From contig JAPOJQ010000005.1 in NCBI GenBank assembly GCA_029978335.1, forward strand, positions 1 through 64,000: a stretch of 64,000 nt of DNA, written 5' to 3'. Positions 1 to 64,000 of this stretch are shown here, one piece after another (positions within the stretch are counted from its first letter, which is position 1; every line of letters begins with the position of its first letter). Both the position numbers and the translations under genes were made by a program. The notes below the pieces were generated by a model. It was not told the DNA's origin, did no database searches, and saw nothing but the letters and a program-made list of their open reading frames with translations. The DNA comes from Actinomycetota bacterium (GTDB taxonomy: Bacteria > Actinomycetota > Acidimicrobiia > Acidimicrobiales > Ilumatobacteraceae).

Positions 1-293
1 ATCGCGCCAAAGACGGCATCCTTCAGCGGGATCATCCCGGCGATGATGGCGCCGTTGGCGACGACATTGATCCACGTCGTTCCGTGGATCCAGCCCCATC
101 CGCCGAGGACGTAGCCAGCGTCACCCATCAGCCAGACCATGAGGATGGCGATGGTGAGGGTCAGGTTGGCGCCGATAACTGGAATCTTGCCAATGGTGTC
201 GGAGATTCCGATGGTGCCGAGAAGGCTCTGGAGGACGGTCATAACCGCCTCGAGCAAGATGGCCATGGTGATGAACAGTGCAACGGTGTACAT
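1..293 (-). CDS. small polytopic membrane protein, unknown function (truncated by window edge)
   Basis: The start codon is at 293-291 on the minus strand, preceded by a strong GGAGGAA Shine-Dalgarno 5 nt upstream; the 3' end lies outside the window, leaving 97 codons. The visible part is very hydrophobic, with likely membrane segments at about residues 3-27, 43-65 and 79-97, and a Gly/Trp-rich stretch between the second and third. Codon use is strongly biased to C-ending codons (ATC, GCC, ACC, GTC), more than in most neighbours, which suggests high expression. A 25-bp perfect palindrome lies just upstream of the ribosome binding site. I do not recognise the family. The gene follows gpx in the same direction with a 104-nt gap, so it probably has its own control. 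Confidence 0.75.
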   Translation of the reverse strand, partial: MYTVALFITMAILLEAVMTVLQSLLGTIGISDTIGKIPVIGANLTLTIAILMVWLMGDAGYVLGGWGWIHGTTWINVVANGAIIAGMIPLKDAVFGA

Positions 294-304
294 GGTGTTC
301 CTCC

Positions 305-329
305 TTGTGATCACACGGTGTGATCACAA
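305..329. promoter_or_regulatory. perfect inverted repeat, putative operator or leader hairpin
   Basis: Two 12-bp arms (TTGTGATCACAC and its complement) flank a single central G. Each arm contains the self-complementary decamer TGTGATCACA. It sits 12 nt upstream of the start codon of the membrane-protein gene, abutting its Shine-Dalgarno, so it could be a repressor-binding site or, in RNA, a 10-bp stem with a 5-nt loop next to the ribosome binding site. The binding protein is unknown. Confidence 0.6.
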
Positions 330-397
330 CCGCGCAAACTACGTTGCACAAATGCACAAGTGGTGGATACCAGCGTGCTGGTCGTGCCGATCGGCGG

Positions 398-892
398 TCA
401 GTTCTGGCTGAGAGCAGCTTCGATCGCCGTGATCAGTGCGGGATCATCTGGGGTGACCATCGGACTGAATCGGGCGAGCGGTGCGCCGTCAGCGCCAATG
501 AGGAACTTTTCAAAGTTCCATCGGATGTCGCCATCGGTGCCGTCAGCATCGGCAATCGCAGTGAGGTCGACGTAGATGGGATGACGGCTCGCACCGTTGA
601 CATCGACCTTCTCCGTCATCGGGAACGTCACGCCGTACGTCGTTGAACAAAAGGTGGCGATCTCATCTGGCGAGCCAGGTTCTTGGGCGCCAAATTGGTT
701 GCATGGCACGCCAACAACGGTGAATCCTCGTGCCGAGTAGGTGGCGTGAAGACGCTCAAGACCTTCGTATTGGGGCGTCAGGCCGCACTTGCTCGCAACG
801 TTCACGACGAGGCACACCTTGTCGGGTGCCATCGTGCTCAACGATGCCGGTTGGCCGGACAACGTCTGGATGGGATGGTTGAGAAGGCTCAT
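398..892 (-). CDS. glutathione peroxidase family protein (cysteine type)
   Basis: A 164-residue thioredoxin-fold peroxidase that reduces hydroperoxides, most probably with thioredoxin or a related thiol as donor because actinobacteria generally lack glutathione. The catalytic tetrad is visible: Cys36 in NVASKCGLTP (cysteine, not selenocysteine), Gln70 in CNQFGAQEPG, and Trp125-Asn126 in RWNFEKF. Length is normal for the family (about 160). The ATG at 892 was chosen because it starts directly at the family's N-terminus and lies 6 nt after an AACAAT -10-like box; the reading frame stays open upstream only through the tRNA-Gly gene. No Shine-Dalgarno is visible, which fits a leaderless message. 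Confidence 0.92.
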   Translation of the reverse strand: MSLLNHPIQTLSGQPASLSTMAPDKVCLVVNVASKCGLTPQYEGLERLHATYSARGFTVVGVPCNQFGAQEPGSPDEIATFCSTTYGVTFPMTEKVDVNGASRHPIYVDLTAIADADGTDGDIRWNFEKFLIGADGAPLARFSPMVTPDDPALITAIEAALSQN

Positions 893-898
893 TGCAGG

Positions 899-904
899 AT
901 TGTT
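899..904 (-). promoter_or_regulatory. -10-like box AACAAT of gpx (leaderless)
   Basis: AACAAT on the minus strand followed by a 6-nt spacer and the ATG at 892, the spacing repeated in front of many genes in this window. Confidence 0.45.
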
Positions 905-1032
905 GCACGCCAACCGAGCCGGTGTGCCGTTGCGCTGGGAACTGACGAGCCGAGGACCGACATCGACCGGACAAACGAACCGACCGTCGCCACAGAAGCA
1001 AGCTGGGACGCGCGGCGTGAACCCGAGCGATG

Positions 1033-1107
<75 letters not shown>

Positions 1108-1164
1108 AGGCGATCGGCAGGTTATCGGCTGCGTCGCGAACCGACGCAGGTGCCCTATGTCTGA

Positions 1165-1170
1165 GACAAT
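1165..1170 (+). promoter_or_regulatory. -10-like box GACAAT of the esterase gene (leaderless)
   Basis: GACAAT followed by 6 nt and then ATG at 1177. The same hexamer and spacing precede the acetoacetyl-CoA synthetase gene at 42876. Confidence 0.45.
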
Positions 1171-1176
1171 GCAGTG

Positions 1177-1890
1177 ATGACGACATTTATCGCGGTTCAT
1201 GGGGCATGGTCGGCTGGTTGGGCGTGGCGGCGTATGCGCGACGAACTCGCCCGTCGAGGACACACACTGTGGACGCCCACGTGGACGGGCATCGGTGAGC
1301 GTCGGCATCTCGCAGGGCCACACATCAACTTGACTACGCATATCGACGACCTCGTGCAGCACATGGAAGTTGAGGATCACCGCGACGTCGTACTGATCGC
1401 TCACAGTTACGGCGGCATGGTGGCGACCGGCGCAATGGGGCGCATCGCTGACCGGGTGACCAAGGTGATCTACCTCGACGCGTTGGTGCCACGCCGGGGA
1501 GAATCCGTGTTCTCCCTCTTTGGTGATGAGGCACGCGACCGCATGACCGCTGCGGCGCACGAATCCGGTGACGGATGGGGGATTCCGTCGAACCCACCGC
1601 CGCCGGATACGCCGGCTGATGATCTTGAGTGGATTGCGCCACGTCGCGTGGCCCAACCGATCGGCACCTTCTCGGAACCGGCGCCCTTTGGCTTCGAGGA
1701 CGTTACGTTGCCGCGTGCGTACATCTACTGCTTGACCGTTGGCCCGGGAGATCCCTTTCGCCCCTTCGCTGAGCGAGCACAGCGCGACCCGGACTGGGAC
1801 TATCGAGAGATCGATGCGAGTCACAGCCCCAACATCACGAACCCGTCCGCCCTCGCCGACCTCCTCGAGGAATTGACACGAGACGTATGA
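1177..1890 (+). CDS. alpha/beta hydrolase, methylesterase/hydroxynitrile-lyase-like
   Basis: A 237-residue alpha/beta-fold hydrolase. The N-terminal strand ends in the oxyanion motif VHGAW, and the nucleophile elbow HSYGG (Ser near residue 74) is followed by a conserved YLDAL strand; the catalytic His lies in DASHSP near the C-terminus. This arrangement (VHGAWxxxWxW, HSYGG) matches the salicylate-methylesterase/hydroxynitrile-lyase-like group. The substrate cannot be predicted. An in-frame GTG lies one codon upstream at 1174, but the ATG at 1177 has the 6-nt spacing to a GACAAT box. It stands alone, 35 bases before the DUF2786 gene. A related hydrolase occurs at 46588-47316. Confidence 0.85.
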   Translation: MTTFIAVHGAWSAGWAWRRMRDELARRGHTLWTPTWTGIGERRHLAGPHINLTTHIDDLVQHMEVEDHRDVVLIAHSYGGMVATGAMGRIADRVTKVIYLDALVPRRGESVFSLFGDEARDRMTAAAHESGDGWGIPSNPPPPDTPADDLEWIAPRRVAQPIGTFSEPAPFGFEDVTLPRAYIYCLTVGPGDPFRPFAERAQRDPDWDYREIDASHSPNITNPSALADLLEELTRDV

Positions 1891-1924
1891 GTGATTGCGT
1901 TCTCTGTCGACGCTTCTTGGTCCC

Positions 1925-2662
1925 ATGACCGACATGGAAGTCAACGCACCGCACCACATCGACGGCGGCCTCCTCGAACGGGTTCGCAAACTGCTGACGA
2001 TGGCGGAGCGAACCGACAACCCTGCCGAGGCAGACGCGTTCTCGCGCAAAGCCGCAGAGTTGATCGCTCGCCATCGGATTGATATCACCGACCTGCAGCG
2101 TCACGAGCCGGGCGACCTTGTGATCGAGGCCGTCCCTCTCGGCCGCGGCGCCTACGTCCGGGCTCGCTTTCACTTGTTGGCCGGAATTGCAGAAGCGCAC
2201 GGGTGTATGGCCACGTTCATGACGATGGCGACCGGGACGGTGGCGCATGTGACTGGCTACCACTCCGATGTCGAGGCGGTGCGAGTGCTCTTCACCTCAC
2301 TGCATCAGCAGATGTCGGTGCGAGCATCTGGCGAACGCCGCAGCACGCCGGCGGCGACACAGCGTTATCGGCGATCATTCATGTTCGGATTCGCTGCTCA
2401 GGTTGCTGAGATGATGAGCGAAGCGCACAAGGCAGCGGTCGAGGCGCATCCTGAGGGCGAGTCGGTGCTCCCCGTACTCGCTGACCGTGACGCTCGGGTG
2501 AAGGAGTTCGCCAGCGATCGCCTCGGGCGAATCGTCACGGCTCGGCCAGCGGCACCCGCCGTTCGCGATGGCGTGGCTGCCGGTCGCCGTGCCGCAGCCG
2601 ATGCCGACATTGGTCGAACTCGAATCAACGGTCGACGGGCCATCGCGAAGGGGAGTGGGTGA
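1925..2662 (+). CDS. DUF2786-domain protein
   Basis: A 245-residue protein whose residues about 15-53 form a DUF2786 domain (ERVRKLLTMAERTDNPAEAD, then SRKAAELIARHRID). DUF2786 is a short helical domain of unknown function. The rest is helical and Arg-rich, with a basic, Ala/Arg-rich C-terminus that could contact nucleic acid (inference). The ATG at 1925 is favoured over an in-frame ATG at 1895 because the DUF then sits at the usual N-terminal position. The stop codon overlaps the start of the next gene by one base (TGATG), so the two are translationally coupled; the same pairing with a metallohydrolase is known in mycobacteria and other actinobacteria. Confidence 0.85.
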   Translation: MTDMEVNAPHHIDGGLLERVRKLLTMAERTDNPAEADAFSRKAAELIARHRIDITDLQRHEPGDLVIEAVPLGRGAYVRARFHLLAGIAEAHGCMATFMTMATGTVAHVTGYHSDVEAVRVLFTSLHQQMSVRASGERRSTPAATQRYRRSFMFGFAAQVAEMMSEAHKAAVEAHPEGESVLPVLADRDARVKEFASDRLGRIVTARPAAPAVRDGVAAGRRAAADADIGRTRINGRRAIAKGSG

Positions 2663-3114
2663 TGGCGATCGACCGCGAACGTGCACAGGTGTACGCAGCC
2701 GAACACGCGGCGTTTGCGGGCACGACGATTGAGGAGATCATTCCGTTTCCTGAGGTCGTCGCCGCAGCCGACCGGTTGACCTCATCGTCAACGTGGCCAA
2801 TGGGTCGCATCAAGGTGGTTGCGGCCCGATCGGATGCATCAACTTCGACGACCGTATGGCGGCCGCCCGACCCGCCGACGGTTCGCATTACTCGCCCCCA
2901 ACAGACCCTCGGCACATTGGTCCACGAAATGGCGCATGTGCTTGCGGGACGAGATGCTGGGCATGGTGCGCAATTTCGCCGGGCGCACCTCGATATCACG
3001 AGCGCACTCCTTGGTGACGATGCTGCCGGGTGGCTTGACGAGGCCTACCGGGCGCACCGACTCGACATCGGGGAGCGATGCTGGCCGAGATGCACTCTCG
3101 GCATTGCGCTGTGA
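2662..3114 (+). CDS. putative zinc metallohydrolase (TIGR04338-like)
   Basis: A 150-residue protein with a zinc-protease motif HEMAH (His88, Glu89, His92) followed by His101 in AGHGAQF, i.e. HExxH plus a third histidine eight residues on, as in small predicted metallohydrolases of the TIGR04338 group. There is no signal peptide, so it should act in the cytoplasm. Substrate unknown. The ATG at 2662 overlaps the stop of the DUF2786 gene and has GGGGAG about 7 nt upstream. The constant pairing with DUF2786 suggests that the two proteins act together, possibly protease and partner, but nothing in the sequence proves it. Confidence 0.85.
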   Translation: MAIDRERAQVYAAEHAAFAGTTIEEIIPFPEVVAAADRLTSSSTWPMGRIKVVAARSDASTSTTVWRPPDPPTVRITRPQQTLGTLVHEMAHVLAGRDAGHGAQFRRAHLDITSALLGDDAAGWLDEAYRAHRLDIGERCWPRCTLGIAL

Positions 3115-3130
3115 CGGCTATGGCCATCCG

Positions 3131-3205
3131 TCGGGAAGGCGGGATTCGAACCCGCGACCCCCTGCTCCCAAAGCAGGTGCGCTAGCCAAGCTGCGCCACT
3201 TCCCG
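3131..3205 (-). tRNA. tRNA-Pro (anticodon TGG)
   Basis: Minus-strand cloverleaf with acceptor stem CGGGAAG/CTTCCCG, anticodon stem CCTGC/GCAGG around loop TTTGGGA (anticodon TGG), and T arm GCGGG-TTCGAAT-CCCGC. The discriminator is A; no CCA is encoded (the next bases are CGG), in contrast to the tRNA-Gly at 1033. Confidence 0.96.
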
Positions 3206-3244
3206 TCGGCAAGAGCGTACCGGCCGACGGTACGCTCCGGACCC

Positions 3245-4507
3245 GTGCACCGACTTCGCTGTTCGAAGGTGGTGTCGGTCTCGCTGTTCGCGCTGAGCGC
3301 ATCACTGTTCGCCTGCGGTCCCTCGTCCACCGACACGTCGCCCTCGACCGCATCGCCAACAGGTAGTGGCGTTGCGGTATCGACCTCCACCACGGCGCCA
3401 GCCGCCACGTCGACGACCAGCACGGCACCTACGCCCACCACGTCAACGACCCCAACGCCGACCTCCACGACCCTGGTACCTCCCGACGGGAAGTCATCTG
3501 ACGAGCGGCGCCTGGTCGAGTTGTTCACGGTCAGCGACTCAGACCTACAACCCAAAAGCATCGTGATCGGTCCGGATGGACTCGTATTCACCCAGAACAT
3601 GATGTACCGCCACAACGTGAAGGTGTTCGATCGTTCAGGCAATGCCGTCGCTGTCATCGACGACACGATTGACCTTGCCGAGTTCGGTCTGGCGGCGGAG
3701 TCGGTTGTGCTACGAGGCTCGCCAGTCGAAGGCGCAGTGACGCCCGACGGTCGTCACATCTGGGTCAGCAACTACAAGATGTACGGGCCCGGTTACTCCT
3801 CGGTTGCCGACGACGATTGCGGCGCAGGTGACTGGGAAGACTCGTTCGTGTACCGGATCGACATCGATTCGATGGCGATCGACGCAGTGGTGCCCACTGG
3901 TGCGGTTCCAAAATTTCTTGCCGTGTCGCCTGATGGTCGCCGTCTGGTGGTGGCGAACTGGTGCGGCTTTGATGCCTCCATCATCGACACCGAATCCTTG
4001 GTGGAACTTGGTCGAGTTCACCTCGGCCGCCATCCGCGTGGGGTCGCGATCACCGCCGACTCCGCATTCGCCTATGTGACGGTGATGGGAGCCGAACGCA
4101 TCGATCTCATCGATCTCAACACGCTTGAGACCGTTCGATCGCTGCCCGGTGCTGGCATCACGCCCCGTCACATCATCTTGTCGCCCGACGGCTCGACGTT
4201 GTACAGCTCAAATCACCAGATGGACACGGTTCGCAGCATCGATGTCGACAGTGGCGAGATGATCGACACCGTGCGGACCGGCACGCAGACTCGGACCATG
4301 GCGATGGCCGACGATGGAGCGTCGCTGTACGTGGTGAATTACGCCGACGGGACCGTCTCGAAGGTGAGAACCTCGGACATGACGGTGCTGCAGACGGTGT
4401 CAGTTGGCGGACGCCCCATCGGTGTGGCGTATGACGCGGCGATGAGACGGGTGTGGGTCGCCGACTACTCAGGCACCTTGCACATCTTCGACGACGTCGC
4501 CGAGTAG
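3245..4507 (+). CDS. secreted lipoprotein with YVTN-type beta-propeller
   Basis: A 420-residue predicted lipoprotein. The GTG at 3245 begins a short basic N-terminus (HRLRCSK), a hydrophobic core and a lipobox LFAC with the lipidated Cys24. Residues about 30-75 are a Ser/Thr/Pro/Ala linker that would span the cell-wall layer. From about residue 90 on come repeated four-stranded blades with signatures such as VTPDGRHIWVSNYK, VSPDGRRLVVANW, ADSAFAYVTVMG and LSPDGSTLYSSN, the 40-residue YVTN repeat. Such propellers bind ligands or proteins outside the cell; none is identifiable here. A TACGCT box lies 8 nt before the start. The frame is open far upstream through the tRNA, but only this start gives a signal peptide. 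Confidence 0.85.
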   Translation: MHRLRCSKVVSVSLFALSASLFACGPSSTDTSPSTASPTGSGVAVSTSTTAPAATSTTSTAPTPTTSTTPTPTSTTLVPPDGKSSDERRLVELFTVSDSDLQPKSIVIGPDGLVFTQNMMYRHNVKVFDRSGNAVAVIDDTIDLAEFGLAAESVVLRGSPVEGAVTPDGRHIWVSNYKMYGPGYSSVADDDCGAGDWEDSFVYRIDIDSMAIDAVVPTGAVPKFLAVSPDGRRLVVANWCGFDASIIDTESLVELGRVHLGRHPRGVAITADSAFAYVTVMGAERIDLIDLNTLETVRSLPGAGITPRHIILSPDGSTLYSSNHQMDTVRSIDVDSGEMIDTVRTGTQTRTMAMADDGASLYVVNYADGTVSKVRTSDMTVLQTVSVGGRPIGVAYDAAMRRVWVADYSGTLHIFDDVAE

Positions 4508-4510
4508 CGG

Positions 4511-4825
4511 TTAGCGGCGTGCGGCTCGCTTGGCGGCTCGCTTGGCTGATCGGCCGATCGGCTCAATCGTGCGGTGGTCCAAGTCGCCCACCTCGGCGCC
4601 ATCGTCAAACAGCACCCGGTAACGCTGCCAATTAAACCCGTTGGCGAGCAGAACCTTGCCCTCGGTTCCAGCAGCGACGACCGCGTCAGGGCGCTCGATG
4701 TCGCCCGTTGCTCGCACGCGATCGCCGATCCTCAGATCGATCTGATCGGCGTGGGGAGCGGACAACGAGTGGGGCTTCCAAATCGGCACGGGTCCATTCT
4801 GCCCGATGAGAGGTGGCTGACGCAC
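4511..4825 (-). CDS. small SH3-like conserved hypothetical protein with basic tail
   Basis: A 104-residue protein. The central part (RIGDRVRATGDIE, then GTEGKVL, then RYRVLFDDG) looks like an SH3-like or KOW-type small beta barrel. The C-terminus ends in the strongly basic SAKRAAKRAARR, which could contact RNA or DNA. The GTG at 4825 is chosen because GGAGG stands 7 nt upstream; starting at 4918 would run into the trigger-factor gene. It is divergent from tig, 52 bp apart, and its stop is 3 bp from the stop of the beta-propeller gene. Function unknown. Confidence 0.6.
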   Translation of the reverse strand: MRQPPLIGQNGPVPIWKPHSLSAPHADQIDLRIGDRVRATGDIERPDAVVAAGTEGKVLLANGFNWQRYRVLFDDGAEVGDLDHRTIEPIGRSAKRAAKRAARR

Positions 4826-4877
4826 GCTCCGACCTCCATCGGGCAGCGCATCGTGTCGCCGATAGGCTCCGCTTCCT

Positions 4878-6245
4878 GTGAAGAGTTCGGTCGAACCCCT
4901 CGAGGGGAACAAAGTCAAGGTCTACGTCGAGGTTGACGAGGCAGAGTTCGAGAGCGACATCGAGGCGGCATTCCGCGCGATCGCTCGTGAGATCAAGATG
5001 CCGGGTTTCCGCAACGGTAAGGCGCCTCGCAAGTTGCTTGAGGCTCGAATCGGGCTCGCGCCAGCTCGTGAACAAGCGCTTCGTGACTCGATCCCGAGCT
5101 ATCTGACGAAGGCCGTGCGCGAGCACGACGTCGATCTCATTGCCACGCCGTCGATCGAGATCACTGGCGGGCAAGACGAGGGCGCCGTCGAATTCGAAGC
5201 CGAGTGTGAGGTTCGACCGGAGATCACGGTCCCGGGCTACGGCGGCCTTCGTGTTGAGATCGAGTCGCCGGACGTCTCCGACGATGATGTCAACGAGGCC
5301 GTCGATGCACAGTTGCGCGGCCACGGCACACTGGTTGACGCCGCTCGCCCAGCAGGGGTTGGCGACTACGTCACAGTCGACCTTGCCGCTCATCGTGACG
5401 GCGAAGAGCTGGCGGGCCTCAACGTTGAAGATTGGTCGTACGAAATCGGTAAGGGTTGGGTGACCGACGACTTCGATGAGCAGCTCACAGGAGCGGAGGC
5501 TGGTGCCACGCTGACGTTCACGTCGGTTCCAAAGGGCACGTCCGAGCCGGCAGATTTCACCGTTCGTGTCGGGCGGGTCCAGCACATGGAGTTGCCAGAA
5601 CTCAGTGACGACTGGGTGGCCGACAACATCGGCGAATTTGCGACCGCAGCGGAATGGCGCGAGTCGATTCGTGAACGCCTCGCCGAGGGTCGTCTCAACA
5701 CGATTCGTCAGACCGTCGTGCAGAAGGTGACCGACGCTCTCGTCGGCCTGGTCGAAATCGAGGCTCCGGCTTCGATGGTCGAGCAGGAGTTGCAAGGTCG
5801 ACTCCAGAACTTGGCTCGCCAGTTCCAATCACAGGGCATCGATCTGTCGGCGTGGCTTTCGGCCACCGGCCAGTCGACCGAGGACCTCGTTGGCAATATG
5901 CGCACCCAGGCAGACGTGGCGGTGAAGGCCGACCTCGCCTTGCGTGCCATTGCGGTTGCAGAGTCAATCGAGGCATCTGGCGATGACCTTGAAATGGAAT
6001 ACCAGCGAATGGCGCTGCAGTTCAACGACACGGCTGACCGTGTTCGTAAGGTCTACGAAACCAATGAGGCGGTGCCCGAACTGGTTGCGTCGATTCGCAA
6101 GTCGAAGGCGCTCGACTGGCTGTTGCATCATGTCGAATTTGTTGACGGTGACGGACGTCCGGTCGACGGCGACCTCGTTCTCGGGCATGATCATGATCAC
6201 GACGATGATGTCGAGGACGCCGATGGCGAAGGAGCAGATGCCTGA
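4878..6245 (+). CDS. tig: trigger factor, ribosome-associated chaperone / peptidyl-prolyl isomerase
   Basis: A 455-residue protein with the three trigger-factor regions. The N-terminal ribosome-binding domain carries FRNGKAPRK in the exit-tunnel loop. An FKBP-like domain follows (about residues 155-240, GDYVTVDL through TLTFTSVPK), then a helical C-terminal chaperone domain. It binds nascent chains at the ribosome. The C-terminus ends in an acidic, His-rich tail (GHDHDHDDD), beyond the usual end and possibly metal-binding. The GTG at 4878 gives the family N-terminus; a TAGGCT box lies 9 nt upstream. Its stop overlaps the clpP start by one base, forming a folding/proteolysis operon tig-clpP-clpX. 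Confidence 0.95.
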
Positions 6246-6877
6246 TGAATCTGGATGCGGTGAACTACCTCGTTCCTAACGTCGTTGAACAGACCAGCCG
6301 CGGAGAACGCGCCTACGACCTCTACAGCCGCTTGCTGAAGGACAACATCATCTTCTTGCAGACGCCGGTCGACGATCAGATCGCGTCATTGATCTGTGCC
6401 CAGTTGATTCACCTCGAGTCGGAGAATCCCGACAAGGACATCAACATCTACATCAACTCGCCTGGTGGCGACATCACCGCGCTGTTCGCCATCTACGACA
6501 CGATGCAGTTCATTCGCAACGACATTGCGACGATCTGCCTCGGTCAAGCAGCGTCGGCAGCAGCGGTGCTTCTCGCGGCCGGCACGAAGGGTAAGCGCCT
6601 TGCGTTGCCGCACAGCCGCGTCTTGTTGCACCAGCCCTACGGACAGGTCGGTTACGGGCAGGTCACCGATCTCGAACTGGCGGCCAAAGAAATCCTCCGG
6701 ATGCGAGACATTCTCGAGGAGATTCTTGCTCACCACACCGGTCAGCCACTTGAGCGGATTCATGCCGACACCGACCGAGATTTCGTTATGGAAGCATCTC
6801 AGGCCCTCGAATATGGCATCATCGATCAGGTGATCTCGTCCCGGACGGTCGTTGACCGTTCCGGAGCGATCCGCTGA
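6245..6877 (+). CDS. clpP: ATP-dependent Clp protease proteolytic subunit
   Basis: A 210-residue serine protease that forms the barrel of ClpXP. Catalytic triad: Ser104 in [10 protein letters not shown], His129 in LLHQPYG, Asp178 in [25 protein letters not shown] is the conserved oxyanion-hole strand. The ATG overlaps the tig stop (TGATG), so the two are coupled. Many actinobacteria carry tandem clpP1-clpP2; only one copy is present here, directly before clpX, so any second subunit would lie elsewhere. Confidence 0.96.
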
Positions 6878-6920
6878 GGTTCGCCTCGGCGCCAGAACAG
6901 GCGAACGGGGAGGTGAGCAC

Positions 6921-8198
6921 ATGGCGAAATTCGGTGAGACCGGCGAGTTGCTGAAGTGCTCGTTCTGCGGCAAGTCGCAGAAGCAAGTCAAGAAACTCAT
7001 CGCAGGTCCAGGGGTCTACATCTGCGACGAGTGCATTGATCTCTGTAACGAGATCATTGAGGAAGAACTGACCGAGACTTCAGAGGTCTCATTCGAACAT
7101 CTGCCAAGCCCGCGTGAGATCTCGGCATTCCTCGACGAATATGTCGTTGGCCAGGATCACGCCAAGAAGATCTTGTCGGTCGCCGTGTACAACCACTACC
7201 GGCGCATTCAGTATCAACAGGCCGGAACGATCGGCCGGCGCGACGATGTCGAACTGACGAAGTCAAATGTGTTGCTGCTCGGGCCGACTGGCTGCGGAAA
7301 GACGCACCTCGCGCAGACCTTGGCCCGGATGCTCAACGTGCCGTTCGCAGTCGCTGACGCGACGGCGCTGACCGAAGCCGGCTATGTCGGGGAAGATGTC
7401 GAGAACATTCTCCTTAAGCTGATCCAAGCGGCAGACTTTGACACCAAGCGAGCCGAAACGGGCATCGTCTACATCGACGAGATCGACAAGGTGGCTCGCA
7501 AGAGTGAGAACCCGTCGATCACCCGTGATGTGTCCGGTGAAGGCGTCCAACAAGCATTGCTCAAGATTCTTGAAGGCACGCAGGCATCGGTGCCGCCGCA
7601 GGGTGGGCGCAAGCACCCGCACCAAGAGTTCATTCAGATCGACACCACGAACGTCTTGTTCATCCTTGGCGGTGCCTTTGCAGGCCTCGAACAGATCATT
7701 GAGCGTCGCGTTGGTGAACAGGGTGTCGGATTCCACGGCACGGTGAGATCACGCGCCGAACGCGACCCGGGCGATCTCTTCACCAAGGTGCTGCCAGAGG
7801 ACCTTGTGAAATTCGGCATGATTCCAGAGTTCATCGGCCGCTTGCCGATGGTGGGTGTCGTTCGCAGCCTTGATCGCAGTGCCTTGATGTCAATTCTGAC
7901 GGAGCCGAAGAACGCGTTGGTGAAGCAATACGAGAAGGTATTCGAGTTCGAAGATGTCGAACTCGAGTTCACCGATGACGGCCTCAGCGCCATTGCCGAT
8001 CAGGCGCTGGCACGCGGAACCGGCGCCCGAGGGCTCCGGGCGATCATGGAAGAAGTGCTCCTGAATCCCATGTTCGAAATCCCGGGACGCGACGACGTTG
8101 GACGTGTCGTCATCGACGGCGAGACCGTGCTCAATCGGTTGACACCCACGCTGCATCCGCGCAAGCCGGCCGGCCGTCAGCGCCGCGCCGCCAGCTGA
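6921..8198 (+). CDS. clpX: ATP-dependent Clp protease ATP-binding subunit ClpX
   Basis: A 425-residue AAA+ unfoldase that feeds substrates to ClpP. The N-terminal zinc-binding domain has Cys13, Cys16, Cys35 and Cys38 (CSFC and CDEC). Walker A is GPTGCGKT, Walker B is VYIDEID, and the GYVGEDVE pore-loop region and the C-terminal [12 protein letters not shown] sensor-2 helix are intact. The ATG at 6921 has a strong GGGGAGGTGA Shine-Dalgarno; the frame is open upstream into the end of clpP but without family similarity. It lies 43 nt after clpP and 14 nt before folC. Confidence 0.97.
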
Positions 8199-8212
8199 AC
8201 AGTTTCTCGTCC

Positions 8213-9505
8213 ATGGGCCTCGACGACGCGTTGCGTTACCTCGACGATCACACGTCGTACGACCGCACAGGCCGAATCGAGTCGCCATCGCTGGATCGGA
8301 TCAGTGCGCTGTGCTCGGCGATGGGTGATCCGCAGCACTGCGCGCCCGTCATCCACGTGACCGGCACGAACGGCAAAGGTTCGACCGTGCAGATGATCAC
8401 ACGATTGCTGATGGCATCGGGACTGACGGTCGGCACCTACACCAGCCCTCACCTCGAACGATTGAACGAGCGAATTCGTCGAGACAACGAGCCAATCTCG
8501 GACGATGAACTCGCTGAACAGATCGCGGCGATCGCCGACCTCGAGGTACTCACCGGAGTGCGGCCAAGCTTTTTCGAGGCGGTCACAGCTGCTGCCTTTC
8601 GCTGGTTTGCCGATGTGGCCGTCGACGTGATGGTGATCGAAGTCGGCCTTCTTGGTCGCTGGGATGCGACCAACGTCGTCGATGCCCAGGTGGCAGTGAT
8701 CACGAATATCGGACTCGACCACACTGAGTTTGCTGGACCGACACTTGCCCATATCGCCAAAGAAAAGGCGGGGATCATCACTGGTCAGAGCGCGGTGATC
8801 GTGGGGGAGACCGATCCTGAGCTCATCGCGATCTTTGGCGCCGAGCCGCATGCTGCGCTGTTGGTCCGCGATCTCGACTTTGCCACCGCCGACAACACGC
8901 TCGCCGTCGGGGGCCGATTGGTTGATCTTCGCACGCCGACGACGGTCTACTCGGACGTGCACATTCCGTTGCACGGTGCTCATCAGGGAGAGAACGCAGC
9001 CGTAGCGCTAACGGCGGTTGAGACGTTTTTCGCTTCGCCGTTGAGCGATGAGGTCGTACGAGAGGGATTCGCCACGTCTGAAGTTCCTGGCCGCTTCGAG
9101 GTGCTCGGCGTGCAACCGCTCGTGATCGTGGACGGAGCGCATAACCCGGCAGGAGCTGACACGTGTGCGGGTGTGTTTTTTGACGATTTCGCACCGCAGG
9201 CTCGGCGGATCCTCGTGGTGGGCACGCTGCGCGAACCAGATGAGATGGTGGCGGCGTTGCGAGCCGAGGATTTTGACGTGGTCATCGCATGCACTGCGCC
9301 GACGCCGCGTGGCGTCCCATCCGAGTTGGTCGGCGCTGCAGCTCGCGCCGCAGGTGTCGGTGAAGTGCTGGTGATCGACGATCCGGTCATCGCAGTTCGC
9401 GAGGCGCTTCGTCTGGCCGATGCGGACGATGCGGTACTGATCACTGGATCGATCTATGTCGTCGGAGCGGTTCGACCGTATCTGCGACGCCTCGCTGGCG
9501 GTTGA
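8213..9505 (+). CDS. folC: folylpolyglutamate synthase / dihydrofolate synthase
   Basis: A 430-residue Mur-ligase-fold enzyme that joins glutamate to dihydropteroate or folates using ATP. The P-loop is VTGTNGKGSTVQM; the following YTSPHLERLNERI, EVGLLGRWDATNV and NIGLDHTEFAG match the FolC signatures; the C-terminal domain has VDGAHNPAGAD. Length is normal. ATG at 8213, 14 nt after clpX and overlapping the TTG upstream of ndk by 4 nt. Sits in the same place as in many actinobacteria (clpX-...-folC-ndk). Confidence 0.93.
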   Translation: MGLDDALRYLDDHTSYDRTGRIESPSLDRISALCSAMGDPQHCAPVIHVTGTNGKGSTVQMITRLLMASGLTVGTYTSPHLERLNERIRRDNEPISDDELAEQIAAIADLEVLTGVRPSFFEAVTAAAFRWFADVAVDVMVIEVGLLGRWDATNVVDAQVAVITNIGLDHTEFAGPTLAHIAKEKAGIITGQSAVIVGETDPELIAIFGAEPHAALLVRDLDFATADNTLAVGGRLVDLRTPTTVYSDVHIPLHGAHQGENAAVALTAVETFFASPLSDEVVREGFATSEVPGRFEVLGVQPLVIVDGAHNPAGADTCAGVFFDDFAPQARRILVVGTLREPDEMVAALRAEDFDVVIACTAPTPRGVPSELVGAAARAAGVGEVLVIDDPVIAVREALRLADADDAVLITGSIYVVGAVRPYLRRLAGG

Positions 9506-9522
9506 CCGATATCGTCACGGTC

Positions 9523-9933
9523 ATGTCTGACCGTACCCTCGTCCTATTAAAGCCAGATGCTGTGGAGCGCAAGCTCGTTGGCGAAATCCTGTCTCGCTTT
9601 GAGGCGAAGAATCTGTCGATCGTGGCGATGGAGCTTCGCTCGCTCGACGCGGCAACGTTGGAGCGGCATTACGAGGAGCATGTCGGTAAGGGCTTCTACG
9701 CCGACTTGGTGACCTTCATGAGCCGTGGGCCGGTCGTCGCGCTGGTGGTTGAGGGTCCCGAAGACACGTGGGAAGTGGTCCGTTCCATGATGGGAGCCAC
9801 CAACCCGCGTTCTGCCGCCCCGGGAACCATTCGCGGCGACCTCGGCATCTTGTTCACCGAGAACCTGGTGCATGGCAGTGATTCGGCCGAGAGTGCGGCT
9901 CGCGAAATCGGCATCTTCTTCCCCGAACTGTAA
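9523..9933 (+). CDS. ndk: nucleoside diphosphate kinase
   Basis: A 136-residue enzyme that transfers the gamma-phosphate from ATP to NDPs through a phosphohistidine. The phospho-acceptor is His117 in NLVHGSDS; LVLLKPDAVERKLVGEI and the RGDLGI loop are family-typical, and the length is exactly normal. An in-frame TTG at 9502 overlaps the folC stop; the ATG at 9523 starts the protein at its usual residue and is preferred. Confidence 0.96.
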   Translation: MSDRTLVLLKPDAVERKLVGEILSRFEAKNLSIVAMELRSLDAATLERHYEEHVGKGFYADLVTFMSRGPVVALVVEGPEDTWEVVRSMMGATNPRSAAPGTIRGDLGILFTENLVHGSDSAESAAREIGIFFPEL

Positions 9934-9990
9934 TATTCGGGTCCGTTCTGCTCCCGTTGGGGAGGCGAGCCACCGGGAAGGAGGTCGGCG

Positions 9991-11022
9991 ATGCGTAGCA
10001 ATCCACTCGGCCTCGGTCGCGACCTCGCAATTGACCTGGGCACTGCGAACACCCTGATTTACGCGCGCGGCTACGGCATTGTGTTGAACGAACCGTCAGT
10101 GGTGGCAATCAACGTTAACGATGGCCGGCCGGTTGCTGTTGGCACCGAAGCGAAGCGGATGATGGGCCGAACGCCCAACAACATCAAGGTGATCCGTCCC
10201 CTCAAAGATGGCGTAATTGCGGACTTCGAAGTCTGCGAGAAAATGCTCCGCTACTTCATCCAGCAGGTGCATGCATCGAAGTGGTCGAAGCCGCGAATGA
10301 TCATCTGCGTGCCATCGGGTATCACCGGTGTTGAGCAGCGGGCAGTGCAAGACGCAGCCGAATACGCGGGGGCCCGACGCCCAGTACACATCATCGAAGA
10401 GCCGATGGCCGCTGCAATTGGAGCGGACCTACCTGTGGGCGAAGCGGCCGGCAACATGATCGTGGATATCGGGGGCGGAACGACCGAAGTGGCGGTGATC
10501 TCACTTGGCGGCATCGTGACGGCGCAGTCGGTTCGTGTTGCCGGCGACGAACTCGATGATGCAGTGGTTCAGTACGTCAAGAAGGAATTTTCGCTTGCGA
10601 TCGGCGATCGAACAGCCGAGGAGATCAAGCGAGAGATGGGTTCGGCTTGGCCGCTCGAGGACGAGCTCACCGCCGATATTCGAGGACGTGACCTCATCAG
10701 CGGACTGCCGCGAACGATCCAATTGACCACCGAGCACGTTCGTGAAGCACTTGCTGAGCCCGTGAGTGCCATTGTTGATGCGGTGAAGACGGCGCTTGAT
10801 CGCACCCCTCCAGAACTCGCTGCCGACATCATGGAAGCGGGCATCATGGTGACGGGCGGTGGCGCATTGCTGCGGGGGCTTCCTGAGCGGCTTGCTCATG
10901 AGACCGGGATGCCAATTCGGATTGCCGAGGAACCCTTGTACAGCGTGGCGATTGGTTCTGGGCGGGCCCTCGAGAACATCGATGCCATGCGTGGGCTGAT
11001 GTCGCTCGGCGGCGACCTCTGA
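9991..11022 (+). CDS. mreB: rod shape-determining protein MreB
   Basis: A 343-residue actin homologue that guides side-wall peptidoglycan synthesis. Phosphate-binding loops IDLGTANTLIY and VDIGGGTTEVAV, the adenosine motif VTGGGALLRGL, and IRPLKDGVIADFEV are present. The strongest Shine-Dalgarno of the window (AAGGAGGT, 9978-9985) lies 5 nt before the ATG; a TAATAT hexamer overlapping the ndk stop could be its promoter with a leader of about 45 nt. It opens the cluster mreB-mreC-mreD-PBP2-rodA, so a rod-shaped cell with lateral wall growth is expected, unlike many polar-growing actinobacteria. Confidence 0.97.
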   Translation: MRSNPLGLGRDLAIDLGTANTLIYARGYGIVLNEPSVVAINVNDGRPVAVGTEAKRMMGRTPNNIKVIRPLKDGVIADFEVCEKMLRYFIQQVHASKWSKPRMIICVPSGITGVEQRAVQDAAEYAGARRPVHIIEEPMAAAIGADLPVGEAAGNMIVDIGGGTTEVAVISLGGIVTAQSVRVAGDELDDAVVQYVKKEFSLAIGDRTAEEIKREMGSAWPLEDELTADIRGRDLISGLPRTIQLTTEHVREALAEPVSAIVDAVKTALDRTPPELAADIMEAGIMVTGGGALLRGLPERLAHETGMPIRIAEEPLYSVAIGSGRALENIDAMRGLMSLGGDL

Positions 11023-11037
11023 TCTCGGAGTACCCCA

Positions 11038-12042
11038 TTGGCATCGTTCTCGCCCGGCCGTCGACGAGTGATCGTCGCGCTGGCACTGTCGTCGGTGCTG
11101 TTGCTCACCCTTGACCTACGCGGCAATCAGGTGTTTGACGGGATTCGCTCCGGCTTCTCCGTGGTGATGTCCCCATTCGATCGAGCAGCAGAGGTCGCCA
11201 CCGCTCCGGTTGTCCGACTGTGGCGGGCATACGACGACTACGACCGCGTGGTGGAGGAGAACCGGGCGCTTCATGCCCAAGTCGATGCGCAACGTTCCGC
11301 CGAAATTGCGGCGCAGAACGCGATTATCGAAAATCAGGATCTTCTCGCTCTTGAAGGCCTCGAGAGCCTCGCATCGTACGACTCAGTGACGGCGCGCCTC
11401 ATCGGGCAGTCGCCGGGGAACTTCGATCAGCAGGTTGAGATCGATCGCGGAGCGATTCACGGCATCCGAGTCGGCATGGCGGCGCTCAACGAAGCGGGAC
11501 TCGTTGGCAAAGTGACGAGCGTGGCGCCGCAGTCGTCGATCATCATGCTGCTCACCGATCCCTCCTATGCGGTTCCCGTCAAGATTCTCGCGACGCTGGA
11601 GCCCACGGTTGTGGTTTCGGCGACGACGACATCGACCTCGACGACGACGCTGCCCGGTGACGGCGAGGTTGCACCAGACCCCATCGAGTCATCGACGACC
11701 AGCACCTCGACCACCACGCCCACAACGACGACATCGTCGGTGCCAGCGGTCGTTCGAGAGACCGGCGTGTTGCGCGGTCAGGGCGACCTGCGACTTCCGC
11801 GTGTGTCGTTCATCGCCTCATCGACGTCGTTCGGACGCATTGAGGTTGGTGACACGGTCTTCACTGCCGGTGGTAGCACCTCGCTCGCTCCGCCGAACAT
11901 CCCTGTCGGTCGGGTGGCAAACGTGATCACTCGTGCGGGAACGGCCGGTCAGGAGCTCGAGATCGAGCCAACTGCGGACCTCAACCGTCTGCAATTCGTT
12001 CGGGTCGTGCTGTACTTGCCACCGAGCGAGGTTGGCGGCTGA
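11038..12042 (+). CDS. mreC: rod shape-determining protein MreC
   Basis: A 334-residue periplasm-facing scaffold of the elongasome. It has an N-terminal membrane anchor (about residues 10-27), a coiled-coil segment (about 64-105) and the two beta-domains typical of MreC (from about residue 117). Unusually, a low-complexity Thr/Ser run of about 40 residues (195-236) is inserted within the beta region, with the family sequence continuing after it (GVLRGQGDLRLPR). The start is TTG at 11038 with GGAG about 8 nt upstream. The stop overlaps the mreD start by one base. Confidence 0.9.
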   Translation: MASFSPGRRRVIVALALSSVLLLTLDLRGNQVFDGIRSGFSVVMSPFDRAAEVATAPVVRLWRAYDDYDRVVEENRALHAQVDAQRSAEIAAQNAIIENQDLLALEGLESLASYDSVTARLIGQSPGNFDQQVEIDRGAIHGIRVGMAALNEAGLVGKVTSVAPQSSIIMLLTDPSYAVPVKILATLEPTVVVSATTTSTSTTTLPGDGEVAPDPIESSTTSTSTTTPTTTTSSVPAVVRETGVLRGQGDLRLPRVSFIASSTSFGRIEVGDTVFTAGGSTSLAPPNIPVGRVANVITRAGTAGQELEIEPTADLNRLQFVRVVLYLPPSEVGG

Positions 12043-12569
12043 TGGAGGCGCCACTGCGTGCGTGGCTGCCGCGGTTACTGCTGATTGGTGTGGTGCTACT
12101 CGCCGCTCAGACCTCGATTGCGGCTGAGCTGCGTCCCTTTGGTGTGGCGATTCAGATCATGCTGGCGTGTGCGGCTGCGGCTGGAGCGGCGAGCGGCGTG
12201 ACGCAAGGCGCACTAGCGGGTTTCTTGTTGGGCCTGATGTATGACCTCGGCACGGGAACGCCGCTTGGTGCAACGGCACTCACGATGGCCTTCGGTGGCT
12301 ACGTGGCTGGTTGGGGACGTCAATATCGCATTGAGCCGCGCTGGTGGATCCTTGCGGGTCTCGCGGCCATCGGTGCTGGCGCCGGTGAAGCCGCAGTGCC
12401 GCTCGTGCGGGTCATGATCGGCGAGACCGATGTCGTCGGCCGACAGATGCTCATCATCGTTCCCGTGGTGACAGTCGCTGCGGCGGCATTGTCGCCACTG
12501 TTCGTGCCGATGATGCGGTGGGCGCTGCGAATTCGGCCGGTTGAACTGAGACTGCCCGCTGATGCGTAA
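12042..12569 (+). CDS. mreD: rod shape-determining protein MreD
   Basis: A 175-residue integral membrane protein with five to six predicted segments and the family-type loop GLMYDLGTGTPLGATAL, which matches the conserved DxxxGxPLG region of MreD. It links MreC to the PBP2/RodA synthase. ATG overlaps the mreC stop (TGATG). The identification rests mainly on position and membrane topology, since MreD sequences diverge. Confidence 0.88.
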   Translation: MEAPLRAWLPRLLLIGVVLLAAQTSIAAELRPFGVAIQIMLACAAAAGAASGVTQGALAGFLLGLMYDLGTGTPLGATALTMAFGGYVAGWGRQYRIEPRWWILAGLAAIGAGAGEAAVPLVRVMIGETDVVGRQMLIIVPVVTVAAAALSPLFVPMMRWALRIRPVELRLPADA

Positions 12570-12598
12570 TTGCGCCGTGTGCACGCGAGACTTGTCGA

Positions 12599-14815
12599 AT
12601 GGCTGGTGACCGCAGAGCGCTCCGACTCGGTGTGCTTGCTTCGGTTGCATTCATCCTCGTTGGACTTCTCGGTGTGCGTCTCTGGTTCTTGCAGACGGTT
12701 CGCGCTGAAGAACTTCAAGCCCGAGTTGATCGCTCGCGGACACGAGTGATTCAGCTCGCCCCCGAGAGGGGACGGATCTTCGATGCGGATGGCCGCATCT
12801 TGGCCGACAACGAACGCATCTTGACGGTGGCGATCGACTGGCGAGCGATTGAACGCTCAAGCGTTCGAGCTCAAATCTTCGAACGGCTGTCGCAATGGGT
12901 CGACGTCACTGCGGCAGAGATGGAGGATCGCTACGACTCGGGTTACTACTCGCCATTCTTCCCCCTACCGTTGGCCGAAGACGTCGACGAGCCGACGGCA
13001 ATTGCATTGCTCGAGAGGGTCGAGGACATGCCCGGTATCGAGATCATCAACCAATGGCAGCGGGTCTATCCCTACGCACCCCATGCGGCGCACGTCGTTG
13101 GTTACATGGGTGCAATCACCGCAGAGCAACTTGAGGGATACCTCGTGCAGGGTTATCTGCGTAACGAACGCGTCGGTCAGTTCGGCATCGAGCGCTCCAT
13201 GGAAGCCGAACTCCACGGGGTCTGGGGTTATCGAGTGTTGGAGGTCGATGCATCGAATCGACCGGTTCGCGTCGTGGAGGAAGTGCCTCCGATCAATGGG
13301 TTTGACGTCCAACTGACCATCGATCTCGATATTCAGGTGTACGTCGAGCAAGCGCTCGAGACCTCCCTGCGGTCACGCCGAACTCAGTACACGTCGAACC
13401 CACTCGTTCGACAGCCTGACGGCACGCTCGGAGCACTTGATCCCACCCAACCGGATCTGGTGCCGTACAAGGCGCCTGCGGGTTCTGCGATCGTGAAGCG
13501 ATTCGACACGGGTGAGGTCATCGCGATGGCGAGTTATCCGACCTTTGACAACCGCTGGTTTGAGGCGGGGATATCGGGTGCCAAGTTCCGAGAGATCTTT
13601 CCTTCAACGAAACCAGACGGTTCACCAATCGACCCTGACGAATCGATTCTGGTGAATCGTGCGGTACAAGGCCGCTACAACCTTGGCTCAACCTTTAAGC
13701 CATTCACCGCGTACGCCGCCCTCGATACCGGTCTCATTACGCCCGACGAGCTCTACCGGGATACGGGCACCTACGAGTTGTACAGCGTGAACCAGGATCG
13801 CTGCGCCCGAGGGTTGATTCGGTGCGTGTTCAAGAATGCGTTGTGCGGTACCGGTGCGCCGTGTGTCTACGGTGAAGTCGATGTCGAAGATGCACTCGCG
13901 GTGTCATCGGATGCCTTCTTCTATCGAATCGGTGAAGACATTTTGGTGAAAAACGATGGCGAGCCGGTCTTTCAGGAAGAAATCAGAGCGTTCGGCTTTG
14001 GAACTGACACCGGCATTGAGTTGCCTTTTGAGTACGACGGCACGGTTCCGGATAAGGAACTCAAGCGCGTCTATGCCGAGCGTGGTGTGATCACCGAAGA
14101 CGAAGGCCGTGGTTTTTATGTTGGCGACAGCATCCAGATGGCCATCGGTCAGGGCTTGCTCTCAGCGACGCCGATTCAGCTCAACCAGGGGTACAGCACG
14201 ATCGCCAATGGCGGCATCTTGGTGCAACCGACCCTGATTGCAGCGATTTGGGAGCCCGGCACTCCCGACGGAACTGCTGGCTACGCAGATGTGCGTGAGG
14301 GAGAGATCAGCGAGCCCTCGGCTGCTCCGATCGTGGTACGCGAACTGGATATGAATCCCGAGTACCTCGACCCAATCGTGAAGGGGTTGACTCGCGTGGT
14401 GACGACCGGTGCAGGTGTGCCCGGAACCGATATCGCCTATCACGCCACCACCGGTGAGCGGCTCTTCTACGACTATCCAGATGACGCCATTCCAGTTGCC
14501 GGTAAGACGGGCACTGCGCAGGGGGCGGGCAACTATCCGTGGAACGACTCGTCAGCGTTCACCGCCTTCTCGCTAGATGCCAGTCGGCCATTTGTGGTGA
14601 CTGCGTATCTGGAAAAAGCGGGATACGGATCACAGGCCGCAGCACCGGTAGTGAAGTGCACCTTCTTGGCACTCTCGGGAAAGATTCGGACTGATCCGAT
14701 CCGCGTATCAGAGCCCTTGGATCTCAACTCCACGGTGGCTGCACCGCCAAACCTCCTCGACGATGTGGCGTGCTTCAACCGGCGCGGGGGCGGATCGATT
14801 GGAGTGATCGAGTGA
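12599..14815 (+). CDS. mrdA: penicillin-binding protein 2, elongasome transpeptidase
   Basis: A 738-residue class B PBP that cross-links peptidoglycan with RodA. It has a single N-terminal membrane anchor, a dimerisation region starting at APERGRIFDADGRILADN, and the transpeptidase domain with catalytic Ser364 in GSTFKPF, SSD at 436-438 and Lys636-Thr-Gly. Four cysteines (402, 409, 416, 422) cluster between the SxxK and SxD motifs; in an extracytoplasmic domain these could form two disulfides or a metal site. ATG at 12599 is 29 nt after mreD. The length, longer than the E. coli protein (633), comes partly from this and other loops. Confidence 0.94.
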   Translation: MAGDRRALRLGVLASVAFILVGLLGVRLWFLQTVRAEELQARVDRSRTRVIQLAPERGRIFDADGRILADNERILTVAIDWRAIERSSVRAQIFERLSQWVDVTAAEMEDRYDSGYYSPFFPLPLAEDVDEPTAIALLERVEDMPGIEIINQWQRVYPYAPHAAHVVGYMGAITAEQLEGYLVQGYLRNERVGQFGIERSMEAELHGVWGYRVLEVDASNRPVRVVEEVPPINGFDVQLTIDLDIQVYVEQALETSLRSRRTQYTSNPLVRQPDGTLGALDPTQPDLVPYKAPAGSAIVKRFDTGEVIAMASYPTFDNRWFEAGISGAKFREIFPSTKPDGSPIDPDESILVNRAVQGRYNLGSTFKPFTAYAALDTGLITPDELYRDTGTYELYSVNQDRCARGLIRCVFKNALCGTGAPCVYGEVDVEDALAVSSDAFFYRIGEDILVKNDGEPVFQEEIRAFGFGTDTGIELPFEYDGTVPDKELKRVYAERGVITEDEGRGFYVGDSIQMAIGQGLLSATPIQLNQGYSTIANGGILVQPTLIAAIWEPGTPDGTAGYADVREGEISEPSAAPIVVRELDMNPEYLDPIVKGLTRVVTTGAGVPGTDIAYHATTGERLFYDYPDDAIPVAGKTGTAQGAGNYPWNDSSAFTAFSLDASRPFVVTAYLEKAGYGSQAAAPVVKCTFLALSGKIRTDPIRVSEPLDLNSTVAAPPNLLDDVACFNRRGGGSIGVIE

Positions 14816-14831
14816 TCGTCGGGACCGCGCG

Positions 14832-15995
14832 ATGACGTCGACGTTTCTCATTCGTCGACCCGACAGTGGACTGGGGAACATTCGACGGTCGCCTGGCGAC
14901 CCAAGTCGAAATATCGACTGGGTGCTGATGTTCGTGCAGTGGCTGTTGATCGCAATTGGCTGTTTCGTCGTATTCTCGGCATCACGAACGCGGATTGAGG
15001 GCGACCCGTATGCCTTCGTGAATCGTCAGGTGGTTTTTGCCATCGTTGGTGCAGTGGTGATGTCGCTCGTCATGTCACTCGACTATGAGGCGTTGAAGAA
15101 CAGGGCGATGACGTTCTACGTCGGCACGATTTCGTTGTTGTTGCTGCTCTTGCTCATTGGTTTCGCTCGAGGGGAGGACCGAATCTCGTTTGACCTCGGT
15201 CCGCTCAACATCCAGCCAGCCGAACTCGCGAAGTTCTCGACCATGTTGCTGTTGGCGGCGTATCTCGCGGAGGAACGCACCGAGGAAGTGAGCTATCCGC
15301 GATTTCTCGGCGGTCTCGTACTTGTGGGGTTTCCGACGGTGTTGGTCATCGTGCAACCTGACCTTGGATCCGCCTCGGTGCTCGTGGCATTGGTCATGGG
15401 AACCTTGCTCGTGGCGGGTGCCCGGCCCCGTTACATCGTGGCCGTCAGCGTGTTGGCAACGCTGACGGTGGTTGCTGCCTTCGTCGGCCGATTCGTCAAC
15501 GACTACCAGGTCAATCGGCTCAAGGTTTTTCTCGATCAGGAAACCACTGACCCTGCGCTCCAAGATGCTGTGTATCAAGCGCGCAACGCCATTCGCGCCG
15601 TTGGCACCGGTGGCATCTGGGGCAAAGGATGGCTCCAAGGCCCGCTGACCAATGGTCGCGATGTTCCGGTCATGTGGGCGGATTTTCCTTTCGCTGCGGT
15701 TGCTGAGCAGTTCGGATTGGTGGGAGGAGCGGTGCTGATCGGTGTGTTCGGCATTGCACTCGTGCGCATTTGGCGCATCGCCAGCCTGTCCAAGGACCTC
15801 CTCGGCACCTACATCTGTGCTGGTGTCTTTACGATGCTGTTATGGCAGGTGTTCCAAAACATTGGGATGACCCTCGGCATCACCCCGGTGACTGGTCTGC
15901 CAATGCCGTTTATCTCATACGGCGGATCGAGTCTCGTGGTCTATTGCGCCATGTTCGGGCTGGTTCAGAGCGTCCATATGCGTCGAATGCGCTAA
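14832..15995 (+). CDS. rodA: RodA, SEDS peptidoglycan glycosyltransferase
   Basis: A 387-residue polytopic protein with about ten membrane segments. SEDS signatures are present: LNIQPAELAKF, VQPDLGSASV and the C-terminal TGLPMPFISYGGSS. It polymerises glycan strands and pairs with the PBP2 encoded just upstream (17-nt gap). The region before the QPAE motif reads ISFDLGPLN instead of the more common RRWI-type sequence, a minor deviation. RodA rather than FtsW is inferred from the cluster. Confidence 0.92.
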   Translation: MTSTFLIRRPDSGLGNIRRSPGDPSRNIDWVLMFVQWLLIAIGCFVVFSASRTRIEGDPYAFVNRQVVFAIVGAVVMSLVMSLDYEALKNRAMTFYVGTISLLLLLLLIGFARGEDRISFDLGPLNIQPAELAKFSTMLLLAAYLAEERTEEVSYPRFLGGLVLVGFPTVLVIVQPDLGSASVLVALVMGTLLVAGARPRYIVAVSVLATLTVVAAFVGRFVNDYQVNRLKVFLDQETTDPALQDAVYQARNAIRAVGTGGIWGKGWLQGPLTNGRDVPVMWADFPFAAVAEQFGLVGGAVLIGVFGIALVRIWRIASLSKDLLGTYICAGVFTMLLWQVFQNIGMTLGITPVTGLPMPFISYGGSSLVVYCAMFGLVQSVHMRRMR

Positions 15996-16137
15996 TCCGG
16001 CAGCGGCCATCCTCGGCCGGTACACTTTCCACGTCATGAACACGCCCCTCATCCTCTTGCTCTTGTTGAGCCCGGGGGTCGTGTACCTCTCCATCATTCG
16101 TCCGTTCACCGCCGGCGCGCTGGTCGCTGCCGAACGA

Positions 16138-16186
16138 GTGAGCGGCTGCGGCCCCCTTTGCGGCCGCTTCGAAAGGGAACGCTCAC
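16138..16186 (+). promoter_or_regulatory. nested stem-loop in the RNase E/G leader
   Basis: Outer arms GTGAGCG (16138-16144) and CGCTCAC (16180-16186) pair perfectly, the latter ending directly at the ATG; inside, GCGGCC (16148-16153) pairs with GGCCGC (16162-16167). The structure encloses the AAAGGGAA ribosome-binding region. It could control translation of the RNase gene, as 5'-leader autoregulation does for E. coli rne. The rest of the 191-base gap (15996-16137) holds only a weak TACACT box at 16021. Confidence 0.5.
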
Positions 16187-17794
16187 ATGGAACAGTCCAC
16201 CTCCCACGGCCCCGGCGACGGGGACCATCAGGATTCGATCCCGCCAGCCGGAGACGCACCGAGCAGTAGCGAATCGCACACTGGCAGCGGCCAGCGACGT
16301 CGCCGCGGCTCGCGCGGTGGCCAAAACCGCCCTAAGTCCGCAGCCGAGGCCGCTGATCGCAATCCAGAGGAGCTTCCTGAGCCGATTCGAGAAGGACGCC
16401 CGCAGTCAGTTGACGCTGCAGAACGCGCACTGGTTCGTCGCCCTCAAATCGGCGACACCATGCCGGTGCCACAGACGCCACCCCCTGGTCCGGCCAAGCA
16501 GGGCTCAGAGCCATCTGCAGCCGGTCAACCGACTCGGCGCCGTCGACGCTCGGGTCAAGGTAACCAGAGCCAGAAGAAGGACGCGGCGGTGCCGCAGTCG
16601 CAACAGCAGCAGTCGACATCGAATGGTCAGCAATCAAGCCGCAGCCGACGGCGTCGGTCGGGGCAGTCGGGTGCGGGTGAGTTGTCGGCCGAGGTGATGG
16701 AGCAGCGTCGAGGTCGGGAGCGCAATGGCAAGCCGCTCGGCCGGTACCTCATGTGCGTCCAGGTGCGCGATGGCATGACTCAAGTTGCCGTCCTCGAAGG
16801 CCGCAACCTGATCGAGCACTACGTCAGCCGCCCAGCCGATGATGTCAGCCAGATCCACGGCAACATTTATCTCGGCCGTGTGCAGAACGTGCTCCCAGGT
16901 ATGGAGGCGGCATTTGTTGACATCGCTACCCCGAAGAACGCCGTGTTGTATCGGGGCGACGTCCAATACGACGCCGAAGACATCGATGATGGTTCCGGTC
17001 AGCCGCGGATCGAACAAATTCTCAAGAACCGTCAATTGATTCTGTGCCAAGTCACGAAGAACCCAATTGGCGCGAAGGGTGCCCGGCTGACCCAAGAAGT
17101 GTCGCTGCCGGGACGCTTTGTGGTGCTCATCCCGAATTCGAGTACCTACGGCATCTCAAAGCGTCTGCCCGACGATGTGCGTCGTCGCCTTCGGGGCATT
17201 CTCGATCGAGTGAAACCGGACAACCACGGGCTCATCGTTCGCACCGCCGCTGAACACGCCACCGAAGCTGAGCTCACGGCCGACATGCGACTGCTGCTCG
17301 CGCAATGGGAACGTATCGAGGCTGCTGCCGCTGATGCGAAGCGACCGGCACTGCTGCATCGTGAACCCGAACTTGCGGTGCGTGTTATCCGCGAGGAGTT
17401 CAACGCTGATTACCGAGGCGTCATCATCGATGACGAGCGTCTCCATGCGGAGGTGAAGGAATACGTCTCGGCGTTCAATCCCGAATTGGCGGATCGAATC
17501 GAGTTCTACGATCGGCACGCAGAGGGTTTGGCGTTGTTTGAGAAGCACCATGTGCACGAGCAGGTGCACAAGGCTCTTGATCGCAAGGTCTGGTTGCCGT
17601 CGGGTGGGTCGCTGATCATCGAGCACACCGAGGCGCTCACCGTGATTGACGTCAACACCGGAAAAAACGTCGGCACCTCAAACCTCGAAGAGACCGTGTT
17701 CGCCAACAACCTCGAGGCAGCCGAAGAAATCGCCAAGCAACTGCGACTTCGAGATATCGGCGGCATCATCGTGATCGACTTCATCGATATGTAG
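16187..17794 (+). CDS. rne: ribonuclease E/G, N-terminal and catalytic part, ended by an in-frame TAG
   Basis: Codes for 535 residues before a TAG. Residues 1-170 are a disordered, Arg/Gln/Ser-rich extension typical of actinobacterial RNase E. The S1 domain starts near residue 215 (NIYLGRVQNVLPGMEAAFVD), followed by the RNase H-like and DNase I-like parts with the catalytic Asp of TVIDVNTGKN and the second catalytic Asp in IVIDFIDM. The TAG comes directly after FIDM, in the middle of the DNase I-like subdomain, and removes the rest of that subdomain and the zinc-link. The normal product cleaves mRNA and rRNA precursors in the degradosome. The same frame continues with conserved sequence to 18004 (see next entry). 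Start ATG at 16187 has AAAGGG upstream. Confidence 0.9.
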   Translation: MEQSTSHGPGDGDHQDSIPPAGDAPSSSESHTGSGQRRRRGSRGGQNRPKSAAEAADRNPEELPEPIREGRPQSVDAAERALVRRPQIGDTMPVPQTPPPGPAKQGSEPSAAGQPTRRRRRSGQGNQSQKKDAAVPQSQQQQSTSNGQQSSRSRRRRSGQSGAGELSAEVMEQRRGRERNGKPLGRYLMCVQVRDGMTQVAVLEGRNLIEHYVSRPADDVSQIHGNIYLGRVQNVLPGMEAAFVDIATPKNAVLYRGDVQYDAEDIDDGSGQPRIEQILKNRQLILCQVTKNPIGAKGARLTQEVSLPGRFVVLIPNSSTYGISKRLPDDVRRRLRGILDRVKPDNHGLIVRTAAEHATEAELTADMRLLLAQWERIEAAAADAKRPALLHREPELAVRVIREEFNADYRGVIIDDERLHAEVKEYVSAFNPELADRIEFYDRHAEGLALFEKHHVHEQVHKALDRKVWLPSGGSLIIEHTEALTVIDVNTGKNVGTSNLEETVFANNLEAAEEIAKQLRLRDIGGIIVIDFIDM

Positions 17795-18004
17795 ATCAAG
17801 GGGAATCGTGCTCGCGTTGTCGACACCTTCCGCTCTGCGCTCGCTCGCGACAAGACGAGGACCCAGGTGTTTGACATATCCGAACTCGGACTTGTTGAGA
17901 TGACACGGAAGCGAATCGGTGAAGGTTTGCTCACTGAGTTTTCCGATCGTTGTCCGAACTGTGAGGGTCGGGGAGTGATCGTCGATCACGCCCTTCTTGA
18001 TTGA
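17795..18004 (+). pseudogene. rne: C-terminal part of RNase E/G, in frame behind the amber codon
   Basis: Directly after the TAG at 17792-17794, 69 sense codons continue in the same frame to TGA at 18002-18004. They read as the RNase E/G core end: IKGNRARVVDTF, then DKTRTQ, then LGLVEMTRKRIGEGLL, and DRCPNCEGRG, the CPxC zinc-link that holds the tetramer. There is no frameshift; one codon alone breaks the gene. No convincing independent start exists in this part. It is either a nonsense mutation (GAG to TAG would restore a Glu seen in relatives, inference), a readthrough site, or a consensus error. Confidence 0.85.
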
Positions 18005-18051
18005 TGGCGCAGTTGGGAGCGGGTCAAGTGGTCGGTAGCATCCGTCGGGCT

Positions 18052-18360
18052 ATGTACGCAGTGATCGCCACAGGTGGCAAGCAAGAGAAGGTGGCCGAAG
18101 GCCAGGAGATCACCATCGAACGTATCGACGCCGAACAGGGCGCCGATGTGTCGTTCGTTCCGGTGCTGGTCGTCGACGGTGAGCGCGTGCTTGCCAGTGC
18201 CGACGTCTTGGCATCTGCGAGCGTCACGGGACGCGTCGTTGGTTCGGCTGCAGGTCCGAAGATCAACGGCTTCACCTACAAGCGCCGCACGAACCAGCGC
18301 CGTCGTTACGGCCATCGTCAGCACTACAGCGTGGTCGAGATCACGTCGATCAAGGCCTGA
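18052..18360 (+). CDS. rplU: 50S ribosomal protein L21
   Basis: A 102-residue ribosomal protein starting [11 protein letters not shown], the usual L21 N-terminus, with the C-terminal [16 protein letters not shown] segment that binds 23S rRNA. The ATG at 18052 is chosen for that reason; an upstream frame to 18001 overlaps the RNase gene and lacks similarity. A TAGCAT hexamer lies 10 nt before the start. Followed 16 nt later by rpmA, the conserved L21-L27 pair. Confidence 0.97.
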
Positions 18361-18376
18361 CCGAGGAGAACACGAC

Positions 18377-18628
18377 ATGTCGAAGACTAAGGGCGGCGGC
18401 TCAACTCGTAACGGCCGCGATTCAAACGCACAGCGCCTCGGTGTCAAAGTGTTCGACGGCACGTCGATCACTGCGGGAACGATCATTGTTCGTCAGCGCG
18501 GCACGAAGTTCCACCCCGGACGCAACGTCGGCATCGGTGGCGACGACACGCTGTTCTCACTCGTCGACGGTTCAGTCAAGTTTGGTGAGCGCAAGGGCCG
18601 CAAGGTCGTTGACGTGAACCCTGCCTGA
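18377..18628 (+). CDS. rpmA: 50S ribosomal protein L27
   Basis: An 83-residue ribosomal protein of the peptidyl-transferase region. [16 protein letters not shown] is the conserved flexible N-terminus that reaches the active site, directly at the start codon, so no leader-peptide extension of the Firmicutes type is present. GAGGAG lies 8 nt before the ATG. It ends 5 bp before the convergent dGTPase gene. Confidence 0.97.
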
Positions 18629-18633
18629 GACGT

Positions 18634-19782
18634 TCACACGTCAATCCCGGTGGGTAGCCGGTCCCGTTCCCATCCGAGGAGCGACATCGCCTGTCGGCAG
18701 GCGTAACGGTCGGTCATTCCACTGACCCATGCCACTGCTGTGCGTAGCGCCGCTTCACTGCCAGCCGTGAGGTCTTTTGGCATGTCGGGCCGGACATCGC
18801 CGAGTAGGTGCGGGCGGTCTGCGTAGTGCTCCACGAGTGCCCGCAACATCGCGACAACGGCATCAGCTTGGGCGCGCGACGCCGGACGTAAGTAGATGTT
18901 CTCGTAGTTGAATTGCCGGAATGCCGCAAGCGCTTCTGCCGCTGAGGTGGTCATGCCGATTCTTCCAGAGGTCGCTGCCGCTTCGATCATGGCGCGTATG
19001 AAGGTTCCGAGTTGGGTGCTTCGTGTGGTGCCGCACGTGGCAGCGACGATTCGAGGCAGCATGTCGGTCGAGACGATGCCAGCGGCAACTGCATCCTCGA
19101 AGTCGTGACACACATAGGCAATGCGATCAGCCCACGAGACCACTTCGCCTTCTGGGGTCGTCGGCGCTGGCCGGCTCCACGAGTGATTTCGGATGCCGTC
19201 GAGCGTTTGCGCACACAAATTCAGTGGTACGAGTGTTTCATCAGCTCCCCAGACGGCGTGGTCGTATCCCTCTGCAAGGTACGGGCTGAAGGCGTCTTCG
19301 CTGGCGTGACCTCCCGGCCCGTGGCCGCAGTCATGTCCGACGGCAATGGCTTCGGCGAGGGTCACATTGAGCCCGAGCGGCCCGGCGACGGATCGAGCGA
19401 CCTGTGCAACTTCGAGCGCGTGGGTGAGGCGGGTGCGTTGATGGTCATCGGGAAACACGAAGACCTGCGTTTTTCCTGCAAGCCGACGAAACGCGCTGGC
19501 ATGAAGGATGCGATCGCGATCGCGCTCGAAGCACGTTCGGAACGGGTCGGGTGCCTCTTCAAGCGCTCGGTCGCCGGCACCAACTGCACGTGTGGCGAGC
19601 ACGGCGAAATGAGCATCCTCGAGTTCCTCGCGGCGCTGTCGGTCAGATGAACCAGGTGAGCCTGGGCCAGCCCAGGAGTCTTCGTGGGCGAGCGCAACGC
19701 CATCAGCGAGGTGTCCGCGCATGGTGGAGGCCCACCGGTGGGCTCGCTCTGCGAGGTCGTCGGACCCAAGATGTGCGGACAT
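18634..19782 (-). CDS. dgt: dGTP triphosphohydrolase-like HD-domain protein
   Basis: A 382-residue HD phosphohydrolase that probably cleaves dNTPs to nucleoside and triphosphate. The HD metal site is seen as His in RLTHALEV, the pair in GHDCGHGPGGH, and Asp in SWADRIAYVCHD. FRTCFERDRDRILHASAFRRL precedes it, as in the Dgt type-2 family. An N-terminal stretch of about 75 residues is charged and poorly conserved. The ATG at 19782 lies 6 nt after a TAGGGT box; an ATG two codons upstream (19788) is the alternative. It is divergent from obg across a 63-bp shared promoter region. Confidence 0.9.
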   Translation of the reverse strand: MSAHLGSDDLAERAHRWASTMRGHLADGVALAHEDSWAGPGSPGSSDRQRREELEDAHFAVLATRAVGAGDRALEEAPDPFRTCFERDRDRILHASAFRRLAGKTQVFVFPDDHQRTRLTHALEVAQVARSVAGPLGLNVTLAEAIAVGHDCGHGPGGHASEDAFSPYLAEGYDHAVWGADETLVPLNLCAQTLDGIRNHSWSRPAPTTPEGEVVSWADRIAYVCHDFEDAVAAGIVSTDMLPRIVAATCGTTRSTQLGTFIRAMIEAAATSGRIGMTTSAAEALAAFRQFNYENIYLRPASRAQADAVVAMLRALVEHYADRPHLLGDVRPDMPKDLTAGSEAALRTAVAWVSGMTDRYACRQAMSLLGWERDRLPTGIDV

Positions 19783-19788
19783 GTCCAT

Positions 19789-19794
19789 ACCCTA
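19789..19794 (-). promoter_or_regulatory. -10-like box TAGGGT of dgt (leaderless)
   Basis: TAGGGT on the minus strand, 6-nt spacer, ATG at 19782. The same box and spacing precede the fumarase gene at 54632. Confidence 0.5.
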
Positions 19795-19832
19795 CGTCGA
19801 CGGTGTCACGGCCCGAGTACGAGCTTCGTCGC

Positions 19833-19838
19833 TAGCGT
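19833..19838 (+). promoter_or_regulatory. -10-like box TAGCGT of obg (leaderless)
   Basis: TAGCGT, 7-nt spacer, GTG at 19846; faces the dgt promoter. Confidence 0.5.
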
Positions 19839-19845
19839 GACAGTC

Positions 19846-21102
19846 GTGTCACAGTTCGTCGACGAGTCGCAACTCAATATTCGCGGGGGCGACGGTGGCG
19901 CGGGCTGCGTCTCGTTTCGACGCGAGGGGCCGGTCGTCTACGGCGGACCGAATGGTGGCGACGGTGGCGACGGAGGCGACGTGTGGTTGGTCGCTGATCA
20001 CAATGTCGCGTCATTGCTTGCGTTCCGTGACCATCCTCACCGCAGGGCGGGCAACGGTGTTCACGGAAAAGGCAAAGATCTGCACGGACGTCGAGGACAA
20101 TCGCTCGAGATCAAGGTGCCCGAAGGCACCGTGGTGAAAGATCTCTATAGCGGCGAGGTGCTTGCTGAACTGTACCGACACGGCGATCGGTGGCTTGGTG
20201 CTGCAGGCGGTCGTGGTGGTCGAGGTAATGCCCGGTTCCTGTCGAATCAGCGTCGTGCGCCGAGTTTCGCTGAACAGGGTGAGCATGGCGAAGAGCGCTG
20301 GCTCAAACTCGAGATGCAACTCATGGCGGACGTCGCGCTCGTCGGTTTCCCCAACGCGGGTAAGAGCACCTTGATCAGCGTGATTTCAGCGGCGAAACCG
20401 CGCATCGCTGACTATCCGTTCACGACCTTGGAGCCGAATCTCGGCGTGGTGTCGCTCGACGAAGACACCCAGTTCGTGGTCGCTGACATTCCTGGTCTCA
20501 TCGAAGGGGCGAGCGAGGGACGTGGACTTGGTCACCGTTTCCTACGCCACGTGGAACGCGCGCGTGTGCTGTGCGTCATGATCGATCTCGCAGCGCTCGA
20601 TGGGGTGTCACCGACCACACAAATGACGGTCCTGCTAGAGGAGTTGGGCGCGTATCGACCGGACCTGCTCGATCGTCCCCGCGTGATCGTCGGGACCAAG
20701 GCCGACCTCGTCAGTGAGGACAATCTGGCGGCAATGGGCTGGGAACATCCCGTGATCTCCGCGGTGACACAACAGGGTGTGCGTGATCTCGTCGGCCGAA
20801 TGGCATCGGCGGTGCACGAGGCGCGTCTGGTCGAGCCCGTGTCTGAGGGTCTTGTCGTCATTCGTCCAGAGGCATCGGGCGCCGTCGTTGAGCGACTCGC
20901 CGAGAATGAGTATCGACTTGTCGGCCGAGAAGTTGAGCGGGTTGTGGCGTTGAACGATGTCACCACCCCTGAGGCGCTCTCGTGGATCGATGCGCGTCTG
21001 CAGCGGCTCGGCGTATTGAAGATGCTTGCGCGTGCTGGAGCGAGCGACGGCGACATCGTGTGGATCGGTGAATTCAGTTTCGAGTACCAGTCGGACGTGT
21101 GA
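19846..21102 (+). CDS. obgE: GTPase Obg
   Basis: A 418-residue ribosome-assembly and stress-linked GTPase. It has the glycine-rich Obg fold (residues about 5-160, NIRGGDGGAGCVSFRRE), the G domain with G1 GFPNAGKST, G3 DIPGLIEGA and G4 GTKADL, and a C-terminal OCT domain. G4 has Thr where most Obg proteins have Asn (NKxD). The GTG at 19846 starts at the usual position and has a TAGCGT box 7 nt upstream; a GTG at 19837 would lie inside that box. It follows rplU-rpmA as in most bacteria, here with dgt inserted in reverse. Confidence 0.95.
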   Translation: MSQFVDESQLNIRGGDGGAGCVSFRREGPVVYGGPNGGDGGDGGDVWLVADHNVASLLAFRDHPHRRAGNGVHGKGKDLHGRRGQSLEIKVPEGTVVKDLYSGEVLAELYRHGDRWLGAAGGRGGRGNARFLSNQRRAPSFAEQGEHGEERWLKLEMQLMADVALVGFPNAGKSTLISVISAAKPRIADYPFTTLEPNLGVVSLDEDTQFVVADIPGLIEGASEGRGLGHRFLRHVERARVLCVMIDLAALDGVSPTTQMTVLLEELGAYRPDLLDRPRVIVGTKADLVSEDNLAAMGWEHPVISAVTQQGVRDLVGRMASAVHEARLVEPVSEGLVVIRPEASGAVVERLAENEYRLVGREVERVVALNDVTTPEALSWIDARLQRLGVLKMLARAGASDGDIVWIGEFSFEYQSDV

Positions 21103-21110
21103 GGTCACGA

Positions 21111-22199
21111 ATGAAGATCGTCGCCAAAATCGGTACTTCTTCGCTGACCGACGACGCGGGTCGAATCGAACAGCACGCCATCTCGTCGCTGTGCGACCAG
21201 GTGGCCACCCTGTGCGCTCGCGGCGATGAGGTCGTCGTTGTTACGTCCGGGGCGGTTGCATCAGGAATTGCGGCTGTCGGTCTCGATAGCCGCCCGAGCG
21301 ATATGGCCACATTGCAGGCGCTGTCAGCCGTAGGTCAGAGCCGCCTCATGGCCGTGTACAACGAGGAACTTGCATCACGGGGGCTCGTTGGGGCTCAGGT
21401 GCTCCTCGACCCGCACGACTTCATCGATCGTCGTCAGTACTTGCATGCCCGTCAGACCATTGACCGGCTGTTGGAGCTTGGCTGTGTGCCACTGGTCAAT
21501 GAGAACGATGCCATTGCCAACACCGAGCTGCGTTATGGCGACAATGACCGAATGGCAGCGTTGCTGGCGCACAACATTTCGGCCGATGTCTGTGTGTTGC
21601 TCACGGATCTCGATGGCCTGTACACGGCTGATCCCCGAACCGTTGCTGACGCCAAGCTGATTGAGCGTGTGACCGCCGACGATCCCTTGTTGGCGATATC
21701 AGCCTCGTCGACCGGCAGTGGTCGTGGCTCGGGTGGAATGGCATCGAAGTTGGCCGCCGCTCGAATCGCGTCGTGGTCGGGAATACGCACGGTCATCGCA
21801 AGGGCATCGCGCCATGGCGTGTTGCTCGACGCAGTCGATGGCAACTCAGTGGGCACCGAGTTTGATGCTCACGATCGTCGACTCGGCGCTCGGAAATTGT
21901 GGATTGCGTTTGCTGCGGAGACGGCGGGGAGTCTCGTCGTTGACGACGGTGCACGCCGTGCGCTCACCACACGCCCATCGAGTCTCTTGCCTGCGGGGAT
22001 CACCCACGTACACGGGCATTTCGACGAAGGTGACACAGTCGAAATCGTGGGGCCCGATGGAACGGCGTTTGCCCGCGGGATGGTGTTCGTCGCTGACCGA
22101 GACTTACGCGGTGTGATCGGCCGGCGAACCGCCGAACTGCCTGAGGGCATGGTGCATGAAGTCATCCATCGTGACGACCTCGTGCTATTGCCCGACTGA
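21111..22199 (+). CDS. proB: glutamate 5-kinase
   Basis: A 362-residue enzyme for the first step of proline synthesis (glutamate to glutamyl-5-phosphate). The amino-acid kinase domain has VVVTSGAVASG, NENDAIAN, RYGDNDRMAA and GSGRGSGGMASKLAAAR; a C-terminal PUA domain begins near residue 275. The ATG at 21111 has GAGG about 7 nt upstream; an in-frame GTG at 21099 overlaps the obg stop. Its last 38 bp overlap the convergent murJ gene. Confidence 0.95.
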   Translation: MKIVAKIGTSSLTDDAGRIEQHAISSLCDQVATLCARGDEVVVVTSGAVASGIAAVGLDSRPSDMATLQALSAVGQSRLMAVYNEELASRGLVGAQVLLDPHDFIDRRQYLHARQTIDRLLELGCVPLVNENDAIANTELRYGDNDRMAALLAHNISADVCVLLTDLDGLYTADPRTVADAKLIERVTADDPLLAISASSTGSGRGSGGMASKLAAARIASWSGIRTVIARASRHGVLLDAVDGNSVGTEFDAHDRRLGARKLWIAFAAETAGSLVVDDGARRALTTRPSSLLPAGITHVHGHFDEGDTVEIVGPDGTAFARGMVFVADRDLRGVIGRRTAELPEGMVHEVIHRDDLVLLPD

Positions 22200-23781
22200 G
22201 TGCTGCTCGCAGAGCAGAAACGGTTGGTACACCGTCGGCACGAACCAGTACCGCAGCCATCCAGTAGGTCACAAGACCCGCCGCCAGTGAACCGCTGAGC
22301 GATGCCGTTCGCAAGATCGTTGACGAACCTGCGGTGTCGAACATCTGACGGGTAACCGCCATGACGGCACCGGCCCCCGCTCCCGCGGCGAGCCACTTGA
22401 CGATGGATGCAGCAATCGACCGCACGTCGATCGATGATGCCCATCGGCGCCGCAAGACGCCGACCGCAGCAACCGCAGCGATGAGGTACGCAAGCCCGAG
22501 TGCAGTGCCAAGGCCTGCCACACCGAATGGTCCGACGAGCAGGATCGCGAGCACGATGTTGAGAGCATTCTCGAACAGGTTCAACATGAATGGTGTCCGT
22601 GTGTCGTGATTGGCGTAAAAGCCGCGCAGCGTGAACAGGTACACAGAGAATCCGACGAGCCCGATCGCGAGTCCTCGAAGCGCCGACGATGTGTTCGCCG
22701 TTGCGGTTGGGTCGAATTGGCCCCGCTCCATGAAGACCTGCACGATCGGTGTGGCCAAGACAATGAGCGCTGCACTCGCTGGCGCGGTCAGCGCAACGAT
22801 GGTCGTGATCCCCGTTGACATGCGAGCGGCAAAGCCCTGACGGTCGCCTGACGCAACATCACGGGCAAGCCTGGGTTGAAAGGTTGTTGCCACTGAGACC
22901 GCGAGCAGCCCGTGGGGAAGGACGAAAAACGTAAACGCGTCAAAGTAGGCCGACGCGAGCGCCGATCCCGGCTCAGCCAAGTTGCGAACCACCACCAATG
23001 CCACCTGGTTCGCCAGCACGAATGCGAGTGTCCATCCGCTCATGGCGAGTAGTCGGCGAACTGCGGGATCACCGGGCGACCAGGCGAAACGTGGGACGTA
23101 ACCGCTTCGCATCACCGCCGCGATGACGATGAGCGACATGATGGCAATACCGCCGGTGGCGCCAAGTCCGAGCGTCCAGGTGAGCCGTCCGTCGATGCCG
23201 ATTTCGCTGATGCTCCGGGTGCGAGATCCGGCTCCAGGGATGGTGAGCAGGGAGGTGATGACGACCACGTTCGCCACGACGGGCGACCATGATGCAGCGG
23301 CAAATCGGTCCCGGCTGTGCAAGATGGCATTCATCACGCCGGTCAAGCCATAGAAGAGAATTTGCACGAGGAAGATTCGGGTCAGGGTGGTTCCGGCAGA
23401 TCGGAACGCCGCTGGGTCGACATCAGCGGAGAGGGTGATGGAGTACAGGCGGAAGACGAGCGGGGCTGCGAGAACCGCCAACAACGTGAGTGCCGAGATC
23501 GCAACTACGGCAGATGTCACGATTGCGTCGAGTTGTCGACGGGCCGCTGTGCCGGCCTGAGCGATCACGCTGGTGATGACCGGAACCAGCGTGGCTGAGA
23601 GCACCCCACCGATGATCAGGTCGTAAATGATGTTTGGCGTTTCGTTCGCCAATTTGTAGGCATCGGCCAATGCCGTTTGCCCAACGACGTAGGCAAAGAC
23701 CATGACACGGATGAGCCCAGTGACTCTCGACACCAACGTTCCCGACGCAACGACGACATTGGACCTCAGGAGTCCTGACAT
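22162..23781 (-). CDS. murJ: lipid II flippase MurJ
   Basis: A 539-residue polytopic protein of the MOP superfamily with 13-14 membrane segments. N-terminal MSGLLRSNVVVASGTLVSRVTGLIRVM and the ANETPNIIYDLIIGGVLSATLVPV segment are MurJ hallmarks. It moves lipid II to the outer face of the membrane and thus serves the PBP2/RodA system encoded nearby. The ATG at 23781 lies 7 nt after a TAGCGT box; the frame remains open upstream only as antisense to the next gene. The C-terminus overlaps proB by 38 bp. Confidence 0.92.
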   Translation of the reverse strand: MSGLLRSNVVVASGTLVSRVTGLIRVMVFAYVVGQTALADAYKLANETPNIIYDLIIGGVLSATLVPVITSVIAQAGTAARRQLDAIVTSAVVAISALTLLAVLAAPLVFRLYSITLSADVDPAAFRSAGTTLTRIFLVQILFYGLTGVMNAILHSRDRFAAASWSPVVANVVVITSLLTIPGAGSRTRSISEIGIDGRLTWTLGLGATGGIAIMSLIVIAAVMRSGYVPRFAWSPGDPAVRRLLAMSGWTLAFVLANQVALVVVRNLAEPGSALASAYFDAFTFFVLPHGLLAVSVATTFQPRLARDVASGDRQGFAARMSTGITTIVALTAPASAALIVLATPIVQVFMERGQFDPTATANTSSALRGLAIGLVGFSVYLFTLRGFYANHDTRTPFMLNLFENALNIVLAILLVGPFGVAGLGTALGLAYLIAAVAAVGVLRRRWASSIDVRSIAASIVKWLAAGAGAGAVMAVTRQMFDTAGSSTILRTASLSGSLAAGLVTYWMAAVLVRADGVPTVSALRAALSRAIARGRHDG

Positions 23782-23788
23782 TGCGTCG

Positions 23789-23794
23789 ACGCTA
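23789..23794 (-). promoter_or_regulatory. -10-like box TAGCGT of murJ (leaderless)
   Basis: TAGCGT on the minus strand, 7-nt spacer, ATG at 23781. Confidence 0.5.
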
Positions 23795-23855
23795 GTTGGC
23801 GAGCGGGGCCGTGAGCGGCCGGGTCGGGCAGCCATGCGATCTGCGACACTGGGGC

Positions 23856-24644
23856 ATGGCGGTTTCCATTGCTTTGGTACGTGCTCCTGGGCCTCGCTTG
23901 GCCGAGGGACTGGTGACGCATATTGAGAGAGCGGAGGTGGATCTGGCCGTTGCTCGCTCACAATGGGGCGACTACGTCGACGCCCTGCGCACGAGCGGAT
24001 GGGTCATCGAGGAAGTTGACGGCATCGACGAATGCCCAGATGCGGTGTTCATTGAAGATGCTGTGGTGGTATTCGGTGAGCAAGCTGTGCTCACCCGACC
24101 GGGGGCAACGAGCCGTGTTGCCGAAGTAGCAGGACTTCGCCTTCCTCTCGCTGAGTGTGGACTTGACGTGGTTGAACTCTCGGCGGGAACGCTCGATGGC
24201 GGCGATGTGCTCAAGATCGGCTCTGAGGTGTGGGTAGGTGTTGGCGGGCGAACGAACGCCATGGGCGTTGCGTCGCTCGCATCGCTCGTCGAACCGTATG
24301 GGTGGACGGTCCGCCCCGTTGCGGTGACCAAGGTCCTGCATCTGAAGTCAGCGGTTACTGCGCTGCCCGACGGGACGGTGATCGGGTTTCCGCCCTTGGT
24401 TGATGATCCCGCCGTTTTTCAGCGTTTTCGAGCGGTCGAAGAAGAGTCGGGTTCCCACGTCGTGATCACTGGGCCCGATCGCTTACTCATGGCTGCATCG
24501 GCACCAAGAACTGCGGCGATGTTGCGAGCGGAGGGCTACGAGGTTGATGTCGTCGACATCTCCGAATTCGAAAAGCTCGAAGGTTGCGTCACCTGTCTGT
24601 CCATCCGTATCCGGGGCGGAGGCACCGGTAGTCTCACCAAGTGA
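23856..24644 (+). CDS. dimethylarginine dimethylaminohydrolase family protein
   Basis: A 262-residue guanidino-group hydrolase of the pentein fold. FIEDAVVVF, GTLDGGDVL, a His in LHLKSAVTAL and the catalytic Cys near the C-terminus (VTCLSIRI) match DDAH, which converts methylated arginine to citrulline and methylamines. Substrate could also be another N-substituted arginine. The ATG at 23856 gives the family N-terminus (VSIALVRAPG); a GACACT hexamer lies 5 nt upstream. Its stop overlaps the GTG of the next gene (GTGA), so the two are coupled. Confidence 0.88.
   Translation: MAVSIALVRAPGPRLAEGLVTHIERAEVDLAVARSQWGDYVDALRTSGWVIEEVDGIDECPDAVFIEDAVVVFGEQAVLTRPGATSRVAEVAGLRLPLAECGLDVVELSAGTLDGGDVLKIGSEVWVGVGGRTNAMGVASLASLVEPYGWTVRPVAVTKVLHLKSAVTALPDGTVIGFPPLVDDPAVFQRFRAVEEESGSHVVITGPDRLLMAASAPRTAAMLRAEGYEVDVVDISEFEKLEGCVTCLSIRIRGGGTGSLTK
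24629..24634 (+). promoter_or_regulatory. -10-like box TAGTCT before the MFS gene
   Basis: TAGTCT, 6-nt spacer, GTG at 24641. It lies inside the end of the DDAH gene, so it may be an internal promoter or a coincidence. Confidence 0.3.
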
Positions 24645-25888
24645 CCCCCGATGTGACGACCGAGGTGCAACTGCCCGCTTTGGGGCGGAGGCGGGTGCTG
24701 GCATTTGGGATGCTCACCGCCGTGATGGCATCTGGCTATGGCGTGATGTTCACGGTGCTCGACGACTTCCGAGAGCGTTATGGGATTGCCGAAGGGGCTC
24801 TTGGTCTCATCGTGGGTGTGGGGTTCGGCTCATCGTTTCTTGCTCAGGTGTTCCTTGCGCCGGTGGCCGATCGCGGGCACGCGCGTCGTTTGGTCATGCT
24901 TGGCATCCTCACGAATCTCGTTGGTCTACTCGTTCTTGGTTTTGGGACCAGCCTCGCGGTGTTGCTCCTCGGCCGAGTGATTTCAGGTCTCGGGCTTGGG
25001 ATGGCGTTCCCTGCGATTCGACGAATCGTGATTCTCGGTGATCCTGATCGACTCGGTGACAACCTCGGCCTGCTGCTGGCCTGTGATGTTGCTGGGTTCG
25101 CCGCCGGGCCAGCGCTGTCCGCGATGCTCGTCGGACCACTCGGCCTGCCGGCCCCGTTCATTGTGATCGCAGCGACGTCAGTCGGCTGTTTGCCACTCGT
25201 CATGAGAATTCGGGTTGACGAAGCGGTTTGCGGTGATGCTCCAGCGACCCGATTCGCCTTCGATCTTCTCCGCCTTCGTCCGTACCTTGCCGCTGTGTGC
25301 ATGGGCGCTGCGCTCTTCATCATGATCGGCACGTTTGATGCGTTATGGGCCGTCGTCCTCGATGACCTTGGGTCCGCTGAGTGGTTGGCGAACATCGGTG
25401 TGACCATATTTGCCTTGCCGTTGATCTTCTTTGGTGAATTTGGTGGTCGGCTTGCACAGCGGGTCGGACCGTTTCGTCTGGGGCCGCTTGGATTGCTGTT
25501 AGGGGCTGGCTACATGGCGCTCTACGGGGTGATGCCAGGAGCGGTGGCAATGCTCGTCGTCGCGACGATTCATGCCGTGAGCGATGGTCTCACGGTGTCG
25601 TCGACCGCGGTGGCAGTGGGGATGGTCACGCCGGATGATCGCCATGCCGGAGCGCAGGGCTTACTCGGCGGTGTGCAGACACTGACCGCCGGCACCGTGG
25701 CCGTTATCGCCGGACTGCTCTATCAGTACCACGGCCGGGTGGTGGCGTACGCGACGTGTTCGATCATCATGGTCGTCTTAGTGGTTGCCTCATGGCAACT
25801 GAGCGGACCGCAATGGCGCGCACGTCGTGGCACATCTGCTGATGGAGCGCAATCAGACCCGGCGACGGCGGTCACCGGCCACGCATGA
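24641..25888 (+). CDS. MFS transporter
   Basis: A 415-residue protein with twelve predicted membrane segments and the MFS loop motif APVADRGHARRLVMLG between segments 2 and 3; GRVISGLGLGMAFPAIRRIV is typical of segment 4-5. It begins with GTG overlapping the DDAH stop by 4 nt, so it may export or import a product of that enzyme (inference from coupling). The substrate cannot be told from sequence. Confidence 0.85.
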   Translation: MTPDVTTEVQLPALGRRRVLAFGMLTAVMASGYGVMFTVLDDFRERYGIAEGALGLIVGVGFGSSFLAQVFLAPVADRGHARRLVMLGILTNLVGLLVLGFGTSLAVLLLGRVISGLGLGMAFPAIRRIVILGDPDRLGDNLGLLLACDVAGFAAGPALSAMLVGPLGLPAPFIVIAATSVGCLPLVMRIRVDEAVCGDAPATRFAFDLLRLRPYLAAVCMGAALFIMIGTFDALWAVVLDDLGSAEWLANIGVTIFALPLIFFGEFGGRLAQRVGPFRLGPLGLLLGAGYMALYGVMPGAVAMLVVATIHAVSDGLTVSSTAVAVGMVTPDDRHAGAQGLLGGVQTLTAGTVAVIAGLLYQYHGRVVAYATCSIIMVVLVVASWQLSGPQWRARRGTSADGAQSDPATAVTGHA

Positions 25889-25894
25889 TCTTGG

Positions 25895-26377
25895 TTAGCG
25901 GGCGCCGAGGGTCTTCGTTCCTGGCAAGGTGCTTCGCTCGCCGTCTCCTTCGCCAATGGCGCGGTTCGCTGTCATCAACTGACGATCGCGCAGCCAGAGC
26001 CCGATAAAGAGTCCAACGACGGCAATCGCCCCATAAGTCGCGCCCGAGGCCAACATGGCGAGCGCGGGAGCGGGGCAGGTGCCGGCGATTGACCAGCCAG
26101 CACCAAACAGCACACCGCCGACGATGTGATGGCGTTCAACGCGCGACCGCGAGAGCGACAGCGTTCCGCCGTACACGGTCTCGGTGCCGCGTCGCTCCAG
26201 AATCCACAACAATGGGAGCGAGACACCGATGGCCAGTCCCATCAACCCAAACACGTAGAAGCTCTCGAATCGCAACGTCGCATGGATCGTGTCGTAATCG
26301 TGCAACTTGCCGGCAGCAAGCACGAAGCCGAATCCGGCTCCGAAGAGGCCACCGACGATGTTCATGCCGCGGTTCAT
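25895..26377 (-). CDS. YeeE/YedE-family sulfur transport protein, second half
   Basis: A 160-residue membrane protein with four predicted segments. GGVLFGAGWSIAGTCPAPALAML is the conserved cysteine-containing motif of the YeeE/YedE (TsuA-like) family, which passes thiosulfate-type sulfur through a path of conserved cysteines. Here the family's two halves are separate genes: this one begins with an ATG overlapping the upstream half's stop by 4 nt. The C-terminal tail of about 25 residues is soluble. Confidence 0.85.
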   Translation of the reverse strand: MNRGMNIVGGLFGAGFGFVLAAGKLHDYDTIHATLRFESFYVFGLMGLAIGVSLPLLWILERRGTETVYGGTLSLSRSRVERHHIVGGVLFGAGWSIAGTCPAPALAMLASGATYGAIAVVGLFIGLWLRDRQLMTANRAIGEGDGERSTLPGTKTLGAR

Positions 26378-26871
26378 TGTCCGCCTCCCATCACCACGTC
26401 ACCAAGTCCGGTGAGCGAGGTGAGAATGAAGGTGACAATGACCGCGGTTCCCATGAAGGTTGCGGTCGTTACCCAACTTGCCGGTGAACGTTGGGCGGTG
26501 CCGCAGATGCCGTGGCCCGAGGTGCAGCCCCCTGCCACGCGTGCTCCGTAGCCCATCACGATTGCCCCGAGCAGCACGACGATGCCGATCGCAGGAGCAG
26601 ACCATCCAGCAGCAGACATGGCGTCGTAGCCCTGACGGATGTCCACACCTGGCCCGAGGATGCTGGCGATGAGCCCGCCGACGAAGATGCCGCCGAAGTA
26701 CCAGACTCGCCAGGTCACTCGGTCGCTGTCGTGTCGAACCGTCTTGATGGTCTGGACGTAAGCCCCTGACGCGCCAAGAGGCTGGTTGGCCACGACAAAG
26801 AGTCCAACGACGAGCAGTCCGAGCAGTGGACCTGCGATCCACCACGGAAGTTGGTCTGGTAGGAGTTCCAT
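26374..26871 (-). CDS. YeeE/YedE-family sulfur transport protein, first half
   Basis: A 165-residue membrane protein with four predicted segments and the diagnostic motif GARVAGGCTSGHGICG. It forms, with the downstream gene, a split YeeE/YedE transporter. The ATG at 26871 is chosen because the hydrophobic N-terminus starts right after it; the frame is open to 26943, but that would leave a basic, unrelated extension and abut the panB start. Divergent from panB. Confidence 0.85.
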   Translation of the reverse strand: MELLPDQLPWWIAGPLLGLLVVGLFVVANQPLGASGAYVQTIKTVRHDSDRVTWRVWYFGGIFVGGLIASILGPGVDIRQGYDAMSAAGWSAPAIGIVVLLGAIVMGYGARVAGGCTSGHGICGTAQRSPASWVTTATFMGTAVIVTFILTSLTGLGDVVMGGGQ

Positions 26872-26932
26872 GCCGGGATCTTTGTTCCGTCTGACGCTGA
26901 GCGCAAGGGTTATGGCGGTGAGACCACGCCGA

Positions 26933-26938
26933 TAGCGT
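26933..26938 (+). promoter_or_regulatory. -10-like box TAGCGT of panB (leaderless)
   Basis: TAGCGT, 6-nt spacer, GTG at 26945. Confidence 0.5.
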
Positions 26939-26944
26939 GTCACC

Positions 26945-27808
26945 GTGGTCGACGACCGAGCCGATGATGCGGGCCAAACCTACGGTGGCGCCAACGCAGC
27001 CGAAGGCATGAAACGTGTGCGGATTCGCCACTTCGCCCGAGCAAAAGAGCAGGGAATTCGCATCACTGGCCTGACCAGTTACGACTTTCTCTCCGCGTCG
27101 ATTTTCGATCGAGCCGGCATTGATTTTTTACTCGTGGGCGACTCTGCGGGAAATACCGTCTTTGGTTACGACACGACATTGCCGGTCACGATCGACGAGT
27201 TGATCCCTCTCACACGGGCCGTCGCTCGCGCTGCCCAGCGAGCGTTGGTTGTGGCCGACCTTCCTTTTGGCAGTTACGAGAACGGCCCTGACGAAGCGCT
27301 GAGCACGGCCATTCGCTTCATGAAGGAAACGTCGGCCCACGCCGTCAAACTCGAGGGTGGGGTGCGAAGCGCTGAGCAGATTCAACGCATCGTGCGAGCG
27401 GGTATCCCCGTGATGGGCCATGTTGGGTTCACGCCACAGAGCGAGCACGGCCTTGGTGGCCATCTCATCCAAGGCCGTGGTGCAGCAGCCGAACAGCTGC
27501 TCGCCGACGCACATGCCGTTGAAGACGCGGGAGCATTCGCCGTGGTGCTCGAGATGGTGCCGTCCGCTGTAGCCGCCAAAGTGACTGCTGAACTGGCAAT
27601 TCCAACGATCAGTGTCGGCGCGGGACCGCATTGCGATGGCCAACTCTTGGTCTGGACCGACTGGGCAGGACTTTCAACCGGACGAATACCAAAATTCGTG
27701 AAGCGCTATGCCGACCTTGCAGGGACCCTTGCCGAGGCGGCGACGCAATTCCGAGAGGATGTCGAACAAGGGGTGTATCCAGCACCCGAGCACGAATATC
27801 CCGAGTGA
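26945..27808 (+). CDS. panB: 3-methyl-2-oxobutanoate hydroxymethyltransferase
   Basis: A 287-residue (beta/alpha)8 enzyme that makes ketopantoate for pantothenate/CoA. Metal ligands are in VGDSAGNTVFGY and VADLPFGSYE; AVKLEGG and the catalytic Glu of LEMVPSAVA are present. The N-terminus carries about 22 extra residues; an ATG at 27008 (MKRVRIRHF) would remove them, but the GTG at 26945 has the 6-nt spacing to TAGCGT. The gene ends 4 bp before the convergent metH stop. Confidence 0.94.
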   Translation: MVDDRADDAGQTYGGANAAEGMKRVRIRHFARAKEQGIRITGLTSYDFLSASIFDRAGIDFLLVGDSAGNTVFGYDTTLPVTIDELIPLTRAVARAAQRALVVADLPFGSYENGPDEALSTAIRFMKETSAHAVKLEGGVRSAEQIQRIVRAGIPVMGHVGFTPQSEHGLGGHLIQGRGAAAEQLLADAHAVEDAGAFAVVLEMVPSAVAAKVTAELAIPTISVGAGPHCDGQLLVWTDWAGLSTGRIPKFVKRYADLAGTLAEAATQFREDVEQGVYPAPEHEYPE

Positions 27809-27812
27809 CGAA

Positions 27813-30800
27813 TCAGCGTTCGGGTTCGTAGGCCAGTTGGGGAGCGAGCAGCCGCTCCGTGTCGGCGACGCTGAGACCCTTGCGGACGGCGTAATCCTCG
27901 ACCTGATCGCGCAGCACTTTGCCCACGCCGAAGTACTTGGCTTCAGGATGCGCGAAATACAAACCCGATACTGACGATCCGGGCCACATCGCCCACGATT
28001 CGGTGAGGCGAACGCCGACGGCTTCTTCAGCGTCTAAGAGAGCGAAGATCGTGGCCTTCTCCGAGTGATCCGGCTGCGCTGGGTATCCAGGCGCTGGCCG
28101 TATCCCTCTGAAGTTCTCGGTGACCAATCGTTCGATGTTGTCGTCCTCATCGGGGCTGTAGCCCCAAAGTTCGCGCCGCACCATGAGATGGAGATACTCG
28201 GCCGCCGCTTCTGCAAGACGGTCGGCGAGCGCCTTCAACATGATGGATCGGTAGTCGTCGCGCTCGTGCTCAAACCGGCGCGCCAACGCGTCTTCCTCGG
28301 CACCGACAGTGACGACGAAGGCACCGATGAAGTCATCAATGCCGGCGTCGACTGGAGCGATGAGGTCGCCCAGTGCGATCGTTGATCGGGAGCCGTTGCG
28401 TGTGCGGCCTAATTGCTGACGAAGGCCATGGAACGTGGCGCGACATTTGCCGTCTTCATCGAGAACATCGATGTCGTCACCTCGCGAACCAGCGCGCCAG
28501 ATACCGACCACGCCGCGGGGTTGGAGCCAGTGTTCGTTGATCATCTGGTCGAGCATTGACGCCGCATCGTCGAGGAGTTCGGCCGCACTCGCAGCGGCCG
28601 CGGGGTCGTCACCGTTACGCACATCGGCACGCAAACCCCATGTATTCAGGAACGGCGACCAGTCGATGTAGCGCCGCAACGTGGCAACGTCGAAGTCAAT
28701 GGTGCGGGTGCCGAGTAGGGCAGGGTGGTGAATGGTGGCGGCATCGAAGTTCAGCTTGATGGCCGCTGATCGGGCTGTGCTCAGTGGTAGCCGATCGCGC
28801 TCAGCTTCAGCTTGGTGATATCGCTGAGTTACCCGCTCGTAGTCCGCTCGAAGATCGGCCAAGAATGGATCACGGGCATCAGGCGAGAGCAGCGAGGTGA
28901 TGACACCAGAGGCACGGCTTGCATCGGGGACGTGCACCACAGGCACGTCAGGAAGTGCCGGCGCGATGCGCAGCGCCGTGTGAAGACGACTCGTCGTCGC
29001 TCCGCCGATGAGCAATGGAGTGGTCATGTGGCGGCGGTGCATTTCACTCGCGACCCTGACCATGTGATCGAGCGACGGAGTGATGAGGCCTGAGAGTCCG
29101 ACGATGTCGACGTCATGTTCGATCGCGGCGTCGACGATGTCGTCGGTCGGCACCATGACGCCGAGGTCAATGATCTCGTAGTCGGCGCACCCGAGTACCA
29201 CCGCCACGATGTTTTTGCCGATGTCGTGCACATCCCCAGCAACGGTGGCGAGCAGAACGCGACGTGTCGTTCGCTGTGGCCCTGCGTCGGGCTGAGCGGC
29301 TTTGGCCGCCTCGATGAAGGGAGTGAGGTGGGCGACAGCCTCTTTCATGACCCGAGCGGATTTCACCACTTGAGGGAGAAACATGCGCCCGTCACCGAAA
29401 AGGTCGCCCACTCGGTTCATTCCTGCCATGAGCGGGCCTTCGATGACATCGACGGGGTGTTGGGTCGCGAGTCGGACCTCTTCGACGTCGGCGGCAATGA
29501 ATTCGCTGATCCCATGCACGAGTGCATGAGTGATGCGTTCCTCGACCGGCAGGGTGCGCCACGAGGCAACTTCGCTCGACGCGCGATCGGTGTTCGTCTC
29601 GCTCAAACTCTCGGCGAGCTCGATGAGCCGCTCGGTGGCGTCGGGTCGACGCGCCAGCACCACGTCTTCGCAGCGCTCTCGCAACTCTGGATCGATCTGA
29701 TCGAGAATGGCGAGCTGCTGGGCATTGACGATGCCGAGTCGCATCCCCGCACGTATCGCATGGTGAAGAAACACCGAATGCATCGCTTCGCGAACCACGT
29801 CGTTGCCCCTGAATGAGAACGACAGGTTGGAAACACCGCCCGAGATATTGACGCCCTGGTGTTGGGTGACGATGGCGCGAGCGGCGTCGATGAAATCAAT
29901 GCCGTAACGATCGTGTTCTGACATGCCGGTCGCCAGCGCGAACACGTTGGGATCAAAGATGATGTCTTCGGGCTCCAAGCCAACGACCTCGGTGAGAATT
30001 CGATACGCACGCGAGCAGATCTCGATCCGACGTGCCAAGGTGTCGGCCTGTCCCTGTTCATCGAACGCCATCACGATGACGGCGGCTCCGTGATCGCGAC
30101 AAGTCGTTGCTTGCTCGATGAACTCTGACTCACCAGCTTTGAGCGAAATGGAGTTGACCACCGAGCGACCTTGCACACAGCCGAGGCCGGCTTCGATCAC
30201 ATCGAACCGTGATGAGTCAATGACCACGGGCACCCGGGCAATGTCGGGTTCGGTAGCGACGAGACGTAAGAAGTGAACCATCTCGGCGCGAGCATCGAGC
30301 AGACCTTCATCCATGTTGACGTCGATCGCCTGGGCGCCAGCCTCGACCTGGCCGCGTGCAATATCGAGCGCCTCGCTGTGACGGCCTTCTTTGATGAGGC
30401 GGAGGAACTTTCGTGAGCCGAACACGTTGGTTCGCTCACCGATGTTGACAAACGGGATGTCGTCGGTAAGAACAAAGGGTTCAAGACCGGAGAGTTCGAG
30501 GCGAGGTGTTCGTGAAGGGATCGCCCGCGGCGCAATCCCGGTAACCGCAGCAGCGATGGCCGCGATGTGCGCCGGTGTAGTGCCGCAACACCCGCCGACG
30601 ATGTTGATCCATCCTTCACGGGCGAACTCCGCGAGCACGGCTGCGGTCTGTTCAGGGGTTTCGTCGTAGCACCCAAGGGCATTGGGCAGCCCGGCGTTGG
30701 GGTAGATGCATACGAGTGTGTCAGCCGCTGCAGCGATGGTGCGGGCGTGTGGCCGCATGCCGTCAGCACCGAGGGCGCAGTTGAGCCCAACCGAGATCGG

Positions 30801-31514
30801 GTTGGCATGGCGAATTGACGTCCAGAAGGCATCGACGGTTTGGCCCGACAGCGTTCGGCCAGATCGATCGGTAATCGTTCCCGAGAGCATGATCGGCAGT
30901 TCGATTCCCGATACTCGGGCGTGGCGCCGGGCAGCCACCACGGCAGCTTTGGCATTCAAGGTGTCGAAGATGGTTTCGATCAACAGAAGATCAACACCGC
31001 CGTCAACGAGCGCAGCGATCTGTTCTTCGTACGCAGTTGCCAATTCCTCAAAGTCGAGTGCTCGAAATGCGGGATCTTCAACACGCGGTGACATCGACAG
31101 TGTTTGGTTCGTCGGTCCGATCGAACCGGCAACGAAACGGCGGCGACCGGTCGCCGCGGTGCAGGCATCGGCGACACGACGAGCGAGCGATGCGGCACTG
31201 CGATTGATCTCGGTGACGAGGTGCGCAGTCTGGTAATCGGCCTGGGCGATGGCAGTGGAACTGAAGGTGTTGGTGCAAATGATGTCAGCACCAGCGTCGA
31301 GGAATCGTTGGTGAACCTCGGCGATGAGGTCTGGCCGGGTGATCGACAAAATGTCGTTGTTGCCGAGCAGCTCAACCGGGTGATCAGCGGGCAGGCCATG
31401 TCGGAAATCGTCCTCGTTCAGATTGAGGGTCTGGATCTCGGTGCCCATGGCTCCGTCGAGAATGAGAATTCGTGCAGATGCTGCGTGAAACAAGTCGGCG
31501 CGCGTTGACGTCAT
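27813..31514 (-). CDS. metH: cobalamin-dependent methionine synthase
   Basis: A 1233-residue modular enzyme that methylates homocysteine from methyl-tetrahydrofolate through methylcobalamin. In order: the homocysteine domain ([14 protein letters not shown], and the zinc Cys pair in [10 protein letters not shown] near residue 308), the pterin domain ([16 protein letters not shown]), the cobalamin cap and B12 domain with the axial ligand His763 in [10 protein letters not shown], and the C-terminal activation domain that binds S-adenosylmethionine ([12 protein letters not shown]). The ATG at 31514 overlaps the metF stop by one base. Third gene of the regulator-metF-metH operon. Confidence 0.97.
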
Positions 31515-32368
31515 CAGCGTTGTTCCAATCGATGTGCGATCGCGAGTACGAGATCGGCCTGGTTGAGGGTGTAGAGGTGGAACTCGTTGAGTCCGAGTGC
31601 TTGGAGGCGTGTGATGTGCTGTGACGCCCACTCGACGGCGGCCGTGCGCTGATCGCTTGCCGCTGCGAAGAACCGCATCATCGAGTCAGGGACGCTCGCA
31701 CCGCATCGCTGAGCAAATGAGGCAACACGTTCAATCTCGTGAATCGGCATGATGCCGGGGATCACCGGGATGGTGATGCCCCGGCCGCGAACCGCGGTGA
31801 GGTAACTCGCAAGGGCGTCATGTTCGAAGAACATCTGTGTCATTGCTCGGTCAGCGCCAGCCGACACTTTGGCGGCGAGCACGTCAAGGTCGTGATCGAG
31901 CGTTGGGGATTGAGGATGCACCTCGGGATATGCCGACACTGAAATCGTCACGGCTGTGCCAGCGGCGTCAGCGCGAGTGCGGATGGCCGCTACGAGGTCA
32001 GCCGTGGTCGTGAAACCGTCGGGGTGGGCAACGTATGGCGCGTCGATGCCCTCGGGCGGGTCACCGCGAAGCGCCACGATGTGGCGGACACCGAGGGCGA
32101 GGTAGCGGTCGACCACCTCGTCGACTTCGCGCTGTGGCACACCAACACAGGTGAGGTGCGCGGCGACGGGACATCCTGCGTGCTGCGTGGCAAGTTCAAC
32201 TGCGGCAAACGAACGATCCTTATCCGCCCCACCTGCGCCGTAGGTGACCGACACCATGGTGGGCGACATGGCTTGCAGGCGTTGCATGGTCTCGGCGAGC
32301 GCAACCGCTCCCCGCTCGGTACGCGGTGGAAACACCTCGTACGAGAGTTGAGGCATCGTCATGGTCAT
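31514..32368 (-). CDS. metF: 5,10-methylenetetrahydrofolate reductase
   Basis: A 284-residue flavin (beta/alpha)8 enzyme that makes 5-methyl-THF, the methyl donor for the MetH encoded next to it. [50 protein letters not shown] and PGIMPI are the family's motifs. The ATG at 32368 overlaps the regulator's stop as ATGA; a start at 32389 would intrude further into that gene. Length is typical of the bacterial form. Confidence 0.95.
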
Positions 32369-33345
32369 ACGGCACGCTCCGCAAGCCAAAGGCCGACGGC
32401 GATCCGAGTGGTATCACCGTCGGGCGGGTGAATGAGGTGGTGGCTCACCGGCTGCAGTCCTGCAGCGCGAAACCAGGTTTCAAGCTGTTCGTCGGTAAAT
32501 CCGAGTCGCCGGTGGGCGTGTTCAGTTCGGAGTGTTTCGATCTGGTGGCGGGGAAGATCGACCACAAGCAGCCGGCCAGTTGGAGCGAGCATGTCGGCGG
32601 CCGCGACGAGTGCCCGGTCGGGATCGTCGAGGTAGTGCAGGACTTGGTGAACGATGGCCAGATCGAACTGGTGTGCTGGAATCGTGGTTGCGAAGATGTC
32701 GGCTTGGCGCAGTTCGGCGTGGTGGATGCCAGCGCGGTCGAGATTGGCGCGAGCGACGCGAAGCATTGACGGACTTGCATCGAGACCGACGAGGCGATCT
32801 GCAAAAGGGGAGAGCAGTTCGATCATCCGTCCGGTGCCGGTGCCCACATCGATGACCGCCCCGAGCGGGGTGGCGGGTGGCCCGAGCACGTCGATGATGG
32901 CTGCTTCGACCAGGTCGTCTGGGGTGAGCAGCGAACGTTCTCGGTCCCAACGGCCTGCGAGTTCAGCAAAGTGTTGATGAGCGGCTTCGGCTCGCCGTTC
33001 ACGAACAGCCACCAAACGCGCCCTGTCAGCGCTGAGCACGGGGTCATGGCGGCTAAAGCCGTTGACCACCGATGCGATGAGATCGCACGCGGCGTTGCTC
33101 TCGTCGTCATCGTTGAGGGAGAAGAAGGCGAAGGTGCCTTCCCGATTGCGCCGGCAGACCCCAGCGTCAACTAAGAGACGCAGGTGGCGCGAGATCCGGG
33201 GTTGGGACTGGCCGAGGATGTCACACAGGTCGCTGACGGAACACTCACCGTGGCTGAGCACGGCGATGATGCGTGCGCGGGTGGGTTCGCCCACCGCTCG
33301 AAGTATGTCGATCGACTGATCAAGATCGAGTCCAACACCGTTCAC
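32365..33345 (-). CDS. ArsR-family regulator fused to a SAM-dependent methyltransferase
   Basis: A 326-residue two-domain protein. Residues about 8-95 form a winged helix of ArsR type (AVGEPTRARIIAVL, SQPRISRHLRLLVDAG), residues about 130-315 a class I methyltransferase with motif I VIDVGTGTG (165-173) and the acidic end of strand 2 (GLDAS). The ArsR metal site, usually ELCVCDL, reads ECSVSDL, so arsenite or zinc sensing is unlikely. Leading metF-metH suggests that it senses S-adenosylmethionine or S-adenosylhomocysteine through the methyltransferase fold, comparable in role to the ArsR-type regulator SahR of proteobacteria (inference). The GTG at 33345 has TATTAT 6 nt upstream. Confidence 0.88.
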   Translation of the reverse strand: MNGVGLDLDQSIDILRAVGEPTRARIIAVLSHGECSVSDLCDILGQSQPRISRHLRLLVDAGVCRRNREGTFAFFSLNDDDESNAACDLIASVVNGFSRHDPVLSADRARLVAVRERRAEAAHQHFAELAGRWDRERSLLTPDDLVEAAIIDVLGPPATPLGAVIDVGTGTGRMIELLSPFADRLVGLDASPSMLRVARANLDRAGIHHAELRQADIFATTIPAHQFDLAIVHQVLHYLDDPDRALVAAADMLAPTGRLLVVDLPRHQIETLRTEHAHRRLGFTDEQLETWFRAAGLQPVSHHLIHPPDGDTTRIAVGLWLAERAV

Positions 33346-33351
33346 GTCGAA

Positions 33352-33357
33352 ATAATA
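33352..33357 (-). promoter_or_regulatory. -10 box TATTAT of the regulator-metF-metH operon (leaderless)
   Basis: TATTAT on the minus strand, 6-nt spacer, GTG at 33345; it lies in the most AT-rich stretch of the window. Confidence 0.55.
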
Positions 33358-33372
33358 TAAAGATGTACTTAT
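33357..33372. promoter_or_regulatory. imperfect palindrome, candidate operator of the met operon
   Basis: ATAAAGATGTACTTAT has 4-bp perfect arms (ATAA/TTAT) and partial inner symmetry. It directly abuts the -10 box, where an autoregulating ArsR-type repressor would bind. Weak by itself. Confidence 0.3.
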
Positions 33373-33434
33373 GTCTGCAAGTATGCGATGCCGCAGATGT
33401 CGTTCCACATGGGACTGGCTGACAAACTTGCAGG

Positions 33435-34868
33435 GTGACTCTTCTTGCAGGATGCGAACACGGCGCTGGATCTCCCCTCGATCGACATGACGCCGTCACC
33501 GTCGGTGATGCGACGACCTCTTGGGAGGACCTTCTCGCAGCAGCGGACGCCACGGCCACTCGATTGACGGGCGCTCGTGCGGTTGCCGTCTGCGCTGCCC
33601 CCACCATGTCGACCATCACTGCCATCGTTGCGGGACTTCGAGCCGGTGTGGCGGTGGTGCCGATCGCACACGATGCCGGTCACGAGGAACGACGACACAT
33701 TCTCAACGATTCGGGTGCGGTTGCCGTGCTCGGTGAGCACCAATGGAATGACCTCGAAATTCCGACGTTGCCACTTGGTGGGGTGGGCGACTCGGCACCA
33801 CGCGGTGGTGTCGTCACCGATCTGAACGGTGCTGCACTCGTGATGTACACCTCCGGTACAACCGGTGCGCCAAAGGGCGTTCTCCTGCCCGAATCAGCAA
33901 TCGCTGCGTGTCTGGATGGTCTTGCCGATGCATGGCAGTGGACGGCTGATGACCACCTCGTTCATGGCCTCCCGCTTTTCCATGTGCATGGGCTCGTCCT
34001 CGGCGTGCTTGGTGCACTTCGTCGTGGGAGCCGACTCACCCACACGGTGCGGCCGACACCGGAGGCCTATGCGGCGGCGAACGGCAGTGTGTACTTCGCC
34101 GTGCCGACCGTGTGGTCGCGTGTGGTCAATGACGCGACATCTGCGCGAGCGCTGTCATCGGCCCGCGCCATCGTGTCGGGAAGTGCTGCGCTGCCAGTTC
34201 CTGTATTCGAAGGGCTGCGCGAATTAACGGGTCTTGCAGCGCTGGAGCGATACGGCATGACCGAAACCTTGATCACGTTGTCAACGCGACTCGACGGTGA
34301 ACGTCGGCCTGGTCACGTGGGAATGCCGCTTGCCGGGGTGGCGACGCGGATACGTGCCGACGATGGAACCCTGGCGCCCCATGACGGCGAAACGATCGGC
34401 ACGCTTGAGGTCCGTGGAGCGACGGTGGGGGCGGGCTACCTCGGCCGACCCGATGCGACCGCTGCTTCCATCACCGATGACGGGTGGTTTGTGACGGGTG
34501 ACTCTGCGGTGATTGGACCTGACGGGATGCACCGCATCGCTGGCCGCACATCGGTCGACATCATCAAGTCCGGCGGCTACAAGGTTGGCGCTGGCGAGGT
34601 CGAAACCTCCATTCTCGGCTTCCCCGGTGTTGCCGAAGTCGCGGTAGTCGGCGTTGCCGACAATGACCTTGGCCAGCGGATTGAAGCAGCCGTCGTCCCG
34701 GAGGACGGCGCCGACATCAACCCCGACGCGGTCATCGATCATGTGGCTCGACAGCTCTCCATTCACAAGCGCCCTCGTCGGGTCCATATCGTCGAGTCGT
34801 TGCCGCGCAACGCGCTCGGCAAGGTGCAAAAGGCACGACTCACCGAACAGCTCGGAGCAACAACATGA
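33435..34868 (+). CDS. acyl-CoA synthetase (AMP-forming), malonyl-CoA-synthetase-like
   Basis: A 477-residue adenylate-forming enzyme. Core motifs: YTSGTTGAPKGV (phosphate loop), YGMTET, TGD, and GRTSVDIIKSGGYKVGAGEVE at the hinge, which resembles MatB-type malonyl-CoA synthetases and short acyl-CoA ligases; the catalytic Lys is in RNALGKVQK. It activates a carboxylic acid to its CoA thioester. The stop overlaps the alkylsulfatase start by 4 nt (ATGA), so the acid may be an oxidation product of the alcohol released there (inference). Start is GTG at 33435. Divergent from the met operon regulator. Confidence 0.87.
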   Translation: MTLLAGCEHGAGSPLDRHDAVTVGDATTSWEDLLAAADATATRLTGARAVAVCAAPTMSTITAIVAGLRAGVAVVPIAHDAGHEERRHILNDSGAVAVLGEHQWNDLEIPTLPLGGVGDSAPRGGVVTDLNGAALVMYTSGTTGAPKGVLLPESAIAACLDGLADAWQWTADDHLVHGLPLFHVHGLVLGVLGALRRGSRLTHTVRPTPEAYAAANGSVYFAVPTVWSRVVNDATSARALSSARAIVSGSAALPVPVFEGLRELTGLAALERYGMTETLITLSTRLDGERRPGHVGMPLAGVATRIRADDGTLAPHDGETIGTLEVRGATVGAGYLGRPDATAASITDDGWFVTGDSAVIGPDGMHRIAGRTSVDIIKSGGYKVGAGEVETSILGFPGVAEVAVVGVADNDLGQRIEAAVVPEDGADINPDAVIDHVARQLSIHKRPRRVHIVESLPRNALGKVQKARLTEQLGATT

Positions 34869-36745
34869 ATCCAAAGCCAGCAACGCACCACACCAAGGTC
34901 ATCAACTCGCCACGACCCATCAACATGGACCCAGCCGATGCTGAGCGGGCGACACGCGGGCTCATCGCAACACATCCGACCGGCGTGATCGATGGGCCAT
35001 TTGGTCCTGCATGGGATGTATCTCGGTACGACTTCATCAATGACGGGTCAAACCCTGACACCGTGCATCCGAGCCTGTGGCGACAGGCCCAGCTCAATGC
35101 CCAACATGGACTCTTTGAGGTTGCCGAAGGGATCTGGCAGGTTCGGGGCTACGACATTTCAAACATCACGTTCATCGCTGGTGCAACCGGGTGGATCGTC
35201 ATCGACCCGCTGACTGTCGAGCCGGCTGCCCGCGCCGCTCGCGAACTCGTCAACGCTCACCTTGGCGAGCGACCGGTGACGGCGGTGATCTACACCCATA
35301 GTCATGCGGATCACTTCGGTGGTGTGCTCGGAGTGACGTCAGTCGCTGATGTTGCCGAGGGCCGCTGTCGTGTGATCGCTCCGGTTGGTTTCCTGCATGA
35401 AGCCATCAGTGAAAACGTGATCGCCGGATTCGCGATGGGTCGACGTGCGATCTACCAATTCGGACCCCTCTTGCCAGCAGGGCCAATGGGGCATGTCGAT
35501 TGCGGGCTCGGCAAAGGCTTGGCTTTGGCAGCACCTGGGCTCATCGCACCGACTGAGGACATCACCGAGACCGGTCAGCGCCTGATCGTCGACGGTGTCG
35601 AGATCGTTTTCCAATTGACGCCGGAAGCTGAAGCACCAGCGGAGATGAACTTCTTCTTCCCTGGTCGCGGTTGGCTCTGCATGGCAGAAAACTGCACACA
35701 CACCATGCACAACCTCGTACCAATTCGTGGTGCGCAGGTGCGAGATGCTCTGGCCTGGAGTCGATATATCGACGAGGCCATCAGCCTCTTTGGTGATGAC
35801 ACCGAGGTGTTCTTCGCGTCGCATCACTGGCCGCGCTGGGGTGGGGACGACATCATCGAATATCTCCGTCGCCAGCGTGACCTCTACCGCTGGATGCACG
35901 ATCAGACGATGCGTTTGGCGAACCATGGTTGGACACCGCTTGAAATCGCCGAGCATCTGACGTTGCCACCGGAATTCGCCGAGCACAACGACACGACGGG
36001 CTATTACGGACACCTTGCCCACAACGCGAAGGCGGTCTACCAGCGGTACCTCTCGTGGTACGACGGAAACCCTGCAAATCTTCATCGGTTACCACCCGAC
36101 GCGGTTGGACGTCGTTATGTGGAATTGGCTGGAGGTGCTGAAGCGGTCGTCACCGCAGCACGGGCGTCGTTCGAGGCCGGCGATTATCGATGGGTGGTGG
36201 AGTTGCTCAACCATCTCATCTTTAGTGATCCCACCAATGTCGACGCACGTGAGCTTCAGGCCGATGCGTTCGAGCAACTCGGATATCAGAGTGAGTCCGC
36301 GACCTTCCGTAATGCGTACCTCACCGGTGCCCAGGAGTTACGGCAAGGGCCGCCGCCGAGGCGAAACGCGATGCGCCGTGGGTTCCTCGATGCAATGACC
36401 GTCGGGCAACTGCTCGACACCCTCGCCATCCGACTGCTCGACGATGAGGTGTCGCGACGTCGAGCGGTCATGCATCTGACCGTTTCGGATCGAAGCGATG
36501 GCGCCGCGTGGACCGTCGAGCTGTCGAATCGAGCATTGTCGTCGTTGCCCGGTCATCACGGACGATGCGATGTCGCCATCACCGTGCCATTTGCGGCATT
36601 GGTCGCGTTGGCGGCCAATGAACTCAGCGTGGCAACGCTGCTCGACGCAGAGGGCGTGAGCATCAAGGGTGCCGTCGATGCTGTCGACGACATCTTTGGA
36701 CACCTCGATGCGTTCGAATCAGGGTTTGGGGTCGTTGAGCCCTAA
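34865..36745 (+). CDS. alkyl sulfatase, metallo-beta-lactamase fold (SdsA1/BDS1-like)
   Basis: A 626-residue enzyme expected to hydrolyse primary alkyl sulfates to alcohol and sulfate. The metallo-beta-lactamase motif HSHADH holds His145, His147, Asp149 and His150; AENCTHTMHNLVPIRGAQVRDA is the second signature of the alkylsulfatase family. After the catalytic domain comes the dimerisation region, then a C-terminal SCP2-like domain (about residues 510-626) that may bind the alkyl chain. There is no signal peptide, so it acts inside the cell. ATG overlaps the ligase gene by 4 nt; its stop overlaps the convergent permease stop by 4 bp. Confidence 0.9.
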   Translation: MNPKPATHHTKVINSPRPINMDPADAERATRGLIATHPTGVIDGPFGPAWDVSRYDFINDGSNPDTVHPSLWRQAQLNAQHGLFEVAEGIWQVRGYDISNITFIAGATGWIVIDPLTVEPAARAARELVNAHLGERPVTAVIYTHSHADHFGGVLGVTSVADVAEGRCRVIAPVGFLHEAISENVIAGFAMGRRAIYQFGPLLPAGPMGHVDCGLGKGLALAAPGLIAPTEDITETGQRLIVDGVEIVFQLTPEAEAPAEMNFFFPGRGWLCMAENCTHTMHNLVPIRGAQVRDALAWSRYIDEAISLFGDDTEVFFASHHWPRWGGDDIIEYLRRQRDLYRWMHDQTMRLANHGWTPLEIAEHLTLPPEFAEHNDTTGYYGHLAHNAKAVYQRYLSWYDGNPANLHRLPPDAVGRRYVELAGGAEAVVTAARASFEAGDYRWVVELLNHLIFSDPTNVDARELQADAFEQLGYQSESATFRNAYLTGAQELRQGPPPRRNAMRRGFLDAMTVGQLLDTLAIRLLDDEVSRRRAVMHLTVSDRSDGAAWTVELSNRALSSLPGHHGRCDVAITVPFAALVALAANELSVATLLDAEGVSIKGAVDAVDDIFGHLDAFESGFGVVEP

Positions 36746-37980
36746 CCCCGTCGATTCACCGGAATGAGTTGACGCGCAGCGATTCCAATCAAGAGCACGG
36801 TGGCGCCGCCGAGCATCGCTCGGGTGGGTAGTGAGACGGCCAACACACAGCAGCCGACGAGTCCAACCCAAGCGAGTGGCTTCGGCCACCGACGCTCGTT
36901 GGTAGCGAGTTGTAGCGCGGCGGCATTGGTGATGGCGTAGTACGTCAGCACGGCGAGGCCCGACACGGAAATAGCCGAGGTGAGCGTGAAGAACTGCACA
37001 CAGACCAACACGGCCAACGTAACGACAAGCTCGGCGATGACTGGGAGTTGACGCGTGGTATCTACTCGTGCAAGTACCGATGGCAGCTCATGTCGCCTCG
37101 CCATCGCCAAGGTGGTGCGCGACACGCCGGGAATGAGGTTGAGTAATACGCCCAGGCATGCGACCGCTGCGCCGATGTCAACGATCCATCCGAATCCGGA
37201 GAAGCGACCGACATCGACAACGAGTGCCAACGGGGCCTCACTGGTGGCAAGAGCTCCAGCTGGAACGCTTGCCAGCGCCGTTGCAGCCACGATGAGATAG
37301 ACGACGAGGACTGCGCCAAGTGCACGGGGCACCGCCCACGGGATCGTCGATGTTGGCTCTCGCACCTCCTCCCCAAGGGTTGCGATGCGTGCATATCCGG
37401 CGAACGCAAAGAACGTGAGGCCGGCCGAACGCAGCACGCCAATCGGAGTGACATCGATATCGGTGGCCACGACCATCATCGAGTCATCGCCACCGAGCAG
37501 CGCACCGAGCACGACGATGCCCAATGTGGTGCCCGCAACGACGAGCAGAACACGTGTGACGGCAACGGTTCGCTCGAGGCCACCGAGATTGATGGCCAGG
37601 ATCGCGCACACCGCCACGGTCGCAACCGAGCGGGCCTGATCGGGCCAGACGTAGGCGCCGATCGTCAACGCCATCGCTGCGCAACTTGCCGTCTTTCCCA
37701 CGACGAAACCCCAACCAGCCACATGACCCCAGAACGGCGACAGACGAAGGCGCGCATAGACATAGGTGCCACCGCTCTCTGGATGTTGTGCTGCGAGCTG
37801 AGCTGAAGAGGTTGCGTTGGCAACAGCGACGATGCCTGCGATAAGGAGGCCGATGAGGAGATAGCCCCCGGCGGCCTCGGCAGCTGGACCCCATACGGAG
37901 AAGACGCCAGCTCCGATCATCGATCCAACGCCGACGATGACGGCGTCGGAGCGGCCAAGGCGACGCCGCAATTCGGCCAT
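36742..37980 (-). CDS. APC-family amino acid permease
   Basis: A 412-residue protein with about twelve membrane segments. GVGSMIGAGVFSVWGPAAEAAG is the APC segment-1 helix-break motif, and FFAFAGYARIATLGEEVREP is the conserved segment-6/loop signature. It is the last gene after icmA-icmB-esterase on the minus strand, 1 nt behind the esterase, so it may import an amino acid whose carbon skeleton enters the mutase pathway, valine for example (inference). Confidence 0.85.
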   Translation of the reverse strand: MAELRRRLGRSDAVIVGVGSMIGAGVFSVWGPAAEAAGGYLLIGLLIAGIVAVANATSSAQLAAQHPESGGTYVYARLRLSPFWGHVAGWGFVVGKTASCAAMALTIGAYVWPDQARSVATVAVCAILAINLGGLERTVAVTRVLLVVAGTTLGIVVLGALLGGDDSMMVVATDIDVTPIGVLRSAGLTFFAFAGYARIATLGEEVREPTSTIPWAVPRALGAVLVVYLIVAATALASVPAGALATSEAPLALVVDVGRFSGFGWIVDIGAAVACLGVLLNLIPGVSRTTLAMARRHELPSVLARVDTTRQLPVIAELVVTLAVLVCVQFFTLTSAISVSGLAVLTYYAITNAAALQLATNERRWPKPLAWVGLVGCCVLAVSLPTRAMLGGATVLLIGIAARQLIPVNRRG

Positions 37981-37981
37981 G

Positions 37982-38905
37982 TCAGTCGACGATGGAGCGG
38001 ACGAATCGCGCGATGCCAGCCAGGGTGTCGTTTGCTCTTGCCATCAAGTGCCAACGTGCCACGTAACCGTGAACGACGCCAGGCACACGGATGGCATCGA
38101 CGTGAACACCGGCGTCGATGAGACGCTGCGCATAATGTTCGCCCTCGTCGCGCAAGGGGTCGTATTCGGCGGTGATCACCATTGCGGGAGCGACGCCCGT
38201 GACATCGTGAGCGAGCGCAGGGACGGCGTAGGCGCTCGTTGACCCTGCATCTCCGAGATAGTGCCGCCAGAACCAGGCCATGTCGCTCGCTGTGAGGAAG
38301 TAGCCGGTGGCATTGTCAACCATCGAGGGATAGGGCGATGGGTTGTTGTCGATGCACGGGTAGATCAGCACCTGGGCAGCGAGGCCGATGCCCTCATCGC
38401 GAGCTCGAAGGGCGAGGCCGGCGGCAAGATTGCCTCCAGCGGAGTCGCCGCAGACCACGAACTTGGCTGCGTCCCCTCCGAGGTATTCGGCGTGCTCGAG
38501 TAGAAATGTGAGCACGTCCCAACAATCGTCATGAGGAACGGGAAAGGCGTGTTCGGGTGCGAGTCGGTAGTCGACCGAGACCACGAGTGTGCCGGTTTCT
38601 CGGGCGAGCCGCCGGGCGAGGTGATCATGCCCATCGATGCTTGAGAGCACCCACCCACCGCCATGCATGAACAACATGATCGGCAGATCCGTCGGCGAGG
38701 AGGTTGTTGCATAAGCCCGTATCGGTACCGGACCATGGCGGCCATCCACGATGAGGTCGACGACATGATCGAGTTCATCGAGCTCGGGTCGAGGAGCTGC
38801 CAAGTAGTTCGCTCGCGCGTGTTCAACCGTGCCTTCTGACAGCGCTGGTGCGCCAGTCGCAGCGAGTGCGTCGACGAGTGCAGCGACGTCGGCATCGAGT
38901 GGCAT
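37982..38905 (-). CDS. alpha/beta hydrolase of the hormone-sensitive-lipase family
   Basis: A 307-residue esterase. The oxyanion motif HGGGW begins at residue 81 and the nucleophile elbow GDSAGG holds Ser155; Asp in EYDPLRDEG and His in GVVHGYV complete the triad. Substrates of this group are short-chain esters. It lies 5 nt after icmB and 1 nt before the permease, in one transcription unit with the mutase. Confidence 0.88.
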   Translation of the reverse strand: MPLDADVAALVDALAATGAPALSEGTVEHARANYLAAPRPELDELDHVVDLIVDGRHGPVPIRAYATTSSPTDLPIMLFMHGGGWVLSSIDGHDHLARRLARETGTLVVSVDYRLAPEHAFPVPHDDCWDVLTFLLEHAEYLGGDAAKFVVCGDSAGGNLAAGLALRARDEGIGLAAQVLIYPCIDNNPSPYPSMVDNATGYFLTASDMAWFWRHYLGDAGSTSAYAVPALAHDVTGVAPAMVITAEYDPLRDEGEHYAQRLIDAGVHVDAIRVPGVVHGYVARWHLMARANDTLAGIARFVRSIVD

Positions 38906-38910
38906 GAGCG

Positions 38911-39312
38911 TCAGTTCACCGGAGCGGCATCGAGCACTCGGCGGACCTCAGCCACGATCTGATCTGCGGTCGCTCCAGGAGTCAGCACCGCGGCGACTCC
39001 GGCTGCGGCGAGCTCATCGCGGTCGTGATCGGGGACGGTTCCACCAAGGATGACGGGAATGTCCGCTCCGCGCGCTCGGACGGCCTCAACAACGAGAGGG
39101 GCGAGCGTCATGTGTGCCCCCGAGAGCATTGAGAGACCAATTGCATCGGCATCCTCATCGACGGCGGCGGCAGCCACGGTCTCAGGCGTTTGGAAGAGTC
39201 CGGTGTAGATCACCTCGAAGCCGGCATCGCGAAGGATGCGAGCCACGACCTTGACACCACGATCGTGTCCGTCGAGTCCTACCTTGGCAACGAGGATTCG
39301 TTCAGCAGCCAT
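38911..39312 (-). CDS. icmB: acyl-CoA mutase small subunit, cobalamin-binding (IcmB-like)
   Basis: A 133-residue B12-binding domain. The base-off/His-on motif DGHDRG provides His16 as lower cobalt ligand, followed by GLSMLSGAH and the VILGGTVPD strand. It is a stand-alone subunit of the size of IcmB of isobutyryl-CoA mutase or HcmB, while methylmalonyl-CoA mutase usually has this domain fused. Of two adjacent ATGs (39315 and 39312) the second has AAGGAG at a proper 5-nt spacing. It lies 9 nt after the large-subunit gene. Confidence 0.88.
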   Translation of the reverse strand: MAAERILVAKVGLDGHDRGVKVVARILRDAGFEVIYTGLFQTPETVAAAAVDEDADAIGLSMLSGAHMTLAPLVVEAVRARGADIPVILGGTVPDHDRDELAAAGVAAVLTPGATADQIVAEVRRVLDAAPVN

Positions 39313-39321
39313 CATGTCTCC

Positions 39322-40968
39322 TTAGATCGTCGGCACTTCGACGTGACGTCCAAATACCGTACCCATGGTCGACATGATCTCCCCGAGCGAGGCGTACACG
39401 TTGGCCGCTTCGATGAGCGTTGGCATGAGGTTGACCTCGGGGTCAGCTGCTTGTGCGCCGAGCTTGGCAAGTACCTCGGCGACGGCGTCGCCATTTCGGT
39501 CGGAGCGGACTGACTCGAGCCGCTTGCGTTGGCGCTGTTCGTCCTCATTGGTGATTCGCAGGAGTGGGATCTGGTCTTCTTCGTTGCCGTCGGTGAAGGC
39601 GTTCACGCCGACGGTGATGCGCTGGCCAGCATTCATGCGACGCTCAAGGTCATAGGCCGAGTCGGAGATCCGTCCTTGGAACCAGTTCTCTTCAATGCCG
39701 CGGATGGCACCTTCGAGCATTGAGCCGTCGCCGAGCGTTTCGAGGTGGGCGAAGATCTCCTCTGCTTGTCGCTCGACCTCGTCGGTCAGTTCCTCGACAA
39801 ACCAGGAACCGCCGAGCGGGTCGGCGACGTGGGCGACATTGGTTTCGTGAGCAATGATCTGTTGGGTGCGCAGCGCAATGCGGGCCGCCTTTTCAGTGGG
39901 TAGGGCCAGCGCCTCGTCCATTGAATTGGTGTGAAGACTCTGGGTGCCACCAAGGACCCCGGCAAGCGCCTCAATGGCGGTGCGGGCGATGTTGAGTTCG
40001 GGTTGCTGCGCCGTCAGCGATACGCCTGCTGTCTGGGTATGGAAACGACATTGCATTGAGCGGGGATCTTCGGCTCCATATCGATCGCGCATCCAGCGGG
40101 CCCAGATTCGGCGGGCTGCTCGGTACTTGGCGATCTCTTCGAAGAAGTCGATGTGGGCGTTGAAGAAGAAGCTGAGGCGAGGCGCAAATGTGTCGACGGG
40201 CAAGCCTGCTTGCACGGCCAGTTCGACGTAGGCAAAACCATTCGCCAGGGTGAACGCGAGTTCTTCGACCGCCGTTGAGCCTGCCTCGCGAATGTGGTAG
40301 CCCGAGATGGAAACCGAGTGCCAGCGTGGCATCTCAGCGGCGGTGAAAGCGATCGAATCACGAACGAGTCGCATCGATTGGCGCGGCGGGAACACGAACT
40401 CCTTCTGTGCTTGGTACTCCTTCAAGATGTCGTTCTGAAGGGTGCCTCCGAGACGAGACCTTGCGACACCAGCCTTCTCGGCTTGCGCAATGAACATCGC
40501 CAGAATTGGTGCTGCGGGGGAGTTGATCGTCATCGATGTCGTCACCGTGCCGAGGTCGATGCCTGCGTAGAGGTCTTCCATGTCGCGCAGGGTGTCGACC
40601 GCGACGCCACAGCGACCAACCTCGCCGAGCGACATCGGATCATCGGAATCAAGTCCGAGAAGTGTGGGCATGTCGAATGCCGTCGAGAGTCCGGTGCCGC
40701 CCGCCTTGATGATCTCTTTGAATCGCCAATTGGTGTCGTCGGCGGTGCCGAAACCGGCGAACATCCGCATCGTCCACAACTTCGAGCGGTACATCGACGC
40801 GTATGGGCCCCGCGTGTAGGGGAATTGTCCGGGGAAGCCGGCATCGTCGGGCCCGTACACGGGATCGAGCGGAATGCCCGAGAGCGTGGTGAAGTCGGTG
40901 TCGCGAATCGGGGATGCGCCGAATTCGGCCTCCCAGATCTCACGCGGTGTGGGCTGATCAGTGACCAT
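39322..40968 (-). CDS. icmA: B12-dependent acyl-CoA mutase large subunit, isobutyryl-CoA-mutase-like
   Basis: A 548-residue (beta/alpha)8 radical enzyme. The family motif reads TMRMFAGFGTADDTN: Phe70 replaces the Tyr that methylmalonyl-CoA mutase uses, and Gln188 in YQAQKEFVFPP replaces its Arg that holds the substrate carboxylate. Phe and Gln at these positions are the known signature of isobutyryl-CoA mutase, which interconverts isobutyryl- and n-butyryl-CoA. His226 in SGYHIREAG is conserved. The short length without B12 domain agrees, as does the neighbouring small subunit. 2-Hydroxyisobutyryl-CoA mutase normally has Ile at the first position and is less likely. ATG at 40968, 6 nt after TATTCT; an operator overlaps that box. 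Confidence 0.85.
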   Translation of the reverse strand: MVTDQPTPREIWEAEFGASPIRDTDFTTLSGIPLDPVYGPDDAGFPGQFPYTRGPYASMYRSKLWTMRMFAGFGTADDTNWRFKEIIKAGGTGLSTAFDMPTLLGLDSDDPMSLGEVGRCGVAVDTLRDMEDLYAGIDLGTVTTSMTINSPAAPILAMFIAQAEKAGVARSRLGGTLQNDILKEYQAQKEFVFPPRQSMRLVRDSIAFTAAEMPRWHSVSISGYHIREAGSTAVEELAFTLANGFAYVELAVQAGLPVDTFAPRLSFFFNAHIDFFEEIAKYRAARRIWARWMRDRYGAEDPRSMQCRFHTQTAGVSLTAQQPELNIARTAIEALAGVLGGTQSLHTNSMDEALALPTEKAARIALRTQQIIAHETNVAHVADPLGGSWFVEELTDEVERQAEEIFAHLETLGDGSMLEGAIRGIEENWFQGRISDSAYDLERRMNAGQRITVGVNAFTDGNEEDQIPLLRITNEDEQRQRKRLESVRSDRNGDAVAEVLAKLGAQAADPEVNLMPTLIEAANVYASLGEIMSTMGTVFGRHVEVPTI

Positions 40969-40974
40969 CTCAGC

Positions 40975-40980
40975 AGAATA
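40975..40980 (-). promoter_or_regulatory. -10 box TATTCT of icmA (leaderless)
   Basis: TATTCT on the minus strand, 6-nt spacer, ATG at 40968. It overlaps the left arm of the palindrome at 40977-40998. Confidence 0.55.
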
Positions 40981-40998
40981 GTTTGACTTCTAACTATT
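40977..40998. promoter_or_regulatory. inverted repeat, candidate MarR operator
   Basis: Perfect 7-bp arms AATAGTT and AACTATT around an 8-bp centre, in the 57-bp gap between icmA and the divergent MarR gene. It covers the icmA -10 box, so binding would block icmA; it is also close enough to influence the MarR gene. Confidence 0.55.
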
Positions 40999-41025
40999 TG
41001 CTAGTGGTGGGTAGCCTGCAACGCG

Positions 41026-41541
41026 ATGAGCAAGGCGCGGCCCGATCCGATTGCGGTGGCAGTCGACAATTGGCGTCAGGCCGGCTGGGGTTCCGCTGCG
41101 GCCGGTATGGCGCTGGTGACATCGGTGATGCGAGTGCAGCAGTTGTTGGTGACGCAGATAGACGAACGCCTTCGTCCGTATGGATTGTCGTTTGCCCGAT
41201 TTGAGATTCTTCGGCTCCTTGCATTCAGTCGCCATGCGGCGCTCCCGATGGGAACGGTTGGTCGACGCCTCCAAGTGCACCCGGCGAGCGTCACGAGCGC
41301 TGTCGACCGGCTTGAGCGGGATGAGCTCGTGCTGCGCACGCGTTCGGTGAACGACGGTCGGCGTGTGATGGTTGCGCTCACGCCCGTTGGCCGCAGCCTC
41401 GTGGAACGGGCAACGGTTGACCTCAACAGCTACTTCGAATCGATTGGCATGAGCGATGAGCAGATCGAAGGTGTCGTGGAGGCACTTCGTGACCTGCGCC
41501 ATTCGGCCGGCGACATCGACGCAGGGGAGTCGGTGCTATGA
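41026..41541 (+). CDS. MarR-family transcriptional regulator
   Basis: A 171-residue winged-helix regulator. The DNA-binding part runs from about residue 55 to 125: LSFARFEILRLLAFS, GRRLQVHPASVTSAVDRLERDELVLR (recognition helix) and RSVNDGRRVMVALTPVG (wing). N- and C-terminal helices dimerise. Divergent from the icm operon with a palindrome between, it is the likely local repressor, with an acyl-CoA or aromatic acid as candidate ligand. TAGCCT lies 8 nt before the ATG. Its stop overlaps the start of tag by 4 nt. Confidence 0.88.
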   Translation: MSKARPDPIAVAVDNWRQAGWGSAAAGMALVTSVMRVQQLLVTQIDERLRPYGLSFARFEILRLLAFSRHAALPMGTVGRRLQVHPASVTSAVDRLERDELVLRTRSVNDGRRVMVALTPVGRSLVERATVDLNSYFESIGMSDEQIEGVVEALRDLRHSAGDIDAGESVL

Positions 41542-42122
41542 CCAGCGATCTCGTCGTGGGAAGTGATGGCAACGCTCGATGTCGATGGTGCGAACCCCAT
41601 GACGACTACCGCGAGTACCACGATCTCGAATGGGGTGTTCCACCGACGAACGATCTCGAATGGTTCGAGAAGGTGAGCCTCGAAGGCTTTCAGGCGGGGC
41701 TGTCATGGATCACGATCTTGCGTCGGCGCGATCGCTTTCGAGAGGTCTTTGAAGGCTTTGATCCGCACGTGGTGGCGCGCTTTGGTGACGCCGACATCAG
41801 CCGACTGCTCGGTGACGCCGGAATCATCCGGCACGAAGGCAAGATCAGAGCCGTGATCAACAACGCCTCGCGCGCCATCGAACTCATAGATGAGTGCGGA
41901 ACGCTTGGCGCGTACTTCGAACGGTTTCGCGAACCTGAGATGCACGCTCCGTTAGCGCTGAGCGAGGTGCCGGCCTCCACGCCGACGTCAACACAACTGT
42001 CTCGGGACCTTCGCCGGCGGGGATGGAAATTCGTAGGGCCAACCACGATGTACGCGATGGCCCAGTCGATGGGGTTGGTGAACGATCACTTGGTCGGGTG
42101 TTGGCGCCGTGGCGTCAACTGA
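41538..42122 (+). CDS. tag: DNA-3-methyladenine glycosylase I
   Basis: A 194-residue base-excision enzyme of the HhH family. RCRWC holds two of the zinc-binding cysteines; EYHDLEWGVP, EGFQAGLSWITILRRRD and the C-terminal GWKFVGPTTMYAMAQSMGLVNDH are Tag hallmarks. It removes 3-methyladenine from alkylated DNA. Coupled to the MarR gene by an ATGA overlap; the last 8 bp overlap the convergent hydrolase gene. Confidence 0.94.
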   Translation: MTSDLVVGSDGNARCRWCEPHDDYREYHDLEWGVPPTNDLEWFEKVSLEGFQAGLSWITILRRRDRFREVFEGFDPHVVARFGDADISRLLGDAGIIRHEGKIRAVINNASRAIELIDECGTLGAYFERFREPEMHAPLALSEVPASTPTSTQLSRDLRRRGWKFVGPTTMYAMAQSMGLVNDHLVGCWRRGVN

Positions 42123-42807
42123 GTGCTGATCGCAAGAACTCGTACACCTCGGGCCACAGCCGTGCGGCCAACGCAGCGTCTTGGGTTCCAAGAGCATTGT
42201 GAGGCGCCATAAACGCGTGGCCGGTTCCTGGATGCACGGTCAACATGGCGTCGACGCCAGCGGCGCGCAGGCGGCCCTCGAGTTCGATGGCGGCCTCGGG
42301 CGGGAAGAAGTCATCGTTCGCTGCCATATGGCCTCGAATCACTGCGCGAATGGCGCTGTAGTCGGGTTGTGCATCGCCGGACGGGAATCCGTAGAAGGGG
42401 ACCGCTGCTCGGATCACGTCTGGTCGTGATGCTGCGAGCACGAAGGTCAACATGCCGCCCATGCAAAAGCCCATCACGCCAACGCCGGTTCCCGTCGTTG
42501 CATCGTGATCGGCCAGCATGTCGACAGCACCGCTCATGTCGGCGGCGGCGCGGTCCATTGGCAAGGCGGACATCAGCGCCCCGGCCTTATCCATCTCGGT
42601 ATGGCCGGCGAGTTCGCCATGGTAGAGATCTGGCGCCAGCGCCACGAATCCCGCTTCAGCGAGTTGGTCGCAGATGGCGATGATCCCTGAGTCAAGCCCC
42701 CACCACTCTTGGACAACGATGATGCCGGGCCCATGTCCAGATGCCGGGAGTGCGAGGTAGCCGGATGCTTCGCTGCCATTGACGGGAAAGGTCACGGTGT
42801 TGCCCAT
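42115..42807 (-). CDS. dienelactone hydrolase family protein
   Basis: A 230-residue alpha/beta hydrolase with a Cys nucleophile: Cys115 in GFCMGG, Glu34 in VQEWWGL, and His in GTGHAFM near residue 203, all as in dienelactone hydrolase. In most genomes such proteins act on lactones or small esters; no chlorocatechol genes lie nearby, so the role is open. ATG at 42807 is 6 nt after a TAACCT box on the minus strand. Confidence 0.88.
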   Translation of the reverse strand: MGNTVTFPVNGSEASGYLALPASGHGPGIIVVQEWWGLDSGIIAICDQLAEAGFVALAPDLYHGELAGHTEMDKAGALMSALPMDRAAADMSGAVDMLADHDATTGTGVGVMGFCMGGMLTFVLAASRPDVIRAAVPFYGFPSGDAQPDYSAIRAVIRGHMAANDDFFPPEAAIELEGRLRAAGVDAMLTVHPGTGHAFMAPHNALGTQDAALAARLWPEVYEFLRSALS

Positions 42808-42813
42808 GAGGCG

Positions 42814-42819
42814 AGGTTA
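42814..42819 (-). promoter_or_regulatory. -10-like box TAACCT of the dienelactone hydrolase gene (leaderless)
   Basis: TAACCT on the minus strand, 6-nt spacer, ATG at 42807. Confidence 0.5.
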
Positions 42820-42863
42820 CATGAGGCGATCCATCGGATCGGATGGGCGGCAAATGAGTCTGC

Positions 42864-42869
42864 GACAAT
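42864..42869 (+). promoter_or_regulatory. -10-like box GACAAT of acetoacetyl-CoA synthetase (leaderless)
   Basis: GACAAT, 6-nt spacer, ATG at 42876. Confidence 0.45.
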
Positions 42870-42875
42870 CGAGAC

Positions 42876-44858
42876 ATGTGTGCTTCGGCTGTGCCGCCCG
42901 TGTTGTGGACTCCTGATCGGACGAGTGATGAGCGCCGCTTGACCTCATTCATGGCGGCCTGTGGCCGGCGACGGGGGAGTGACTTCATCGACTACGACGA
43001 TCTGTGGCGGTGGTCAGTGGGCGAGGGGCTTGAGGATTTCTGGGCGGAGGTGTGGTCGTTCTTTGGTGTCGAGGAGGTCTCGTCCTATGACGCCGTGCTG
43101 GCGTCGTCGACGATGCCTGGCGCCTCGTGGTTTCCAGGGGCGCGCCTCAACTACGCCGAGCGAGCGCTTGCGGCGCTGCCACAAAGCGGTGAGGTCCTCA
43201 TCGGTCGTTCACAAAGTCGAGATCGCGTGTCGTTCGATGCGGCACAGGTGCAAGCTGAGGTCGCTCGTGTGCGGGCCGGGTTGATTGATCTCGGTGTGCG
43301 CAGCGGCGACTGTGTGGCGGCCTACTTGCCGAATGTGCCAGAGACGGTGATCGCATTTCTTGCGACAGCGAGCATCGGGGCGGTGTGGACGTCGTGTGCC
43401 CCCGAGTTCGGTGTGGGAGCGGTGCTTGATCGTTTTTCGCAGGTTGAGCCAGTGGTGTTGTTTGTCGTCGATGGCTATCGGTACGGGCGACATGACATGT
43501 CGCGGCACGAGGAGATCCAACGTTTGATCGAAGGTTTGCCCACCGTGCGTACAACGGTGTTGGTGCATCATCTCGATGTCGATGGACCGAGTCGTGACGG
43601 GCTCGTCGACTGGTGTGATCTTGGCGACGGACGACCCCGCGATGAGTCGAACGCGATCGAGTGTGAGATGGTGCCCGTCGATCATCCGCTGTACGTGTTG
43701 TATTCATCAGGCACGACCGGGCTCCCCAAAGCGATCGTGCATGGCCACGGACTGATCTTGGTCGAGCATCTCAAAGCCCTAGGTCTCCACGGTGACATGG
43801 GCCCGGGGGATCGCTTTCATTGGTTCACCACCACGGGTTGGATGATGTGGAACTACCTCGTGTCGGGCCTGCTCGTTGGCGCATCGCTCGTCTTATATGA
43901 CGGCGATCCCGCTGCTGATGGTCCTGACACCTTGTGGCGTCTCGTGGCAGACGAGCGGGTGACGTGGTTTGGCGCTGGGTCGCCGTGGTTTACCGCGTGC
44001 CGAAGGGCCGAACTGCAGCCAGGAGCCGACTTGGACCTTTCGGCCTTGCGTGCGGTCGGCGCCACTGGCGCGCCGTTGCCGGCCGATGCCTTTCGTTGGA
44101 TCTCAGAAGCGGTCTCTTCTGAGGTGATGATCTCACCAATCAGCGGTGGAACCGACATTTGCTCGGCATTCGTTGGCGGCAGTCCGCTCACTCCGGTGTG
44201 GGAGGGGGAAATCCCGACGCGGTATCTCGGTTGTGCCGTCGCGGCCTGGGACGACGATGGACACGAACTCATTGGGGCGCAGGGCGAACTGGTGGTGACT
44301 CGGCCGATGCCATCGATGCCCATCGGATTTTGGGGCGATGACAATGGCTCGCGTTACCGGGCTGCGTACTTCGAACAGTTCGAGGGAGTGTGGCGCCACG
44401 GCGATTGGGTGACGGTCACCGACCGAGGCTCCTGTGTCATCTCTGGGCGCAGCGATGCCACGCTCAACCGAGGAGGCGTGCGTGTCGGAACTGCCGAGAT
44501 CTATCGAGTGGTGGAGGCGATCGACGGCATCGTCGACTCATTGGTGGTGCATCTCGAAGGTGACGATCCGGCCGACCCTGGTGTGCTGGTGTTGTTCGTG
44601 ACCTTGAGCGATGGCGTGGTCGATGTGCCTGAGGCAATGATTCGTTCGGTGGTTCGCACCGAGTTGTCGCCTCGGCATGTTCCCGACGAGGTGCACCGCC
44701 TGGATGTGATTCCCACCACATTGAGCGGGAAGAAGCTCGAACTACCGGTGAAGAAGATCCTCCGTGGAGCTGAGCCGGACGCCGTCGCTAGTCGTGACTC
44801 GCTGCGAGATCCGGGCTCATTAGCTGCCGTTGCGGCGATTGCTGCGCGGCGCTCCTGA
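42876..44858 (+). CDS. acetoacetyl-CoA synthetase
   Basis: A 660-residue AMP-forming ligase. The length, the N-terminal SWFPGARLNYAERAL segment, the adenylate loop YSSGTTGLPKAIVHGHG, and SMPIGFWGDDNGSRYRAAYF ahead of GVWRHGDW identify the acetoacetate-specific group; the catalytic Lys lies in TLSGKKLELPVKKIL. It activates acetoacetate, giving acetoacetyl-CoA for poly-hydroxybutyrate, ketone use or crotonyl-CoA formation. It ends 3 bp before the convergent thioesterase gene. Confidence 0.92.
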   Translation: MCASAVPPVLWTPDRTSDERRLTSFMAACGRRRGSDFIDYDDLWRWSVGEGLEDFWAEVWSFFGVEEVSSYDAVLASSTMPGASWFPGARLNYAERALAALPQSGEVLIGRSQSRDRVSFDAAQVQAEVARVRAGLIDLGVRSGDCVAAYLPNVPETVIAFLATASIGAVWTSCAPEFGVGAVLDRFSQVEPVVLFVVDGYRYGRHDMSRHEEIQRLIEGLPTVRTTVLVHHLDVDGPSRDGLVDWCDLGDGRPRDESNAIECEMVPVDHPLYVLYSSGTTGLPKAIVHGHGLILVEHLKALGLHGDMGPGDRFHWFTTTGWMMWNYLVSGLLVGASLVLYDGDPAADGPDTLWRLVADERVTWFGAGSPWFTACRRAELQPGADLDLSALRAVGATGAPLPADAFRWISEAVSSEVMISPISGGTDICSAFVGGSPLTPVWEGEIPTRYLGCAVAAWDDDGHELIGAQGELVVTRPMPSMPIGFWGDDNGSRYRAAYFEQFEGVWRHGDWVTVTDRGSCVISGRSDATLNRGGVRVGTAEIYRVVEAIDGIVDSLVVHLEGDDPADPGVLVLFVTLSDGVVDVPEAMIRSVVRTELSPRHVPDEVHRLDVIPTTLSGKKLELPVKKILRGAEPDAVASRDSLRDPGSLAAVAAIAARRS

Positions 44859-44861
44859 TGC

Positions 44862-45680
44862 CTATCGGGGCTCGACGAGCAAGCTTTGCGCTGACATCCC
44901 GAGCGGACCGTCGGCATCGTGCAGATGCGAGCAGGCAATGCCCGCTCCGCTTGTGCCGTATTCACTTCGGGCGGCGAGACCAATCCATTCACCAATGGGC
45001 TCTCGTCCGAGGTGAATCGTGAGGTCAGGGTTGATGTAGAGCCAATCGAGGTGTTCAAGCCCCGCCGATACGCCATTGCCGAAATCGGCTGCCGCCGCGG
45101 CTCGTTGTGCGCCGGTCGGTAGCTCGCCTGGTACGACGGGGACTCGCAGCCTTATCCATACGTCGGAAGAACCACGTTCGGACCAACTTCCGCGAGCGAA
45201 CCGGAACTCGCACGAGTCGGTCGCATAGGCGACGTCGTCGGTGATGAAGGTGGGGACCATCGGCGTTGACTCGCTGGCTGCCATCGGCATCGGGTCGATC
45301 TGGCTCGGCACATCGGGTTGATGGCTGTCGTCGATCCGAATGCGCAGCGCTCGTGCGCGAGCAACCACCGTGTCGTCAACGCTCATCGTTGCACCCACGA
45401 TCGAGATTCGGCTTCCTGAGCGCTCGGTCGTCGTTTCGATCGCCAGCGGTATATCGACCGGAATGGGTCGTTGTAGTTCGATCGTGATCCGAGCCAGGTT
45501 CCATGCTTGGCCGTCGTGTTGTTCGATCGAGCGGACAAGCAGTGCCGATGGTGGCGCGCCGTGGCAGTGAGCTGGGTCCCATGGCCCTCGGCTCCACTGT
45601 GTGGCGATCAGTCGGCCATCGGTGGTGGGTGCGAACAGCGCGTCGCCCTCGACGAGCGTCGCCGGTACGTCACGGGTCAT
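44862..45680 (-). CDS. acyl-CoA thioesterase-like protein (double hot-dog)
   Basis: A 272-residue protein with two hot-dog halves. The first carries GPWDPAHCHGAPPSALLVRSIE and QRPIPVDIPL, the second GLEHLDWLYINPDLTIHL and GIACSHLHDADGPLG, as in the actinobacterial thioesterase-like superfamily. It probably hydrolyses an acyl-CoA. The ATG at 45680 overlaps the LLM oxidoreductase stop by 4 nt, so it is the last of three coupled genes. Confidence 0.8.
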   Translation of the reverse strand: MTRDVPATLVEGDALFAPTTDGRLIATQWSRGPWDPAHCHGAPPSALLVRSIEQHDGQAWNLARITIELQRPIPVDIPLAIETTTERSGSRISIVGATMSVDDTVVARARALRIRIDDSHQPDVPSQIDPMPMAASESTPMVPTFITDDVAYATDSCEFRFARGSWSERGSSDVWIRLRVPVVPGELPTGAQRAAAAADFGNGVSAGLEHLDWLYINPDLTIHLGREPIGEWIGLAARSEYGTSGAGIACSHLHDADGPLGMSAQSLLVEPR

Positions 45681-46591
45681 GACACCTCTCGTTCAAGCGT
45701 GAGGATGTTTTCTGCGACGTGGTCGAGATGGGCCGACCACGCCAACGATCCGGATGGCTCCTCAATGGGCAGGAGTACGAACTTTGTGGTGCCCATGTCA
45801 ATAAAGGACTCGATGAGGTCCGGGAGGTCGCGGTCGATGTGCGGCACCAAGACTGTGGGATCGGTGAGATCGGGGCGTCGTCGACGAAGCATGTCGATCA
45901 TCTGGGTTGGTACCTGTGCCGTTCCATGTCGATAGGGGATGAGGACACCGAAGTGATCATCATCGATGGAACGACCGTGGGCAGCGGCCTCGGCTTCGAT
46001 GGCGATACGACCCTGTTGAGCATCAGCCGGGGTGATGAACGACGGCAACCATCCGTCACCGAGACGACCAACTCGTCGAAGTTCGACCGGAGCGATGCCG
46101 CCCAACCAGACGTCGAGGCGGGGTGGCACAGGCTTCACGGCCACATCGTCAACATCGAAATGCTCGCCGTGGAAGTCGATCGGCTCCCCTGACCATGCTT
46201 GACGCATGATCTGCAGCATCTCGTTGAAGATCTTGCCACGAGTGGTGCGTTCGACGCCGAAGGCTCGTTGTTCGTTGGGATCAACAGCGCCGAGTCCTAC
46301 GGCGGGCAGTAGGCGCCCGCCGGACAGAACTGACAGCGTCGCCAGTGCTTTCGCCACGATGACCGGGTTCCGCCCGGGCAGGACGAGGACACTGGTGCCA
46401 AGTTTCAGGCGTTCGGTGCGACCAGCGGCGATGGCGAGCGCGATGAGTGGGTCGGGCGCTGGTCCTGTAATGCGCTCAGATAACCAGATCGAGTCGGCCT
46501 GATGTGCTTCAAGGTGGTCGATGATCGTTGCGAACGTTGGTCCATCGACTGTGGTTCGGGTACCGAGCCCGAGTCCGATTCGAACTTTCAC
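45677..46591 (-). CDS. LLM-class F420-dependent oxidoreductase
   Basis: A 304-residue luciferase-like (beta/alpha)8 protein. GLGLGTRT, GTSVLVLPGRNPVIVAKALATLSVLSGGRL and GVERTTRGKIFNEMLQIMRQAW match the coenzyme-F420-dependent group common in actinobacteria. It begins with GTG at 46591, overlapping the stop of the upstream hydrolase (GTGA); a longer frame upstream is antisense noise. The substrate is unknown. FMN instead of F420 cannot be excluded. Confidence 0.86.
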   Translation of the reverse strand: MKVRIGLGLGTRTTVDGPTFATIIDHLEAHQADSIWLSERITGPAPDPLIALAIAAGRTERLKLGTSVLVLPGRNPVIVAKALATLSVLSGGRLLPAVGLGAVDPNEQRAFGVERTTRGKIFNEMLQIMRQAWSGEPIDFHGEHFDVDDVAVKPVPPRLDVWLGGIAPVELRRVGRLGDGWLPSFITPADAQQGRIAIEAEAAAHGRSIDDDHFGVLIPYRHGTAQVPTQMIDMLRRRRPDLTDPTVLVPHIDRDLPDLIESFIDMGTTKFVLLPIEEPSGSLAWSAHLDHVAENILTLEREVS

Positions 46592-47316
46592 GGTGCAATC
46601 GCGATGACGCGCAGTAGTGCAGCGACTCCGGCCGGATCGTCGATGAATGGGGAGTGATCGCTGTCGAGTTCGATCGTGTTCGTGCAGCGAGCGGCCATGA
46701 TTCGTTGGTGCTCGGGGTGTACGGCGCGGTCGCGGTTGCACACCACATAGGTCGATGGGATCGCGGACCTTGGCGAGCCGGTGATCGCAGTCGTCATGCT
46801 GGAGAAGGATTGTGGTGACAAGCGGGCGACCATGGCCGCCTGCTGGTCGCTGCTCACGCCGGGATAGAGGAGTGGTCCAGCCGCCGACGGGTCGAGGGTC
46901 GTGACGCCGTGGTCGGTGTCGGGTCGCATGATCTGTGCGAGTTCAACGCTGTGACGCGGAGCGGCGCGCAGGAATCCGTTGACGCTTTCACCATCGTCGA
47001 GTGCAAAGGCTGCGATGTAGACGAGCCGACCAACGTTGGCGCTGCGAGACGCTGCTTGGGTGATGACTGCTCCGCCGTATGAGTGCCCCACGAGCACGGT
47101 GTCAGGTCCGAGGACATCAAGAGCCCGAACCACGGCGTCGGCGTCATCGCTGACGGTGCCGAGTGGCAGATCGCTGATGCCATGCCCGGGGAGGTCGATG
47201 GCGTGCGAGGCGACCCCGAGTGCGTCGAGTGCGGATTGCAGTCCAGCCCATGACCACGCACCGTGCCACGCTCCGTGGACCAATAAGACCTGCCGGGATG
47301 AAGAGGTAGCGGCCAT
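46588..47316 (-). CDS. alpha/beta hydrolase, methylesterase-like
   Basis: A 242-residue hydrolase similar in layout to the one at 1177: VHGAWHGAWSW oxyanion region, nucleophile elbow GHSYGG, VYIAAF strand and His in DSDHSPF. It heads a three-gene unit with an LLM oxidoreductase and a thioesterase. CACGAT lies 6 nt before the ATG. The order hydrolase, F420-type redox enzyme, thioesterase suggests a small degradative route for an ester or lactone (inference). Confidence 0.86.
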   Translation of the reverse strand: MAATSSSRQVLLVHGAWHGAWSWAGLQSALDALGVASHAIDLPGHGISDLPLGTVSDDADAVVRALDVLGPDTVLVGHSYGGAVITQAASRSANVGRLVYIAAFALDDGESVNGFLRAAPRHSVELAQIMRPDTDHGVTTLDPSAAGPLLYPGVSSDQQAAMVARLSPQSFSSMTTAITGSPRSAIPSTYVVCNRDRAVHPEHQRIMAARCTNTIELDSDHSPFIDDPAGVAALLRVIAIAP

Positions 47317-47359
47317 CTCCTGATCGTGGCACGTGCATTGGTGCCGAGGGGAGCCGGAC

Positions 47360-47578
47360 TCAGGTGCGCCGTGACCGCGCGGTCGACACGGTGAGTCCGA
47401 CGGCTGCCACGCTGGCGATCAACACTGCTCGGCCGAGGGTGTTGAGGTCGTCGCCGACGGCGAGCGCCACGGTGACCGAAACCATCGACAGCGCAGCGCC
47501 ATGGGCAAGTGCCGTCGACCATGGTGAACGTGTCGGGGCGGCGTTCAGTCGGCGTGATGGGTGCATTTGTGTGATCAT
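47360..47578 (-). CDS. small membrane protein, hypothetical
   Basis: A 72-residue frame with two hydrophobic stretches (about residues 25-41 and 48-64) separated by GDDLNTLGR, and GC-rich third codon positions like the neighbours. It lies between a hydrolase and an MFS gene. There is no recognisable family and no clear ribosome binding site, so it may be a real small membrane protein or chance. Confidence 0.4.
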   Translation of the reverse strand: MITQMHPSRRLNAAPTRSPWSTALAHGAALSMVSVTVALAVGDDLNTLGRAVLIASVAAVGLTVSTARSRRT

Positions 47579-47710
47579 GCCGTTCAGGAGGCAGCAACGT
47601 TGATGCCCTCACTGTTGTGCATCAGATGTCGCGCCAACTGTCACACGACGGTCGTCGTCGTCACTGGTTCGACATATTTCGACATCACGCTGGGGGATTC
47701 ACTTCGCCAG

Positions 47711-47716
47711 TAGCGT
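47711..47716 (+). promoter_or_regulatory. -10-like box TAGCGT of the MFS gene (leaderless)
   Basis: TAGCGT, 7-nt spacer, GTG at 47724. Further upstream, TTCGACAT is repeated at 47668 and 47678, a 10-bp period that would place two protein contacts on one face of the helix. The remaining gap (47579-47710) shows nothing else. Confidence 0.45.
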
Positions 47717-47723
47717 GCCGCAA

Positions 47724-48995
47724 GTGTCCAGTGCCGTCGGAGTGTTGCGTCAATCGTCTGTCCGGCGGTACTTGGGTTCGACGGCGCTTGCGGCGACCGG
47801 TATCACGCTGTTGATCACCGCACTGTTTAAGCAGGTGTATGACATCACGGGTGACCCGTTCGATATCGGCATGTTGGGTCTCGCGCAGTTCGTGCCGGGC
47901 CTGTTGCTGGCGATTCCAAGCGGGTACGTTGCCGACCGGTTTGATCGACGGCGCGTCGCTGGCGGTTTTCTCGCAGGTCGCCTGGTCTGCGCTGTCGCGC
48001 TCATGGTGCACAGTTTCGGGCCGGTCACCGGTCGGACGTGGTTGATCGTGGCTGCGGTCGGCATTGGTATCGCTGACGCGTTGATCAGCCCCAGTCGTCG
48101 TTCGATCATTCCGTTGATGGTGAGTGCTGACGATCTTCCACGTGTCATTGCATTGTGGACAGCCACCTTCACCGGATCAGCGATTGTCGGCCCTGCGCTG
48201 GGGGGCGTGCTGTACAGCATCGGTGATGAGGTTGCCTATGGTGCGGCGGCGGCACTGACCGCCGCATCGATCCCGTTAATGCTCAGCGTTCGGTATCTGC
48301 CCGGAGTGAGCACCGTGGCACAGGCCACGAGCGCTGACGAGCGTCCGAGCATTCGTCGAGCGCTTGAAGGTTTGGTGTTCATCCGCCGAACTCCCGTCGT
48401 GCTGGCGGCGATCAGCCTTGATCTGTTTGCGGTGCTGTTCGGAGGTGCGGTTGCGCTGATTCCCGTTGTTGCATCCGAGCGCCTCGGCGTCGGAGACGTT
48501 GCGTATGGATGGCTTCGCGCCGCGCCCGGCGTTGGGGCCGCTGCGATGGCGATCGTGCTGTCGTTGCGTCCGGTGCAGCGACGCGTTGGCCCGACGCTGC
48601 TCGGTGTCGTCGCCGTGTTTGGACTTGGGACGATCGTGTTTGGTGTGACGACCAACTATGCCGTTGCCTTCGCTGCGCTGGTGGTGCTCTCGGCCGCCGA
48701 CATGATCTCGATGTTCATTCGGGGAGCGATCATCCCGCTCGCCACGCCGCCTGAACAGTTGGGCCGAGTGACGGCGGTCGAAGGGGTCTTCATCGGTGCG
48801 TCGAATGAGTTGGGTGCCTTCGAGAGCGGAGTTGCCGCTCGGTGGTTCGGTGTGCCGTGGGCGATTGCCGGTGGAGGTATCGCGACGCTCGCCATCGCCG
48901 GACTGTTTGCCGTCGCATTCCCGTCGCTTCGCAAGATTGACACGTTCGATGAGGTGACACCTGCGGTGGGCGATGCCAGCCAACTCAGCCGGTGA
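47724..48995 (+). CDS. MFS exporter (EntS-like)
   Basis: A 423-residue protein with about twelve membrane segments; SGYVADRFDRRRVAGG is the loop-2/3 motif and the N-terminal LRQSSVRRYLGSTALAATG resembles the MFS_3 group of siderophore and drug exporters. GTG at 47724 fits the TAGCGT box; the GTG at 47715 would lie inside that box. Its last 11 bp overlap the convergent oxidoreductase gene. Confidence 0.84.
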   Translation: MSSAVGVLRQSSVRRYLGSTALAATGITLLITALFKQVYDITGDPFDIGMLGLAQFVPGLLLAIPSGYVADRFDRRRVAGGFLAGRLVCAVALMVHSFGPVTGRTWLIVAAVGIGIADALISPSRRSIIPLMVSADDLPRVIALWTATFTGSAIVGPALGGVLYSIGDEVAYGAAAALTAASIPLMLSVRYLPGVSTVAQATSADERPSIRRALEGLVFIRRTPVVLAAISLDLFAVLFGGAVALIPVVASERLGVGDVAYGWLRAAPGVGAAAMAIVLSLRPVQRRVGPTLLGVVAVFGLGTIVFGVTTNYAVAFAALVVLSAADMISMFIRGAIIPLATPPEQLGRVTAVEGVFIGASNELGAFESGVAARWFGVPWAIAGGGIATLAIAGLFAVAFPSLRKIDTFDEVTPAVGDASQLSR

Positions 48996-50412
48996 TGCGT
49001 CCGATCTTGGCGATTTGACGAAATCGCCGGATTCGGCCGGAGCGTTGTGCTTCGACGATCTGTGACAGACCCGAGGCGAGCGTCGGGTAGACGTGTGGAA
49101 CCTGGGCAAGTTCGTCGAGCCCCAAAGAGAAGCGAATCGCGAGTGCGATCTCGTTGATCACCTCACTGGCATGTGCAGCGAGCACATGGCCGCCCACGAT
49201 GCGATTTCGGGCGGTGATGAGCATGAGCATGCCGTCGGTTGCTCCGTCGATGCGAGCGCGTGCGACTCGACTCAGTTCGAGTCGATGCACTTGGACTGAA
49301 CGCTCGCCAAAACGGTCTCGTGCTTGCGCCGCTGTGAATCCGACGTGGGCGAGTTCAGGGTCAGCGAACACGCACCAGGGTGCGAGCGTTGTTGACATTG
49401 CGCGGCCGGGTAGGAACATGTCGCGAACGGCGAGTGTCGCATCGGCGATGGCGGTGCTCGTGAGACGAGGTCGGCCAGCAGCGGCATCGCCGACGGCGTA
49501 GACATTGGGGACGATTGTTCTGCTGCGAGCGTCAACGCTGACTCCACTGGCAGTGGCAACGACACCGATGCGTTCGAGGCCAAGCCCTGCGACATCTGAG
49601 CTTCGACCTGTGGCGACCATCAGGTGATCGGCACGGTATTCGCCGAGTGGGGTCTCAATGCCGACACCGCCGTCGTCAAGAAGTTGGACGCCAGTGACGG
49701 GTTCGCCGAGATGGACGTCGAGTCCCTCGTGTCGAAGCACCCCCAACAACCGCTCGGTGAGTTCGGGCTCTTCGTTCATGAGGATTCGTGGGGCAGCATC
49801 GAAGATGGTGACCGGTATGCCGAGGCGTCGCATTGATTGAGCGGTTTCGATGCCAACTGGTCCCGCCCCGATCACGGTGAGCGACGCGGGAGGCGAATCG
49901 AGGTCGAAGAGGGATTCGTTGGTGAGTACGTCGATGTCGCCGATGCCGGGGATGGACGGAATTGCGGGCCGACTGCCGGCGGCGATGAGAATGAAGCGGG
50001 ACTCGATTTCGGTGTCGCCGTCATCGCTGCTGATCAGCACCCGTCGTGGTCCTGTGATGGTGGCCGAGCCGACCATGACGTCGACGCCCCAATCGCGCAC
50101 ATGTTCCACGTCGGTTTCCGATGCTGCGATTTCATCACGAATGGTCGAGATGCGCTGCCAGGCACGTGCGATGTCGACTGCCGCAGCGGCATCGGTGAGC
50201 CCAAGGGCCTTGGTGCTGGTCATCGTCGATGACAGCCGTGCTGATGCGATGAATGACTTTGACGGCACACAACCGGACCACAGACAGTCGCCGCCAACCC
50301 GAGACCTCTCAACGGCAGCAACGCGTAGGCCAAGTTCGTTGGCGGCGAGGCGGGCTGCGGCAAGGCCTGCTGGACCGAGGCCGACAATGGCGAGGTCGTA
50401 CGGGCGGGGCAT
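48985..50412 (-). CDS. pyridine nucleotide-disulfide oxidoreductase (mercuric-reductase/Lpd-like)
   Basis: A 475-residue FAD enzyme with the redox pair GGDCLWSGCVPSKS, the FAD motif VGLGPAGLAAA, the NAD(P) motif VIGAGPVGIE, and the second FAD motif YAVGDAAAG. The C-terminal dimerisation domain ends with HVYPTLASG, corresponding to the His of the lipoamide-dehydrogenase family. No lipoyl-enzyme or mer genes are nearby, so the electron acceptor is unknown. ATG at 50412; the frame is open 10 codons further upstream. Confidence 0.87.
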   Translation of the reverse strand: MPRPYDLAIVGLGPAGLAAARLAANELGLRVAAVERSRVGGDCLWSGCVPSKSFIASARLSSTMTSTKALGLTDAAAAVDIARAWQRISTIRDEIAASETDVEHVRDWGVDVMVGSATITGPRRVLISSDDGDTEIESRFILIAAGSRPAIPSIPGIGDIDVLTNESLFDLDSPPASLTVIGAGPVGIETAQSMRRLGIPVTIFDAAPRILMNEEPELTERLLGVLRHEGLDVHLGEPVTGVQLLDDGGVGIETPLGEYRADHLMVATGRSSDVAGLGLERIGVVATASGVSVDARSRTIVPNVYAVGDAAAGRPRLTSTAIADATLAVRDMFLPGRAMSTTLAPWCVFADPELAHVGFTAAQARDRFGERSVQVHRLELSRVARARIDGATDGMLMLITARNRIVGGHVLAAHASEVINEIALAIRFSLGLDELAQVPHVYPTLASGLSQIVEAQRSGRIRRFRQIAKIGRITG

Positions 50413-50472
50413 CAACTGCAACGGTACCCGTGATGACACCACGGCCCGGCATCGATGGGCTTAGATGGGAGG

Positions 50473-51297
50473 GTGCGGCTTTGTTGGGGACACCGTTATG
50501 TGATCACAGTCGTAGTGCTGTTCGTGACAGGTTGTTCCGGCACGGTGAACCAAGTAGACGTCGTTGTCGACACTGTGCCAGGCGTGGGTGTGTTACCAGG
50601 CGAACGAACCGTGCCGATCGATCGGCTCGTCGTTGATGAAGTCGCTCCTTCGGTGACGACGCCAGCAGTGCGTCCGAGCGATCTCGACCTGCCGGCCATC
50701 GGTCAAGAGGTCGATGGTGATCGACTCATCGTCATTGGCGATTCGATTCTTGCTTCAACAGCACCGCGTTTCGGTGGCACATTGTGTGATGCGCTCACCG
50801 ACGCTGGGTGGACGGTCGAGATCGACGCCGAGCCGGGTCGTTTCCTCGCGTTTGCCGATCGGGTGCTCGACCAACGTTTGAATCCGGGTGACGGCACTGA
50901 TTGGTCAGCGGCAGTGATGTTCTTCGGCAGCAACTTCGATGGCAGCGTCGACGGGTTTGAGTCGCTCTTAGATGAACTGCTCGCTCGTCTTGATCCTCGA
51001 CCTGTGCTGTTGCTGACGGTGACCGAATTTCAAGAGAACCGTTTTGATCTGAATGAGATCATTCGTGCTCGGGCAGGTGATCGGGTTCGCATTATTGATT
51101 GGGCGCGCATCACTGCGGCCGAACCCGGTCTGTTGGCCAATGATGGCCTCCATTTGTCGCGTGCGGGACAGAACCGCATGGTGACGGAATTGGCGCTCGC
51201 GCTCGGTGTTGCACCAACGCTTTCGAGCGTTGGTGTGGGTACGTGTTTGCCCACACTGTTCACCGATGACGTCATGCCGACCACTGTGCCTGACTGA
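50473..51297 (+). CDS. SGNH-hydrolase-like lipoprotein
   Basis: A 274-residue predicted lipoprotein. The GTG at 50473 gives a short basic start, a hydrophobic core and lipobox VTGC with Cys21. A linker of about 55 residues leads to an SGNH domain: block I IVIGDSILAS and block V NDGLHLSRAGQ (Asp and His). Blocks II and III are only partly recognisable, so hydrolase activity is probable but not sure. An ATG six codons upstream (50455) is the alternative start; TTAGAT lies 6 nt before the GTG. Confidence 0.78.
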   Translation: MRLCWGHRYVITVVVLFVTGCSGTVNQVDVVVDTVPGVGVLPGERTVPIDRLVVDEVAPSVTTPAVRPSDLDLPAIGQEVDGDRLIVIGDSILASTAPRFGGTLCDALTDAGWTVEIDAEPGRFLAFADRVLDQRLNPGDGTDWSAAVMFFGSNFDGSVDGFESLLDELLARLDPRPVLLLTVTEFQENRFDLNEIIRARAGDRVRIIDWARITAAEPGLLANDGLHLSRAGQNRMVTELALALGVAPTLSSVGVGTCLPTLFTDDVMPTTVPD

Positions 51298-51323
51298 GAC
51301 ATCGGGTCGCGCGCGCTGCGCCG

Positions 51324-51329
51324 TAGCCT
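51324..51329 (+). promoter_or_regulatory. -10-like box TAGCCT of the ABC-F gene (leaderless)
   Basis: TAGCCT, 6-nt spacer, GTG at 51336. Confidence 0.5.
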
Positions 51330-51335
51330 GTCGGG

Positions 51336-52952
51336 GTGCTGCAGGCCGATGCTCTGACCGTTGAGATCGGCGGACGAACTGTGGTCCGGTCGGCATCGTT
51401 CACCGTCAGTGCGCGCGACAAGGTCGGCATCGTGGGGCGCAATGGTGCAGGAAAGACGACGCTCTTTCGTGTGCTCGGCGGGGAACTCGACGCATCCGGT
51501 GGTCGAGTGGTGCGACGCGGCGCCTTTGGCTATCTGCCCCAGGATCCGCGTATTGCGGGCGTGCTTGACGGCCGACGTGCCATCACGCATGTGTTGTCGG
51601 GCCGCAATATTGATGAGCAGGTGGAGCGCATCGAACGCCTGCGTCTGGCGATGGAAGCCACGCCGGATGATGCAACGGTTGAGCGTTATGCGCGGGCGGA
51701 AGAGGCGTTTCGTGTTGCAGGGGGATACGGAGCTGAGAGTGAGGCGAGGTCACTCGCGGCGGGGTTGGGTATTTCGCAGGCCCGCCTTGAGCTTCCCCTC
51801 GGCACGTTGTCGGGCGGGGAGCGTCGCCGAGTGGAGCTCGCACGCATTCTCTTTGCTGGCTCGGACGTACTGTGCCTCGATGAACCAACGAACCACCTTG
51901 ATGTCGATGCGAAACAGTGGTTGATGGGTTTCCTTCGTCAGTATCGAGGTGCCTTGCTCGTGATCAGTCACGACCTCGATCTGCTCGACGAGGCCATCAC
52001 GCGCGTTCTTCACCTCGATCGCCCAGACGATGCCGACACGGGCGAGGTCATCGAGTATCGCGGCACCTACAGCCAGTATCAGACCGCTCGTGCAGAAGAC
52101 GAGCGTCGACTCGAAAAACTCGCGGCCCAGCAGTCCCGCGAACTTGCCCGAATGCAGCGCGTGGTCGACCGGTTCGGAGCGAAAGCGACCAAGGCATCGA
52201 TGGCGCACAACATGGAACGGCGCATTGCCCGCCTTGAATCCGAACGTGTTGATGCGCCGGCGTCGCGGCGCCGCATGGAGGTTCGGTTCCCTGATCCACC
52301 GTCGTGCGGTGTGACGGTGGTGACCGTGTCGTCGATGTGCAAGGGCTACGGCGGGCCGCCGGTATTTGAGGATGTGTCGTTTGACCTCGGCCGGGGTGAG
52401 CGATTGTTGGTGCTTGGCCTCAATGGTGCAGGCAAGACCACGCTGTTGCGGATCCTTGCGGGTGAACTTGCCGCTGACCTTGGTGATGTCTCGTTCGGGC
52501 ATCAGGTCGCGGTTGGCTACTACGCCCAAGAGCACGACAACCTTGACGGATCGGCGAGTTTGCTCGACAACATTCGGCGATCGGTGCCTGCGGGCGTGGC
52601 GGCGACGGAAACGCTGCTGCGCTCGCTGCTCGGCATGTTCGGACTGACCGGCGACAAGGTATTTCAGGACGCCGGAACGCTCTCGGGTGGAGAGAAAACC
52701 AAGTTGGCCTTGGCCATGTTGATGACGGGCCGAAACAACCTGCTCCTCCTCGACGAGCCGACCAACAACTTGGACCCGGCGTCACGTACTGCGGTCGCCG
52801 ATGCGCTGTCGTCGTGGCCGGGAGCGATGATTCTGGTCAGTCACGACACGGAATTTGTTGAGCGGCTAGAGCCGACGAAAGTGCTGTTATTGCCCGATGC
52901 CGATGTGGACTATTTCGGGTCGACGTGGCTCGAACTCGTCAGCCTCGCCTAA
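51336..52952 (+). CDS. ABC-F family ATPase
   Basis: A 538-residue soluble protein with two ABC domains joined by a charged helical linker (about residues 235-310). Walker A GRNGAGKTT and GLNGAGKTT, signatures LSGGERRRVELA and LSGGEKTKLALA, Walker B LCLDEPTNHLD and LLLDEPTNNLD. No membrane segments. ABC-F proteins act at the ribosome, as translation factors or antibiotic-protection proteins; which applies cannot be read from sequence. Confidence 0.9.
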   Translation: MLQADALTVEIGGRTVVRSASFTVSARDKVGIVGRNGAGKTTLFRVLGGELDASGGRVVRRGAFGYLPQDPRIAGVLDGRRAITHVLSGRNIDEQVERIERLRLAMEATPDDATVERYARAEEAFRVAGGYGAESEARSLAAGLGISQARLELPLGTLSGGERRRVELARILFAGSDVLCLDEPTNHLDVDAKQWLMGFLRQYRGALLVISHDLDLLDEAITRVLHLDRPDDADTGEVIEYRGTYSQYQTARAEDERRLEKLAAQQSRELARMQRVVDRFGAKATKASMAHNMERRIARLESERVDAPASRRRMEVRFPDPPSCGVTVVTVSSMCKGYGGPPVFEDVSFDLGRGERLLVLGLNGAGKTTLLRILAGELAADLGDVSFGHQVAVGYYAQEHDNLDGSASLLDNIRRSVPAGVAATETLLRSLLGMFGLTGDKVFQDAGTLSGGEKTKLALAMLMTGRNNLLLLDEPTNNLDPASRTAVADALSSWPGAMILVSHDTEFVERLEPTKVLLLPDADVDYFGSTWLELVSLA

Positions 52953-52961
52953 CGATCGCTG

Positions 52962-54632
52962 CTACGGACGAATCGCAACACCGACGTCACGGGTTGCGGC
53001 TTCGGCTCTCACCTGTTCGAAGAAGTCGTTGCCTTTGTCATCGACGACGATGAATGCAGGAAAGTCACGAACCTCGATCCTCCAGACGGCTTCCATGCCG
53101 AGTTCGGCATATTCGAGCACCTCAACGGCTGTGATGTTGTCTTGTGCAAGTCGAGCGGCAGGGCCACCAATCGACCCGAGATAGAAGCCGCCGTGCTGCG
53201 CACACGCGTCGGTGACCTGCCGGGAGCGATTGCCCTTGGCCAGCATCACGAAGGATCCGCCGGCGGCCTGGAACTGCTCGACGTACGAGTCCATGCGACC
53301 TGCGGTCGTTGGTCCGAACGATCCCGATGGCATTCCTTCGGGGGTCTTGGCTGGACCTGCGTAGTAGACGCAGTGGTCGCGTAGATACTGAGGCATTGGT
53401 TCGCCAGCGTCGAGGCGCTCTTTGATCTTGGCGTGAGCGATGTCGCGGGCCACCACCATGGGTCCCGACAACATGACGCGGGTGCGAACGGGATAGCTCG
53501 CCAACGTGGCGCGAATCTCGTCCATCGGGCGATTGAGGTCGACGTGTACGACGTCGCTCCCGTCGAGGTCGCCGTCGGCGGTGTCGGGTAGGAAGCGGGC
53601 CGGATCATGCTCGAGTTGTTCGAGAAAGATGCCGTCGGCGGTGATCTTGCCGAGCGCCTGGCGATCCGCTGAACATGACACCGCCATTGCGACTGGACAT
53701 GAAGCCCCGTGTCGCGCAAGACGGATCACTCGAACGTCGTGGCAGAAGTATTTGCCGCCGAATTGGGCACCGATGCCGGTCTTACGGCTGAGTTCCAACA
53801 CCTTTGCTTCGAGTTCAACATCGCGGAATCCGTGTCCGAGCGGAGACCCTTGCGTCGGGAGCGCATCGAGATAGTGGGCCGATGCCAACTTGGCGGTTTC
53901 GACCGCGAGCTCTGCTGACGTACCCCCAATGACGACGGCAAGGTGATACGGCGGGCATGCAGCGGTGCCGAGCGACTGCATCTTGTCGTAGAGCCACGGC
54001 AGGAGCGTCGCTTCGTTGAGCAGTGCCTTGGTCTCTTGGAAGAGGTAACTCTTGTTCGCACTGCCGCCGCCCTTGGCCATGAACAAGAAGCGGTACTCCG
54101 CGCCCTCGGTTGCGGCGATCTTGATCTCCGCAGGAAGGTTCGTGCCGGTGTTGCGCTCTTCGTACATATCGAGTGGCGCCATCTGGCTGTAGCGCAGATT
54201 CGACGTGAGATACGTGTCTTGAACCCCACCAGCGATGGCGACTTCGTCGCCGCCACCGGTGAATACCATCTCGCCCTTTTTGGCTTTGACGATCGCGGTG
54301 CCGGTGTCTTGGCACATCGGCAGGACACCGCCGGCAGCAACCGCGGCGTTGCGTAGGAGGTCCAGCGCGACGAAACGGTCATTCGCGCTTGCTTCCGGGT
54401 CGTCGAGAATGGCACGAAGTTGACCGAGATGGCTCGAGCGTAGATAGTGCGCGATTTCGTGCATCGCGAGTGCCGTGAGGCGTTGAATTGCCGCCGGGTC
54501 AACCTTGAGCACGCGCCCGAGCGGCGTGTCGACGGTCTCGACGCCCTCGGTGCTGATGAGTCGATATTTGGTGGTGTCGGGCCCGAGGGGCAACAGTTCG
54601 GTAAACCAGTCTGGGGCGTCGGCGATGGCCAT
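52962..54632 (-). CDS. fumarate hydratase class I (iron-sulfur)
   Basis: A 556-residue TCA-cycle enzyme converting fumarate and malate. The N-terminal 4Fe-4S domain has the three cysteine regions [25 protein letters not shown] and [29 protein letters not shown] and the C-terminal [14 protein letters not shown] are family-typical, and the one-chain length fits FumA/FumB. The ATG at 54632 lies 6 nt after TAGGGT; a GTG two codons upstream (54638) is the alternative. Use of an oxygen-sensitive fumarase is frequent in this class. Confidence 0.94.
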
Positions 54633-54638
54633 GGGCAC

Positions 54639-54644
54639 ACCCTA
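54639..54644 (-). promoter_or_regulatory. -10-like box TAGGGT of the fumarase gene (leaderless)
   Basis: TAGGGT on the minus strand, 6-nt spacer, ATG at 54632. Confidence 0.5.
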
Positions 54645-54656
54645 GGTCGCTGCCGT

Positions 54657-55424
54657 TCACGAGACCATCTCGACGATGGTCTCGATCAGAAGGGCTCCTG
54701 CAGAGAGCATTGAGAGCCCAAGCAAGGCGTAGCGCACGCGCTCAGCGGGGAGGCGCGACACCAGCGGTCCTGACGCAACAAGACCGAACAGGACGCCAGG
54801 AAGCAAGAGGGCGCACAATTGGAGTTGACGGGTATGTACCTCACCGGCAGCAAGCAGGCCGAGAAATGAAATGACCGAACCGATGCCGAAGAACACGCCG
54901 AGCGTGGCTCGCGTCGTCGCAGGGTCGGAGTGCTGATAGGTGACGGCCATCGGGGGCCCACCGACGCCGGCAGTGGTTCCAGAAAATCCAGACGCGACGC
55001 CTGCAATCACTAGGTTTCTGCGGCTCGTCGTGACCTTGAACCCGGTAAGGGACGCAACCACCGCAACGAGTACGGAGATGCCAACCATGATCCGAATTGC
55101 GGTGGCACCCGTCGTTGCCACCACCCACGATCCCAGCACCACTCCAGGCACTCGCCCAGTGAGGGCAACGGCGACATCGCGCCATGCGACGTGTTGGCGT
55201 TCACGCCGAACCACCCCAACCGATAGCGGCCAGACCATCACGATGGTCGTTACGGGAAGGAAGCCCGGATCGACGAGTCCCAGAATTGGGGCCGCAAGAA
55301 TGGCCATGCCGAGCCCGAGGGTGGCCTGTACTGCCGCTCCAGCAGCGATCGTGATGACGCAGAGCGCAGCGAGTCGCCAGTCGAGACCGACGATGTCGTA
55401 GGTCAGGAGCGAAGTGGAGGTCAC
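54657..55424 (-). CDS. TSUP (TauE/SafE) family membrane transporter
   Basis: A 255-residue protein with seven to eight membrane segments. GFSGTTAGVGGPPMAV is the diagnostic TSUP motif, and an internal repeat of the first half (GAAVQATLGLGMAILAAP) is seen. The family exports sulfite, sulfoacetate or similar anions. The GTG at 55424 overlaps the HrpB stop by 4 nt; the frame is open further up but only inside hrpB. Confidence 0.88.
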   Translation of the reverse strand: MTSTSLLTYDIVGLDWRLAALCVITIAAGAAVQATLGLGMAILAAPILGLVDPGFLPVTTIVMVWPLSVGVVRRERQHVAWRDVAVALTGRVPGVVLGSWVVATTGATAIRIMVGISVLVAVVASLTGFKVTTSRRNLVIAGVASGFSGTTAGVGGPPMAVTYQHSDPATTRATLGVFFGIGSVISFLGLLAAGEVHTRQLQLCALLLPGVLFGLVASGPLVSRLPAERVRYALLGLSMLSAGALLIETIVEMVS

Positions 55425-57943
55425 GTGTTGTCCTTGCCGAGGCGGCGGGGCTCCGCGGTCTGCGGAGTGCTTGGCCACTGGTGCTTGGGGTAGCGACCAG
55501 CCATCTCGCGTCGAACGTCAGCCCATGCGCCTCGCCAGAACCCCGGAAGGTCAGCAGTGATCTGAATCGGCCGATCAGCTGGGCTCAGCAGGTGCAAGGT
55601 CAACGGCACATCACCGATCTGTGGGTGGGTATCGAGTCCGAAAAGGTCTTGCACCCGGACATGCACCGACGGATTCGGCTCGCCGACGCCATCGACGTAC
55701 GCAATGAGCGCAGTGCGGCCGTTTGGAAGGTCGAGATGTTCCGGTGCGAGGCGATCGATGTCAGCGCCAAGTGGCCACTCGAGGGTGGAACGTAGAATGG
55801 TCGTCAGGTCGAGACGTTCGACATCGGCGATCGATTGCAAGCCGTTGAGATACGGTCCAAGCCAGGCATCGACTGCATTGACGAGTGCATCGGTGCTCCA
55901 ATCCGGCCATGGCTCGCCGTGGCGGCTGTGGAGAAATCGCACACGGTCGACGAGCCGCAGCGAACGCCCATCCCAACCAAGAGCGGCAAGCCCGGTGTCG
56001 CGCACGCGCTGCAGTAACGCTGCGTGTGTGTCGTCACCAGATCCTGGACGCTCGCGTCGTTGAGCAAAGCGAATCGCACCGAGTCGGCGCTCAACGACGG
56101 CGACGATGTCGCCTCGTTCGGCGTCCCACTCGAGTTGCCGCCGCTCATCAAAGATCGACCGCTCACCGGTCTGCGTCGCGCCGATCACTTCGTCGAGCGT
56201 GATGACGCATCCTTGGCGGATGCGGGCGCGGTCGCGTCGACCATCGAGATCCACGGCGATTATCAGCTCTTCGTTCGCCAATGGATCCGACTCTGGTACC
56301 CATGCGGCGCTGCCAGAACGCAACTGGAATTGGCCGGTTCGACGTCGCCCAGCGAGACGCTCAGGAAATGCGGCGAGCAGTCGCAGTCCAGATCTCGATG
56401 GGTCGATGTCGGTCCATGAGAGCGACATGCCGAGTCGGCGAGCCAGGTCCTCGGTTCGTTCAACTACCCGACGGACGCTGTGCTGGTCGGCGTACTGGTC
56501 CGATCGGCCACGAGTGATCACCGCTCGGACTCGCGCATCGATGTCACTGGGGATCTCGTCGGGGTGGCCGCGGTAGATATCTCGCTCGTCGAGCAGGGCG
56601 GCGAGGAGCAGTGACAATGGATCGGGGTAGCGCACCACCATTGCCGCCAGACGGGGATGCATCGGCAGTGCCAGCATCTGGCGGCCGTTTTCGGTGAGGT
56701 GGCGGTGCTCATCGATCGCTCCGATGTCGGTGAGGAGCGACTCGGCTGATCGAAGTTGTCCTGTTGATGGGGCCGTCAGAAGACGCATTTCATTGATGGG
56801 CGTGCCCCAGGCGAGAGCTTCGAGTACGAACCCGGAAAGGTCGGCGTCAGCGATCTCTGGCGTTCGGTGTGCTGGTCGGGAACCATGCTCCATCGGGCTC
56901 CACAACCGATAGCAGGACCCGGGCGCGACGCGTCCGGCACGTCCAGCTCGCTGATCGGCGGATGCTCGGCTCGCGATGATCGTGGTGAGCCGTGTCATTC
57001 CGGTGCGTGGATCGTGTCGCGGCACTCTGGCGAGTCCGGCATCGACCACGATGCGAATGCCATCAACGGTGAGCGAACTCTCCGCAATATCGGTCGCCAG
57101 CACGACTCGTCGGCGGCCGTCGGGCGATGCGGCGAGTGCAAGGTCTTGATCGGTGAGCGAGATTGCGCCGGCGAGTGGACGGATATCGATCCCGGGACCA
57201 AGAACGTCGGCCAATGCGCGTGCGGTGCGCTGGATCTCTGCGATGCCGGGCAAGAACGCCAGCACATCACCCTCGCACTCGCTGAGCGCACGAACGATGG
57301 TGGCGGTCATGTGCTGGTGTAGGTCACGCCACGATCCAGGCTGGCGGCGCCCTGTCCCAGGTGCCCACACGATGTCCACCGGATGGGCACTGCCGTCTGA
57401 GTCGACGATGCGACAGTCACCCATGATTCGTCGTAAGCGATCGGTATCTGGTGTCGCCGACATCGCTGCGATGATGAGGTCGGGTCGAACGGTGTCGGCG
57501 ACCTCGAGAGCGAGAGCGAGCCCGAGGTCGGTAGTCAGATGGCGTTCATGGACTTCGTCGAACAGCACTGCTGCAACGCCTGGGAGGCTCGCGTCATTCT
57601 GAATCCGTCGAGTCAGAATGCCTTCGGTGACGACCTCAATGCGGGTTGTCGGTCCAGTTCGACGTTCATCCCGTGTGGTGTAGCCAACGGTGTCGCCTAC
57701 GGCGCACCCAACGAGCTGCGACATTCGCTGGGCAGCGGCGCGGGTTGCTAATCGCCGGGGTTCGAGGACGAGGATTCGACCGTCGATGGCTGACGACTCC
57801 ATCAACCGAATCGGCACCAACGTGGTCTTGCCTGCGCCGGGAGGAGCCACGATGATCGCGCGTCGGTGCGTGGTGAGGGCGTCGAGGACCTCATCGATGA
57901 CCGCGAGGATCGGGAGATCTGACGTCTCGCCGGGCGGTGACAC
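55421..57943 (-). CDS. hrpB: ATP-dependent RNA helicase HrpB
   Basis: An 840-residue DEAH-type helicase. Walker A APPGAGKTT (residues about 34-42), LEPRRLATRAAAQRM (Ia), the DEVH box LFDEVHERH, SAT, ATDIAESSLTVDG (V) and QRAGRAGRVAPG (VI) are followed by the HA2 region and the HrpB-specific C-terminal domain (GAIRFAQRRE to PKHQWP). The GTG at 57943 lies 10 nt behind the thioredoxin-fold gene. The frame is open for another 97 codons upstream, but those run antisense-like through that gene and lack similarity. Confidence 0.92.
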   Translation of the reverse strand: MSPPGETSDLPILAVIDEVLDALTTHRRAIIVAPPGAGKTTLVPIRLMESSAIDGRILVLEPRRLATRAAAQRMSQLVGCAVGDTVGYTTRDERRTGPTTRIEVVTEGILTRRIQNDASLPGVAAVLFDEVHERHLTTDLGLALALEVADTVRPDLIIAAMSATPDTDRLRRIMGDCRIVDSDGSAHPVDIVWAPGTGRRQPGSWRDLHQHMTATIVRALSECEGDVLAFLPGIAEIQRTARALADVLGPGIDIRPLAGAISLTDQDLALAASPDGRRRVVLATDIAESSLTVDGIRIVVDAGLARVPRHDPRTGMTRLTTIIASRASADQRAGRAGRVAPGSCYRLWSPMEHGSRPAHRTPEIADADLSGFVLEALAWGTPINEMRLLTAPSTGQLRSAESLLTDIGAIDEHRHLTENGRQMLALPMHPRLAAMVVRYPDPLSLLLAALLDERDIYRGHPDEIPSDIDARVRAVITRGRSDQYADQHSVRRVVERTEDLARRLGMSLSWTDIDPSRSGLRLLAAFPERLAGRRRTGQFQLRSGSAAWVPESDPLANEELIIAVDLDGRRDRARIRQGCVITLDEVIGATQTGERSIFDERRQLEWDAERGDIVAVVERRLGAIRFAQRRERPGSGDDTHAALLQRVRDTGLAALGWDGRSLRLVDRVRFLHSRHGEPWPDWSTDALVNAVDAWLGPYLNGLQSIADVERLDLTTILRSTLEWPLGADIDRLAPEHLDLPNGRTALIAYVDGVGEPNPSVHVRVQDLFGLDTHPQIGDVPLTLHLLSPADRPIQITADLPGFWRGAWADVRREMAGRYPKHQWPSTPQTAEPRRLGKDNT

Positions 57944-57953
57944 GAGATCGCGC

Positions 57954-58442
57954 TCAGGCGATCGCTGGGGACCCGGCAAACGGTGCTGGATCGCCTGCTT
58001 CAGGAATTGTGGGGGAGCGCCACGCTGTGGTGTTGGTAATGGCATCTGCAACGGCGCGCCATTCAGCAGGGTTCCACCCTTGGGCGGTGGCGTCAACGGT
58101 GCCGTCGACGCGCACGAACACGAATGCCGGCAACGCCGTGAGGCCCATAGCGGCGACCACTGCCCGATCCGGATCGGTGAACACGAGGAACTGATCGGCC
58201 AACGGGCCAAGGAAGCGCCGGGTATCGGCCTCATCAGCGGTGATGAGGAGGTTCACACGCGCATGGCACCCGCGAAGCGCCTCAAGAATGCGAACAGCGC
58301 TTCGGAGCACCCACGAACTCTCGTTGGTGTACGGGTCAAGGACCACGGTGGCGAGATGGAATGTCGTGAGCCACTCGCCGAGCGGTCGGGGGGTCGACCC
58401 GAGCGGGGCAAGTGAGAGCTCGTCGGAAAGCTTCACGGTCAC
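57954..58442 (-). CDS. thioredoxin-fold protein without CxxC
   Basis: A 162-residue protein. Residues about 30-140 look like a thioredoxin fold: a strand-helix start (LATVVLDPYTNESSWVLRSAVRILEAL), a DEADTRRFLGPLADQFLVFTDP middle, and the cis-Pro-type LTALPAFVFVRVDG. The CxxC site is missing; the only Cys in that part is in RGCHARV. It cannot be a normal disulfide reductase and may be a binding module. GTG at 58442, 6 nt after TACGAT. It starts the operon with hrpB and the TSUP transporter. Confidence 0.72.
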   Translation of the reverse strand: MTVKLSDELSLAPLGSTPRPLGEWLTTFHLATVVLDPYTNESSWVLRSAVRILEALRGCHARVNLLITADEADTRRFLGPLADQFLVFTDPDRAVVAAMGLTALPAFVFVRVDGTVDATAQGWNPAEWRAVADAITNTTAWRSPTIPEAGDPAPFAGSPAIA

Positions 58443-58448
58443 GCCTCG

Positions 58449-58454
58449 ATCGTA
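58449..58454 (-). promoter_or_regulatory. -10-like box TACGAT of the thioredoxin-fold gene (leaderless)
   Basis: TACGAT on the minus strand, 6-nt spacer, GTG at 58442; the same hexamer and spacing precede the hydantoinase gene. Confidence 0.5.
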
Positions 58455-58502
58455 GCGACAGCAGTGGTCGGCTCCCCAACACTTGCTGGCCGATGCGATG
58501 GG

Positions 58503-58508
58503 TACCGT
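58503..58508 (+). promoter_or_regulatory. -10-like box TACCGT of the orphan gene (leaderless)
   Basis: TACCGT, 6-nt spacer, GTG at 58515. Confidence 0.5.
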
Positions 58509-58514
58509 GGTGCT

Positions 58515-59057
58515 GTGCATCCGCTCGAGTACCTGCGTGCCGTGTCTCGCCATCGCAGCATTCCCGCAGCAGAGCTGGCGATCGAGTTTGCAAGAGCGGT
58601 TGGCGAGTGGTCATTTGATGGCCCGGAACTGGTCTTGGCATCACGGCGAATGCTGGAGCATCGCGGTGACGCGTCGCCGTTGTGGTGGGCGACCTCGATG
58701 CTCGTCACTGCTCCCTCGGTGGTCGATCGGGCTTTTGCGGTAGTCGATGCGTTGTCCAATGAAGGTGACGACGTGCCGATGGCAGCGGTTCCCGTAGCTG
58801 CAGCAACGCCAGACGAGGTGATCGTTGTCTCGCCCTGGGTTGACCGCCTTGACGACGATGCGGTGACGGGTCGTGTCGCAACGCTGTGGTGTCCAGTCGG
58901 CTATCTGGTTCGCCCGGAATATCTCGATCGGATCATGGCGGGCCTTGATGCCCGGGGCGATCGGCCCCGTCGGATTCGACGAGGCTCACAACCGATCGAG
59001 ATCAATGGCACACCGTGTCCGTATGCGCCGGAGTTGCTGCGGGTGTCAACCGTGTAA
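58515..59057 (+). CDS. conserved-looking hypothetical protein
   Basis: A 180-residue soluble protein that I do not recognise. The N-terminal half is helical (EYLRAVSRHRSIPAAELAIEF, then a Trp pair in SPLWWATSML); the second half is rich in short strands (EVIVVSPWVDRL, VATLWCPVGYLVRP) and ends in PYAPELLRV. It has no signal peptide, membrane segment or known motif. Codon use equals the neighbours. GTG at 58515 with a TACCGT box 6 nt upstream; it lies 28 bp before the hydantoinase gene in the same direction, and divergent from the thioredoxin-fold gene. Confidence 0.7.
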   Translation: MHPLEYLRAVSRHRSIPAAELAIEFARAVGEWSFDGPELVLASRRMLEHRGDASPLWWATSMLVTAPSVVDRAFAVVDALSNEGDDVPMAAVPVAAATPDEVIVVSPWVDRLDDDAVTGRVATLWCPVGYLVRPEYLDRIMAGLDARGDRPRRIRRGSQPIEINGTPCPYAPELLRVSTV

Positions 59058-59073
59058 GGCCTCGTCTCGGAAC

Positions 59074-59079
59074 TACGAT
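59074..59079 (+). promoter_or_regulatory. -10-like box TACGAT of the hydantoinase gene (leaderless)
   Basis: TACGAT, 6-nt spacer, GTG at 59086. Confidence 0.5.
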
Positions 59080-59085
59080 CCGCTC

Positions 59086-60504
59086 GTGGGCCGCATCCTG
59101 ATTGAGAACGGAACGGTGATCTCGCCGTCGGGGCGCTTCCGTGCCGACGTGCTGATCGACGGTGAGCGAATTGCTGCCCTTCTTGATCCAGGTTCCCGGG
59201 CGTTGCTTGGGCTTGATCCGGATCGTGTGATCGATGCGACTGGTCGCTACGTCATTCCCGGTGGCGTCGACGTGCACACCCACATGCAGTTGCCGATGGG
59301 ACCAACGATGTCGTCGGACACCTTTGCGACGGGAACGGTTGCGGCGGCGTGGGGAGGCGTAACGACCATTGTCGATTTTGCGTCGCAGCAGGTTGGTGAG
59401 CGAGTAATGGATGGCCTCGAGGCCCGGCACGCCGAAGCGGCGGGCCAATGCGCGGTCGACTACGCCTTTCATCAAACGATCGGTGGGGTCGACGACGAGT
59501 CGTTGGCGTCGATCAGGCAACTTGTCGAACGTGAGGGCATCTCCTCGATCAAATTGTTCATGGCGTATCCCGGTTCGTACTACTCCGACGATGGACAGAT
59601 TCTCAGGGCGATGCAGGTCGCAGGCGAGTTGGGCGCGCTGACGATGATGCACGCAGAGAACGGGCTTGCCATCGACGTGCTGCGCGCGCAAGCGATCGCT
59701 CGCGGCGACACGGCCCCGGTGTTCCACGGGTTGACGCGGCCACCCGAACTCGAGGGCGAGGCGACGAATCGAGCGGTGCAGTTGGCTCGAGTGGCTGGTG
59801 ATGCGCCGCTGTACATCGTGCACCTGTCCGCAGCACATGCACTTGAAGAAGTTGCGCGTGCTCGTCATCGCGGGCAGAACGTGTTCGCCGAGACCTGCCC
59901 CCAGTATTTGTGGTTGAGCCTCGAAGAACACCTGTCGCGTCCGGGGGTCGAGGGCGCTGCGTATGTGTGTTCCACACCACTGCGCTCGCATCACGATCAC
60001 CACCAGCGCGACTTGTGGACTGGCTTGAGGAACGACGATCTCGCCGTCGTGTCCACCGATCACTGTCCGTTCTGCATGAAGGATCAGAAAGATCTCGGCA
60101 GCGATGATTTCACGGCGATCCCGAACGGCATCGGTGGTGTCGAACATCGGCTCGAGCTGATGTATCAGGGGGTGGTTGCTGGTGAGATCACCCTGGAGCG
60201 GTGGGTCGAGACGTGTTGCACGACGCCGGCGAGGCTCTTTGGTATGCACCCTCGCAAGGGTGAAATCGTGCCCGGTGCAGATGCCGATGTCGTGGTGTGG
60301 GACCCAACGTCATCAACAACGATTGGGCTGGCTGGGAAACATCACATGAATATGGATCACTCCGCGTACGAGGGTTTCGTGGTTGACGGCAAGGTGGAGA
60401 CCGTCATCAGCCGTGGTGAGGTGGTGGTTGAGCGAGATCAATTCGTTGGACGAGTTGGCCACGGTCGATTTGTTGAGCGTTCACTTCCGGCGGTGCTTCG
60501 CTGA
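59086..60504 (+). CDS. hydA: dihydropyrimidinase / D-hydantoinase
   Basis: A 472-residue amidohydrolase that opens dihydrouracil-type or hydantoin rings. Metal ligands: His pair in GVDVHTHMQ, the carboxylated Lys in SSIKLFMAYPG, His in MMHAENG, His in YIVHLSAAHALEE, and Asp in VSTDHCPF. The length and the FAETCPQYLWL segment match dihydropyrimidinase. GTG at 59086 begins directly at GRILIENGTV, the usual N-terminus. Its stop overlaps the HAD gene by one base (TGATG). No transporter or beta-ureidopropionase lies nearby. Confidence 0.92.
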   Translation: MGRILIENGTVISPSGRFRADVLIDGERIAALLDPGSRALLGLDPDRVIDATGRYVIPGGVDVHTHMQLPMGPTMSSDTFATGTVAAAWGGVTTIVDFASQQVGERVMDGLEARHAEAAGQCAVDYAFHQTIGGVDDESLASIRQLVEREGISSIKLFMAYPGSYYSDDGQILRAMQVAGELGALTMMHAENGLAIDVLRAQAIARGDTAPVFHGLTRPPELEGEATNRAVQLARVAGDAPLYIVHLSAAHALEEVARARHRGQNVFAETCPQYLWLSLEEHLSRPGVEGAAYVCSTPLRSHHDHHQRDLWTGLRNDDLAVVSTDHCPFCMKDQKDLGSDDFTAIPNGIGGVEHRLELMYQGVVAGEITLERWVETCCTTPARLFGMHPRKGEIVPGADADVVVWDPTSSTTIGLAGKHHMNMDHSAYEGFVVDGKVETVISRGEVVVERDQFVGRVGHGRFVERSLPAVLR

Positions 60505-61196
60505 TGGTGCCTGGTCGATTCGACGCCGTGTTCTTTGATGCCGGTGGCATTCTCGTGTTGCCCGATCCGACGGTGATCGCGCCACTGCTCACCACCTATG
60601 GGGGATCCGATGAGATCGACGTCCATCGTCGGGCGCATTACGCCGGCATGGCGGCGAAGTCACGTACGCAATCTGATGAGGGGAATTGGGATTCGTACAA
60701 CTTGGCGTACGTGTCAGCCGCTGGTGTTGATCAAGCGCATCGCGACCGAGCCGCCGATCTGCTAGGCCGCACTCGCTCAGCTGACCTGTGGCGTTGGCCG
60801 ATCCCAGAAAGCGTCGCGGCGTTGGCATCGTTGTCGGCGTTGGATGTGCCGATGTCCGTGGTTTCAAACGCCAGCGGCCAAATCGAATGGGTGTTGGCTC
60901 ATATGGGGATCTGCCAAGCCGGCGAGGGCAGTGGCACCTCGGTGCGTGTGGTGATCGACTCGGCGGTCGTCGGTGTGGCCAAGCCGGATCCAAGAATCTT
61001 CTCGTTTGCATTGCGCCATCATCAAGACACCGCACCGGAGCGGATCTTGTATGTCGGTGACTCGGTCACCATGGACGTTGGCGGCGCACGAGCGGCCGGT
61101 CTACATCCGGTGTTACTCGATCCCTTTGATGATCATCCCGATGCTGATTTCGATCGGATTTCTGACCTCAGCGAGTTGGTTGCCGTCTTTTCGTAG
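60504..61196 (+). CDS. HAD-superfamily hydrolase
   Basis: A 230-residue HAD-like phosphatase or dehalogenase. Motif I is FFDAGGIL (Asp nucleophile; the second Asp of DxD is replaced by Gly, as in several HAD groups), motif II VVSNASG, motif III Lys in VGVAKPDPRIF, motif IV YVGDSVTMDVGGARAAG. The helical cap lies at about residues 20-90. Coupled to the hydantoinase gene; the substrate is unknown. Ends 3 bp before the convergent acyl-CoA dehydrogenase gene. Confidence 0.85.
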   Translation: MVPGRFDAVFFDAGGILVLPDPTVIAPLLTTYGGSDEIDVHRRAHYAGMAAKSRTQSDEGNWDSYNLAYVSAAGVDQAHRDRAADLLGRTRSADLWRWPIPESVAALASLSALDVPMSVVSNASGQIEWVLAHMGICQAGEGSGTSVRVVIDSAVVGVAKPDPRIFSFALRHHQDTAPERILYVGDSVTMDVGGARAAGLHPVLLDPFDDHPDADFDRISDLSELVAVFS

Positions 61197-61199
61197 CCC

Positions 61200-62813
61200 T
61201 CAGGCCTCGAGGCGACGGGCGATGACCTTCAGGCACAAGGTCTCGTCGGCGCCTTCAAAGATCGAGAGCACCCGGGCATCGACGAAGAGTCGGCTGACGG
61301 CGTATTCCTCGGCGTAGCCCATGCCGCCGTGGATCTGCATGGCCTCGCGGGTGACCCACTCAGCCGCCTTGCACACGTAGGCCTTCACCATTGACGCTTC
61401 CGTCGCGCCTTCGCCCTTGGCCATCAGCGTTGCCACGTGATAGCTGAATTGCCGAGCCGCTTGGATGGCCACTGCCATTCGGCCGAGCTTGGCCTGGGTG
61501 AGCTGGTAGTCGATGATGTTCGAATCGAAGACCTTGCGGTTGTGTGCGTAGTCGAGTGCGGCCTCATACGCAGCCTGCATCACGCCAACTGCTCGGGCCG
61601 CGGTTTGGAGACGACCGTTTTCGAAGCCCTCCATCTGGTAGTAGAAGCCGCGGCCAAGACCGTCGCTCTCCCCGACGAGGTTTTCTGCGGGCACCCACCA
61701 GTCCTCAAGTGCAATCTCATACGAGTGCATTCCTCGGTAGCCGATGGTGTCGATCGGACGGCCTTCCATCTTGCCGATCCGTGACGTGCCATCGACATCG
61801 ACCGGATCTTGGGTGAACGCAAACCCGTGGCCGTCGCCACGAGGCTTCGGGACGATGAAAAGGCTGAGGCCACGATGCGTCTTCGTTCGATCTGGGTCTG
61901 TGCGGGCGAGCAGTGCCAAGGCATCGGCGCGAGCACCGAAGGTGCACCACGTCTTCACGCCGTTGATGACGTAGCCCGCAGCGCCCTCAGGCCCCACCGC
62001 TGGCGTCGCGGTCACCTTGATGTTGGCGACGTCGCTGCCGTAGTCGGGCTCGGTGACCGCCACAGCGGGCATGACCTCTGCGGATGCGAGCAGTGGCAAC
62101 CACTGTTGTTTTTGCGCTTCGGTTCCACCCTTGACGAGGGCTCGGGTCAGAATCTCGGGCCGGGTAATCAGCGATCCGCCGATCCCGAGACTCGCTCGGC
62201 TGAGCTCCTCGGTGGCGACGACCATCGCCACATATTCGTCGTGGCCTCCTTCGCTGAATCCGCCGTATTCGACGGGAACGCTGAGACCGAATGCGCCGAG
62301 TTCGGCGAGACCTTGAATGATGTCCTCTGGCACATCGCCGTTCGTGCGATGGACGTGTTCTGCATGAGGGGCGATGACATCCGCAGCGAAGGCGCGGAAC
62401 GTGTCGCGCACCATGTCCATGTCGTCACTCAAGTGAAGTGGACCCGGAGTCGTTGCGAGTGTGGCGAGGAAGGCAGGGTCTCGGAACGAAGTGATGTAGG
62501 ACCGCGCAGGGTCGAGCACGCCAACCGTTACCCCCCACAGGTCCTCGCGTCCGAACACTTTGGCCGAGAGGTCATGGACGACTTCGGCGGTGAATGCGCT
62601 GGCGATTGAGGCCTCGACGTCGCCCTTGGCGCCGTAATCGATGAGCGAACGCGCCGTCGCGACCGCTGAGGCGGCGTGAGCCAAGTCGTAGGCGAGCACC
62701 TGATTGGCGTCAGCGCCGCCGCGGGCACCAAGTTCGCGGATTGCCCGTTCGATCACCGATTCTGCGAGTTCGATGATGCTGGCGGTGGTGATCATGTCGG
62801 GGGTGGCGCTCAC
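61200..62813 (-). CDS. mcd: acyl-CoA dehydrogenase with N-terminal extension, methylsuccinyl-CoA-dehydrogenase-like
   Basis: A 537-residue flavoprotein. The ACAD fold begins near residue 125 (LHLSDDMDMVRDTFRAFA), with AVTEPDYGSDV, TWCTFGARAD and the C-terminal QIHGGMGYAEEY and SIFEGADE. The 120-residue extension (ANQVLAYDLAHAASAVATA, GREDLWGV) is the mark of methylsuccinyl-CoA dehydrogenase of the ethylmalonyl-CoA pathway, which oxidises methylsuccinyl-CoA to mesaconyl-CoA. Length agrees (about 540-550). The extension is partly shared by other ACADs, so the assignment is probable, not certain. Start GTG at 62813, with TAGTTT 8 nt upstream. Confidence 0.8.
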   Translation of the reverse strand: MSATPDMITTASIIELAESVIERAIRELGARGGADANQVLAYDLAHAASAVATARSLIDYGAKGDVEASIASAFTAEVVHDLSAKVFGREDLWGVTVGVLDPARSYITSFRDPAFLATLATTPGPLHLSDDMDMVRDTFRAFAADVIAPHAEHVHRTNGDVPEDIIQGLAELGAFGLSVPVEYGGFSEGGHDEYVAMVVATEELSRASLGIGGSLITRPEILTRALVKGGTEAQKQQWLPLLASAEVMPAVAVTEPDYGSDVANIKVTATPAVGPEGAAGYVINGVKTWCTFGARADALALLARTDPDRTKTHRGLSLFIVPKPRGDGHGFAFTQDPVDVDGTSRIGKMEGRPIDTIGYRGMHSYEIALEDWWVPAENLVGESDGLGRGFYYQMEGFENGRLQTAARAVGVMQAAYEAALDYAHNRKVFDSNIIDYQLTQAKLGRMAVAIQAARQFSYHVATLMAKGEGATEASMVKAYVCKAAEWVTREAMQIHGGMGYAEEYAVSRLFVDARVLSIFEGADETLCLKVIARRLEA

Positions 62814-62874
62814 AGTTGGACAAACTAGTCGTCAGGCCGCTTGCGCTTCACCCCGAGAGACGACCTTGTTGGCG

Positions 62875-62880
62875 TAGATT
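62875..62880 (+). promoter_or_regulatory. -10-like box TAGATT of the LOG gene (leaderless)
   Basis: TAGATT, 6-nt spacer, ATG at 62887. Confidence 0.5.
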
Positions 62881-62886
62881 TTGTTC

Positions 62887-63507
62887 ATGTCGAATGCTGC
62901 GGTTGAGCCTCGCCGCCGTGTCGCGGTGTTCTGTGCTTCGGCAGACGGCAACCGCCCTGAATTTGTTGACCTGGCCGAATCGGTAGGTGCTTTGCTTGCT
63001 GGCGCGGGAGTGGGAACGGTTTATGGCGGTGGGCGCGTGGGGCTGATGGGGGCGGTGGCACGCGGTGCGTTGGCCGCTGGCGGCGAGGTCATTGGGGTGA
63101 TTCCGGAACAGTTAGCTGAACGAGAGGTTGCTCATCTGGGTCTGACGTCCCTTGAAGTCACCGCATCGATGCATGCGCGAAAGGCTCGGATGGCCGAACT
63201 CGCGGATGGGTTCATCGCGCTACCGGGAGGGTTTGGCACGTTGGAGGAGGTGGTCGAGATTCTCACGTGGAATCAACTCGGCATCGTGTCGGCTCCGGTG
63301 GTTCTGTGCGATACGGACGACGGCGCAATGTCGTTCTGGGCGCCGTTACTCACCTTTTTTGATCATGCGGTCGGTGTCGGGCTACTTCGGGATCGATTCC
63401 GTGACATGGTGCGATGGACGGCTGACGCTCACCAGGCGGTCGAGTGGGCGTGTGGTGCTGCTCCGGAAGTTGCGCCAAAGTGGGCGGAGTTCCCACCGCG
63501 ACCATGA
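62887..63507 (+). CDS. LOG-family protein (cytokinin riboside monophosphate phosphoribohydrolase-like)
   Basis: A 206-residue Rossmann-type protein of the TIGR00730 group. YGGGRVGLMG, the Arg-Lys pair in SMHARKARMAEL, and ALPGGFGTLEEVVEILTWNQLG form the LOG active site. The family cleaves the N-glycosidic bond of nucleoside monophosphates; in bacteria the real substrate is often AMP or a modified purine nucleotide. ATG at 62887. The stop overlaps the next gene as ATGA. Confidence 0.92.
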   Translation: MSNAAVEPRRRVAVFCASADGNRPEFVDLAESVGALLAGAGVGTVYGGGRVGLMGAVARGALAAGGEVIGVIPEQLAEREVAHLGLTSLEVTASMHARKARMAELADGFIALPGGFGTLEEVVEILTWNQLGIVSAPVVLCDTDDGAMSFWAPLLTFFDHAVGVGLLRDRFRDMVRWTADAHQAVEWACGAAPEVAPKWAEFPPRP

Positions 63508-64000
63508 TTCGCTCGATGTCTGAAAGCGCAGCCGTGTCTGGTGCGGTTGCCGACATTGTCGATCGACCGAGCGATGACGGCACCACGTTGGCGCTCCTCG
63601 CTGTTGTCGATGGCAGCGTGGTGGTTGAGTGGTACGGCACCTCGCCCGACACGCCGTTTGGTCCTGGAGCACCCGTCGATGCATCGACGACCCTCATTTC
63701 ATGGTCGATGGCGAAGTCGATCACTCATGCCTTGGTCGGCTGTGCCGTTGCCGACGGACTCATCGATCTCGATCGACCACTCGGTTTGTCGGAATGGGCC
63801 GACGACGGCCGAGCAGACATCACGCTCGATCATCTCTTGCAGATGCGATCAGGGCTTGCCTTTGTTGAGGACTACGTCGATGGCGAGGCGTCGGACTGCA
63901 TCGAGATGTTGTTCGGTGGCGTTGAGCACTCCGGTGCAACCGATATGGGTGGCTTTGCAGCCTCGAAAGCGTCCATTGCGGCACCAGGAGCGACGTTCAA
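63504..64000 (+). CDS. serine hydrolase of the beta-lactamase (class C/esterase) family, 3'-truncated by window
   Basis: 165 codons are visible. SxxK is present as Ser68-Met-Ala-Lys71 in STTLISWSMAKSITHALVG, and the following LDHLLQMRSGLAF is typical of the class C beta-lactamase/EstB group; the YxN and C-terminal HxG motifs lie further on or outside the window. No signal peptide is seen, so it is more likely a cytoplasmic esterase than a drug-resistance enzyme. ATG overlaps the LOG stop by 4 nt. Confidence 0.85.
   Translation, partial: MIRSMSESAAVSGAVADIVDRPSDDGTTLALLAVVDGSVVVEWYGTSPDTPFGPGAPVDASTTLISWSMAKSITHALVGCAVADGLIDLDRPLGLSEWADDGRADITLDHLLQMRSGLAFVEDYVDGEASDCIEMLFGGVEHSGATDMGGFAASKASIAAPGATF

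Follow-up and report, generated by a model that had tools for sequence, protein, structure and literature searches.

The gene order rne–rplU–rpmA is a common one. Within the enzyme encoded by the first of these genes, RNase E/G, two cysteines equivalent to C404 and C407 of E. coli RNase E are taken here to act as the zinc-link. D303 and D346 of the E. coli enzyme are the ligands of its catalytic Mg, and its DNase I subdomain (residues 280–400) is the dominant part of the dimer interface (PMC2631609). The gene considered in this study lies in a window of 64,000 nucleotides—the whole stretch of DNA that was analysed—which is contig 34 of a genome of 2,183,272 bases in 107 contigs. This source genome is 85.5% complete, and is probably a metagenome bin from the Ilumatobacteraceae; the nearest named matches are Ilumatobacteraceae and Acidimicrobiia assembled from metagenomes.

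The window carries one rne/rng frame (Table 1), which in the consensus is interrupted across its catalytic region by a TAG at codon 536. When the TAG is read through, the protein matches TIGR00757 with 471 bits (model positions 2–405 of 415) and PF10150 with 340 bits; the 69-residue tail by itself still matches the two models, with 69 and 40 bits respectively. Residues D488, D531, C589 and C592 align with D303, D346, C404 and C407 of E. coli RNase E. The TAG sits five codons past the second Mg-binding Asp position (the D346 equivalent), where E. coli RNase E has the Thr that follows FIDM. An earlier, sequence-only reading of this DNA had placed an in-frame TAG inside the RNase E/G catalytic domain, and had described the frame beyond it as unbroken for 69 codons to a TGA, with both LGLVEMTRKRIGEGLL and CPNC present. 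Each of these observations was borne out: the TAG is in frame with the ORF starting at 16187, the terminal TGA is at 18002–18004, the tail includes both elements, and neither a frameshift nor a second internal stop was seen in the rne frame. The protein lacks the small domain that E. coli RNase E has. In the ten genus relatives checked the proteins also end directly past the CPNC zinc-link segment, so the missing domain is not a loss in the window's rne. The two frames 3' of rne are presumed from family knowledge to encode bL21 and bL27 (rplU and rpmA).

Table 1. Coordinates of the rne locus (window positions) and of the two other genes with an internal stop in the same assembly
Feature	Position	Strand	Remarks
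rne/rng, RNase E/G, one interrupted frame	16187..18004	+	605 sense or stop codons plus terminal TGA
ORF through the TAG	16187..17794	+	535 aa; equivalents of D303 (codon 488) and D346 (codon 531)
In-frame TAG, codon 536	17792..17794	+	Glu in 29/29 comparison sequences
69-codon tail	17795..18001	+	Remaining DNase I subdomain and CPNC zinc-link (codons 589, 592); purifying selection
bL21-like conserved frame	18031..18360	+	Downstream neighbour of rne; assigned by sequence look; conserved in relatives
bL27-like frame	18378-18629		Follows the bL21-like frame; assigned by sequence look
ahcY (S-adenosylhomocysteine hydrolase)	L104:9202-10767	minus	In-frame TAG at 9415-9417; Ser in all covering relatives
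nuoH (complex I subunit)	L109:12431-13624	minus	In-frame TAA at 12788-12790; Glu in all covering relatives

Comparison with the orthologue in close relatives, which the sequence-only reading had proposed, gives a uniform answer. The codon equivalent to 536 is GAG or GAA in every comparison sequence from the genus and from other Acidimicrobiia, a set in which a few records are duplicates, one genome having been reached by two routes, and the TAG is conserved in none of the 29. As Glu stands at this position throughout, a single G-to-T change is enough to give TAG. A match to rne is found in 15 of the 16 genus genomes, the window's own included, and the internal stop occurs only in the latter; the match in one of them (G006) is a fragment without coverage of codon 536. 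One comparison record (L015) bears the title Bifidobacterium breve (MaH-09apr19-113), but its RNase E/G is of acidimicrobial type and agrees around the site with the sequence from an Acidimicrobiia bin of Lake Baikal (L016); the title is probably wrong.

Against the nearest relative, G013, codons 537–605 are 95.7% identical with a pS of 0.66 and a pN of 0.04, while codons 190–535 are 95.9% identical with a pS of 0.65 and a pN of 0.03. The resulting pN/pS is 0.06 downstream of the TAG and 0.05 upstream; selection on the tail is about equal to that upstream, so it has acted on the tail through practically the whole of the divergence from G013. The TAG is of one-base origin and recent, and the earlier statement that the tail is not decaying stands. 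If real, the stop would thus have to be either young or translated through. The idea that the gene is turning into a pseudogene, or works as two separate polypeptides, has nothing in its favour beyond the stop itself, and is highly improbable given that there is no second lesion and that downstream selection is about as strong as upstream. As for a split, no promoter-like site was found at 17700–18100, and the first in-frame ATG past the TAG comes only far into the tail.

About 813 kb of the assembly (about 37%, window included) was compared with parts of seven related genomes. Three convincing internal stops were found in 330 genes, or 108,219 codons: those of rne, ahcY and nuoH. The other in-frame TAG gene that the sequence-only reading had suggested looking for therefore exists, in ahcY. 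At the sites concerned the covering relatives have TCG, TCC or TCA in ahcY and GAG or GAA in nuoH, and the two halves of each interrupted gene belong to one Pfam family. Each of the three stops fits a single G:C-to-T:A change, with flanks at least 92% identical to the relatives. The contig with nuoH also holds a second NADHdh-type gene, 40% identical to nuoH, which relatives have too. Several other stop matches in relatives were discarded as N-terminal extensions or shadow frames, on the strength of coding scores that were low or negative or of flanks with little identity. No frameshift private to the window's genome was detected in the 42,002-codon subset tested, and the 26-base pattern of the TAG allele has no match in viral contigs.

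The seven relatives show one comparable internal stop in 246,810 codons; the excess in the window's genome is small (Fisher p = 0.087) and is suggestive only. That one stop is an in-frame TAA in a clpX-like gene of G007 (L068:1235; G007:C99), amid a short stretch of several mismatches, and looks like a local assembly error. A genome-wide G-to-T damage signature was considered and is not supported: changes of this type make up 6 of 50 private single-base amino-acid changes in conserved columns, no excess over other genomes, in a test that is weak, with few columns including the sister genome G013. Since there is no excess among private changes, and since 45% of the possible stop-making substitutions in the compared genes are already G:C-to-T:A (three out of three would arise by chance about 9% of the time), no damage mechanism is claimed. 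By a rough calculation in which some 3% of random substitutions give a stop, three stops would correspond to about 100 wrong bases in 325 kb, or about 3 per 10,000.

Translation of UAG into a full-length RNase E/G—by a suppressor tRNA, partial reassignment or programmed readthrough—would account for a frame that is intact and under selection past the TAG, and the second in-frame TAG, in ahcY, could be counted towards it. The rest of the evidence argues the other way. The search for an amber suppressor tRNA, also suggested by the sequence-only reading, came back empty: the genome has 42 tRNA matches, 41 of them assigned by ARAGORN, and a CUA anticodon occurs neither in these 41 nor in a tRNA-Sec (UCA) found separately, in a genome 85.5% complete. 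A weak 29-bit tRNA match on contig C22 was examined as a possible suppressor and set aside, being uncalled by ARAGORN and having an anticodon loop that by eye is not CUA. RF1 (prfA) is intact, scoring 457 bits, above the cut-off, with no internal stop. TAG also serves as a natural stop, terminating 5 of 53 conserved window genes (TGA terminates 40 and TAA 8). Finally, the nuoH stop is TAA, and the TAGs of rne and ahcY replace different residues (Glu and Ser); two stop codons and two replaced amino acids, none of them shared with relatives, are more than a single suppressor or a single reassigned codon would account for. With about 15% of the genome absent from the assembly a suppressor tRNA stays conceivable, but there is no sign of one, and translation of the UAG is very hard to credit.

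The same genome offers an example of what a used recoding signal looks like. A redoxin-like gene (L106:16925-18106; G000:C79:76925-78106) has a TGA at L106:17333, in the frame SWAPY-TGA-GCRYDLP. This TGA, picked up by a codon-usage scan, was at first a candidate lesion and was dropped: it is common to the relative G004, the frame of G013 opens just after its position, and it fits a selenocysteine codon, making the gene a putative selenoprotein gene. A hairpin of 7 bp, with GGU as its loop, begins about 14 nt past the TGA; its fold z-score is only −0.98, and its reading as a SECIS element was made by eye. The tRNA-Sec (L222; G000:C68:3552-3643) adjoins selB (G000:C68:1882-3531), which scores above its curated cut-off, and together they indicate that the source Acidimicrobiia genome probably makes selenoproteins. 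In contrast to the redoxin TGA, which is shared with a relative and for which the machinery is present, the rne TAG has neither, and none of the three internal stops is common to any relative.

A genuine recent nonsense mutation in the sampled strain, either a polymorphism or a loss of RNase E/G made tolerable by RNase J and other ribonucleases, is a more serious alternative. It agrees with the single base change and the undecayed tail. The second RNase E/G or RNase J that the sequence-only reading had thought worth seeking was found in part: no second RNase E/G was found in the 85.5%-complete genome, and rne is the only one identified, while an intact RNase J-type gene is present. The same reading's view that loss of the enzyme would be unexpected is reasonable, with only one RNase E/G found, although the RNase J-type gene exists. 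Against a real mutation, rne is intact in every relative genome covering the site, and the same explanation would have to hold for ahcY and nuoH, both highly conserved and in the same genome. A real recent mutation is possible for any one of the three stops; for rne it is nonetheless judged unlikely, and the stronger claim, that this free-living actinobacterium tolerates a nonsense mutation specific to its lineage in its only RNase E/G, is considerably more doubtful.

The reading preferred here, with a probability of roughly three in four, is that the rne TAG is an isolated consensus base error or a rare allele in a draft assembly, and that the gene is otherwise ordinary. What points to this is that ahcY and nuoH, two further core genes of the assembly, have a lone stop each: single stops scattered over three near-invariant genes are what random base errors, or rare alleles, would leave in a draft consensus; the fragmented state of the source (107 contigs, 85.5% complete) also counts in its favour. 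The living population would then carry an ordinary, intact RNase E/G, and the G-to-T substitution that makes the TAG would be confined to the draft assembly's consensus. It may have arisen as an error of sequencing or assembly, or it may be an allele, rare or non-viable, that entered the consensus at low coverage or from a mixture of strains. In a cell that did carry the TAG, translation would end at codon 535; the shortened enzyme would retain the two Mg-binding Asp positions but not the last part of the DNase I subdomain or the zinc-link, and would probably be inactive. Of the four options that the sequence-only reading had left side by side—recent mutation, recoding or readthrough, polymorphism and consensus error—error or a rare allele is thus favoured by the ahcY and nuoH stops, and recoding is left unsupported, with no CUA tRNA found in the 85.5%-complete genome, RF1 intact, TAG in ordinary use as a stop and a sense codon at the site in all relatives.

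The rne TAG most likely reflects an error or rare allele rather than new biology, and it carries a caution: where a draft metagenome assembly shows an isolated stop inside a conserved gene, many of its other genes should be examined for comparison before anyone proposes recoding or gene loss. Were the TAG real, it would inform on the dispensability of RNase E/G in this group; were it a tolerated nonsense mutation, RNase E/G would be dispensable in the free-living actinobacterium concerned. In its full catalytic region, its equivalents of D303, D346, C404 and C407 and the rplU/rpmA-like genes that follow it, the window's rne resembles RNase E/G of the actinobacterial type, from which it departs in its stop at codon 536. 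The three stops, as seen in the consensus, resemble the isolated consensus errors and rare alleles of draft metagenome assemblies in being scattered single-base stops in conserved genes of a fragmented bin.
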